A stretch of DNA of 39,686 nucleotides from a virus. Made by a program: the position numbers and the translations under genes. The notes under the pieces are model-generated. The model ran no database searches. It was not told where the DNA came from and saw only the letters and a program-made list of their open reading frames with translations. The stretch spans positions 1,323-41,008 of IMG/VR virus record IMGVR_UViG_3300030430_001380; one strand, 5' to 3'. Every line of letters begins with the position of its first letter. The stretch's first letter is position 1. Shown piece after piece: positions 1-39,686 of this stretch.

Positions 1-403
1 GATTTTCATCCAACAATGACGCGATGACCATGGTGTCAATAATTTTGCCATTGACCTCGAAACCCATGCTCTTGATCCAGCCCAAATCGTATTGAGCGTT
101 GTGCATAATTTTGTCAGCCGGACACTCAAAGACTTTTTTCAGCCATCTGTTAACAACCTTTTCATCTAGGTTGCCACCACCAAAATGCCTGATCGGTATG
201 TAACCGGACCAGTCATCAACCGCGACTGCGTATCCAACCACCTCGCCATCACCCGTTGGCCAGCCGGGACCATTTGACTTCAGGTTTGGGTCCTTGGTTT
301 CAACATCTATCGCTATCTTTTTTGCTGACGTAATGTCAGGTAACTCAAGCGGGGGTATCCACTCACTTTTTGGGGCGAACATGCTCATTTGTAGTTTTGC
401 CAT
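1..403 (-). CDS. Family A DNA polymerase, N-terminal 3'-5' exonuclease part (cut by window edge)
   Basis: The visible 134 residues start at an ATG preceded by GGAGAAGG. They contain an Exo I motif with D33 and E35 (IAIDVETKDP) and an Exo II motif N102-A-Q-Y-D106, the metal-binding signature of DnaQ-like proofreading domains fused to family A DNA polymerases. The polymerase palm and fingers lie beyond position 1. The insertion GPGWPTGDG between the two exonuclease motifs resembles marine phage PolA proteins from memory. The gene overlaps the upstream DUF6378-like gene by 41 bases, so the two are probably translationally linked. It is the most distal visible gene of the replication operon. A stand-alone exonuclease cannot be excluded from this fragment, but the context favours the replicative polymerase. 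Confidence 0.85.
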   Translation of the reverse strand, partial: MAKLQMSMFAPKSEWIPPLELPDITSAKKIAIDVETKDPNLKSNGPGWPTGDGEVVGYAVAVDDWSGYIPIRHFGGGNLDEKVVNRWLKKVFECPADKIMHNAQYDLGWIKSMGFEVNGKIIDTMVIASLLDEN

Positions 404-656
404 TACCTTCTCCACCTAACGCCGCGTATCCGCAAATATCTAACCAAGAATCTGCGTGATCGGGTGTTACGTTTAGTCGGGCAAGTTTAACAGCAATCAT
501 GCACTGATAAACTTGCGCTACGGTTACATCTTTGTTGAGAACTACAGACCACAACTTTGCTATTCGTTCATGATTTTCGTAAGCATCGCCATACTCTTTT
601 GCTCGTTTGCCGTTAAGTATTTTTTCTGCGTTAAGCAGGATTTGTTCCCGTTTCAT
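363..656 (-). CDS. DUF6378-like small phage protein
   Basis: This 97-residue protein has the pattern of the phage family I know as DUF6378: an N-terminal helix, RAKEYGDAYENHERIAKLW at about residues 18-36, a middle segment with KLARLNV at about 57-63, and DSWLDICGYAAL at about 69-80. The conserved acidic and His residues would suit a small all-helical protein, and MazG-like nucleotide hydrolases share this general look, but the activity is not established. It lies between the UvrD-like helicase and DNA polymerase genes and overlaps the latter by 41 bases, so a role linked to replication or nucleotide metabolism is inferred. The ribosome binding site is weak (GAGCGG upstream). Confidence 0.75.
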   Translation of the reverse strand: MKREQILLNAEKILNGKRAKEYGDAYENHERIAKLWSVVLNKDVTVAQVYQCMIAVKLARLNVTPDHADSWLDICGYAALGGEGNGKTTNEHVRPKK

Positions 657-685
657 TAATGTACCGCTCTGTTCTAGTTGGTTTT

Positions 686-2203
686 TTATAAGTCATAACT
701 TCTTGACACATCTTCTGCATCAACAATGTATAAATTTTTCTTGGCACGAGTCACGCCGACGTAAAAAACACGATGCGTGTCATCCGGGTTTTGCTGAAAC
801 TGTGTGTCTGCTGCTGGGCTCAAGTCCGTAAACAAGACAACGTTATCAGCCTCTCCACCTTTTGATCCGTGGATCGTGGACGCTGTAATGCGAGGCATCC
901 CATTAAATTTCTCGCCCCTGCGCAACAATGCTGTGACATACGCTCGGTCAGTGTCAGGCAGCTTATCCATGGCCGTGGACCAGATCATGTCCTTAGTTGC
1001 TTTTAATCCGTGGTTTTCTGTTAAGTCATCGAACGTCACCAGATCACTGTCATCGACACCCGGCAACTTTTTGAAGCCTCGCGTCAAACGATCACCAATT
1101 GCCATGTAGCTGTAGATTATGCGGGCAACCTGACCAGATATCTCTTTACCTTTACGTAACTGCTCCCAACCGTTGACTGCTTCACTTATTTTTTCGCTGA
1201 TAGATCGTCTGCCGCGGTAGTTGAATAAATAACCGTTTGACTTCAAGTCTTGCGCCACTGGCGTAAGTTGATAGCCCGCCTGAGATAAAATGAGCCATTC
1301 ACCTTGCGCCATGTCGAGAGAGTTGATGGTGTTTATACGAGTAACGTTACCGGGCTCTTTGCGAGGTTCGTATTTCTTTGGAAACCTGCGGTTGATACGA
1401 CGGACTACGTTTTCAGCAACGTCATGCACGTTTTTTGGTATTCGGTAAGACTGCGACAGTGTCTCTGAGCCGCCGGGTAAATTTATAAAATGATCTACGT
1501 CGGCACCCGCCCAGCGATAGATTGCTTGGTCGTCATCGCCAGCGCAATACATTTTCTTTGACTTACGATCCAGCAGATGTGCAATGTCCCATTGCAGGGG
1601 TGATAAGTCCTGTGCCTCGTCCAAAAAACACAAATCAAACTCTGGGCAGTATTTGGCATTGCCCTTGGCAAAATGCTCAAGCATATCTGTAAAATCGAAC
1701 AGACCCATTGCCTCTTTGTACTCTCGCAAACTCTTTGCCACAAAGTTCACGGTGTTCCAGTCATGCTCAACTTCACTGATGTTGTACTGATCTCGCAAAT
1801 CTACTTTGCGCAATCGCGATAAATTAATTAGGCCCAGCACCGGATCGCTGCTGGAAACCATGCTGGGCACGTCATCATCTATTGCTGTATTTTTTTGAGT
1901 TCCAAGATCAACGCCGATTGTACGACTCAACTCACGGTAGTTTTCTTCCTGCATGACTTGCTCTGGCCGTATGTCAGACATCGTGAGCGCCAAGCTATGC
2001 AGCGTTCTAAAAAATATTAAATCTTCTTTTGGGTTTAGGTTGAAACGCGCTGCCGCTCGTTCTTTTGCTTCATTGGCAGCTTTTCGCGTAAATGCCAAGA
2101 AAGCTATGCGTGTTGGATCAACACCATCTTCTAACGCTTTGTCCACCATGTTGAGCAAGGTTGTTGTTTTACCTGTGCCCGGCGGACCAAAGATTCTAAA
2201 CAT
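686..2203 (-). CDS. UvrD/PcrA-like superfamily 1 DNA helicase
   Basis: The 505-residue protein has all main SF1A helicase motifs: Walker A GPPGTGKTT (6-14), DEAQ Walker B (195-198), motif III GDDDQAIYRWAGAD (222-235), SYR of motif IV (252-254), motif V TASTIHGSKGGEADNVV (440-456) and motif VI YVGVTRAKKNLYI (481-493). It should be an ATP-driven 3'-5' helicase. At 505 residues it is shorter than UvrD or PcrA (about 720), as is common in phages. The chosen ATG at 2203 begins MFRIFGPPG, seven bases after GGAAGGA. A longer frame to 2251 has no such site and would put 16 unrelated residues before the usual N-terminus. Its first codons overlap the end of the small HTH gene by 8 bases. Confidence 0.92.
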   Translation of the reverse strand: MFRIFGPPGTGKTTTLLNMVDKALEDGVDPTRIAFLAFTRKAANEAKERAAARFNLNPKEDLIFFRTLHSLALTMSDIRPEQVMQEENYRELSRTIGVDLGTQKNTAIDDDVPSMVSSSDPVLGLINLSRLRKVDLRDQYNISEVEHDWNTVNFVAKSLREYKEAMGLFDFTDMLEHFAKGNAKYCPEFDLCFLDEAQDLSPLQWDIAHLLDRKSKKMYCAGDDDQAIYRWAGADVDHFINLPGGSETLSQSYRIPKNVHDVAENVVRRINRRFPKKYEPRKEPGNVTRINTINSLDMAQGEWLILSQAGYQLTPVAQDLKSNGYLFNYRGRRSISEKISEAVNGWEQLRKGKEISGQVARIIYSYMAIGDRLTRGFKKLPGVDDSDLVTFDDLTENHGLKATKDMIWSTAMDKLPDTDRAYVTALLRRGEKFNGMPRITASTIHGSKGGEADNVVLFTDLSPAADTQFQQNPDDTHRVFYVGVTRAKKNLYIVDAEDVSRSYDL

Positions 2204-2342
2204 TTTTTTCCTTCCGATATATCTGCTGCACTCTTTGCTTGGTGATACCAAATAGCTTTGCTACTGCCGTCATGGTCATTCGTTCTTTGTCGATCAACCG
2301 AACAATTTCTACATCACGGTCTTTTTTCGACAGACCATTCAA
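2196..2342 (-). CDS. Small helix-turn-helix protein (48 aa, TTG start)
   Basis: This short gene reads from a TTG at 2342 to TAG at 2196-2198. A strong site AAGAGGAGG lies seven bases before the TTG. The TTG overlaps the primase stop codon (TTTTGA), so coupled translation is likely, and the 3' end overlaps the helicase start. Residues 22-44 (M-T-M-T-A-V-A-K-L-F-G-I-T-K-Q-R-V-Q-Q-I-Y-R-K, positions given) match a helix-turn-helix of the sigma-70 region 4 or resolvase type: A-V-A-K-L-F, a G-I-T turn, then a basic recognition helix. It may be a DNA-binding regulator of the replication operon or a primase/helicase accessory. The product is inferred only from this motif. Confidence 0.62.
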   Translation of the reverse strand: MNGLSKKDRDVEIVRLIDKERMTMTAVAKLFGITKQRVQQIYRKEKNV

Positions 2343-3877
2343 AACGGGGCCTCCTCTTGATTAAATGATGGGGTTTTCAATTCAACGTCAGCACTCTCAA
2401 AAGCCGGTATTTTCCACACACGGACAGATCGACCTTTTATTTTTAGTACCATACTGTCTCCATTGATGTCCCGTAGCCTTTGTGCAATTTTATGCGATTT
2501 ATATTCGAAAAACTTATTCTTCTTCAGATAACTCTCAAAGTCTTTCAACCTAAAATACGTAACTTGTTCTTCTTCGTCGGTCCATGGGCGGCGGAGTAAA
2601 ATCTCTTCTTTGTCTTGCGCTTGCTGCAAGTGGCTGCAAAATTCTTCAAGGTAATCGTAAAACTGTCCGCTGATACTGGCGTCTTGTGCTACTTCAATGA
2701 TGGCGCTTTCGTTGTCACGCATCTCTGTCAACAACGTGCTAATACGACTCTCCCACTGTGCCTTCTGCACTGACCGCGGCATGAAGTTAAGTTGCTCCAT
2801 GCACGATTTTTGGAACATCGGCTGGCTCATCAAAGCTTCCGTATCTAGCTCCAGAGGCTCTCCGTTTACGTCCATAAACCATACTGGTGGGGTGCTATTG
2901 TACTTGCGTAAATTAGCGATTGTAGCGCCAGCTACGGCGGCTCCTATGCCAAATTTGCGGGTTCTGCAAAGTTCTTTGTTGCAATGTGCGCTAATCGGCG
3001 CATCTGTGCATTTGTAAGCGTAATCTTTTCGCTCAAGTTGTTTAGCGACAATGTTTACTTCGGGTAATGGTAAAGGTGGTGATAGGTATTCCATGTTGTA
3101 TACAAGAATCTCTGACTCCCAACTGTCTGGGAACGCCTTTCGCAAGTAAACACCTAGATTAAATAGTCCGTTGTTCCTGCCGCCCTCGCTAATTTTTTGT
3201 TTGCAAAGTATTTGTAAGCAAGGCGGCCCATCTCTTGCAATGATATCGTTGCTGCTTACGTCGTCTATTTGCAGCTTCAACACCTCTTCGGGTGTTTGCT
3301 TATATTTATTATAAAGTTCTATAAACTCTTCTAAATCAGCAGACGTACCGTCATCAAGAAAAGCATATCGCAATCCATTTTCATGGTCGTAATACGGAAG
3401 ATTGAGAAAGTTTCCAACATCACCACGGTCTAGGTGCAACTTTATCTGTTTTGGAAATATCTCACTTTCACCATAACCAAGGGCCGCGGACATATGTTGC
3501 AGAGACTTCTGCATGTCTTTCGCTTCAATCCATTCGGTTGTGAAAAGAAAGCAGTGCGCACCACCTGATTTGCTACGGCACACCACTAAAGGTAATTTGA
3601 GTTTTCTTATTTTGTTGACAAGTGTTTTGTGGTCAAGTGGATACTGGTCCACATCTATACAACCCCATTTACACATGTTGTCTTCATTGATTGGGATAAT
3701 ACCCAACCCGTTGCCCTTGCCGGACAAATGGTTTTCCCAAAGCTTCTTAGTTCTAGGCTCACGCGTGACACCCGCCTTACCTTGGGCTTTACCATTGGCT
3801 GCGGTTTTTTCTATTTTGAAGTAGCCATGAGCTTCCTTCAGGCCATCAAATATGGCCATAAATTTATCTACTGACAT
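2339..3877 (-). CDS. Archaeo-eukaryotic-type primase (primase-polymerase)
   Basis: The 512-residue protein has an AEP primase domain at about 1-190: G-C-I-D75-V-D77-Q-Y-P gives the metal-binding DxD, RSKSGGAHCFLF (101-112) gives the SxH-type motif, and GNFLNLPYY (155-163) is a further AEP hallmark. This arrangement resembles primases of TOTE conflict systems and phage prim-pols. A PriCT-like helical domain follows (GGRNNGLFNLGVYLRK, 232-247), then a Cys cluster (C290, C299, C304) and a C-terminal helical domain near 430-490. I start it at 3877 (MSVDKF). Longer frames to 3889 or 3910 would run into the terminator hairpin just upstream. It would make primers for the PolA nearby. No DnaG-type primase or fused DnaB-like helicase is visible. 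Confidence 0.82.
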   Translation of the reverse strand: MSVDKFMAIFDGLKEAHGYFKIEKTAANGKAQGKAGVTREPRTKKLWENHLSGKGNGLGIIPINEDNMCKWGCIDVDQYPLDHKTLVNKIRKLKLPLVVCRSKSGGAHCFLFTTEWIEAKDMQKSLQHMSAALGYGESEIFPKQIKLHLDRGDVGNFLNLPYYDHENGLRYAFLDDGTSADLEEFIELYNKYKQTPEEVLKLQIDDVSSNDIIARDGPPCLQILCKQKISEGGRNNGLFNLGVYLRKAFPDSWESEILVYNMEYLSPPLPLPEVNIVAKQLERKDYAYKCTDAPISAHCNKELCRTRKFGIGAAVAGATIANLRKYNSTPPVWFMDVNGEPLELDTEALMSQPMFQKSCMEQLNFMPRSVQKAQWESRISTLLTEMRDNESAIIEVAQDASISGQFYDYLEEFCSHLQQAQDKEEILLRRPWTDEEEQVTYFRLKDFESYLKKNKFFEYKSHKIAQRLRDINGDSMVLKIKGRSVRVWKIPAFESADVELKTPSFNQEEAPF

Positions 3878-3893
3878 GTGTGCCCCCATACGG

Positions 3894-3922
3894 AAAAATC
3901 GGCGGGGCACAAGGCCCCGCCG
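3894..3922 (-). terminator. Intrinsic terminator between SSB-like and primase genes
   Basis: A perfect 9-bp GC stem, CGGCGGGGC (3900-3908) with GCCCCGCCG (3914-3922) and a 5-base loop, is followed on the minus strand by ATTTTT (3894-3899). It starts ten bases after the SSB-like stop codon. It should lower transcription into the primase and polymerase genes relative to the two promoter-proximal genes. Confidence 0.85.
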
Positions 3923-3931
3923 CGTGACGAA

Positions 3932-4711
3932 TTAAAATGCGGACGGTTGTTCGCTGTCTTCGTCTTCCGTATGCTTCACCACAACATCGCCTGCGGTGAT
4001 GCTCTCTGCAAACCCCTTAGCACGGGTGTACAAAGCACCGTCTTCGATGACCCCTTCACAGGACATCTCCCATCCATGCCATGACCCTTTCGAGTTTTCT
4101 TCAGGTATGGTTTTCAAATGGTAGATGTGGCTGAAACGAGGCGGTGTAAACGGCCCGTTCTTACCATTCATCGAACGAGAAGCCATCATGCTATTCCATT
4201 TACGGCTTTTTTTAAGCTGCGTAGATTTCATCGCAATAAGTGCTGTCTCATGTGACCCGTCATCGTTGATGAGGATAACGAAGTGTTGGTGCGTTTCTTC
4301 GATGTAATCACCTTCACCATCAACAACATACTCTTTGTTGTCTTCAGATGAACGCTCCGTTTTTGGACGTTCCTGACCGGGCTCGTAAATTGCCATGGGC
4401 GCACCGCTACCGCTGCCACGCGGTGCCCACTGAATAAATCTACGCTGGTACGCACAAGGGACAACTCGAACCCCTTGTTTACCTTTGTAGGCTTTACCTG
4501 TGACGGTGTTGTATATATCGCCCTTACGAGCATCGACAGATTCGTCATCCAATACAGGATCGTTACCAGACAAAACCTTGAGAAACGGAAGTGCTAAATC
4601 TTCTGTCCCCATGTTATCCATGCCTGCTCCGGCATCCTGTTCCATCATAGCAATGTCAAACACTGCCACGTCTTTCTTGCCCTCTTGGGCTACTTCAGTT
4701 TTCTTAGTCAT
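3932..4711 (-). CDS. Single-stranded DNA-binding-type phage protein
   Basis: This 259-residue protein ends in a highly acidic tail (HTEDEDSEQPSAF) with a terminal Phe, the feature of phage SSBs such as T7 gp2.5 that recruits replication partners. The central region has alternating beta-rich and aromatic segments (GVRVVPCAYQRRFIQWAPR at about 80-98, QHFVILINDDG, FSHIYHLKT), which fits an OB-fold-like core. I do not recognise a specific SSB family, so the assignment rests on tail, size and context. Its ATG overlaps the stop of the upstream gene (TAATG) and a strong terminator follows it, so it is probably among the most abundant early products. Confidence 0.65.
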   Translation of the reverse strand: MTKKTEVAQEGKKDVAVFDIAMMEQDAGAGMDNMGTEDLALPFLKVLSGNDPVLDDESVDARKGDIYNTVTGKAYKGKQGVRVVPCAYQRRFIQWAPRGSGSGAPMAIYEPGQERPKTERSSEDNKEYVVDGEGDYIEETHQHFVILINDDGSHETALIAMKSTQLKKSRKWNSMMASRSMNGKNGPFTPPRFSHIYHLKTIPEENSKGSWHGWEMSCEGVIEDGALYTRAKGFAESITAGDVVVKHTEDEDSEQPSAF

Positions 4712-5292
4712 TATTTCTTTCCTCGCTTAATAACTGCGCGTTGACCTACCCATGCTCCAAACAATTCCATCGGAAACTCTTCTCCCGCCTCACAGCGTTC
4801 TTTGACAAACGCCCGAAGTGTTTGAGGATGTACCTCTGTCTTTTGTTCTGGAACGTACCCCTGCTGTTGCGCGAAAGCAGCAAAGGCACTAGCTTGATCG
4901 TCCTCGCCACGACCGAACTGACACGCGACAGTATTTTTAATAATGTCATCGTATCCGTTGTCTCGTAGCCACTCGTAAGCTTCAGGACGCTTTTCTACTA
5001 GAATGGAAGCACCGTATGTCTGTTTAACCTCAACGGTTGAACCGTCATCCAGTGCGAATGAAGACATGCCAATCTCTGCAAGCATTGATGGCATTTCTTC
5101 GTCCGTGAGTTTGATTAACGCTTTCTTTTCTTCCTTCAGCTCTTGCTCAAGGTCAGAAATTTTGCTTTCCTTATCACGGATTGTTCTGGCCAACGCGGCT
5201 ACCGAAGTAAGCCCTTGCTGGTCAATTTTGTCGATGGCAGTGGCTTTGTCTTCAAAGTCCTGTTCCATCAATTTTGCTAGGTCGTCACTCAT
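4711..5292 (-). CDS. Conserved phage protein upstream of the SSB gene
   Basis: The 193-residue protein has a coiled coil at about 35-65 (KESKISDLEQELKEEKKALI), then a conserved region: RPEAYEWLRDNGYDDIIKN (about 102-120), FGRGEDD, HPQTLRAFVKERCEAGEEFP (about 154-173) and LFGAWVGQRAVIKR at the end. This pattern recurs in many phage replication modules next to SSB-like genes, where it is usually called hypothetical; I assign no function. It is the first gene of the leftward replication operon, 54 bases downstream of the divergent promoter region, and shares one base with the next gene, so it is probably co-translated with it. Confidence 0.75.
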   Translation of the reverse strand: MSDDLAKLMEQDFEDKATAIDKIDQQGLTSVAALARTIRDKESKISDLEQELKEEKKALIKLTDEEMPSMLAEIGMSSFALDDGSTVEVKQTYGASILVEKRPEAYEWLRDNGYDDIIKNTVACQFGRGEDDQASAFAAFAQQQGYVPEQKTEVHPQTLRAFVKERCEAGEEFPMELFGAWVGQRAVIKRGKK

Positions 5293-5333
5293 ATCGTCTT
5301 TCTCCTGTCGTTGTTAAAGGCACCGTTTGGGCC

Positions 5334-5363
5334 TTGACAATTTAAGATAATATCTTATACAAT
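5334..5363 (+). promoter_or_regulatory. Rightward sigma-70-like promoter for the SNF2 helicase
   Basis: A perfect -35 TTGACA (5334-5339) is followed by possible -10 boxes TATACA (5356-5361, spacer 16) or TACAAT (5358-5363, spacer 18). A start near 5370 would give a leader of about 30 bases before the ATG at 5400, which has AGGGG upstream. It shares bases with the leftward promoter. Confidence 0.7.
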
Positions 5364-5374
5364 CTTAATGTCAA
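5347..5374 (-). promoter_or_regulatory. Leftward sigma-70-like promoter for the replication operon
   Basis: On the minus strand a perfect TTGACA (5374-5369) is followed after 16 bases by TATTAT (5352-5347). The operon's first ATG is at 5292. The -10 and spacer coincide with those of the rightward promoter, and the shared centre is the near-palindrome AAGATA-A-TATCTT (5344-5356), a possible operator. Confidence 0.72.
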
Positions 5375-5399
5375 GCGATTTCAAAAAATAGGGGCAACA

Positions 5400-6848
5400 A
5401 TGACCGGCTACGATTTCAAAACAAAGCCATATGACCATCAGAGGGTAGCTTTTGAGGACTCGTGGGCCGCGGAGTTTTACGCACTCCTTATGGAAATGGG
5501 CACTGGAAAATCAAAGGTGGCCATCGATACGATGGGTGCGTTGTATGAGGCTGGCAAGATACAGGCTGCATTGATCGTCGCGCCGAAGGGTGTGTACGAC
5601 AACTGGGTAAAAGGTGAAATACCTCTCCATCTACCAGACCGTATACCAAGACAAATCCTACGCTGGACCCCAACCAAGACGCAGCGTTACGAAAATGAAC
5701 TGAAAGATTTTATCGTCAACCGTGAACCGTTGTTGAAGGTCTTCGTAATGAACATCGAAGCGTTTTCTTCGGACCGCGGCACAGAGGCAGCGACTGCCTT
5801 TTTGTATCAAAACCCCGACAATATTGTCATCATTGATGAATCAACTACAATTAAGAACAGGAAGGCTGCGAGGACAAAGAATATCATTGCCTTGCAGAAA
5901 CGGGCTAAATATCGCCGGGTGTTGACCGGCTCTCCTATCACCAAGAGCCCTATGGACTTGTTCAGCCAATGTAACTTTCTTGCCGAAAAGGCGTTAGGTT
6001 TCAATAGCTATTATGCCTTTCAAGCGCGGTACGCCAATGTGCAAAAGCGCACCATGGGTCATCGCAGCTTCCAGCAAATTGTAGGCTACCGTCGATTAGA
6101 AGAACTTTCTGAAAAGTTAGATCAATTCAGTAGTCGTGTTCTAAAAGTAGATTGCCTTGATCTACCCGTCAAAGTTTACACGCGCAGAGAAGTATCGCTG
6201 ACACCAGAGCAGCTGAAGCTGTATATGCAAATGAAAAAGTTAGCTTTGGCTAAACTTGAGAATGGTGAGTTAGCAACAACGGCCAGTGTGCTGACACAGA
6301 TTATGCGACTTCAACAAATTTGCTGCGGACATTTGCAGCCAGATGACGGCGACATACAAACGGTGAAGAGCAACCGTTTGAACGAATTGCTCGACGTCAC
6401 TGAAGAGTTACAGGGAAAAGCCATCATTTGGGTGACGTATACACACGACATTCAACAGGTAGCTTCAGCCCTGCGCGACCGCTTTGGGCCCGAAGCGGTT
6501 GCAACCTATTACGGGGCTACACCACAGGATGAACGACAAGAGATTGTTGAACAGTTTCAACGCAAAGATGGTCCACTGCGGTTCTTTGTGGGACAGCCAA
6601 AAACAGGCGGATACGGTATTACGCTAACCGCTGCTAACACTGTTATTTATTATAGTAACAGTTATGACTTGGAAATACGACTACAGTCTGAAGACCGTGC
6701 CCACCGAATCGGTCAAGATAATAAAGTCACCTATATAGACTTAGTGTCACCGGGTACAATTGATGAAAAAATATTGGGGGCGTTACGAAACAAAATTGAT
6801 ATTGCGGGTAAGGTTTTAGGTGAAGAAGTGCAAGAATGGTTGCGTTAA
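5400..6848 (+). CDS. SNF2-like superfamily 2 DNA helicase/translocase
   Basis: The 482-residue protein has SF2 motifs in order: Q-like region near 10-16, Walker A MEMGTGKSK (31-39), Ia IVAPKGVYDNW (59-69), motif II IIDEST (144-149, DEST in place of DEAH), III LTGSPITKSP (175-184), a helicase C region with IIWVTYTHD (342-350) and VGQPKTGGYGITLT (397-410), and motif VI QSEDRAHRIGQ (429-439), which is diagnostic of SNF2 proteins. It is compact compared with cellular SNF2 enzymes. It likely moves on duplex DNA during replication or recombination. It is the only confident plus-strand gene, has its own promoter, and overlaps the convergent late operon by four bases at the stop codons. Confidence 0.93.
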   Translation: MTGYDFKTKPYDHQRVAFEDSWAAEFYALLMEMGTGKSKVAIDTMGALYEAGKIQAALIVAPKGVYDNWVKGEIPLHLPDRIPRQILRWTPTKTQRYENELKDFIVNREPLLKVFVMNIEAFSSDRGTEAATAFLYQNPDNIVIIDESTTIKNRKAARTKNIIALQKRAKYRRVLTGSPITKSPMDLFSQCNFLAEKALGFNSYYAFQARYANVQKRTMGHRSFQQIVGYRRLEELSEKLDQFSSRVLKVDCLDLPVKVYTRREVSLTPEQLKLYMQMKKLALAKLENGELATTASVLTQIMRLQQICCGHLQPDDGDIQTVKSNRLNELLDVTEELQGKAIIWVTYTHDIQQVASALRDRFGPEAVATYYGATPQDERQEIVEQFQRKDGPLRFFVGQPKTGGYGITLTAANTVIYYSNSYDLEIRLQSEDRAHRIGQDNKVTYIDLVSPGTIDEKILGALRNKIDIAGKVLGEEVQEWLR

Positions 6849-7207
6849 TTGTTGTCTTCTAACTTTTCTTGTGCATACAGAGCTTCCATTGTACCTATAC
6901 GGATAGTTAGCTCATGTACCCTGTCTTGAATTTCACGGAGTTCTGTTACATCACGCTCTAACCCTTCGAGCAACATGTCCTGTCGTGCGTCCGCTGGGAG
7001 CGCCCCAAGCTGGCCTCTGGGCCATAAAATTCTAAATTCAGAATTAGATTTTATTTCAATGTCGGTCATTTCGACATTATGCTCAAGGGCCGTGAGCCGT
7101 GATTCGATGGTGAAGTATGCCATGGTAGCAATAGCGGTAAACGCAATCATGCCCAAAATGTTTTTGAGAGGAATTGTTAAATTCGTGTCTTCAGATACTG
7201 TCGCCAT
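6845..7207 (-). CDS. Membrane-anchored coiled-coil protein
   Basis: The 120-residue protein has one hydrophobic helix at about 16-34 (ILGMIAFTAIATMAYFTI) after a short polar N-terminus, then a mostly helical region with coiled-coil character at about 85-115 (ERDVTELREIQDRVHELTI). This is the layout of a type II anchored protein such as an i-spanin or a holin accessory, but there is no family match I can name. It is the last gene of the long leftward late operon and its stop overlaps the helicase stop on the other strand. A small virion or lysis role is inferred from position only. Confidence 0.7.
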   Translation of the reverse strand: MATVSEDTNLTIPLKNILGMIAFTAIATMAYFTIESRLTALEHNVEMTDIEIKSNSEFRILWPRGQLGALPADARQDMLLEGLERDVTELREIQDRVHELTIRIGTMEALYAQEKLEDNN

Positions 7208-7222
7208 AACATTTCAATCTCC

Positions 7223-7753
7223 CTAAAACGCAGCGGGTAACGACGCTATGCCTTGTTGCGGCATACCTGTCATTTGCACTTCTTGAAAAATACCGCCAAT
7301 ACCGGGAAGGGTGGGCATAATTACTCCGCCCATTGCTTTCAGTTGAGTTTCGCCTTCTGTCTCACGTGGTATTCCACCGGGTGCTCCTCTGTCGTCTCCC
7401 GTATCACCTGAACTTCCTCCAGTTGTTTCTGTTGTCGTGCCTGCTCCAAATAATCCAGCAAGCCCACCAAAACCAGACAGACCAGATGTCCCACCACTTG
7501 TTTGTCCGCTATATCCAGCAAAGCTAAAGGCAGGATTGGTCGAACCAGTGCCTCTGCCCACATAAGAAAACGGAATGGCGTCTTGCGCTAATTCAGCAGC
7601 AGCTTGACGTGCGTCAGCTTTCTTTTGCACTTGTGCAGAGAACGCATCGTATGTCTCTTGAGTGTAGTTATATTTTTCGGGGTTCTGTAAACGATCTAAT
7701 TCGTTTGAGGTGTAATAAGATGATTTCCCGCCAAATTCTCTAAAAATACTCAT
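7223..7753 (-). CDS. Glycine/threonine-rich virion-associated protein
   Basis: The 176-residue protein has a polar N-terminal helical part (NELDRLQNPEKYNYTQETYD at about 17-36), an Ala-rich helix, then a long Gly/Ser/Thr-rich low-complexity segment (about 68-135) and a hydrophobic C-terminus rich in Gly, Met and Pro. It overlaps the start of the 1263-residue gene by four bases (ATGA type) and is part of the block of internal virion genes. I recognise no family. Low complexity and position suggest a minor structural or internal component. Confidence 0.65.
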   Translation of the reverse strand: MSIFREFGGKSSYYTSNELDRLQNPEKYNYTQETYDAFSAQVQKKADARQAAAELAQDAIPFSYVGRGTGSTNPAFSFAGYSGQTSGGTSGLSGFGGLAGLFGAGTTTETTGGSSGDTGDDRGAPGGIPRETEGETQLKAMGGVIMPTLPGIGGIFQEVQMTGMPQQGIASLPAAF

Positions 7754-10700
7754 CCGGCTCTACCCATCAAACTGCCGATCCCCATAAGTTCTCGGTCTTC
7801 AGGGAATAAAGCTGCAAACCTAGCCCGATCAACCTGTCCTGAAGATATGTTTGACTGGGGTGTCGCAGTGGCAAACTGATTAGGCATAGGTGCAGCATCC
7901 GTAGCCTGAGTGGGAATATTCAAGGCTGGCGGATTCAGTGACCCCTGCTGATTAGCAGGAGGTAAACTCGGTGGCGGACTTGTGGCAGGTATCTGTTCTT
8001 GTTCAAAGTCCTCTTCTTCTATAACTGGCCTGATACCAAGAGGCAGACGTCGACCAGTCTGTCTTGCTAGAGGCTCGAATACTTTTTCTATTGCCGCAAC
8101 TGCCTTGTCGGCTTGTTTCGCGTCGTTTATTTCTTTCATCATTGCAGCAAGCAATTTTGGATTTGCAAACATTTCGGTCATGACTTTGATACGCTGGGTC
8201 TCTGGTCCGCGAAGCAATACTCGTTGCACGAGATCAGAACCTGTTTGTTCCGCAATAAGACCTCCGCTCATTTGCGGCATACCAAGAAATCTTTTTAGTT
8301 GTTGTTGTGCAAAGCCACCGGCGGTAGCACCTGCGATACGCACGTAAAACAGCTTGGCCATACTAGGGTTTTTAAACAGGACGTTTTCAAAGTCTCCTGT
8401 GGCAAAGGCTTCTTCTACGCCACGCAACGTCTTGATTGCCTTTTGTACTTCAGCCATCTCTTCTTCTGTGGCCAAACCTTTTTTGACCATAAAGTCTTTC
8501 ATTGAAAACTTATTCGATGGGTCCACACCCTCCATCTGACCGAACAATGATTTTTGCAGTGAGTCACCGTTTGGTAATCCAGCGGTGTTGTTAGCTTTTC
8601 TCAAAGCACTGTTGAAGATAGCCGACTTCAATCCGGCCATTGCTTGATCGCGGGTGTATTCGCTACCTGCATAATTAGCTTCATCAACCATTTGATAAAG
8701 TTTGTTTAGTGCTAGAGTGGGGCGCTGCGAAGCTAGGGCTTGAGTTACGGCTTTACCGGGGTCCTCAAACTCCAAAACGCTTTGGAAAGCTTTATTAGCA
8801 TATAAACGATCAATTTGTTCTTCATTGAAACCCATCTGTTTGGCACGTGATGGATTCATGGTGTTAGCTGTATCTTGGAGCATGTTGTCGAACGCTCGTT
8901 GTGCAGACACCGCGTCCGTTAAATCGACCTCTAAATCAGGCACTAAAGCAAAGAGTTCTTTTGTGCCCGGTTGATTCTTAAACGTATTGAGCTTTGTTTC
9001 GTTGACAACAAACGTTTCAATCATTTCATTTGGATTCGCTGGATTTGGTATGCGCTTTCGATCCATTACCTTACCCAGAGAATCCCGCAACGCTGCGCTC
9101 ATCAATTCATCGGCGTCCATAATCAAAGCTTCTGCTTCCGTTAGCCCACCCTCGTCAACCAAGAACCTACCGGCTGCGCGGATTTGGTCAAATCGTTTGG
9201 CCGTGCTCAAATTACCGCCTCTAAAAGCTTGATCCAACAGGTTTTGGGGGTCCAGTACGAGCCCGCGATTTCTGTCTGTTGCAGTCAAGTCACTGAGGAA
9301 ACTACGTGTAAAGACATTGTTTCGAGCAAAAGTATATGCGCGGGCCGCGTTGTAAGCTTCAGAGGCCCCGTCCGCTTGCCCTGTCAAGTCTCGTAAGAGT
9401 GCATCACTTATTTTATCTAGCCGTCCTGCGTTTACAGTGTCACCTGTTTTACGCAACTGTGCTGCTCTGTTCAAAAGACCAGAACGCATCTCAAAAAACT
9501 TTTGCGCGGTCGCTGGATTTCGGCCCCTTCCTCTTTGAAAGAAATCACGTAAATCATCTATGTCTTTTTGATAGCCCGATAAGGCGCTTTCTAAATCTCT
9601 TTGTGCGCCTTTTGATGAAAAGTTTAAGCCGCCATCCCTCGAAGACCGATCAAGCAACTGAAGAACGTTTGGCTGCTGTATTTCTTTACCGTTTCTTGCA
9701 AAAAACTGCGTCAACGGATAGCTACCGACTTCGTTCCAAAGACGTCTTTCTCTGACTTTACTCAGGTCAATTTGATTTTTAAGGACGTCATACAGTTTTT
9801 CAGACAGGTCAACTCTGTCCGAACCCGCAGCTACATCTCTGCCGACGACCTTTGAAGCAGACTCCATCAATTTGGTTACAGAAGCGTCAACACCGTCCAG
9901 AATGTTTTGTTCGAATAAGGTTTGCTGAATACGTGCAGCGTAGGCCAAGGCAAGCGGATCGCCTGTAGAAGTTAGTGCGCGGATGGCGTTAATCGCACCG
10001 GCCTGCATTTCTTCTCTGCCTCGACCAGTTGCAACTTTCAAATCTTCACTTGATTTGACTAATTCGTTTTGTATGGTTTGGAGAGTCTTTGAGAAGTCTA
10101 AACCAGCAGCATTTGCAAGATCAGCAACGGTGGGCTCAATAATTGTTTCACCATCTGCCCCTCTGCGGACTATTTCTGCTTCACTACCTAAATCCTCAAT
10201 AAACTTGGCCAGTCTTTCATCCGCAGTAATGACTCGACCATCGGCACCGACAGTTTCTGCGTACTCTTCAGACCTTTGCAAAGCTTGTAAAATTCTGTTG
10301 GCACTGTCACGCTTGAGTTTATCTGTGAGTAATCCCTCGGTTTTTTCCGCATTAGACCACCATGTTTTCATGGTTCTAATCAAAGCTCGACCTGCGTCGG
10401 GACCGGAATCTACTGCTATTTGTATCGGTATCGGTATTACAAGCGAACCAAGTAACTCGCCTCCTATACGTGCGCCCTCGTCATACGGTGCGACGTCTTG
10501 CGCAATCATTGCACCAGTTCCTGCACCGCCTGCAACTAAAGCTTCTGCCCCCAAAAATTTACCCGGATTTTCACGCGCAAAACGCATTGATCGGTCAATA
10601 CCGCCTTCAATGCCTCCTACAATACGTGTTCCTACAGGACCTTTTCTTGGGTCAAAAAAGAATCCCGCTGGGTTAAATCTACCAAGGCCTAAATTGACAC

Positions 10701-11541
10701 CGACGCCACCACCAAACATTGGTCCACTTTGCGAGGCCGCAGTTCTGGCCCGTGAGGCGCGTTCAAAAAGTTTTGTTGCAGCTTTCTCGCTCAAACCTGC
10801 ATTTTTTGCAGCAAGCTGAAAAGCTTCATCTGCAACGTCATCAAATTTACCATTGGATACTTGTTTGAAATTTTCTAAAAATTCAACAGCACCTGTTTTT
10901 GCTTTTGGTATTGAGGGCGCTAGTTTCCACGGCGCTGCCAACATAGATAAAGCAAACACACCTGTTTCGCCAAAACGTCGCTCTCCTTCCAAAGAAGGAA
11001 CGACTGGATCAGCTTCACCAATCACGGCATCTTCTATTTCACCGGCACCTATCGCGCCTAAAATCGCGCCACCGATACCGCCTACACCATAAACTATGCC
11101 TTTCAAAGCCAATCCGGGTAATCCGATAGGTGGTATGGCCGCAGCTATAGGTGTCGCGGCAGCTAATCCACCTTTGAATCCCAGACCAGCACCAATGGTT
11201 TCTGGCACGGCTCTTGCGGCACCTGAACCAGCAGCTTTCAGACCAGAGAAAGTACCTTGTTGTGGATCATATTTGCCAAAGTCCTCAACGTTAGTAAACA
11301 ACGTTAAGATTTCCTCAGAGCCTAGCTGTCGTTGCGTAGGATCAAGATTTTTGTATCGGTCTAAACGATCCAGTATGGGGTGTGTACCATCCGCCAAACT
11401 TTGTCGCGTAAGCGGTACGCCACCTGTATCGATTTCTTCATTGGCGATGCTTAGAATACCGTCAACGGTTTGGTCCAAGCCTTGCTCTTCCATCAGGCTT
11501 TCAAACTGCGGTGCGGTAAGTTGTATCAGTGCGTCTGCCAT
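7750..11541 (-). CDS. Large internal virion (ejection-type) protein, 1263 aa
   Basis: The protein is mostly helical. It has a long Gly/Ala/Ile-rich hydrophobic stretch at about 115-168 (PIAAAIPPIGLPGLALKGIV and following), a second at about 330-380, and many charged helices thereafter (for example 420-700). Size, membrane-seeking segments and position among other large late proteins resemble the ejection proteins of podoviruses (T7 gp16 or P22 gp16/gp20 as functional analogues; no sequence match claimed). No lytic transglycosylase or peptidase motif was seen. The C-terminus is Pro/Gln-rich and ends with polar, fibre-like low complexity. AGGA precedes the ATG. A role in DNA delivery is inference. 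Confidence 0.7.
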   Translation of the reverse strand: MADALIQLTAPQFESLMEEQGLDQTVDGILSIANEEIDTGGVPLTRQSLADGTHPILDRLDRYKNLDPTQRQLGSEEILTLFTNVEDFGKYDPQQGTFSGLKAAGSGAARAVPETIGAGLGFKGGLAAATPIAAAIPPIGLPGLALKGIVYGVGGIGGAILGAIGAGEIEDAVIGEADPVVPSLEGERRFGETGVFALSMLAAPWKLAPSIPKAKTGAVEFLENFKQVSNGKFDDVADEAFQLAAKNAGLSEKAATKLFERASRARTAASQSGPMFGGGVGVNLGLGRFNPAGFFFDPRKGPVGTRIVGGIEGGIDRSMRFARENPGKFLGAEALVAGGAGTGAMIAQDVAPYDEGARIGGELLGSLVIPIPIQIAVDSGPDAGRALIRTMKTWWSNAEKTEGLLTDKLKRDSANRILQALQRSEEYAETVGADGRVITADERLAKFIEDLGSEAEIVRRGADGETIIEPTVADLANAAGLDFSKTLQTIQNELVKSSEDLKVATGRGREEMQAGAINAIRALTSTGDPLALAYAARIQQTLFEQNILDGVDASVTKLMESASKVVGRDVAAGSDRVDLSEKLYDVLKNQIDLSKVRERRLWNEVGSYPLTQFFARNGKEIQQPNVLQLLDRSSRDGGLNFSSKGAQRDLESALSGYQKDIDDLRDFFQRGRGRNPATAQKFFEMRSGLLNRAAQLRKTGDTVNAGRLDKISDALLRDLTGQADGASEAYNAARAYTFARNNVFTRSFLSDLTATDRNRGLVLDPQNLLDQAFRGGNLSTAKRFDQIRAAGRFLVDEGGLTEAEALIMDADELMSAALRDSLGKVMDRKRIPNPANPNEMIETFVVNETKLNTFKNQPGTKELFALVPDLEVDLTDAVSAQRAFDNMLQDTANTMNPSRAKQMGFNEEQIDRLYANKAFQSVLEFEDPGKAVTQALASQRPTLALNKLYQMVDEANYAGSEYTRDQAMAGLKSAIFNSALRKANNTAGLPNGDSLQKSLFGQMEGVDPSNKFSMKDFMVKKGLATEEEMAEVQKAIKTLRGVEEAFATGDFENVLFKNPSMAKLFYVRIAGATAGGFAQQQLKRFLGMPQMSGGLIAEQTGSDLVQRVLLRGPETQRIKVMTEMFANPKLLAAMMKEINDAKQADKAVAAIEKVFEPLARQTGRRLPLGIRPVIEEEDFEQEQIPATSPPPSLPPANQQGSLNPPALNIPTQATDAAPMPNQFATATPQSNISSGQVDRARFAALFPEDRELMGIGSLMGRAG

Positions 11542-11552
11542 GATTATTGATC

Positions 11553-14462
11553 CTAGTTCTGTTTACGCATTCTTAGGATTTGGTCTCTAGCTGTGCTAGT
11601 GCTTTGGTCCGCATCCTCATCGACACCTGTCCTATTTTGCCTTTGCGTAAAGCCAAACCCTTCTTCGAAGGCTAAAATTTCGTTCAATAACACTTTCATC
11701 TCATTCATTGCTGCGCGGGACGCCGTGACTTGCGTGTCCTTCAATCCTGTCGCATTACCGCCATATTCGGGTAATTGTGCAGCTTTGATTTGCATACCCT
11801 GCACTAGACCATCACGTAAGGCTTTCAAAGAAGATCGGGCGTCAGAGTCTGTTTTGAGCAATATTCCGCCCGGTCTCAAATTCTGCGTTTCCTGTTCAAT
11901 AAGCTCTTGCACAAATTTCAATACTCGGTCACCCGTAATTTGTGTAGAAAACTGTAAAAGATCATTTGAGAAGGCGTCTAAAGTTTTTTGTGCCTCTGAA
12001 AAATCTTGTGCTTCTTGAGTTGGCATACCATCTGTAGCTTCTGCATAACCTTCAGAAACTATCTTCTTGAGCCCCGGATACAAACGAGACAAGCCGATTA
12101 CTTCTTTGTAATCAATGTCAGGGTTGTAACGATTCGGTCTTGTGGTTGCAAAAACACTAGATTCCAAATTGATCGTACCGTCAGCGTTCATAATGTCACT
12201 GTTTTGAGCGGTCGCGCCCATCAAATTTACAGCTTCGCCTGTTCTAGTAGCGCCTGTCCCAGCACCTGTTCCAGCGCCAACCTCCCCCTTAGATATTTGT
12301 TGAAACAGTTCTGGATTACCTTTTTGAATTGCTTGTTGCAATCTTGGTGCAAGCTGCGGAGCCGCGCCTTCTGTGTAAACGCCCAATTGTGAGTTCCAAA
12401 CTCTTTCAGGCTTGACGTAATCAAGGACAGCTTGCTCAAACGTGGTAGTTTCGTCACCCAGTGTGCCGTTAGCGTAGTCGTCCAATCTTTGCTCATTAGT
12501 TAAATAGCTAATGGTCTTGGATTTCGCATCACTGCCCAGCTTGATGCTGTTTGCAGCAAGTTCCTCAACAGCCAACATGCCCAGTTTGTAAGCTTCATCA
12601 AGCACTTGCGCACGTTCTGCGATACCAAGCGTGACATCTTTCTGATCTGCTTGACGTAACGCAAGAGCCTCATCGAAGGCACGATTGATCTTGGCAATAC
12701 CTCGGTCAATCTCTGCTTGTTCAATATCCATCTCTTTGAGTTCGATTCGCAACTGCTTTTCAAACTCGCGACCGGTAAGGGTAAGGTTTTCTTTCTGAGC
12801 CCTGTCAAGCGCATTTTCAGCGGCTGTGAAGGTGTTTTGTAAAATTCTTGCTTCTTTTTCGATTTCACCGCGGTGCGAGGCCAGAGCTTTGTTTTGCTCG
12901 AAACCTATACCCATTCTTTCAATTTCGAAGCCGTTTAGAATACCGTCACGCTCAAGTTGTCTTTCAAAGGCAAGTTTGTTGTTGGCAACAGTGTATTCGT
13001 TAGCCAACGCCATGTTTTCTTGCTCCAAGTCGTTACGAAGCTGAATATCTGCTTGACGCTGAGAACCTTGAATCGCAAGTAGTGCTTGTTCGTTAGCAAA
13101 CTGTTGTTCTCGTACAAGGTCTTGATAGGCTTGAGTGCCCAAACGCTCTTTAGTTTGAAAGTCAAATCGATCATTCTGCATGGTTCTTGCAAACGCGTTG
13201 TTAAGTTGAGCCAACTCGTTTTGTAACCTGCCACGTAGCGTAATATCTGCTTGACTTTGTGCGCCCTGCAACTCTTGGAGTAATGTCTGCGCAGCAATCT
13301 TGCGTTCAGCAAGACGCATTTGGAAACTTTGATTGGATTCGTTTTCTTCACGGTTAAACGCAAAAGTTCGATCCATTTTGAGAAGTTCATGAGCCCGATC
13401 TTCGGCCTTCTCTTGTGATTTCCAAGTTCGTTCTTTTTCTGCCGCAGCCGCATCTGCCGCTGTTTTAAGCTCAAACGATAATTGATTTTCAGCAGAGCCC
13501 AGAGCTTGCAGGTTGAGTGCACGTTTTTCACGCTTTTGCTCGTTTTTAAACTTCTGTAGATCGCCTGCACGGGCGCTAATGTTACCCAATACAGGGGTAA
13601 AGGCCTGCGCCAAACGCTCCGCAGGGCTCATTCTGGTCTCTCCGGGCGTCGCAAACATCAAAGCGCCTTGTGCTACGTCAAATAGCATTTGGGCTCTCGT
13701 CATTTGTTGTTGATCGGCAAGTTCAGCTTCTTGATCTGCCATTCCTAAGATGTCGCCATACACCGCCTGTCTATCTTGAAATATTTGTCCAAGGCGGCTT
13801 TCACCACCGTTTTCCATGTAAGCTACGGAACCGCCTTGGTTAAAATTTACAGGAGCAGGCCCTCCTTGAGCCTGATCCGGGCCGCCCATGTTGACGGTGG
13901 ACATAATCCCTTCTGCCATGGCTCCTTCAACCGGAGCCGACATTTCTTCAGCCGCCAACCCGCCGATTCCTTGATCGACCAAAGCTATTTGCATGACAGG
14001 TTGTACGAGGGTCAATACTGATTCAGGAGTTGCTTGGGCGTCTTCTTGACCTACTACTGACGCTAATTCTTGATACCTTTGTTCTATAGGGGCTTGGTCA
14101 CCTCTTATACCGTTGATGACCGTTTCGTAATCTTCTGCATTTTCCAAATCTTCCAAACCTGCGGAATACTCAGTCAACATACCTTCTAGCACCGCGGGGT
14201 CGATGCCTTGTTGCATGGCACTTTGCGCTGCTTGATTGATATCAACAGAATTCGGGTCAATTGGGGGTATACCCGGAGGCATCATCTGTGGTCCGGGTGC
14301 CGCGGGCGCTGGCATGGGTGCCATACCACCTTCTTGCATGGGTAAAACACCGCGCCCCATTAATATGTCTTTTTGTGTTACCTTGCCGTCACCGCTTAGA
14401 TCGGGAAAAGCCGCACCTCCTTTGGCAAACATCTGTCTGCTCATCACTTCTCTATTCATCAT
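11553..14462 (-). CDS. Large coiled-coil internal virion protein with EF-hand-like N-terminus, 969 aa
   Basis: Residues 21-32 (DLSGDGKVTQKD) form a canonical EF-hand/dockerin calcium loop with D21, S23, D25, K27, T29 and D32. It lies between the short motifs MFAKGG (11-16) and MQEGG (42-46). A Pro/Met/Gly-rich linker follows, then a very long charged helical region (about 300-660) with strong coiled-coil character. The motif LQGAQSQADITLR (398-410) recurs as IQGSQRQADIQLR (464-476), exactly 66 residues later. The C-terminal 300 residues are mixed. The ATG follows directly on the upstream gene (one shared base). It is probably a virion-interior or ejection component; no enzyme motif was found. 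Confidence 0.72.
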   Translation of the reverse strand: MMNREVMSRQMFAKGGAAFPDLSGDGKVTQKDILMGRGVLPMQEGGMAPMPAPAAPGPQMMPPGIPPIDPNSVDINQAAQSAMQQGIDPAVLEGMLTEYSAGLEDLENAEDYETVINGIRGDQAPIEQRYQELASVVGQEDAQATPESVLTLVQPVMQIALVDQGIGGLAAEEMSAPVEGAMAEGIMSTVNMGGPDQAQGGPAPVNFNQGGSVAYMENGGESRLGQIFQDRQAVYGDILGMADQEAELADQQQMTRAQMLFDVAQGALMFATPGETRMSPAERLAQAFTPVLGNISARAGDLQKFKNEQKREKRALNLQALGSAENQLSFELKTAADAAAAEKERTWKSQEKAEDRAHELLKMDRTFAFNREENESNQSFQMRLAERKIAAQTLLQELQGAQSQADITLRGRLQNELAQLNNAFARTMQNDRFDFQTKERLGTQAYQDLVREQQFANEQALLAIQGSQRQADIQLRNDLEQENMALANEYTVANNKLAFERQLERDGILNGFEIERMGIGFEQNKALASHRGEIEKEARILQNTFTAAENALDRAQKENLTLTGREFEKQLRIELKEMDIEQAEIDRGIAKINRAFDEALALRQADQKDVTLGIAERAQVLDEAYKLGMLAVEELAANSIKLGSDAKSKTISYLTNEQRLDDYANGTLGDETTTFEQAVLDYVKPERVWNSQLGVYTEGAAPQLAPRLQQAIQKGNPELFQQISKGEVGAGTGAGTGATRTGEAVNLMGATAQNSDIMNADGTINLESSVFATTRPNRYNPDIDYKEVIGLSRLYPGLKKIVSEGYAEATDGMPTQEAQDFSEAQKTLDAFSNDLLQFSTQITGDRVLKFVQELIEQETQNLRPGGILLKTDSDARSSLKALRDGLVQGMQIKAAQLPEYGGNATGLKDTQVTASRAAMNEMKVLLNEILAFEEGFGFTQRQNRTGVDEDADQSTSTARDQILRMRKQN

Positions 14463-17400
14463 TAAAATAACCCCGCTTGTCTAGCGCCTGCCGCTGCCGA
14501 TAGGCCAGCTACACCCAGTCCTAAGATTGATTGGGCTGGCGATACGCTACCACCAGATTGTTGTGTTATGGCCATTTGACTCGTTGGCGCACCTTTGTAA
14601 ATGTCAGACAAGAAACCTACGCGCTGGAAGGGCTCATATTGCTGCTCAACTTGCGTCCTACGTTGTGCCTCAAGCACCGCTTGATCTTGTGCTTGCTGCT
14701 GTTTACCAACATCAAACAAGAAGCCAACTTCTTTCTGACCCAACTGCTGTTGTAGTTCACCAAGAGCACCTTGACGTAGACCCAGTTGGCTGAGTCCTTC
14801 AGCCTGTGCAAGGTTGAGTTGACCAAATGAAGTGCCAAGGCCACCAAGACCCTCGCCCAATCGACCTTGTAACTCTGATCCTTGTAAACCAAGAGCACCG
14901 CCTTGCTGAGAACCCTGCATAGCCATTTGAGCTTGGTTTTGACCTAATTGACCAGATTGAGTAGCGAGTTGTCCGGCAAGTTGTTCTGCTGAAATGCCAA
15001 GTTGTGCCGCTCTGTTTGCAATGTCCGCTTGTTGATTGACACCTTGTAAAGCTAAAGCACCAGTCTGTTGATTTAGTTGTCCCGCCAATTGTGCGGCACT
15101 TAACCCCGTTTGAGAGGCTAGTTGTTGCAAATTCATGCCAGTCGTTGCCAAAGCTTGCGCATTTGCAGCAGCCATTTGCTCTGCGTTCATACCAAGCTGA
15201 CCCGCTTGCTGTAATGCAGCAAGACCCATTTGGCCACCTTGTTGAGCCGCGCTTTGGGCCATTTGAGCCCCACTCAAACCTAATTGTGCGGCTTGACCTG
15301 CCAACTGACCTTGTAGTTGTGAGGCACTCATGCCTAATTGACCCGCTAACTGTTCAGCCGATAGTTGCGTACCGGCTTGCTGCTGCGCTGTTCTGGCGGC
15401 TAATTCTTCCGCGGATAAACCTAGTTGACCTGCTTGCTGTGCTGTCTGTGCTAATAATTGTTGAGCGGAAAGACCAGTTTGTGCTTGTTGGTTTATAAGC
15501 CTGCCTGCAAGCTCCTCTGTGCTCAAACCTAATTGCGCTGCTTGACCCGCTAGTTGACCTTGCAACTGAGCAGAGGAGATGCCCAACTGTCCGGCCAACT
15601 GTTCTGCGGATTGACCTAACTGTCCTGCTTGAGCAACGTTTCTCGCGGCTAATTCTTCGGCAGACTGAGCCAACTGTCCAGCTTGTCCAAACGCGGATAA
15701 TCCTAGCTGACCACCTTGCAAAGCGCCTTGTTGCGCTAACTGTTCTGCATTCAAACCTGTTTGTGCAGCAAGTTGCTCTGCGGATAATCCTAATTGTCCT
15801 TGTTGTTGTGCGGTCCGTGCAGCCAATTCTTCTGCTGACAGTCCAAGCTGACCGGCGGCTTGTGCCGCTGACAAACCCGCTTGGGCTCCTTGGGCTCCTA
15901 AAGCTCCTGTAAGTTGCGCAGCTTGTTGTGCTCGGCCTTGTTGCGCTTCGAATGCCTGTTGCGCCCTTTGCGCCGCACTTTCAAAGCCAGCCTGCCGCAT
16001 ACCAGCCGCTGTCCTTCCTTGTTGTTCTAAAATGTTTCTTGCTAATTCTTGTTCTGCTACAGCTTGTCTTGATCCGCCAAACGCGCCTGATCCTACAGCT
16101 TGTGCTGCAACTCCCTGCTGTTGAATTTCACCAGCACGTTGGATATCAGCCAAAGCTTGTTGTACCGCAGCGTCTTCGAATTGATTTGTAAAAGCACCGA
16201 TACTTGCTGGATCAAACGCGCCTGTCGTTCCCGCTAATCCTGCAATACCTTGCTGCGCTGTTCCTGTGCCCAAAGCACCGGCTTGTTGTAACGCCCTCGC
16301 TGCATCTGAAGTAATCCCTCTTGCACCAGCGATGGCACTTTGTGTTTGTTGTGCGGCTTGTTGTGCGGCTGTTTGTCCACCTGTTCTAGCTCTACCCGCA
16401 ACGTTTCTAGCTGCTTGAGCAACATCATCAACACCGCCAATTGCTCTTTCAAACGCTCCAAGTCCACCCGCAGCCGCTTGTTGTGCTGCCGTTCGAGCCG
16501 CTTGAGAAGTAGCACCTAAATCACGTGCTGTTTGAGCAGCACCAATTCTTGCCCCCAAACCTGCGTCACCAGCCGCTTGCGCACCTGCAAGTCCTGCTGC
16601 GGCAAGGGCCTGTTGACCTGTCGCTGTTTGACCACGGGCCGTGTCGATTGCTTGTTGTGAAGCTAATCTTGCTTGCTGGGCGGCGTCTAAACCACCAATA
16701 CCTGCTTGTGTTAATCCTGTTCCAGCACCTTGGACAGCACCTCTTGCCGCTTGAATGGCTGCCGCGGTGTCTAATCCTGCTTGATCCGCCGCTGTTCTTG
16801 CTCCAAGACCAGCAGTTGTTGCAAAACCTTGTCCTAATCCAGCGGCAGTTCCTAAATCAGCCTGACCTTGTGCAGCAGCTTGTTGTCCTGCCGCAGCGGC
16901 TGCATCTAAAGCAGCTTGCGTAGCTGCCGCCGTGTCTAAAGCGCCTGTTCCAGTCGTGGCTGCTATGTTTCTTGCACGTAAATCGGCGGCCCCTAGCTGT
17001 TGCCCTAAAGTATCTACTCTTCCTGTTGCCGCTGCATCGGCTGCTGCTTGCGCAGCTAATTGATTTGCTGCCGTCGTGCCAGCCGCTACGTCACCAATAA
17101 CACCCGGTATGGTTGCGGCAACGTCTTGTAGTGCGCCTCTTCCGGATGCCGCTTGAAGTCTAGCACCAGTTGCAGCAGTATCTAATGCGCCTTGGGCCGC
17201 GCCAGTGGTTGCAGTGCCTGCGTCTATCGCACTTTGAATGCCCGCTTGTGCGGCACCAACTTGGCCCGGAATATTTGCAAGACCAGCCTGCATTGCATCG
17301 GAAGCAAGTGTTTGAAAGGGCAAAGCGCCTTGCATTGTTGCGCCAAAAGCTTGCTGCGCATCACCTAGTGTGTAACCTGCTTCTTGTAAGAAAGGTTGAA

Positions 17401-17584
17401 ATCCGCCAATACCGGCCTCTGCTAACTCTGTAGCCTTGACCTGTAGGCCAGACATCTCCGCCACCATATAGGGTGGTATAATTTGTCCTTGGTCAGCGAG
17501 AGCTTTTGCAGATTGTAAGAGACCTAGTTTATACGCCTCTATTTCCGGTGCTTCACGGACGATTTGTGTGGATTGTTCAGCCAT
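14462..17584 (-). CDS. Ala/Gln-rich repetitive helical internal virion protein, 1040 aa
   Basis: Almost the whole chain is Ala, Gln, Gly and Leu. Residues 100-560 are Ala/Gly/Gln-rich helices with few aromatic residues. Residues 579-950 tile exactly into 11-residue (QLGLSAEELAA-like) and 7-residue (RTAQQQG-like) units. The C-terminal 90 residues are non-repetitive (a segment with FLFDVG, YEPFQRVGFLSDIYKGAP and a hydrophobic Gly/Ala tail). No enzyme motif is present. It shares one base with each neighbour, so the three large genes are translated in series. A role as a long helical rod, length gauge or DNA-ejection conduit is inferred; intrinsic disorder is the alternative. Confidence 0.75.
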   Translation of the reverse strand: MAEQSTQIVREAPEIEAYKLGLLQSAKALADQGQIIPPYMVAEMSGLQVKATELAEAGIGGFQPFLQEAGYTLGDAQQAFGATMQGALPFQTLASDAMQAGLANIPGQVGAAQAGIQSAIDAGTATTGAAQGALDTAATGARLQAASGRGALQDVAATIPGVIGDVAAGTTAANQLAAQAAADAAATGRVDTLGQQLGAADLRARNIAATTGTGALDTAAATQAALDAAAAAGQQAAAQGQADLGTAAGLGQGFATTAGLGARTAADQAGLDTAAAIQAARGAVQGAGTGLTQAGIGGLDAAQQARLASQQAIDTARGQTATGQQALAAAGLAGAQAAGDAGLGARIGAAQTARDLGATSQAARTAAQQAAAGGLGAFERAIGGVDDVAQAARNVAGRARTGGQTAAQQAAQQTQSAIAGARGITSDAARALQQAGALGTGTAQQGIAGLAGTTGAFDPASIGAFTNQFEDAAVQQALADIQRAGEIQQQGVAAQAVGSGAFGGSRQAVAEQELARNILEQQGRTAAGMRQAGFESAAQRAQQAFEAQQGRAQQAAQLTGALGAQGAQAGLSAAQAAGQLGLSAEELAARTAQQQGQLGLSAEQLAAQTGLNAEQLAQQGALQGGQLGLSAFGQAGQLAQSAEELAARNVAQAGQLGQSAEQLAGQLGISSAQLQGQLAGQAAQLGLSTEELAGRLINQQAQTGLSAQQLLAQTAQQAGQLGLSAEELAARTAQQQAGTQLSAEQLAGQLGMSASQLQGQLAGQAAQLGLSGAQMAQSAAQQGGQMGLAALQQAGQLGMNAEQMAAANAQALATTGMNLQQLASQTGLSAAQLAGQLNQQTGALALQGVNQQADIANRAAQLGISAEQLAGQLATQSGQLGQNQAQMAMQGSQQGGALGLQGSELQGRLGEGLGGLGTSFGQLNLAQAEGLSQLGLRQGALGELQQQLGQKEVGFLFDVGKQQQAQDQAVLEAQRRTQVEQQYEPFQRVGFLSDIYKGAPTSQMAITQQSGGSVSPAQSILGLGVAGLSAAAGARQAGLF
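14735..15850 (-). repeat. Hendecad/heptad protein repeat array inside the 1040-aa gene
   Basis: Seventeen consecutive blocks, six of 11+11+7 residues and eleven of 11+7, cover residues 579-950 with no gap or leftover (23 elevens, 17 sevens, 372 residues). The consensus 11-mer is QLGLSAEQLAG and the consensus 7-mer is close to QTAQQQG. The DNA copies are diverged, so the pattern is kept at protein level. Confidence 0.85.
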
Positions 17585-19329
17585 TACGCCATCGCCCTCC
17601 CACGACTTTCAAGATTGCGCATGACTGTGTACATGTTCTTGATGCCGTCGTTAAGATTTCCGTTACCCAAGCCGCGAACTGCATCGGTGGTCATGACAAA
17701 CTCACCGGGCATTAACATGGCTCGGACGCTATCTTCACCCGGTACACCTTCTGTGGGAGCAATGCCGCCTGTGCGGCGCGGAAAGATTGGTCCACCCTCG
17801 GCAGCCGCTTGATATCTTTGCGTGACAAAAGGTCGTGCAAAAGGTCCGCCGGGGTTACTGGCCATCAAATAACCTGCTTGATTATTTGGTGGCGTGTTCA
17901 TTACAGGTTGAAAGACAGGGGGTAAGTAAGCCGCGTCATCTTCTTCATCTGTAGTTGTGTCTTGTCCTACAGGCTCGTATTCGCCTGTTTCTTCATTCAG
18001 CCTGATTTGTCCTAAATCTTTAACTAAAAACTTGCCCGGATCAGCATCAATCAAATCTCTGCCCGTTACAGGGGTGCCGTCCTCATTGTAATTTAAGAAA
18101 CTAGCTTGCTCTGGCTCTGGTACATCAAAGAAACCCAAACCGCTTGCAGCTACAGTTCCGAGTGCCGCGGTTGGACCAAATCGTGTCAACATACTTGGAC
18201 CAGCCGCCGCTTGGGCCGCTCTCAATCCTGCTTCTGTCGGAGTGATACCGGCAGCAGCCATTTCAGCTAAATATTTTTCTCCTGCGGCAGTTTTTGCTGC
18301 TTCAATAGCTTGTGGCGTTTGATTACCTCTAAATAAAACGTCGCCAGTTCTTTCTAAAATATTCCTACTCGCTTCCTCTGTGCCAGCCGCGGCGGCGTCT
18401 GAAAGTTGAGTGCCGGTTGTTTGCGTAGTCGTGTCTACAACAGTTTCTGCACCAGCGGCTGCATCTGGCGCACCCGCAGCGACGTCAGCCGTCGTCTCTG
18501 TTACTTGTTGTATATTAGGATCAGCCGGTGCTTTTGCTGCCGCTAATTCAGCACTTGGCGTATACGATTGGAAAAAACTGTCTCTAAATCCGCCGAGGCT
18601 GCCACTTGTTATACCTTCAGTAAAACCTGTAGCGGTTTGACTCAACCGTCCTGTGAAATTAGATGCGGCCTCCCCTATGTTGCCAGTGAAAGAACCTGTG
18701 TTACCGGTGAATCCAGCGGTTACCCCACCAACGGCACCAGAAATAAGCGCAGATTTCAACGCATCTTTAATACTGCCGCCCTGTATGAGTGTTCCAATAC
18801 CAGAGCCCAAAGCAGCACCGTAAATAGGTCCGAGAGGCGTGAACGCCAATGCAATAGGTAAAACAATCGGTGCAACTTTCTTAACAACTTTTACAACCGC
18901 TTTGACTACTTTCTTAATAGCTTTGCCGATTCCCTTGAATAGTTTTTTCAAGAAAAACTCTGGTAAACCGGTCGTTGGGTTGAGATCGTTTGATTCTGAA
19001 CCGACAACATATGCTTCTGGGTCTTCAACTCCAGCTTCCGTAAGCACGTCAAATATGCGTTGCTTCATTACCTCGTCTTCGAGGAACTGTCTTGGTATGA
19101 CTAACTCACCTTCTGCAACGTGCGCCAGCATGTTGTCTTCGTTACGGCCATATTTGGCCATACGTTCGGCAAGCGCAGGGAACTGCGCAATGCCCGTGTT
19201 TCCAAAATCTTCTGCTTTATCGCCGTAAGCCTCTTCCAATTCGTCATCTTCCATGACAAAATCAGCTATGCCACCGGCTGGAAGCTCCAATTCTTCGGTT
19301 TCTTCAGTTTTTAACGCTTCTTCAGCCAT
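17584..19329 (-). CDS. Internal virion protein with cationic amphipathic helix, 581 aa
   Basis: The N-terminus is acidic (1-45). Residues 63-79 (NEDNMLAHVAEGELVIP) match a short motif common in phage tape-measure and internal proteins, and a related copy lies at 531-553 (GEDSVRAMLMPGEFVM...). Between them, 125-151 is a Lys-rich amphipathic helix (FFLKKLFKGIGKAIKKVVKA onwards), followed by a hydrophobic stretch (152-182), a Gly/Thr-rich part and a Thr/Ala-rich low-complexity region (270-330). The layout suggests a protein that contacts membranes during DNA entry. It overlaps its neighbours by one base on each side. A tape-measure-like role is possible, but the order of the domains is unusual. 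Confidence 0.72.
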   Translation of the reverse strand: MAEEALKTEETEELELPAGGIADFVMEDDELEEAYGDKAEDFGNTGIAQFPALAERMAKYGRNEDNMLAHVAEGELVIPRQFLEDEVMKQRIFDVLTEAGVEDPEAYVVGSESNDLNPTTGLPEFFLKKLFKGIGKAIKKVVKAVVKVVKKVAPIVLPIALAFTPLGPIYGAALGSGIGTLIQGGSIKDALKSALISGAVGGVTAGFTGNTGSFTGNIGEAASNFTGRLSQTATGFTEGITSGSLGGFRDSFFQSYTPSAELAAAKAPADPNIQQVTETTADVAAGAPDAAAGAETVVDTTTQTTGTQLSDAAAAGTEEASRNILERTGDVLFRGNQTPQAIEAAKTAAGEKYLAEMAAAGITPTEAGLRAAQAAAGPSMLTRFGPTAALGTVAASGLGFFDVPEPEQASFLNYNEDGTPVTGRDLIDADPGKFLVKDLGQIRLNEETGEYEPVGQDTTTDEEDDAAYLPPVFQPVMNTPPNNQAGYLMASNPGGPFARPFVTQRYQAAAEGGPIFPRRTGGIAPTEGVPGEDSVRAMLMPGEFVMTTDAVRGLGNGNLNDGIKNMYTVMRNLESRGRAMA

Positions 19330-19562
19330 TATCCTGCTCCGCCAGTTATGCTTTCAGGCATAGTTACCTGTATCATTGTACTTCTCTTCTCACTTCCAGT
19401 CCACGAAGTACCACAAACAGGACAATTTCCGTGAGGATATGACGCTAATTCTTCTGGCGTATCCACTTTGTTACCACAGTTAGCACAGTGAACCGTGTCT
19501 TTACTAGTAGAAGGTCTCCACTTACTGCCATCCGGCATATTTATTACTGTGCCATCACTCAT
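19329..19562 (-). CDS. Small zinc-ribbon protein
   Basis: The 77-residue protein has two CxxC pairs, C26-A-N-C29 and C47-P-V-C50, separated by 17 residues, the pattern of a zinc ribbon. The flanks are polar (N-terminal MPDGSKWRP, C-terminal VTMPESITGG). It overlaps the upstream gene by four bases and the downstream gene by one, and sits between the internal virion genes and tail genes. Zinc ribbons bind nucleic acid or protein; a minor virion part or assembly factor is possible. I cannot assign a function. Confidence 0.75.
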   Translation of the reverse strand: MSDGTVINMPDGSKWRPSTSKDTVHCANCGNKVDTPEELASYPHGNCPVCGTSWTGSEKRSTMIQVTMPESITGGAG

Positions 19563-19855
19563 GATATTGTTACCGTGACGCTGCCCACGGCCCCCGTTGC
19601 TGTTGATCCCCTCGGATAAGGCTTATTCGGGACCGTGATACGTAATTCGTCACCGTGCTGAAAAATACCTCCGACCGGTAGGTTAAAGTTGTCTGTTTGT
19701 AAGTCGGGTAGTGTCAGAGCAGACGCCTGCCATGGACCCGGATTGTTGACCTGTTGGAGAAAAATAGAAAAAGCACGTACTACCTCTGCCATGTACGCTG
19801 AATCATATTCAGGTGGTGCATTCGGAAAAAGTGGTTGTACTAAGCCTCTACTCAT
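19559..19855 (-). CDS. Small tail-region structural protein with one fibre-type repeat
   Basis: The 98-residue protein begins with a helical part (YMAEVVRAFSIFLQQVNNPG at about 21-40) followed by beta-rich segments (GIFQHGDELRITVPN). The C-terminal 13 residues (ATGAVGSVTVTIS) match the repeat unit of the 297-residue fibre-like protein at 26101-26994. It lies directly upstream (in transcription) of the zinc ribbon gene and overlaps the 641-residue tail gene by four bases. It probably helps build or cap the tail; no named family is recognised. Confidence 0.7.
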   Translation of the reverse strand: MSRGLVQPLFPNAPPEYDSAYMAEVVRAFSIFLQQVNNPGPWQASALTLPDLQTDNFNLPVGGIFQHGDELRITVPNKPYPRGSTATGAVGSVTVTIS

Positions 19856-21777
19856 CTACGCCCATCCGGTCTTATATCTACTCGTGGTGTGCCTAATCGC
19901 CATTCAACACCCGTTGTATCTGATTCAATTTTGAGCGCAAATGATCTGCCTCGCATACGTAACCGAACTTGGTCTGTAAACTGTTCTATTGGTACAGTCG
20001 CGCTCCTGATAACATTACTTTGAACCGTTTGACTGTAATCTGTACCCGGAAAACGTCTTGTTTCTAGTGTGAAATCAACGTTTGGCGACGGTGACGTGGA
20101 ACCATCAAATGTTACGTCTGGTATCAACTTGCTCAAAAACACAAAATTTTCACCAGCACCAATGGACATCTGACTACTTTCGATGAAAGAACTAATCGCT
20201 GCGGGTGGATTTACGCTGCCATCGTCTGTGCCGAACTCATGGTAGTAAAGATAACCATCAGTGCTTGCTGCAATTGGATATTGGTTAACACCACGGTCTA
20301 TCCATGCTGTTCTACTTAAACTGCCGTAGTACCAAACTTTTTCGGAATAATTGTATATTACATATCTATCTACAACATTTGAGCTTGCAGACGGGTAAAA
20401 CCACCATATTTCTGAATATGCAGAGTTTACGGCTGCCGTTACTTTTTCTGCCTGATCCTGATTGAAATCATTAAAAACATACGCTTTGACAGAACACGGT
20501 AAGCTTTGAACCTGACCAGAGTAAATGTAGAACTCTTGCTCACCCATCCAAAGAACCAAATCATCAACCGCTATTGCAGCCAGAGGACTTGCAATGGTGA
20601 TGTTCTCTGAAATCATTGATATTCCAAAAGTAAAAGGTGGTCCTAAAAACTGCATGGAATGCAATGACTTATCTGTCCAGACAAGTATTTGTTGACGTGT
20701 TTCGAGGGCCGTGATGATTTCAGAACCTGTACCAATCCGTAAGTCACCGGCTGTATTTGTAGCCTGTGCAGCCCAAACTGTCGGGTTTTCTTGGTCCGAA
20801 AAGCGAATTAACAGCGGGTCTTGTGTACCAATCGCATTTTGTGCGTCACAACCAAAAACAATAACGTGCCTGTCACGGTCAGAAATCATGACCTGTTTTG
20901 CTATCGTAGGAGTTGTGGAGTCTGCTCCAGCTAGGTCTTGTAATTGAACTGCTCTAGCAAAAGGCGCGGAACTTGTAGATTTATCCCAATAATAAATACC
21001 ACCATCGCGTACATTGATTATCAAATCTTCGCCAAAATTATCATGACTCCAAATGCGAAGAATATCGCCGACCGCAGTTAGATTAGCCGCAGAGCCCCAT
21101 GTACCACGAGACCATGTACCTGCACCCCAACCTGCACCAGCTACAGAGCTATCCAAACCGCTTTGTATTTGATAAGCCCCGACTATTGATCCACCACCGT
21201 TACCTGTATCTGAGCTATTTGCTAGAACGGCAGTAGGGGTATATGCCCCATCGACGGTAATGTCGTTAAGAGAGGCAACTTCTCTTGCAACAACTTCGTA
21301 GGAGTTGTTATTGACGATACGAGATATTTGGTATTCTTGATTCAAAACAGCGGCAGTAATGTTACCGCCCAAAGACGCAGCGCCACTAAAAGTAACAAAA
21401 TCGTTTTCTAAAGCGCCGTGGTTACTATCGGTAACAGTAAGGGTAGATGATCCGTTGGTCGCGGCAAACGTTAAATCGCCAGCACTTGTTGTTTCGCGCA
21501 GAGGTGTGATGTCGTTATAGCCACCACCCTCGTTGATATAGTATTTAAGATTGGTTCCGACACCCAAGTATGACTCACCCGAAAGGGCAACAAAGGGATG
21601 CAATGCACGGCAAGTGCCTAGAAAGCTTTTGCCTGAATACTTTTCCCACCCACCAATTTTTTCTGGGGTGCCGAAACGAAACCTTATCTTGTCACAGTCA
21701 AACCATCCGCCTTCATTGGTGTATGAAGTGGTTTCTCTATTTACTCCGGGTCTAAACTGTAACTTTTGTAAGGGCAT
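19852..21777 (-). CDS. P22 gp10-like tail (packaged-DNA stabilisation/nozzle) protein
   Basis: The 641-residue protein opens with a stretch typical of marine podovirus homologues (LQFRPGVNRETTSYTNEGGW and FDCDKIRFRFGTPEKIGGW, about 6-44), then is beta-rich throughout, with repeated segments such as VDRYVIYNYSEKVWYYGS and IDRGVNQYPIAASTDGYLYY that suit a beta-propeller. In P22 this position is the tail hub gp10 that closes the DNA channel, in T7 the nozzle gp12. The family assignment is from general resemblance, not a search. It is consistent with a short-tailed virion and with the two adaptor genes further upstream in the operon. Confidence 0.72.
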   Translation of the reverse strand: MPLQKLQFRPGVNRETTSYTNEGGWFDCDKIRFRFGTPEKIGGWEKYSGKSFLGTCRALHPFVALSGESYLGVGTNLKYYINEGGGYNDITPLRETTSAGDLTFAATNGSSTLTVTDSNHGALENDFVTFSGAASLGGNITAAVLNQEYQISRIVNNNSYEVVAREVASLNDITVDGAYTPTAVLANSSDTGNGGGSIVGAYQIQSGLDSSVAGAGWGAGTWSRGTWGSAANLTAVGDILRIWSHDNFGEDLIINVRDGGIYYWDKSTSSAPFARAVQLQDLAGADSTTPTIAKQVMISDRDRHVIVFGCDAQNAIGTQDPLLIRFSDQENPTVWAAQATNTAGDLRIGTGSEIITALETRQQILVWTDKSLHSMQFLGPPFTFGISMISENITIASPLAAIAVDDLVLWMGEQEFYIYSGQVQSLPCSVKAYVFNDFNQDQAEKVTAAVNSAYSEIWWFYPSASSNVVDRYVIYNYSEKVWYYGSLSRTAWIDRGVNQYPIAASTDGYLYYHEFGTDDGSVNPPAAISSFIESSQMSIGAGENFVFLSKLIPDVTFDGSTSPSPNVDFTLETRRFPGTDYSQTVQSNVIRSATVPIEQFTDQVRLRMRGRSFALKIESDTTGVEWRLGTPRVDIRPDGRR

Positions 21778-21778
21778 A

Positions 21779-22015
21779 TCATCCGTCTACTACTTGGGCT
21801 TCTTCCGTGTTTTCTTTGATAGCCAATGAGTCGGTCAACATTTTAAAAAAAGCTTCGCGTCCAACGTTCAACTGGTCTAGGTTGAAACGTAAGTTGCTTA
21901 GTTTCTTATCCAAATCATTGATGTGGTTGACCATAGCTATCTGCTGTTCAGTTAAATCTTCGATGTTGTGTTCTACGCCATCGACAGTAATGGTTTTCTT
22001 TTCATTTTTCGCCAT
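21779..22015 (-). CDS. Small coiled-coil protein, DUF6447-like
   Basis: The 78-residue protein starts with a short beta segment (KKTITVDGVEHNIEDLTEQQ, 6-25), followed by a helix with coiled-coil character (VNHINDLDKKLSNLRFNLDQLN, positions about 29-50). This matches the small phage family I know as DUF6447, found near tail fibre genes. A good site (AAGGAG) precedes the ATG. It may be a fibre assembly helper or a minor tail part; the function is unknown. Confidence 0.7.
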   Translation of the reverse strand: MAKNEKKTITVDGVEHNIEDLTEQQIAMVNHINDLDKKLSNLRFNLDQLNVGREAFFKMLTDSLAIKENTEEAQVVDG

Positions 22016-22037
22016 TATAAGTCTCCTTAATTAAAAT

Positions 22038-22388
22038 TTATGATGCCCAAGGCAATCCAGTTGCTTCCTTTGCAGCGCGATCAATCTGACCTTGAACTTT
22101 CGCAGTCCTGTCATCTTCGACTCGTTTCTTAGCTTGCTCGGCAGTTTCTTCGCCTTCAATCAAGCTATTGTATACCCAGCCCAATACATCACTCTCTTTG
22201 AGATCAGCGTAAGGGATAAAATCGCTCGAAGAAGCATCATAAGTAAGCCTTAATTTGCCACCTTCTGTAGCGGTGTATGATGGAGTGCCATCGCTGGCCG
22301 CCACCAAAGACCAATAGACAAGAATTACTCCTCCGTCTGAGTCCATATGCGTCATGTCGTTGACGCTCCAAGTTGTTGTTATTGCCAT
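22038..22388 (-). CDS. Small tail-fibre-associated protein (DUF7936-like)
   Basis: The 116-residue protein has an N-terminal beta-rich part (WSVNDMTHMDSDGGVILVYW, about 7-26), the segment FIPYADLKESDVLGWVYNSL (about 57-76) and a charged C-terminal helix ending GLPWAS. This pattern recurs in many phages next to fibre genes and looks like DUF7936, though I cannot confirm the number. AAGGAG precedes the start. Position between the S74 fibre and the DUF6447-like gene suggests a fibre accessory role. Confidence 0.65.
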   Translation of the reverse strand: MAITTTWSVNDMTHMDSDGGVILVYWSLVAASDGTPSYTATEGGKLRLTYDASSSDFIPYADLKESDVLGWVYNSLIEGEETAEQAKKRVEDDRTAKVQGQIDRAAKEATGLPWAS

Positions 22389-22412
22389 GTTTCTTTCTCC
22401 TTTTATGACAGT

Positions 22413-25400
22413 TTATGATTCTAAAGCCGCTATTCGCGCCTCTAGCTCTTGAATAGTAGCCACAAGAAGCGGCACTAATTTTGATTGATCGATATTTTGA
22501 TAAGAAGGTTTACCGTCAGCGTCCACCGCGTCTTTCTCACCATCAATAGCCTCTGGAACAATCGACGAAACCTCGTGTGCCAAAAATCCATCGACTGTCA
22601 CGTCTGCGTTACCGATAAAATTAAATTGTTTTGGTGCTAACTCTTTGAGCCTAGCTGTGGCCCCTGTTAATGGCTTAACATTTTCTTTCAGACGATAATC
22701 AGAGGACGTGCCATATGAAGTGCTGCTTGCTCCAACGGAAATTCGTCCTTGACTGCTATTATTCTGCCTGAAATCCATTTTATAGATGGTTCCAGTGCTA
22801 TTGTTATTGTTTAGAATGAAAACTTCGTTTTCTGAGGTCAGATCAAATGCAAAGGTCGCAGTACCTCCCGTGCTTATTGTAGCACCGGTGGTGGTTAGAG
22901 AACTTGTGTTTTTACCAAAGGATATAAATTCACTATTGGCATCCAAAAAAATAGCATTTGCATTTGCGTTAGACTCAACGCGGAAATCAGCGTCTTTGCT
23001 ATCTTCGTTAAACGTAGCTGCGCCGATATTGTCAAACTGTAGGGCTGAAAAACCATTGGCAAGGCTGCCACCAACGCCACTAAGTTCTGGTTGGGAACTT
23101 GAGTCAGTATCTCCCACTAAGAAAGCAAATTTGTTAGTTTTGTAACCGTTGGTTATTTGCCATCTTCTTGCACTGCTGGTGTAAGTAGAGTTTGCAAAGA
23201 AATTTAAAGTACCGTATGAGCCATAAAAAGAACTACCGTCTGTTAAAGAAGTGCCACTTAATTCTGTGCGAAAGCCACCAGAAGCTTGGCTATTTGCTCT
23301 GTCTCCAAGGGTCGTGCTGCCTTGTACACCTAATAAAAAGCTTGCAGTGACGCCACTAGTGCCGATTCCTATTTGATTATTTCCCGCATCAACAAAAATA
23401 GCATGAGTATTGCTGTCAGACTCAACTCGGAAGTCTGTGTCTTGTGATGCATTGTTGATAACAACCGCAGCCTGTGATGCTTCTAAAACAGCATAGCTTC
23501 CGTTAGGTGAAATACGCGCTGTGCTTCCTGTTGTGCCAAACTCTGAATTGCCGCCGCTATCTACAAACTGAATAACAGAAGTGCTATCGGTAGACTCAAA
23601 TTTAGCGACGACGTTACTTGTGCCTGATTTTACGTGCAAGTGATAATCAGGGGACGTCTCGTTAATTCCGACGAAACCTCCACTAGTCATTATCATAGTA
23701 GTGTCAGCGTTTGCATTTCTTATGAAACTCAAGCTGTCGTCAGCGCCGTTCATAAACAAACGGTATTCCTCAGTAAATCCAGAGCCGTCAGTTCCCCAGT
23801 CATTACCAAAGATTACGGATGCCGCAGAGCCTCCCGCTGAACCAGAAACTACTATTCCGCCATCACCAGAGCCATGAACAAAAGCAGATCGCCCTCCATT
23901 CGCAGAACCATAAGACAAGAAGTCGATAGCAGATGGCGCTGTAATATGTCCCGCGCCTATGGCAACTGTGTTATTCCCAGCATCAACAAACAACATATGT
24001 GTGTTGGTGTCAGACTCAACACGAAAATCTTGGTCACGGCCACTTTCATTGAATACGATAGCATCGCCAAAACGCGCTATTTCATCACCTGAACTTTCAG
24101 GTGCGTCTGTTGATGAGATATTGTTTTTTATAATTACTTCGCCGCTACTTGATGTCGTACCTAGATACAAATCATCTGCGGAGTATCCAAGTTTTGCGCG
24201 ATTGCTACCTTGTGGGCCTAAATCAATGTGCGGTGACGTTCCAGATATATGCACCTCTGCATCTGGCGCAGAGGTTTGGATTCCAATGCGATTAGTGCCT
24301 GCATCTACAAACAACATGTGGCTTTGGGAATCAGACTCAACGCGGAAGTCTGAGTCTACGCTATTGTCATTAACGACTAGCGAGCCACTAGAGGTTCCGG
24401 GGAATCCGCCTGACAGGTGGAGGTCTTTGAAGCGTGAATTGGATATACCCAAATCCATCGTATTGTCTAAGGCAGAACCGTCCGGTTGGCGCGGGAAAAC
24501 AGCCCCCCCTGCGGATTGCTGTCGAAACCTTAAACCGACATCTTGACTTCCTATGATGATGCCTGCGTTGTCGGTTGAGGAAATGCTTCCGACTGTTGAT
24601 CCATCTTTTTGGAATAGCGCAACATCTCCGTCACTGCTTTTTCTATTTAGAATCAGTGTATGATTACCGTCCCTTACAACAGATAGCTCACCAACAGTCT
24701 TTGCTTGTATGCCAACAGTGCTGCCGCTGACCGCACTTTTACCAATAAGTACAGCATCAACCCCCGCATCAACAAACAGCGCATGAGCGTTGCCATCGGA
24801 TTCAACGCGGAAATCTTGGTTAGCACTACTATCATTAAAATTAACTTCAGTAGTGCTAACTTCAAACCTTTCAACATTACCTGTTACTACACGATAAAGG
24901 TCATCGCCATGAAACCCAAAAAATGTATCAGCGTCACCTGCATGTTTTACATTTGCAGTAATCGTAAAATCTGCACCTTGGACTTCAAGATTAGCCCCGA
25001 CAGTTGCATTCCCTGTGGTGGTCAATGTAGAAAAAGCACCCGTTCCCGGTGTGGAAACGCCAATGTTAGTGTTGTCAATCGTACCGCCATTGATATCAGT
25101 GGTGGTTAAAACAGACGAAGCAATTGTCATTACGCCCGTGCTGTTAGCGATTGTTGCGGAAGCCGTACCGTCGTTTGCGGATATACTGCCTGTTTCAACA
25201 TCTGTAGCGTTGACTACATCATCTTTCAACAAAACACTGTCAATTGTTACACCGCTGCCTGCGGTGGTTTCGTTGATAGTGTTCGAAGTTAAAGCTTGAC
25301 CGTTGTCAATAACTAGATTGTTTGACCCCGACGTGTTGCCGTTCGCTAGAATTTCAGCCAGCGTATCGACGGTGCCGACTTGGCTATCAACATATGCTTT

Positions 25401-26090
25401 AATACTTTGTTGCGTAGCAAGTTTTGTGGCGCTGTTAGACGCCATGTCGTCTTCGTCTTTGATACCCGTAACGGTTGCACCATCACCGGCAATATTTAAA
25501 CTGGTGTTAGCTACAATAGTTGTGCCGGTAATCGCTGCGGGGGTTGCGCCACCAATGACAGAGTTATCAAGGGTGCCACCATTAATATCGGCAGTCGTAG
25601 CTGTCAGGGTGGGGGTAGTTAATTCTGTTACACGTAATTTGGTAAAAACATCAGTGACAGTAGCAGAGCTTGCTCCGCCGCCATCGAATTTAACAACCAT
25701 ATCAACGCCAGCAGGTATTTCTAAATCCCTACTTGCGCTGTATGTTCCTTGAAAAAGTAAAACAGACCGGCTGCTTGCCAGACTATTTCTAATAAAAACT
25801 ATCTTTTCTGCATCATTTGGGTCAAGCTGCACATATGCAGAGCCCCCAAGATCACCAGAACTGAAAAACTCTATGAATTTGTTTCGACCGTCAGAAACAG
25901 CCCCGTTGGTGATTTGTAATGCGTTTGGTGAACCGGAAGAACCTGCGCTCGTTAATGTTACACGTACTGCGCCGTTAATTCCTTGATCCAGAATATCGAA
26001 ATTAGTATTTGTAGTATCGCCCCATGTACCCGACTGCTCACCAGTAGCCGGTTTTTCAATACCGAGGTTTACTGTATAGGTACTTGGCAT
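22413..26090 (-). CDS. Tail fibre with C-terminal S74 intramolecular chaperone, 1225 aa
   Basis: The N-terminus (LGIEKPATGEQSGTWGDTTN, about 9-28) is the virion-attachment motif of many marine phage fibres. The middle holds five copies of a module close to DFRVESDSNTHALFVDAG followed by I-G-I-G-T, and many N-G/T-rich beta segments. From about 1129 to the end it has a peptidase S74 endosialidase chaperone domain: SSDYRLKENV, GFLAHEVSSIVPEAI and a final coiled coil (LVATIQELEARIAALES). In this family the domain trimerises the fibre and then cleaves itself off at the Ser of the S-D motif. The protein would recognise the host surface. AGGA lies seven bases before the ATG. Confidence 0.9.
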   Translation of the reverse strand: MPSTYTVNLGIEKPATGEQSGTWGDTTNTNFDILDQGINGAVRVTLTSAGSSGSPNALQITNGAVSDGRNKFIEFFSSGDLGGSAYVQLDPNDAEKIVFIRNSLASSRSVLLFQGTYSASRDLEIPAGVDMVVKFDGGGASSATVTDVFTKLRVTELTTPTLTATTADINGGTLDNSVIGGATPAAITGTTIVANTSLNIAGDGATVTGIKDEDDMASNSATKLATQQSIKAYVDSQVGTVDTLAEILANGNTSGSNNLVIDNGQALTSNTINETTAGSGVTIDSVLLKDDVVNATDVETGSISANDGTASATIANSTGVMTIASSVLTTTDINGGTIDNTNIGVSTPGTGAFSTLTTTGNATVGANLEVQGADFTITANVKHAGDADTFFGFHGDDLYRVVTGNVERFEVSTTEVNFNDSSANQDFRVESDGNAHALFVDAGVDAVLIGKSAVSGSTVGIQAKTVGELSVVRDGNHTLILNRKSSDGDVALFQKDGSTVGSISSTDNAGIIIGSQDVGLRFRQQSAGGAVFPRQPDGSALDNTMDLGISNSRFKDLHLSGGFPGTSSGSLVVNDNSVDSDFRVESDSQSHMLFVDAGTNRIGIQTSAPDAEVHISGTSPHIDLGPQGSNRAKLGYSADDLYLGTTSSSGEVIIKNNISSTDAPESSGDEIARFGDAIVFNESGRDQDFRVESDTNTHMLFVDAGNNTVAIGAGHITAPSAIDFLSYGSANGGRSAFVHGSGDGGIVVSGSAGGSAASVIFGNDWGTDGSGFTEEYRLFMNGADDSLSFIRNANADTTMIMTSGGFVGINETSPDYHLHVKSGTSNVVAKFESTDSTSVIQFVDSGGNSEFGTTGSTARISPNGSYAVLEASQAAVVINNASQDTDFRVESDSNTHAIFVDAGNNQIGIGTSGVTASFLLGVQGSTTLGDRANSQASGGFRTELSGTSLTDGSSFYGSYGTLNFFANSTYTSSARRWQITNGYKTNKFAFLVGDTDSSSQPELSGVGGSLANGFSALQFDNIGAATFNEDSKDADFRVESNANANAIFLDANSEFISFGKNTSSLTTTGATISTGGTATFAFDLTSENEVFILNNNNSTGTIYKMDFRQNNSSQGRISVGASSTSYGTSSDYRLKENVKPLTGATARLKELAPKQFNFIGNADVTVDGFLAHEVSSIVPEAIDGEKDAVDADGKPSYQNIDQSKLVPLLVATIQELEARIAALES

Positions 26091-26100
26091 TTATAATTCC

Positions 26101-26994
26101 TCACGCTGCTATTTGTGTCCAATTCGGCGTCTGACTTGGTTGTTCCTCCGACCACGATGGTGTCTGACTTACATTAATATCACTATACCCCGGATTTTGA
26201 TCTGGGACAATGTTTGAATAAACCAGTACATTTCCAACTTCGCCAGTTGCGCTTACTCCTATTACATTTATTGAAGAGTTACCATTAACTGTAACACTCC
26301 CTACTTGGCCTGCTGCACTTACTCCTCCAACGTCTATTGCTTGACCAGTGCTTACAGAAACTGATCCGACAGAGCCCGTTGCAGACAAACCTGTTACTGG
26401 TACATCTGCTCCAGCACTTGTAGTGACAGAGCCTACTGAACCAGTAGCTTCAAGACCTGTTGGGAATACGTTGGCTTTTGCAACGACCGTTACGGAACCA
26501 ACGGACCCAGTGGCCTGTAATCCTGTGACGGGAACATTTGCTTCACCAACAATGGTGACTGAGCCTACTGCTCCTGTTCCTGACACACCCGTAACATTGA
26601 CGTTTGCATCTGCGGTGACCGTTACGGAGCCTACTGCTCCCGTCCCGGCCAATCCGGTGACAGGGATATTCGCATCACCTGTAACAGTGACTGAACCGAC
26701 TCCGCCTGTTGCCGTTACACCTGTAACGCTTACATCAGCGTCAGCCGTGACACTAGCACTACCAACTTGGCCAGTGCCAGCAATCCCCGTGACTGCAACA
26801 TTTGCAACGCCTATTACTGTGACGCTGCCTACGCTGCCAGTCGCTTGCAGGCCGGTGACCGGTGCATTGGCATCTGCCGTTACCGTTACCGAACCTACTG
26901 AGCCCGTGGCAAGTGGTAATCCACTTTGTGACCACGGTCCCTCGCCCCAACCAGAGCGGCCCCAGCCGCCTATTGGGACGACTATATCAGCCAT
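26101..26994 (-). CDS. Fibre-like protein with ten tandem 22-residue repeats
   Basis: After a Trp/Gly-rich N-terminus (GGWGRSGWGEGPWSQSG, 9-25), residues 29-248 are ten 22-residue repeats of the form ATGSVGSVTV-x-x-x-A-N-V-x-V-T-G-L/V-x, followed by a partial eleventh. The C-terminal tail carries SQTPSWSEEQPSQTPNWTQI, a short motif I associate with marine phage fibres. Alternating small and beta-branched residues suit a beta-solenoid or beta-helix, so an elongated accessory fibre is likely. It lies next to the S74 fibre gene and shares one base with the upstream gene. Confidence 0.78.
   Translation of the reverse strand: MADIVVPIGGWGRSGWGEGPWSQSGLPLATGSVGSVTVTADANAPVTGLQATGSVGSVTVIGVANVAVTGIAGTGQVGSASVTADADVSVTGVTATGGVGSVTVTGDANIPVTGLAGTGAVGSVTVTADANVNVTGVSGTGAVGSVTIVGEANVPVTGLQATGSVGSVTVVAKANVFPTGLEATGSVGSVTTSAGADVPVTGLSATGSVGSVSVSTGQAIDVGGVSAAGQVGSVTVNGNSSINVIGVSATGEVGNVLVYSNIVPDQNPGYSDINVSQTPSWSEEQPSQTPNWTQIAA
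26251..26910 (-). repeat. Tandem 66-bp coding repeats (ten units)
   Basis: Ten in-register 22-codon repeats encode residues 29-248 of the fibre-like protein. The most conserved part is ATG-x-VGSVTV and the second half varies (A-N-x-x-V-T-G). Indel-free spacing over all ten units suggests constraint on length, while the DNA remains similar enough to allow recombination between units. Confidence 0.88.
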
Positions 26995-27446
26995 TACGCT
27001 ATCCGAATAATGGCATTACTTGCATCAGCGGTTGGAAAAACAACTGTAAAATCACCTGCGGTGGATGTTTTATCGCCGCCGAAATCTAACACTACAACTG
27101 ACGGATTCGTTACCGATATAGAGGTGGTGTTAGGTGTCGTGTTATATATCAATGCCCCACGCGCCGTTATTGTTGCGGTGGAGAAAGTTTCGTCTTGGAA
27201 ATCGGTCAATGCCGTAGTTCCAGATGCCGTGGGATCGACATTTGTCAATGCTCCCCCACCTGCGCTATACCCAGTCCCGCTTACCTCATTTGAAGTAGTA
27301 TATGCTGTCGTAGACGCATCAAACGACGCTGAGTTTGTGTAAAGAGCAAGTTTAAAAGTATCGCCGTTGGCGAGATCAAAATCGTGGACACCGTACAATA
27401 GCTCCTTCTTGAACGATGTACACATGAAGTTTCCGCTGAAAGCCAT
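26994..27446 (-). CDS. Conserved marine-phage tail/fibre protein, 150 aa
   Basis: This 150-residue beta-rich protein has conserved segments FMCTSFKKELLYGVHDFD (about 7-24), FKLALYTNSASFDASTTAY (about 31-49), SGTGYSAGGGALT and, at the end, VVLDFGGDKTSTAGDFTVVF with NAIIRIA. It closely resembles proteins often annotated as hypothetical or tail proteins in marine phage contigs. It precedes the repeat fibre in transcription order, sharing one base with it. AGGAG precedes the ATG. Function inferred as structural. Confidence 0.72.
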   Translation of the reverse strand: MAFSGNFMCTSFKKELLYGVHDFDLANGDTFKLALYTNSASFDASTTAYTTSNEVSGTGYSAGGGALTNVDPTASGTTALTDFQDETFSTATITARGALIYNTTPNTTSISVTNPSVVVLDFGGDKTSTAGDFTVVFPTADASNAIIRIA

Positions 27447-27448
27447 GG

Positions 27449-27748
27449 TTACAGTCTCCTAATAAGTTCCGCGAGTTCAAGATTGCCAGAATCTTTAATC
27501 GCATTGTACACGGTGGTTCTATCACTTTTTATCGCTTCGCGCATATAAAATTCTAAAACTTTAACTATGTGCTTACGAAAGGCGTGTGCTTGTGCCTGTA
27601 TTGCAGGGTTTGCAGAATCGCTTATTGATATAATTTTATCAGCGCAACGCTCTGCAACTTCCTCTGGTGTAAACCCACGATTTTGAGTGGTGTGTACCTC
27701 CACTTTAAAATCAGGATTCAAATCTAATTCTAGTGCTGGAAACGTCAT
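27449..27748 (-). CDS. Conserved small phage protein, 99 aa
   Basis: The helical protein has conserved segments RGFTPEEVAERCADKIISIS (24-43) and HIVKVLEFYMREAIKSDRTT (about 60-79), ending ELAELIRRL. I have the impression of a family common in marine phages next to adaptor genes, but know no function for it. It overlaps the adaptor gene by four bases, so coupled translation is likely. A minor connector part or chaperone is possible. Confidence 0.68.
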   Translation of the reverse strand: MTFPALELDLNPDFKVEVHTTQNRGFTPEEVAERCADKIISISDSANPAIQAQAHAFRKHIVKVLEFYMREAIKSDRTTVYNAIKDSGNLELAELIRRL

Positions 27749-28395
27749 TGTTTCGGCCTCACTAGCATACCGGTGCGATAATCATCAGTAACTTCTTTAT
27801 TTTCGCCAAGCATTTTCATGCCTGTCATCGCTTCAGTAAATCGTTTCTCATAACTCGCCATGACGTCTGCTTCGCCCTTCATATATATGTAAGCCTCAAT
27901 CAGACTCCCGTAGAGCATGGCCATCTGAGCGTTTTCGCTCAACCAAGTAGTTCCAGAACCGCTTCCGGCAGTTAAGCTCGTTGGTCTGTAAAAATAATGC
28001 AGTTCGACTGCTCTTGCCGCATCTGGAGTTGGACCAATAATAAAGTTATCTACGTCAAAAACGGCGTAAAACCTTGGATTGCCTGTTGTTGCCGAGTTAG
28101 GGTTGAAGGACTGAACGAAATCAGCGTCTTTGAAATCTAAAAATACTTTGTTGCTGCTGGCATCTGTAAAAGACAGAGAAAACGGCGACAAAAAATCACT
28201 TGGACACGCTAAAAATTGATTACCCTGCGTCATATTGCCGCTGACGTTCTTTTTGAACAGGCTCAGTTGTACATTTTTAAGGATTCTTTCCTCTGCTTGC
28301 CTAATAAAAACAGGAAGATTGGTAACGAATGATGTTTCGTCATTTTCTGCGTAGTCTTGTATAGCAGTTTTTAACTGATCGAAGGTGAAACTCAT
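27745..28395 (-). CDS. Head-tail adaptor-like protein (SU10-adaptor type)
   Basis: The 216-residue protein matches the general pattern of phage adaptor proteins: an N-terminal helical part (FDQLKTAIQDYAENDET, 4-20; IRQAEERILKNVQLSLFKK), a central beta part (FYAVFDVDNFIIGPTPDAA and VELHYFYRPTSL), then a helical part rich in Met and Tyr (AQMAMLYGSLIEAYIYMKGE). This is the layout of SU10-type adaptors, which join portal to tail. It pairs with a second adaptor-like protein at 28751-29419. Four-base overlaps occur at both ends. Confidence 0.75.
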   Translation of the reverse strand: MSFTFDQLKTAIQDYAENDETSFVTNLPVFIRQAEERILKNVQLSLFKKNVSGNMTQGNQFLACPSDFLSPFSLSFTDASSNKVFLDFKDADFVQSFNPNSATTGNPRFYAVFDVDNFIIGPTPDAARAVELHYFYRPTSLTAGSGSGTTWLSENAQMAMLYGSLIEAYIYMKGEADVMASYEKRFTEAMTGMKMLGENKEVTDDYRTGMLVRPKQ

Positions 28396-28751
28396 GACGT
28401 CACCACCGTTACTGCGCCTACACCGCCTTGCAAAGCCGTGGTGATCTCAAGTTCAGAGGGCATTTCTGCCGTGCCACCGGTGCTGTAGTTGCCATTTCCC
28501 AAGTATGTGATACCATTTGTGGTAATCACTAAAAATGCGCTAGTGGGATTGTCTGGTTGGGGTCTCGCGTTCACTAACGCTTGTGGATCAACAACTTTAC
28601 GAAAAGGGCCCAACTGTGGGTGCTTTGGTTCGTACTCATCAGGACCCACAAGCAAACCATTCCACTCTTTTTTCATCAGTTTGTACTGATAACGGAAACC
28701 AGAGCGGTCTGATATAGCATATGAGTTTTTGCCTGTAGCGTACTTAGCCAT
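28392..28751 (-). CDS. Conserved virion protein between adaptor genes, 119 aa
   Basis: The protein has a conserved N-terminal half: YAISDRSGFRYQYKLMKKEW (11-30), then VGPDEYEPKHPQLGPFRKVV (about 35-54). A beta-rich C-terminal part follows (FLVITTNGITYLGNGNY). The pattern is familiar from several phage genomes near connector genes, but I know no function. It overlaps the downstream adaptor by four bases and shares one base with the upstream one, which suggests a joint assembly role. Confidence 0.68.
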   Translation of the reverse strand: MAKYATGKNSYAISDRSGFRYQYKLMKKEWNGLLVGPDEYEPKHPQLGPFRKVVDPQALVNARPQPDNPTSAFLVITTNGITYLGNGNYSTGGTAEMPSELEITTALQGGVGAVTVVTS

Positions 28752-29419
28752 TATCCTGTCCTGTAATACTCAAATTTGGGAACAACGTTGAAAGAAGACC
28801 TGTCACGATCCTCTGTTGCCGCCCTATCAAACTCTTCTTCGTACACAGCCTTCAGCATTTGAACCCTATTGGGGGCTCTTTTCATAGCCAAGTAGTAAGC
28901 CAAACCCGCAGCCAAACAAGGATAAAACCTGAAAGGCAAATCCACCGTATTTGTGTAAATGTCGGCGTCATCCATACGCGTAAGCGCATCATATATAACA
29001 ACATCTGTGCTGTTTTCGGGCACAGGCCATATTTTTAGATTAGGAGTTATCTGCCTATCTAAAAAGAATTGATTAGGGCGGCTTTGGGTGGTTTTTGTAG
29101 GAATTGTTAAATATTCATCCCTACTCAAACGTTCCAACGAAAAATCCGTGCCATCTCTTCGCAATACTACAGAAAGAACATCAATAACGTCAGCATTTAA
29201 AGCGTATTCTGACGTTCCTTGCGTAAGTGCTTGAGTCCTTTGCTTTATTGTCCATTGATTAAGACCACGGTTTGCCCAATCTGCAAAGACGAGATTCAAA
29301 GAACGTTTTGCGGTCTTGAGGTCGTACCCAGTACGAACCTCAAGTCCACATCGCTCGAATGCCTCTTCGACGTAATCAGCTACGTCGAGTTCAAAATCTT
29401 TGCTATTGGATGTCGTCAT
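28751..29419 (-). CDS. Second adaptor/tail tubular A-like protein, 222 aa
   Basis: The protein has an N-terminal helical region (VADYVEEAFERCGLEVRTGY, 13-32; AKRSLNLVFADWANRGLNQW), a beta-rich middle (TSEYALNADVIDVLSVVLRR, LKIWPVPENSTDVVIYDAL) and a C-terminal helical part (FRFYPCLAAGLAYYLAMKRA). This resembles T7 gp11 (tail tubular protein A) and related adaptors of podoviruses. It would sit between portal and nozzle. It shares one base with each neighbouring gene. Confidence 0.76.
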   Translation of the reverse strand: MTTSNSKDFELDVADYVEEAFERCGLEVRTGYDLKTAKRSLNLVFADWANRGLNQWTIKQRTQALTQGTSEYALNADVIDVLSVVLRRDGTDFSLERLSRDEYLTIPTKTTQSRPNQFFLDRQITPNLKIWPVPENSTDVVIYDALTRMDDADIYTNTVDLPFRFYPCLAAGLAYYLAMKRAPNRVQMLKAVYEEEFDRAATEDRDRSSFNVVPKFEYYRTG

Positions 29420-29607
29420 TACGCTTTGACCAATTTATACCCTTTGGCTTTAGCCATTTTTCGCAAGGTGGTCAAATCGGTGCCGCCTTTTTTCATTTTT
29501 TGCGCTGCCATTGGTGACCCACCACCGCGCATTTTTTTCACCGGTGCAGCAGGCGAACCTCCGCCGCGCATTTTTTTCACTTTCATTTTTCTAGGTTTCA
29601 TCGCCAT
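29419..29607 (-). CDS. Tiny Lys/Met/Gly-rich basic protein, 62 aa
   Basis: The protein has a direct repeat KKMRGGGSP at 11-19 and 24-32, then KMKKGG (37-42) and a basic C-terminus (LRKMAKAKGYKLVKA). It has no acidic residue except one Asp, so it is strongly cationic and could bind DNA or the inner capsid. CAGGAG precedes the ATG. It overlaps the next upstream gene by 17 bases and shares one base with the adaptor gene. Function unknown. Confidence 0.65.
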   Translation of the reverse strand: MAMKPRKMKVKKMRGGGSPAAPVKKMRGGGSPMAAQKMKKGGTDLTTLRKMAKAKGYKLVKA

Positions 29608-30175
29608 GTTTCAGTCTCCTGTAAAGTTTTTGACGTTTTTCGTATATATCAGACGCTTGATATTCCTCACCATAGCTATCATAATATCCTTTTTTGTCCA
29701 ACTTGTCCGCCGATTTTTGTAGCTTCGATAAACGCTGCACAAATATCATCGAATAAGCGGTATCAATGTCTCTTTCAAAAACAACTTCCTCAACAAAATC
29801 GCTGGGCTCATCATTTGGATGAAACCCCATAACCCAAATATCTTTATCTATAAACATGCCTTCCGAAATCACATCATTTAGTTGATCTAAATACTCATGG
29901 AAGGCCTCTGAATTTTCGTCAGGATTTAAATCGACAATAATCGTCAAATCAAAAGCGTCGTCAAATTGAGAGATGGAAGAATACAAAACCTGTAAAGAAG
30001 GTTCGTTTTTGAAAAGGATAGAAACTTTATTGTCCATCCAAGCGGATCGCGCATAGGGACACGGCGGTAAATTATTAAAATAAGGACTAGGTTGCTCCAA
30101 GGCTTCGGCAGACCATTGCATGATCTCTTCAACAATCGCCCTTTCAATAGGCTCTGAATAGAAAGCAAGGTTCAT
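29591..30175 (-). CDS. Conserved hypothetical protein with CPYA motif, 194 aa
   Basis: The protein begins with helices (IERAIVEEIMQWSAEALEQP, 10-29), then NLPPCPYARSAW (35-46), a beta-rich part (KVSILFKNEPSLQ; FDLTIIVDLNPDEN) and a charged Tyr-rich C-terminal region (KKGYYDSYGEEYQASDIYEK). The C-P-Y-A turn at 39-42 recalls families such as DUF1415, but I do not assign it. It is acidic, unlike its basic neighbours, and overlaps both of them by 17 and 4 bases. It could be an enzyme or a virion part. Confidence 0.6.
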   Translation of the reverse strand: MNLAFYSEPIERAIVEEIMQWSAEALEQPSPYFNNLPPCPYARSAWMDNKVSILFKNEPSLQVLYSSISQFDDAFDLTIIVDLNPDENSEAFHEYLDQLNDVISEGMFIDKDIWVMGFHPNDEPSDFVEEVVFERDIDTAYSMIFVQRLSKLQKSADKLDKKGYYDSYGEEYQASDIYEKRQKLYRRLKHGDET

Positions 30176-30552
30176 GATTGTGTCACCGATCCTTTTGTTC
30201 TTTTACGTCGGTTACTCATGACTGCCCCGCAACCTCTTGCTATAGCAGTGCCGGGTATTGATTTACCCCGGAAAGGTCTTTTGGATTTCGTTACAACAAC
30301 TCCACCCTTTTCCATTTTTGTTACTTTTGCTGCTTTTGTGTTCGCAACAACTTTTTTTCCTTTAGCGCCTTCACGCTTTTTCTTACGCGCTGTAGCAGCC
30401 CTTTCAGACTTACTAAGGCTTTGTGCTTTAGATCGTGGTAGACATCTATCAGGTCTTTTTTTATTTTTTGAAGTTCCACATTTACCTACAATATTACCGG
30501 AGCTATCAATTCGAACCCAATCTTGATCTAACCAATCTTTCAGCTTGCCCAT
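30172..30552 (-). CDS. Basic DUF6321-like phage protein, 126 aa
   Basis: The N-terminal half (LKDWLDQDWVRIDSSGNIVG, C25-GTSKNKKRPDRC37-LPRSKAQSLS) matches the DUF6321 pattern as I remember it. A Lys/Arg/Ala-rich linker follows, then KMEKGG (79-84) and a conserved C-terminal part (KRPFRGKSIPGTAIARGCG and MSNRRKRTKG). The second half looks like a separate small motif found in other marine phages, so the gene may be a fusion. It is strongly basic. It overlaps the downstream gene by four bases and shares one base with the upstream one. Confidence 0.66.
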   Translation of the reverse strand: MGKLKDWLDQDWVRIDSSGNIVGKCGTSKNKKRPDRCLPRSKAQSLSKSERAATARKKKREGAKGKKVVANTKAAKVTKMEKGGVVVTKSKRPFRGKSIPGTAIARGCGAVMSNRRKRTKGSVTQS

Positions 30553-30794
30553 TACCGGCCCTTCCTTTTGCCACCTTTTGATTTCTTAGCATAGTTAGGG
30601 TCTTTGCAATATTTTGAAGCCGCGAGATTTGCATAAGCGGAAGGGTATGTATCAAAAGTTCTTTTTGCCCACGCTTTTCCTTCAGGACAAATCTTGCTGC
30701 CTTTCGATTTTTTTGAAACTTTGCCCCCTTTGCGCATGTAAGTAACGCTTGGGCATTTTGTTTTTTTCGGTCCGGTCCTTACTACTGAGCCCAT
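30552..30794 (-). CDS. Basic Cys-containing small protein, DUF5872-like
   Basis: Starting at the ATG at 30794 (80 residues), the protein has YMRKGGKVSKKSKGSK near the N-terminus, CPEGKAWAKRTFDTYPSAYA and NLAASKYCKDPNYAKKSK, ending KGGKRKGR. The SAYANLAASKYCKDPNYAKK segment is a pattern I associate with DUF5872-type proteins. The upstream in-frame ATG at 30830 would overlap the coiled-coil gene by 32 bases, and GGGG lies ten bases before 30794. Strongly basic; likely binds nucleic acid or an acidic partner. Function unknown. Confidence 0.62.
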   Translation of the reverse strand: MGSVVRTGPKKTKCPSVTYMRKGGKVSKKSKGSKICPEGKAWAKRTFDTYPSAYANLAASKYCKDPNYAKKSKGGKRKGR

Positions 30795-30798
30795 ACGA

Positions 30799-30981
30799 CT
30801 ACCCCAAAAGCCTTTGCACAAACGGTGCAATTAAAATTAACACGGCAAGCGCCCATAATTTAGCATCCAGAGCTTTCAAAGTGCTTCTATGTTCGTCAAG
30901 CCGCTCCTCAATCCTTGTGTACCTAAGATTGCATTCAGCCTCATGTTTTTCCAAACGGGCTAAAACTTCTTCCACTTTCAT
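30799..30981 (-). CDS. Small XhlA-like coiled-coil membrane protein, 60 aa
   Basis: From the ATG at 30981 the protein has an N-terminal coiled coil (EEVLARLEKHEAECNLRYTR, 4-23; IEERLDEHRSTLKALD) and one C-terminal transmembrane helix (LWALAVLILIAPFVQRLLG, 42-60). This is the layout of XhlA-type haemolysin or holin-accessory proteins. A longer frame to 31116 would overlap the upstream gene by 128 bases, and GAGG lies just before 30981, so I use the shorter form. It lies among small structural genes rather than with holin and endolysin. Confidence 0.68.
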   Translation of the reverse strand: MKVEEVLARLEKHEAECNLRYTRIEERLDEHRSTLKALDAKLWALAVLILIAPFVQRLLG

Positions 30982-30988
30982 CCACGCC

Positions 30989-31273
30989 TCACCACGCCTT
31001 ACAACTCCAGTAACGAGCAGTAAACTTGTCTTTTGCTGTATCACAGTTGTGACGTGCTCTGAAGTTTTTTCGTCTACCGGGCTGGTCTTTTTTGATCGAC
31101 ATCTTTGGGTCTCCAAATCTTACCAGCTTGATCTGATTGCCTTTTTTGGCAAGGACCGCGCTTTTTTTCGATTTGCCGGGCGTTCGTTTGGGTTTGTTGT
31201 AACCTGCAAAAGTTTCGCCTCTGTATTTAATCCTACCGGATGGTAAACGAGTTGCATCTTTTGTTGTCGCCAT
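30989..31273 (-). CDS. Conserved basic phage protein, 94 aa
   Basis: The protein has LPSGRIKYRGETFAGYNKPK (10-29), SKKSAVLAKKGNQIKLVRFG (35-54), PGRRKNFRARHNC (65-77) and the ending ARYWSCKAW. The two C-terminal segments form a pattern common in phage genomes. It is strongly basic with two Cys. A seven-base gap separates it from the next gene. Function unknown; it belongs to a run of small cationic proteins between adaptors and capsid genes. Confidence 0.7.
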   Translation of the reverse strand: MATTKDATRLPSGRIKYRGETFAGYNKPKRTPGKSKKSAVLAKKGNQIKLVRFGDPKMSIKKDQPGRRKNFRARHNCDTAKDKFTARYWSCKAW

Positions 31274-31280
31274 TTTTAAC

Positions 31281-31553
31281 CTAGCTGAAAAACACCGTGA
31301 CTGACGTACATGCCGTAAAAGTCGAGATAAATATGTCGGTAACTCTTATACCTTCATCTGGAATATTTACAGAGTGTGTGTCAGAAGCATCTAAATCCAT
31401 ATCCAATACAGTAGCCCCACCGTTGCCATCAGTAATAGTCAACCGGGGTGATCCTGTATCTGTTTTGATTTGAACCTGACGAATACGTGCTACTCCAACA
31501 CCAGCAGAACCGGTGCCTGTCAACCGTATCGCTCTTACATCAGAACCAGCCAT
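31281..31553 (-). CDS. Small beta-rich virion protein, 90 aa
   Basis: The protein is beta-rich (DVRAIRLTGTGSAGVGVARI, VQIKTDTGSPRLTITDGNGG, GIRVTDIFISTFTACTSVTV) and has no membrane segment. It lies between the basic protein cluster and the head proteins. Composition and position suit a capsid decoration or tail-accessory protein. I recognise no family. Confidence 0.62.
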   Translation of the reverse strand: MAGSDVRAIRLTGTGSAGVGVARIRQVQIKTDTGSPRLTITDGNGGATVLDMDLDASDTHSVNIPDEGIRVTDIFISTFTACTSVTVFFS

Positions 31554-31574
31554 TTCATCAACTCCTTATCAAAA

Positions 31575-32057
31575 TTAAGAAGCGTCTGAAGAACTTGATA
31601 ATCCGAAGAACTTCAAAACAATTGTTGTATCTGCTCCGGGGTCACCAGAAAGAACGAGTTCTACCTCATCCGCGGTTTCAGTCGCAGCAGTGGTCGTTCC
31701 ACCAGACATTCCTAAAACACCGTTACAAGGAAAAAATCCTTTGAAACCCGTGCTGTTTACCGCCGCAGAAATACCATCGACGTAGCCGTCTGTGTCTGCG
31801 TCTGTTCCAATGTCGTTAAGTGTTACTGAATTACTCGCCGCACCAGTTACTGCTATCATTACACCCATAGGTATAAAGTTTGATGGGATACCGATAGCGG
31901 ATTCTTTGCCAGTGGTGGCACCGTCTGCGACTGTGATCGTTGCAGTGTACTGCGAGAGTGTCATTTCGCTTGTTAGCGCACCAGTAGATGAGCTTTTAAC
32001 GATATTTTTAAACCCATTTTCCGAACGGACGGGTCCATTGAAGGTTGTATTAGCCAT
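31575..32057 (-). CDS. Capsid-accessory/decoration-type protein, 160 aa
   Basis: The protein starts MANTTFNGPVRSENGFKNI, an opening I associate with marine phage head or decoration proteins, and is beta-rich with many Thr, Gly and Ala (YTATITVADGATTGKES, ELVLSGDPGADTTIVLKFFG). AGGAGG precedes the ATG. It is the first gene after the terminator that follows the major capsid gene. Possible fibre or decoration role; no active site. Confidence 0.65.
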   Translation of the reverse strand: MANTTFNGPVRSENGFKNIVKSSSTGALTSEMTLSQYTATITVADGATTGKESAIGIPSNFIPMGVMIAVTGAASNSVTLNDIGTDADTDGYVDGISAAVNSTGFKGFFPCNGVLGMSGGTTTAATETADEVELVLSGDPGADTTIVLKFFGLSSSSDAS

Positions 32058-32132
32058 GTTGTCCTCCTGTCGTGGCCAGTGTCAGTCGCCCAATGCAACT
32101 GTCAGGATAACTTCATGGTAGCTTATTTCACC

Positions 32133-32167
32133 AAAAAAAGAAAGGGGCAACTTTCGCTGCCCCTTTC
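32133..32167 (-). terminator. Strong intrinsic terminator after the major capsid gene
   Basis: A perfect 10-bp stem, GAAAGGGGCA (32140-32149) with TGCCCCTTTC (32158-32167) and an 8-base loop, is followed on the minus strand by seven T (32139-32133). It lies 53 bases past the capsid stop codon, within a 162-base gap, and would raise capsid mRNA relative to downstream genes. The gap also holds a weaker AAGGGG/CCCCTT inverted repeat nearer the stop. Confidence 0.9.
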
Positions 32168-32219
32168 AGGTCTAAGGGGAGATGTTAATATGAAATCAAC
32201 AACCCCTTTATAACATAGT

Positions 32220-33128
32220 TTACGCTCCGGGTGTACCGAAAACACAACGCCAGTCGGATACACCAAAACTGTAACGTTCACGAGCTTTAAATCTCATGTT
32301 ACCAGTATCAAAGTCTCCTTCCATTGCCGTTTTGATTGGCGACCGGTTGAAGTATTTGAAACCGTTTGGTGCGTCAGTCTTAATGAAGAAAGCGTCTGTA
32401 TCCGTCAGGAAGTGGTTTACTACCGCTCCTTCTGGAATCATTCCCATATTCTTCATGGCGTTAGCATCGTTGTCCGCAGTGCCCGAACGCAAATTAGAGT
32501 TCATAACCCTTTCTGCGATGAACTGAAGCTCTTTTGGAATAATAAGCTTCATGCCACGTACAGCAATTTTCAGCCCACGTTCATCAGTTAACCCAGCAAT
32601 GTCAATCAACATCTGCTCAAGCGAAGTTTCGTTGAGGTCAGAAGCAACTGAAAGGACGTTGCGTTGGTTGCCTGATAAACTTGGATGCGATGACGAACAA
32701 AGCGCTGCACCATCACCAATTGCAGAAGCACCCGCAGTGAACGCGTTGTTCAAAATAGCGGCAGCTTTAATCTGCTTGGTTTGTGCCATGGAACGAGCCA
32801 AAGCTTTGGTGTAACGCGATGCAAGACGATCATAAAGATTGTCTTCGATAGCTTCCTCAGTAATTGAGAACGCCAACGCAATCGTTTCATGTGTGTAACG
32901 AGCAGTGTATGTCTCTTGTGCATCGTCAAAGCTTATGGCAGTGCCTTCCCCTTTGACTGGTGCTGTTGAGAATCCACCCAGCATCACCTCCTCTTCGAAG
33001 GCCCTATCTGAGGTCTCTTCTTCAAAGATTTCGCTATGCTCGTTCTCGTAACGGTTATATTCCAGCCCAAACAAAGCGTTAAGGCCGGGTTCTAGCTCTT
33101 TAGCTAGTTGACTTCTTGAAATAGCCAT
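32220..33128 (-). CDS. Major capsid protein (HK97-type fold, Mu gpT-like)
   Basis: The 302-residue protein has a typical phage capsid order: helical N-arm (LAKELEPGLNALFGLEYNRY, 8-27), E-loop-like region around 40-85, the segment HETIALAFSITEEAIEDNLY (79-98), a helical spine region (RYTKALARSMAQTKQIKAAA), HPSLSGNQRN, a P-domain-like part (LIIPKELQFIAERVMNS) and a C-terminal beta region (RFKARERYSFGVSDWRCVFG). It resembles the Mu gpT major head subunit group. A strong AAGGAGG precedes the ATG and a strong terminator follows the gene, as expected for the most abundant virion protein. It lies downstream of scaffold and co-chaperonin. Confidence 0.88.
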   Translation of the reverse strand: MAISRSQLAKELEPGLNALFGLEYNRYENEHSEIFEEETSDRAFEEEVMLGGFSTAPVKGEGTAISFDDAQETYTARYTHETIALAFSITEEAIEDNLYDRLASRYTKALARSMAQTKQIKAAAILNNAFTAGASAIGDGAALCSSSHPSLSGNQRNVLSVASDLNETSLEQMLIDIAGLTDERGLKIAVRGMKLIIPKELQFIAERVMNSNLRSGTADNDANAMKNMGMIPEGAVVNHFLTDTDAFFIKTDAPNGFKYFNRSPIKTAMEGDFDTGNMRFKARERYSFGVSDWRCVFGTPGA

Positions 33129-33142
33129 TAGTTAAACCCTCC

Positions 33143-33793
33143 TTAAATGCCCGTTGATGTCGCAGTTGTCTGCGAATCAAAACGGCTGGTTGGTGCGTTA
33201 AAATGAGCGTTCAATCGAACTATCAATGGAATACCAGCAGAAGTAAAATCTTCATTTGCTGCGTCATCCATAATGCCTACGATACGCAATGGTAACGTAG
33301 CTGTGACAGCTATTGTTGAAACGCCCAAGGCGGAATTGGAGCTACCTGTATCGGTAGAACCTGTACGAGCAGACGTGCCCAAAGACGCGTTAGCAAAAAC
33401 AGCGGCTTGAGCGGTTGCTCTGTCAGTCAAAGACGCGTCAGACGCGACCTTGAATAGTTGGTTTGGATTATCTGCAACAAACGCTTTTACAGGATGATTT
33501 GTATCAACGCTTACTGAGTTTGATCCGGGCCAGTAGTTAATAAAGACCGGTTTCTTCGAAACCGAATCTACGTACTCCACCCCCATCAGGACACCCAATG
33601 CTTGCGTAGTACCACCATTGGTAGCACCTGCTTGGTCAATTACACCTGCGCTTGTAGGAACGCAGATCGCAAATTGAAAAATAGCATTGGTGTTATTGCT
33701 TGCGATTTCATACTGAGTCACCCCAGTAGAATTGGTCGCAGAGCCATTAAGCCCGATAGGACGAAGACCGAAGGCAGTATTTTGATTTGCCAT
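33143..33793 (-). CDS. Head decoration-type protein, 216 aa
   Basis: The protein begins MANQNTAFGLRPIG, a common start among phage head-stabilising proteins next to the major capsid gene, and continues as a beta-rich chain (NAIFQFAICVPTSAGVIDQA, ALGVLMGVEYVDSVSKKPVF, INYWPGS) with a Thr/Ser/Gly-rich loop (137-155). The C-terminal part LPLRIVGIMDDAANEDFT and VRLNAHFN suggests a second beta domain. AGGAG precedes the ATG. It lies directly upstream of the capsid gene in transcription order. Decoration or cement role is inferred. Confidence 0.7.
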   Translation of the reverse strand: MANQNTAFGLRPIGLNGSATNSTGVTQYEIASNNTNAIFQFAICVPTSAGVIDQAGATNGGTTQALGVLMGVEYVDSVSKKPVFINYWPGSNSVSVDTNHPVKAFVADNPNQLFKVASDASLTDRATAQAAVFANASLGTSARTGSTDTGSSNSALGVSTIAVTATLPLRIVGIMDDAANEDFTSAGIPLIVRLNAHFNAPTSRFDSQTTATSTGI

Positions 33794-33821
33794 AATTAGT
33801 TTCTCCTATTTAGGGCAGCCC

Positions 33822-34307
33822 TTATTTTTTCGGGCCACCGAAGGTTACACGAGATTGACGATCAGCATTGCTGATCCTCATTGTTGAGTGTGCATTCTCG
33901 CGCATCATATCGTGATCGACCGCATCCTCTTGATCCTGACTACGTTGTCTAAAGTATTCAGTTCTTTCGTCTACAGTCTCTTGCGGTATTCTGGCAAGAA
34001 GCAATCCGCCGACTCCAAATACACCTTCATATTTACCTGATTCAACTACTGGCGATTCCCAGTCGGGGTATTCGTCCTTACGAACTAATTCCCAACCTTC
34101 ACGCAATTTGGCACTGACGTTTTTTGTATCATCGAATCCTCGCGTTTCCGCACGTATCCAACGATGTTTAAAGCCGTCAGGGGCAGGTGGTGCATCTAAC
34201 ATTGACGGGGGAGCCCATGGCTTACGAATAGCCTGTTTTTCCCTAGTTTCGTTTGCGCGAGAAGTACGTTTAATGGCTGAATTTGTTTCTTTAACTTGTT
34301 CTGTCAT
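33822..34307 (-). CDS. Head-assembly-associated protein, 161 aa
   Basis: The charged N-terminus (AIKRTSRANETREKQAIRKP) is followed by HRWIRAETRGFDDTKNVSAK (48-67), LREGWELVRKDEYPDWESPV, GVGGLLLARIPQETVDERTE, and a polar C-terminal helix. This pattern recurs in marine phages between scaffold and capsid genes. It may be a capsid-associated or scaffold-like factor. The gene is four bases from the scaffold stop. I do not recognise an activity. Confidence 0.66.
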   Translation of the reverse strand: MTEQVKETNSAIKRTSRANETREKQAIRKPWAPPSMLDAPPAPDGFKHRWIRAETRGFDDTKNVSAKLREGWELVRKDEYPDWESPVVESGKYEGVFGVGGLLLARIPQETVDERTEYFRQRSQDQEDAVDHDMMRENAHSTMRISNADRQSRVTFGGPKK

Positions 34308-34311
34308 TTCT

Positions 34312-35184
34312 TTACTCCTTCACGTATTTCGCATATTCTTCAAGCGGCACACCCAATTTTTTCGCTATCGCGACTTGGCTAGGGGTGAGTCTAACCTTTT
34401 TCCCACTGCGCCCAGATGAACTTCTTGTGGCCCCTACAACCGTCTGAGCGGGCCGTTTGGTAGAAGCCGAAGCACCCGTATTAAACTTTGCAGCAATACG
34501 GTTGTCTAATTCAGTATAGTATTCATCGGTTTGCGGGTCAAATCCCTCCTCTTCAACCATTTTTTTATGAATACCAAAAGCTGCATAAGTCATGGCTTCA
34601 TCGGAACCAAACCAGCTATTTTGTAAAGCCCATTGCTCTGCTTTTGCATCAGGCCTTCTGGGCTGTTGCGCAGGCATTGGTTGATTGATTTGCTGTTGTG
34701 CCGCGGCTTGTGCTTGTTGTTGCGCACGGGCAGCCTGCGCTTTTGCTTGCGCTGCACGGTCTGCTTGTATCGCTAAATTAGTTAAAGTACGTTGAGCCTC
34801 TACAGTCGCTGCGCTATCTCCTATTTCAATAGCTCGTGCTAAAGCAGCCTCTGCTTGCTCCATTTGACTACTAACGCGGTTTGAATATTCAGAAACATAG
34901 TTAGTATCTAAACTCTGGATGCGTTGTTTTAATTGGTTCGATTCGTTTTGGACGCCCTGCGCGTATCGGATAGCTTCTTGCTCCCGTCTTTCAGCTTCGC
35001 GCATTTTTTTCGTAAGACGATCAATACGTTTTTGTGTAGCGGTTTCGGCTTTTTTAAACTGATCATCAGTTTCTTCTACCGTTTCAACTTCTTTTTCTTC
35101 TACTTGATCCTCATTAACTTCTACCTCAGTTTCTTGAGAATCATCCAAGTCGAGTTCAACTTGGTTTTCTTTGGCTTCTGCCAT
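34312..35184 (-). CDS. Capsid scaffolding protein
   Basis: From the ATG at 35184 the protein is 290 residues: an acidic N-terminus (about 1-45), a coiled coil (ATQKRIDRLTKKMREAERRE, then up to about 110), an Ala/Gln-rich segment (145-170) and a basic C-terminus (SGRSGKKVRLTPSQVAIAKK and LGVPLEEYAKYVKE). Acidic start, long helix and small basic C-terminal helical domain that binds the coat are usual for phage scaffolds. AGGAGAG lies six bases before this ATG, whereas the earlier ATG at 35190 directly abuts it. It lies between the co-chaperonin and head genes. Confidence 0.82.
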   Translation of the reverse strand: MAEAKENQVELDLDDSQETEVEVNEDQVEEKEVETVEETDDQFKKAETATQKRIDRLTKKMREAERREQEAIRYAQGVQNESNQLKQRIQSLDTNYVSEYSNRVSSQMEQAEAALARAIEIGDSAATVEAQRTLTNLAIQADRAAQAKAQAARAQQQAQAAAQQQINQPMPAQQPRRPDAKAEQWALQNSWFGSDEAMTYAAFGIHKKMVEEEGFDPQTDEYYTELDNRIAAKFNTGASASTKRPAQTVVGATRSSSGRSGKKVRLTPSQVAIAKKLGVPLEEYAKYVKE

Positions 35185-35201
35185 AATCATCTCTCCTTTC
35201 T

Positions 35202-35720
35202 TTACAGATTGTGTATATCTTCTGGTTCCAAAATAGTAGATAGAACTTCGTCATCGTTAAGGATACGAACTTCACCACCATCAATTTGAAATCTTGACCC
35301 TGCATATCGCGCAAATAAAACCCATTGTTTTACCTGACACCATGGACCAGTCGGAAACTTTTCCTTATCCGCATAAGCCAAAGGGCCAACTTTAAGAACA
35401 TATCCAACTTGCGTGGATATCTGACTTTTTTCTTGAACTTCAGTAGGTAAGAAAATACCGCCAGCAGTTTTTGCTTTGCCTTGGTAAGGAAGAATCAAGA
35501 GTCGCCACCCGGTGGGTTCGGGCATTCTTTCGAGAAGAGATTTATCAATCAAGTCAGGATTAAGACGTGGCTTTTCTACGTAAGCATCAGCCAAATTGGG
35601 CTTCTCGCTTTTTTTCGCGTCTTCTTCTTTTTTGATCGGCTCTGCTGCCTCTGCCTCTGCTTGGATGTTGAAAGCAGCGTTTGGTGCGGCAGATAAATCT
35701 ATTTTTGAAGATTTAGTCAT
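35202..35720 (-). CDS. GroES-like (Cpn10) co-chaperonin with N-terminal extension
   Basis: Residues 66-167 follow the Cpn10 pattern: PTGWRLLILPYQGKAKTAGG (69-88), mobile loop with GGIFL (87-91; I-F-L corresponds to the I-V-L tripeptide that contacts GroEL), VGYVLKVGPLAYAD (105-118), VKQWVLFARYAGSRFQID (130-147) and a final VRILNDDEVLSTIL (151-164). The first 60 residues are an extra charged, Ala/Lys-rich arm absent from GroES (97 aa). Phage T4 uses its own gp31 cochaperonin to fold its coat protein with host GroEL; this gene sits one step before the scaffold and four before the capsid gene, so a similar role is likely. The N-terminal arm may direct it to capsid clients. Confidence 0.86.
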   Translation of the reverse strand: MTKSSKIDLSAAPNAAFNIQAEAEAAEPIKKEEDAKKSEKPNLADAYVEKPRLNPDLIDKSLLERMPEPTGWRLLILPYQGKAKTAGGIFLPTEVQEKSQISTQVGYVLKVGPLAYADKEKFPTGPWCQVKQWVLFARYAGSRFQIDGGEVRILNDDEVLSTILEPEDIHNL

Positions 35721-35910
35721 TAGATTGCTCCTGTTTATCTAGCAGGCTCTTGAGTTCCTGTTCCACGTGATTAAGGCATTCCATATTGCCCATAAGCTCA
35801 CGATAATGCTCCATTGATTTTACATTGCCATATATCATAGAGTCAGTAACCGATTGCCGCCTTTCTCTCAAGATTCGAAAGACCGCTTCAGCTATATAAA
35901 TGTCATCCAT
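35713..35910 (-). CDS. Small helical protein at the head-gene operon start, 65 aa
   Basis: The all-helical protein has YIAEAVFRILRERRQSVTDS (5-24), GNVKSMEHYRELMGNMECLN (28-47) and a coiled-coil end (HVEQELKSLLDKQEQ). I have seen this pattern in many phages next to portal or head genes, without a function. It overlaps the co-chaperonin by eight bases, follows a candidate promoter (35941-35956), and its coding sequence holds a partial parS-like site (35759-35774). Confidence 0.68.
   Translation of the reverse strand: MDDIYIAEAVFRILRERRQSVTDSMIYGNVKSMEHYRELMGNMECLNHVEQELKSLLDKQEQSND
35759..35774 (+). promoter_or_regulatory. Partial parS-like site
   Basis: TGTTCCACGTGATTAA agrees with the parS consensus at 13 of 16 positions; the first 12 bases are identical to the full site at 39600 and the right half-site is broken. 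It lies inside the 65-residue gene. Binding would probably be weak. Confidence 0.3.
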
Positions 35911-35940
35911 TTAAAACTCGCATATTATCGAACAATGTCT

Positions 35941-35956
35941 GATATTATCTTAGCAC
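35941..35956 (-). promoter_or_regulatory. Candidate extended -10 promoter for the head gene operon
   Basis: The minus strand reads GTGCTAAGATAATATC here, 31 bases before the ATG of the 65-residue gene. TGC-TAAGAT looks like an extended -10 element; no -35 is evident. The core TAAGATAATATC recurs at the divergent replication promoters. Confidence 0.5.
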
Positions 35957-35994
35957 GACTTGTATACGCTGCGCTAGGATAAAATATAAGAATA

Positions 35995-36468
35995 TTAGAC
36001 GGATCGCAGTTCAAAGTGCGGACCATCAATAAACGGTCTCCTCCCTTGACTACGCCTTAAATCTACATAAGAGTTCATTGCCTCTTCCATCGTGCCTTCC
36101 CAATCTCTCAAATCATCAACCGTCCATGCTGCGCCCCAACGGATGTGCGCCCCGGTTTCAACAGCAGCGGCTTTCATGGCATCTGCCAAATCGTCATACA
36201 AGCTTAACTCCCAAGAACTGCGTGGCCCAACGTAAGCCATCAAATCTACAGCATGACCATAGCCATCTTCTTGTTGCAAATGGTAAGACTTCATAGTCTT
36301 CGATGCGCCTTTTGCAAACAAAGCTTCTTGTTCCTCCAGAGTGCGAACCCCGTAAATCACACCGAAATCTGTTTCAGTGATTTGAATAGCAAGTTTTACT
36401 GTCTCGACTAGCTTAGGGTGAACACCCTCCAACTTGCTGAGACTGCGGGCTGATAATTTAAAACTCAT
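35995..36468 (-). CDS. Endolysin, M15-type L-Ala-D-Glu / D-Ala-D-Ala peptidase
   Basis: The 157-residue protein has the VanY-like M15 pattern: a substrate-binding start (VIYGVRTLEEQEALFAKGAS, 38-57), SYHLQQEDGYGHAVDLMAY (61-79) with likely zinc ligands H63 and D75, and DGPHFEL (148-154) with H151 as the third. The loop between H63 and D75 is about five residues longer than the usual SxHxxGxAxD. Single-domain size suits a phage endolysin that cleaves peptide cross-bridges. No signal peptide is present. It overlaps the holin by four bases (ATGA). Confidence 0.85.
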   Translation of the reverse strand: MSFKLSARSLSKLEGVHPKLVETVKLAIQITETDFGVIYGVRTLEEQEALFAKGASKTMKSYHLQQEDGYGHAVDLMAYVGPRSSWELSLYDDLADAMKAAAVETGAHIRWGAAWTVDDLRDWEGTMEEAMNSYVDLRRSQGRRPFIDGPHFELRSV

Positions 36469-36860
36469 TTCGTAAGACCTTTTGCTTTTTCAAAAGTACG
36501 AAGACCACCGAGCCCCAACATACCCAGCAATACAGTCATCAAGCTTTCCATGTCAAAAGCGGGTAGTTCTGGTGGGACGATTCCGGCATAAGCAAAACCA
36601 AAGGTAATCATTGGCACGATTACAAAATGCCATATCATGGCAAAGGAAAGACCCCAGCCAAGAAAGGGTCTCCATCCTGCAATAAAGACACTACGATGTT
36701 GCGCCTCCATTTTGTTGATTTCTAATTGACCCATGTTAGCTTCATGAGCCTGTTTTTCTGCCATCGTGGCTATTTCATGCGCCAACTTGGCTTTTTCATC
36801 CGCATCGGGGATAAATTTATCTAATAGTCCTGTGACTGGACCTATCAGTGATTGCAACAT
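36465..36860 (-). CDS. Holin of the three-TM gene-transfer-agent type
   Basis: The 131-residue protein has an N-terminal amphipathic region (LQSLIGPVTGLLDKFIPDAD), a charged helix (23-55), then hydrophobic helices at about 66-92 and 104-121, and a Lys-rich end. The segment HRSVFIAGWRPFLGWGLSFA (55-74) is typical of the GTA_holin_3TM group. AGGAGGT lies just before the ATG at 36860; the GTG six bases upstream would overlap this site. It should open the inner membrane for the endolysin encoded by the next gene. Confidence 0.85.
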   Translation of the reverse strand: MLQSLIGPVTGLLDKFIPDADEKAKLAHEIATMAEKQAHEANMGQLEINKMEAQHRSVFIAGWRPFLGWGLSFAMIWHFVIVPMITFGFAYAGIVPPELPAFDMESLMTVLLGMLGLGGLRTFEKAKGLTK

Positions 36861-36882
36861 AGGCACCTCCTGCGATTTGCCG

Positions 36883-36897
36883 CATTTTATCTTATAC
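36883..36897 (-). promoter_or_regulatory. Candidate lysis-gene promoter element
   Basis: The minus strand reads GTATAAGATAAAATG 23 bases before the holin ATG, in an AT-rich gap. Its first ten bases are identical to those on the minus strand at the replication promoters (5346-5360). A -35 match is poor. Confidence 0.45.
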
Positions 36898-36927
36898 TGA
36901 AATTAATAAATAATAAAGTCAGAAAAA

Positions 36928-37176
36928 TCAATCATCTGAGATGGGACGGGTAGGATCACGAAACTTTATTTTTGTGCCTGCGTCTGCGGTAGGTATTTCA
37001 CGTATGCGACAATACGTTTTGAAGTATGGGTTTTGCCCGAATATAAAATTGTTTGTGCCTACATTTTGTGTGTTCAAAGCGGTTGAATATTCGACACAAG
37101 AAGTTAGCTCACGGAAGTAAAACTCTTCTCCAGTGGGTTGGTTACGTTCTAAAACGATTAGAACGAAGATCATCAT
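36928..37176 (-). CDS. Small hypothetical protein with hydrophobic N-terminus, 82 aa
   Basis: The protein starts MMIFVLIVLERNQ, a short hydrophobic stretch that may act as a signal or anchor, followed by a polar part with conserved-looking Cys (TSCVEYSTALNTQNVGTNNF, 25-44; YFKTYCRIREIP, about 51-62). The ribosome binding site is poor (GGAG 16 bases away). It is in the same frame as the ORF at 37186-37521 and is separated from it only by the TAG and three codons. It could be a separate small periplasmic protein or the end of a longer protein. Confidence 0.5.
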   Translation of the reverse strand: MMIFVLIVLERNQPTGEEFYFRELTSCVEYSTALNTQNVGTNNFIFGQNPYFKTYCRIREIPTADAGTKIKFRDPTRPISDD

Positions 37177-37185
37177 CGTATCGAT

Positions 37186-37521
37186 CTACAATCTCCGTTT
37201 TTTTGTTAAAGCTTGTGTTTTCGGAGCCTCTGGAGCGATAAGAGTCCACGTCATAACCTCTAAAGGTCTTTGCCAAGCAGTGCCAAGCAGATACGATCCA
37301 CGATTTCTAATGTATATCATAGCCCCATAACCACACTTCCCTTGGTTATGATTAAGCCAATCCTGTGCTACCAGAAATCTTTTTGATGGTGGTTGAACGT
37401 CTGCGAGTAAGACGAACTCCCTTAAATCACAATCTAATCTTGGTTCTGCTGGATTAAAATATTTATGAGCTGTTGCAACTTCTGGTCGCTGGCTTTCGCG
37501 GTTTCCTCCATTGCTGCGAGG
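37186..37521 (-). CDS. ORF without a start codon, candidate -1 frameshift extension
   Basis: This frame is open for 111 codons, ending with TAG at 37186-37188. It contains no ATG, GTG or TTG until an ATG two-thirds along. The part beyond the 102-residue gene reads like a real protein: RLDCDLREFVLLADVQPPSK, VAQDWLNHNQGKCGYG, LLGTAWQRPLEVMTWTLIAP, TQALTKKRRL. It lies exactly in the -1 frame of the upstream gene after its A AAA AAC heptamer. If a frameshift occurs, the product is 185 residues (74+111). Otherwise it is a remnant of a gene that lost its start, or hides a sequence error. No family is recognised. Confidence 0.45.
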   Translation of the reverse strand, partial: PRSNGGNRESQRPEVATAHKYFNPAEPRLDCDLREFVLLADVQPPSKRFLVAQDWLNHNQGKCGYGAMIYIRNRGSYLLGTAWQRPLEVMTWTLIAPEAPKTQALTKKRRL

Positions 37522-37742
37522 TTTTTTGTTATTGCCTGTATCGCCTGCTCATTCAATTTTGTGCTTGTTCCGTTTTCCTCCGCTTTAGCCGCTGTTTCTC
37601 TCACTTTCGCTTCAAGTTTAACAACTTCTTCCTTGGTAGCTTCGGCGTTGGCGGTGACAGTTCCGTAGCTGACGGCGATTGTCAGTGCACCAATCAAGAG
37701 AGGGAGCGCCCACGTGGGGACCTTTATATGTGTTTCAGACAT
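37434..37742 (-). CDS. Membrane-anchored coiled-coil protein (spanin-like layout), 102 aa
   Basis: Residues 12-30 are one transmembrane helix (ALPLLIGALTIAVSYGTV) after a short cytoplasmic N-terminus, followed by a long coiled coil (TKEEVVKLEAKVRETAAKAE, 36-55, and up to the end). This is the layout of an i-spanin or similar envelope protein, and it lies in the lysis region. AAGGAG lies seven bases before the ATG and a TATAAT (37766-37771) lies upstream. Codons 72-74 read ACA AAA AAC, giving the slippery heptamer A AAA AAC at 37521-37527, after which the -1 frame stays open for another 111 codons. Confidence 0.72.
   Translation of the reverse strand: MSETHIKVPTWALPLLIGALTIAVSYGTVTANAEATKEEVVKLEAKVRETAAKAEENGTSTKLNEQAIQAITKNLAAMEETAKASDQKLQQLINILIQQNQD
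37521..37527 (-). promoter_or_regulatory. Candidate -1 ribosomal frameshift slippery site (A AAA AAC)
   Basis: In the zero frame of the 102-residue gene the codons ACA AAA AAC give the canonical X XXY YYZ heptamer. The -1 frame then reads 111 sense codons to TAG at 37186. No downstream pseudoknot was worked out by eye. Confidence 0.4.
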
Positions 37743-37765
37743 AAAACTACTCCTTATAAATTATC

Positions 37766-37771
37766 ATTATA
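37766..37771 (-). promoter_or_regulatory. Possible -10 box (TATAAT) before the 102-aa gene
   Basis: The minus strand carries TGTGTATAATGATAATTT, with a perfect TATAAT and a TG two bases upstream, 24 bases before the ATG at 37742. No convincing -35 is seen. It lies just past the stop of the upstream gene. Confidence 0.4.
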
Positions 37772-37780
37772 CACATTTTT

Positions 37781-38098
37781 TTATTTGCGCGACATCCATG
37801 CCGAAACGCCCATGTAGCTTCCTACAATGCCCGCTATCGTAATAAAAAAAACATCTGATACATCTTTCAATAGTTCTATACGACTGTCCGGTATGAAAGG
37901 CATAAACAACATTGCAGTAAAAACGGCACCTCCTATCATGGCAGACCGAGCAATGCGTAACTGTGCCATATGTTTTCTTGATTGATCTTCAAATTCCCGT
38001 ATTTCTCTAGCACGGTCTATTTCTGCATCACTTACCACACCGTCATGATCTAAGTCATATTTTTCGTACTCTGATTTTTCTTCTAACCTTTTAACCAT
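37781..38098 (-). CDS. EF-hand membrane protein, 105 aa
   Basis: From the ATG at 38098 the protein has an EF-hand loop at 15-26 (D15-L-D17-H-D19-G-V21-V-S23-D-A-E26), a charged helix, then two transmembrane helices at about 51-69 and 80-99, ending SAWMSRK. This combination of a short EF-hand and two TMs is familiar from marine phages, without a known function. The longer frame to 38251 would overlap the upstream gene by 169 bases and starts with Lys/Thr-rich shadow sequence. It may be a holin-like or calcium-responsive lysis protein. Confidence 0.72.
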   Translation of the reverse strand: MVKRLEEKSEYEKYDLDHDGVVSDAEIDRAREIREFEDQSRKHMAQLRIARSAMIGGAVFTAMLFMPFIPDSRIELLKDVSDVFFITIAGIVGSYMGVSAWMSRK

Positions 38099-38538
38099 TT
38101 GACCCAAACCATAAGCAAAATAAAACCTCCGACAACAATTGACGCTCCGATAAAGTAAGCAAAATAATCCCAGTTTTTTGCTCGTTGTCGTTTTTTTGCT
38201 AGTTCTTCTTCTCTTCGTTGTTTTCTTGCTTGTGCTAAATACCTTTGCCAATCATCCCACATACCGGGACGACCGTAGAGCTTCATCATAGATTCGAGTT
38301 CTTTTTCTACCTGTTTTATTTTTTCTAGAGCCATAAACTCTTCAAAATCGTTTTCTGTTTTACCGCCAAGAACAGCAAGAACACTTTTTTTCTTCTTGTT
38401 ACCACGGCGTTGTAAGTCTTCCTTCGCACCCACCATTTGTCCGATAGCGCCCATGGCATCGGACAAATCTCGACCGTTGGCAATAAATTGCTTTACTACC
38501 GAAAATCCAGCGTTAAATGCGGCAAGTTCAGCGATCAA
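38083..38538 (-). CDS. Conserved phage protein with C-terminal membrane anchor, 151 aa
   Basis: The protein begins at a TTG (MIAELAAFNAGFSVVKQFI), followed by IGQMVGAKEDLQRRG (32-46), FEEFMALEKIKQVEKELESM (66-85), LYGRPGMWDDWQRYLAQARK (87-106), a basic helix and one C-terminal TM (124-146). Homologues from marine phages keep the same order and the GRPG-x-WDDW motif; the function is not known. No ATG is available upstream because the frame has a TAA 24 bases before the TTG; GGGGG lies 11 bases before the TTG. It overlaps the EF-hand gene by 16 bases. Confidence 0.74.
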   Translation of the reverse strand: MIAELAAFNAGFSVVKQFIANGRDLSDAMGAIGQMVGAKEDLQRRGNKKKKSVLAVLGGKTENDFEEFMALEKIKQVEKELESMMKLYGRPGMWDDWQRYLAQARKQRREEELAKKRQRAKNWDYFAYFIGASIVVGGFILLMVWVKWLKG

Positions 38539-38561
38539 ATCTAATTGCCCCCGTTTTTACA

Positions 38562-39686
38562 TTATCCACCCCCGGCGAGTGATCCAATGCCTCCTTGCGT
38601 TTCGGGTCTCCGAAAGGGGTTAACACCTACCGGGAAGCTCGGTTGTACACCAGTTAGGCCGAAAGAACTAGCCGATCTTACGTTTACAGGCATCGGAGGA
38701 CTCTGCATCGGGGGCAAACTATCGTCGCCTATTCCCAAATCCCCCACAGGACCAACAGGGGTTACCGTGTAACTGCCTGCATTATCTGAAGTTGTACCAG
38801 ATGGTATTGAATCAAACGTGTTGTTACCTCCAAATGGATTGAAACCTCCACCCGTAACAACGTCTAAAGCGCCGGGATTATCTTCTAAATACTCATCCAA
38901 AGCAGCCTGTTGTGCCGGTGTCAACCCAGTGTTGGTAGGATTGGTAGGTACGGGTGTACCGGGCTCAATATCTCCAAACTCTGCCATCTGTCCGTCAGTC
39001 AAAAACTCACTTGCAGGGGTTGTGAAATCTTCTGGATTAAATCCTCCTAGATCAACACCTGTTCCAACCGCTTCGTCTATTGCTTCTTGTGGCAGCGTTG
39101 GGATAGGCGGGATTCCGGGTGTCGGTCCTGCAACGGGACCTTGTGTACCACCGATACTAACACCAGTGTCATCAGCAAGATTTCCAAGGTTAATACCTGT
39201 AAACGCTCCACCTTCAACATCAGATAAATCTAAACGACCTCCATCTGGCAGCGGTATTTCATCTACAAAACGTCTAGGTGGTACTTGCACGGGGGGCGTC
39301 ACAACAGGCTCCGGCGGTGCTTGTGGCAATGTTGCTATACCGCCAGTTGGAGGCGGCGGAGTAAGAGTTCCTAATTCAGGATCACTAAACAGCGAGGGGT
39401 CTATCTCTGGTGTCGCACCTCGCGCTGGCTCGAACGGAACAGGCCTCGGTGTAGGGACTGGCCGCGGTGGTGGTACAGGCCCCGGATCAAAAATTGCCGG
39501 TGGCGGATCGGCGCGTTGCGGAGTCGGCGCTACAGGCTCTGGTGTGGGCTGCATAACAGGCCGTGGAACTTCTACAGGAAGCGGTGCTACCGGTCCAACT
39601 GTTCCACGTGAAACAATGTCGTCCGGTGGCGCAGGTACGTTAATCGGTGGTGGCACCTGCACTGGTGGTGTGGGCGGTGGTGGTGG
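38562..39686 (-). CDS. Proline-rich structural-type protein (5' end beyond window)
   Basis: The visible 374 residues have no start within the window. The first 140 are Pro-rich low complexity (for example PPPRPVPTPRPVP), then a Gly/Asp/Pro-rich part (LPDGGRLDLSDVEGGAFTGI, GLTPAQQAALDEYLEDNPGA), ending with GLTGVQPSFPVGVNPFRRP. Such a chain is mostly disordered and would suit a linker-rich virion or internal protein. It is the most promoter-proximal gene visible of the leftward late block. Positions 39600-39615 within it are a full match to bacterial parS. Terminase and portal would be expected further upstream. Confidence 0.68.
   Translation of the reverse strand, partial: PPPPPTPPVQVPPPINVPAPPDDIVSRGTVGPVAPLPVEVPRPVMQPTPEPVAPTPQRADPPPAIFDPGPVPPPRPVPTPRPVPFEPARGATPEIDPSLFSDPELGTLTPPPPTGGIATLPQAPPEPVVTPPVQVPPRRFVDEIPLPDGGRLDLSDVEGGAFTGINLGNLADDTGVSIGGTQGPVAGPTPGIPPIPTLPQEAIDEAVGTGVDLGGFNPEDFTTPASEFLTDGQMAEFGDIEPGTPVPTNPTNTGLTPAQQAALDEYLEDNPGALDVVTGGGFNPFGGNNTFDSIPSGTTSDNAGSYTVTPVGPVGDLGIGDDSLPPMQSPPMPVNVRSASSFGLTGVQPSFPVGVNPFRRPETQGGIGSLAGGG
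39600..39615 (+). promoter_or_regulatory. parS: parS-like ParB-binding site
   Basis: The sequence TGTTCCACGTGAAACA matches the bacterial chromosomal parS consensus TGTTNCACGTGAAACA at all 15 fixed positions. It is a near-palindrome read as codons for I-V-S-R-G-T in the proline-rich gene. No parA or parB gene is in the window, so host or off-window ParB would have to bind it. Confidence 0.75.

Follow-up and report, generated by a model that had tools for sequence, protein, structure and literature searches.

A probable phage DNA-ejection protein with length-matched arms predicted to form an antiparallel helical hairpin

The window analyzed here is a stretch of 39,686 bases that forms part of an IMG/VR virus record of 41,008 bases (IMGVR_UViG_3300030430_001380). 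On its minus strand, an open reading frame at positions 14462 to 17584 encodes a 1,040-amino-acid protein that very probably folds as an antiparallel helical hairpin with its turn at a GAFGGSR motif, because the lengths of the two arms covary among relatives, the insertions and deletions (indels) in the arms are mirrored, and residue couplings fall on an antidiagonal. The joint statement that the protein is such a hairpin and also serves in DNA ejection is likely. An earlier note on the same DNA had drawn attention to a repeat of 11- and 7-residue units in this protein; that repeat would be one arm only of a long two-armed hairpin, which the earlier reading missed.

Relatives in IMG/VR share a conserved N terminus, a central GAFGGSR, and a conserved C terminus, with two length-variable stretches in between. 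In the window protein (all segments on the minus strand), the conserved N-terminal base covers residues 1 to 58 (17411 to 17584), begins REAPEIEAYKLGLL, and has near-invariant positions from R10, E11, I15, E16, and K19 to G58. The N arm (residues about 60 to 498; 16091 to 17407) is rich in Ala, Gly, and Thr, varies in length, and is predicted by AlphaFold, with low confidence, to be mostly long helices; its pairing with the C arm is drawn from equality of length and mirrored indels. The near-invariant tip, GAFGGSR, occupies residues 500 to 506 (16067 to 16087), and the low-confidence model breaks the helix beside it, at residues 499 and 500. Alignment then delimits a conserved section of the C arm next to the tip (residues 507 to 578, QQAFEAQQ...; 15851 to 16066), followed by the main length-variable part of that arm, the tiled residues 579 to 950 (14735 to 15850). 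The protein closes with a conserved C-terminal base (residues 951 to 1040, FLFDVGK...FLSDIYKGAP...AGLF; 14465 to 14734), where S993, D994, I995, G998, A999, and P1000 are near invariant. In the proposed hairpin, residues about 10 to 499 would run out, the chain would turn at GAFGGSR, and residues about 507 to 990 would return antiparallel and in register; the conserved N- and C-terminal segments would meet at the base, an arrangement well supported by sequence covariation.

Matched arms and mirrored indels about the tip

Across 94 clusters of relatives, the N half (start to GAFGGSR) and the C half (GAFGGSR to end) were related with a slope of 0.98 and an r of 0.98, and the difference C minus N lay within 5 of 41 residues in 64 clusters, compared with a mean of 6.6 and a maximum of 16 after permutation. 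When measured in a first set of relatives from an N-terminal anchor to GAFGGSR and from GAFGGSR to FLSDI, the two distances were 163/162, 221/220, 271/270, 390/390, and 455/455 and, in longer members, 490/491 (the window protein), 508/509, 583/585, and 644/643. The arms are thus about 490 residues long in the window and reach about 650 in relatives. Among the exceptions, L021, L173, L201, and L287 have additional residues rich in Asp, Gly, and Pro near the N terminus, ahead of the arm itself. Among full-length relatives, the only large exception to arm equality was L186 (N half, 374; C half, 224).

Some short relatives (L086, L143, L145, L149, L153, L158, L162, and L170) have a C-minus-N difference of about 17 to 29 rather than 41; this offset group (about 15 residues) includes pelagiphage HTVC023P and suggests a shorter C-terminal base. 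By tblastn and alignment, pelagiphage proteins HTVC027P gp83 (halves of 127/159) and HTVC023P gp81 (126/152) belong to the same family and conserve the tip. Unlike the window protein, they are without the 11/7 expansion and total fewer than 290 amino acids.

Each arm was then aligned outward from the tip in close relatives, and indels were recorded as distance from the tip and size. Between the window protein and L019, the N arm differed at (138, 36) and (196, 63) and the C arm at (139, 36) and (209, 65); between L014 and L016, the N arm differed at (90, 40) and (147, 25) and the C arm at (105, 40) and (161, 25); and between L022 and L023, the N arm differed at (110, 29) and the C arm at (111, 29). 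The mirror axis falls within GAFGGSR. In a larger set, 247 pairs showed a net change of 7 residues or more, and in 223 of them the net changes of the two arms agreed within 3 residues; this count is over pairs of relatives that are not independent, by which the cluster-level test is less affected. For 71 distinct one-to-one indel events, picked because the two arms agreed in the number and sign of their changes, without regard to size or position, N and C positions correlated at 0.95, with a median length difference of 1 and a median position offset of 11 residues versus about 104 for random placement; one-to-one matching failed in 142 of 251 pairs, mostly where the alignment had split one arm's change. 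Selection holds the arms equal, with a change in one met by a near-equal change at the same tip distance. Compared with the matching C-arm indels, those in the N arm often fell short by 1 to 2 residues (57/58, 63/65, and 115/116; sums, 2499/2527), as though the paths of the two helices differed slightly.

Residue couplings were examined by a mean-field analysis of 280 distinct ungapped 88-residue sequence windows around GAFGGSR (effective number, about 119). Fifteen of the 20 strongest pairs at a separation of at least 6 fell in the band i+j = -4 to 8 from the first Gly, compared with a mean of 3.1 and a maximum of 8 in column-shuffled controls, given that the band was picked after the profile was seen and that column shuffling does not keep relatedness. 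The antidiagonal lies at i+j of about +2 from G500, other antidiagonals gave no such signal, and the conserved residues 507 to 578 couple to residues N-terminal of the tip. An antiparallel hairpin that turns at GAFGGSR would give this pattern. The couplings span about 44 residues on each side, and beyond that range the mirrored indels are the basis for the pairing.

Equal arms and paired indels might instead be a by-product of mutation, such as one event duplicating both arms. Duplication of units is indeed active, in that the C-arm inserts of L019 are copies of neighboring units (DNA scores of 39 and 35 versus a shuffled maximum of 14). However, the L019 N-arm inserts did not convincingly resemble the C-arm inserts at the DNA level in either orientation (16 and 15 versus 14 to 15 when shuffled), no clear source for them was found in the gene, and the couplings independently support contact between the arms. 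We therefore hold a mutational by-product to be very improbable. One of the L019 N-arm inserts (residues 303 to 366) holds AEQLAQAGLSAEQIAA, an 11-mer of the C-arm type, hinting that units can move between arms.

Units of 11 and 7 residues in the C arm

The earlier note had proposed that residues 579 to 950 are tiled exactly by 11- and 7-residue units, and the fits confirmed this. Two-length tilings were fitted by EM, with the gain in nats over composition as the measure. Among the two-length tilings fitted, (11,7) was the best by far at 301.9 nats, followed by (14,11) at 262.7 nats with more parameters and (14,4) at 234.7 nats, while the single lengths 29, 18, 11, and 7 gave 185.6, 131.0, 47.2, and 33.5 nats, respectively. 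Residue shuffles gained 94.5 ± 5.0 (maximum, 106.8). In the DNA, copies are spaced 33, 54, and 87 nt apart, equal to 11, 18, and 29 codons. The tiling stands, but the absence of a remainder is in itself empty, since every length of at least 60 equals 11a + 7b. Likewise, the proposed 18- and 29-residue blocks do occur but not as a strict grammar: blocks of 11, 7, 25, and 40 are present too, 11-11-11 and 7-7 were found, and the residues from 927 (about the last 25 of the repeat) fit only as a run of 7s. As a candidate for the N arm, (11,7) was not the best two-length tiling there.

A model frozen on the window protein tiled the repeat regions of 10 relatives (L002, L009, L013, L014, L016, L019, L021, L027, L028, and L034; over 565 residues in L013) with no irregular piece except 9 non-repeat residues at the start. 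One 10-residue end piece each was needed in L022 and L023, and the frozen model did not fit the distant relative L035. As a check of power, artificial deletions of 1 to 3, 5, 6, and 8 to 10 residues nearly always forced an irregular piece, deletions of 4 and 7 were often tolerated, and those of 11, 18, and 29 almost never forced one. When relatives were aligned two at a time, the repeat region contained 167 gaps, of which 160 were sums of 11s and 7s, most commonly 18, 29, 36, 40, and 58, in a count where the pairs have shared ancestry and chance alone would admit about half of the lengths from 1 to 59. The earlier note had named register-breaking indels in homologues as refuting evidence; close homologues keep the 11/7 register, and units are gained and lost whole, in agreement with the earlier impression that the order of blocks looks as if they were copied entire.

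The blocks also keep helix phase, as had been proposed. Over the 372 residues, the peaks for polar residues and for Gln, Gly, and Ala individually lie at 99.5 to 99.7 degrees (3.61 residues per turn), far above shuffles, and the lengths of C-arm indels correspond to whole turns (R = 0.92; period, 3.62). For the N arm, neither the whole-turn rule for indel lengths (R = 0.38) nor length quantization was significant. The C arm consists of 11- and 7-residue alpha-helical units, and because these run near 3.61 residues per turn, whole units can be gained or lost without turning the helix face from its partner. The suggested continuous Leu/Ala stripe was not supported, since Leu, Met, Ile, Val, and Phe have no helical peak over the 372 residues; a helical wheel at 3.61 has a Gln/Ser face flanked by Leu, together with a wide Ala/Gly face.

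A C-cap Gly, an N-cap box, and a hydrophobic staple form a helix stop/start signal. Gly is at position 2 in 87% of 191 distinct 11-mers, and 43% have the full set of Gly-2, hydrophobic-3, Ser/Asn/Thr/Asp-4, Gln/Glu-7, and hydrophobic-8 (Leu is typical at 8), a recurrent pattern that looks like a helix C-cap/N-cap signature. Structure prediction had been proposed in the earlier note: with a shallow alignment, AlphaFold gave helix throughout the repeat, broken at 11-mer starts, at low confidence (mean pLDDT, 61.9), and arm pairing was not readable in the models of the window protein and the short relative L031 (pTM, 0.25 and 0.20). With moderate confidence, Gly-hydrophobic-Ser/Asn joints may segment the helices.

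These results bear on the earlier reading, taken as a model in which residues 579 to 950 make up an unbroken helix, straight or with a weak twist, that oligomerizes by a Leu/Ala stripe and is independent of the remaining chain. Its phase is coherent at 3.614 residues per turn, and the units keep it. Its continuity is doubtful given the recurrent Gly and capping motifs and the predicted breaks, there is no Leu phase, and N-arm indels mirror those of the repeat, so the segment does not vary independently. We consider such a lone helix improbable. Alternatively, short helices with tight turns (HTH-like modules of 11 or 18 residues) could stack as a solenoid, and the length match would then be one of module count. 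Gly-2 and the capping residues of the 11-mers, the AlphaFold breaks at those sites, and a weak Pfam HTH_26 match at residues 812 to 840 would suit such modules, whereas helical phase is continuous across the joints, the tip couplings fit a plain antiparallel pair over the 44 residues covered on each side, and model confidence is low; we allow the solenoid a minor share of the probability. As a DNA-binding domain, the HTH_26 match was set aside as likely convergence of the capping motif. Finally, the Gln/Ala/Gly-rich composition of the region and the low AlphaFold confidence might indicate a disordered low-complexity spacer with drifting repeat number, which we find scarcely credible against the strict register, the phase, the paired length control, and the helix predicted throughout.

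Gene neighborhood, probable role, and known systems

In reading direction on the minus strand, the gene block comprises a phage stabilization protein (virion structural, phrog_3287; 19852 to 21777), a 581-amino-acid protein with weak endolysin and tape-measure PHROG matches (17584 to 19329), the 1,040-amino-acid protein, a 969-amino-acid protein with no PHROG or Pfam family match (11553 to 14462), and a 1,263-amino-acid protein (7750 to 11541); past this last gene, a SNF2-type helicase lies on the other strand. Phage DSL-LC04 has the same gene order, with the last gene annotated as a DNA transfer protein, a name that reaches the 1,263-amino-acid protein by position only. The gene order of the block is similar to that of the ejection genes in P22 and Sf6. 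The window protein matched phrog_4287, "DNA ejection protein," weakly (E = 1e-4) and in its C-terminal part only (residues 923 to 1035), and 10 of 20 family members matched it (best, 1.5e-10). Because of the PHROG 4287 matches and the gene order, the protein is, on balance, probably an ejection (internal virion) protein of a short-tailed phage. The lengths of neighboring proteins did not covary with that of the 1,040-amino-acid protein (Spearman, 0.20 and -0.14; n = 17), and PDB sequence searches gave no convincing match. No near DNA match was found among annotated phages, and the bacterial genomes searched gave four distant matches only, all metagenome-assembled genomes; therefore, no reliable host can be assigned.

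By analogy with Sf6 gp12, a decameric channel with a flexible monomer (PMC4755594), and with phiX174 H, the hairpins may pass the tail and join a conduit. The protein would exit the virion together with the DNA or ahead of it and help build a conduit across the envelope, perhaps with several hairpins packed laterally. At a thickness of about 2 nm, a hairpin of two helices could cross a portal and tail channel without full unfolding. At 1.5 Å per residue, straight arms of 490 residues, as in the window, would measure about 74 nm, and the shortest arms, of about 120 residues, about 18 nm. Because 74 nm exceeds both an ordinary periplasm and the head typical of such genomes, a straight tube or rod in the virion is unlikely for the long versions, which favors a bend at the Gly joints or a different use of the length. 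Speculatively, the hairpins might form a helical barrel or bundle with its length set by the arms; DNA-delivery conduits would then be adjustable from about 18 nm (shortest members) to nearly 100 nm (longest members), with the 11/7 units as the quantum of length. Equally speculatively, they might form a rod that collapses at the Gly joints and extends after ejection.

Parts of this picture are already known: symmetric hairpin indels in chemoreceptors (MCP), periodic arm lengths in SMC proteins, and 11/7 units in phiX174 H. The comparison with MCP was made because chemoreceptor hairpins head the Foldseek list for the window model against the PDB, where nothing was significant (best E, 0.84) and an E of about 1 serves as a prompt only. 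MCP cytoplasmic hairpins have a conserved tip with symmetric heptad insertions and deletions (PMC5907407) and coiled-coil lengths estimated at 126 to 336 Å (PMC6628036). The ejection-protein family resembles them in its predicted antiparallel helical hairpin, conserved tip, and symmetric indels about the tip; in contrast to MCP heptad steps, it is viral, uses 11- and 7-residue units, and has arms of up to about 650 residues. No MCP signaling domain was matched by Pfam in the window protein. SMC arms function at some lengths and not at others, with a periodicity (PMC5344682, PMC8357415), yet their length steps of about 100 residues are coupled to an ATPase, whereas the ejection protein has 11/7 units, no hinge was seen, and Pfam matched no SMC/Rad50 ABC ATPase head.

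The earlier statement that no described family follows the 11/7 rule was too strong, since phiX174 H forms a decameric, Gln-lined tube of 170 Å from a helix of 11- and 7-residue units (PMC7354561). The two are alike in working, not in kinship, with 11- and 7-residue helical units, Gln richness, and a DNA-ejection role, probable in the case of the window protein; the shortest family arms (about 18 nm) would span a length like that of the H tube. Of the amide-lined oligomeric tube of H, the window protein shows a Gln/Ser wheel face only. They differ in that H has one helix per subunit, with hendecads and heptads in separate runs over about 120 residues, whereas the window protein interleaves them, and no sequence relationship between the two was detectable. 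The protein's slot among ejection genes after a gp10-type stabilization gene is similar to that of P22 gp20 and Sf6 gp12; no homology to either was detectable (hhalign probability of about 0.1%, with a shallow two-sequence profile), and neither 11/7 tiling nor matched arms are reported for them in the literature covered. For phage ejection proteins, no account of two arms varying in length together turned up in the open-access papers searched.

Podovirus ejection proteins are hard to predict and have few structures. Here, mirrored indels and couplings provide a fold-level constraint from sequence alone for a large uncharacterized marine phage family, and the analysis names the hinge and the facing residues. 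It also poses the question of why arm lengths are kept equal across a range of about 120 to 650 residues, with arms that surpass those of SMC proteins and, if straight, would exceed the head meant to hold the protein; cultured pelagiphages with short relatives make this question testable.

Two other genes in the window may be mentioned. The 969-amino-acid neighbor has a long Gln/Arg/Glu-rich, helix-like middle (residues about 270 to 620) with repeated QADI-LR--L motifs and may be another repetitive ejection protein. A primase is encoded at 2339 to 3910, also on the minus strand, with matches to the AEP-TOTE domain in Pfam (E = 8e-14) and to a PHROG of viral primases.
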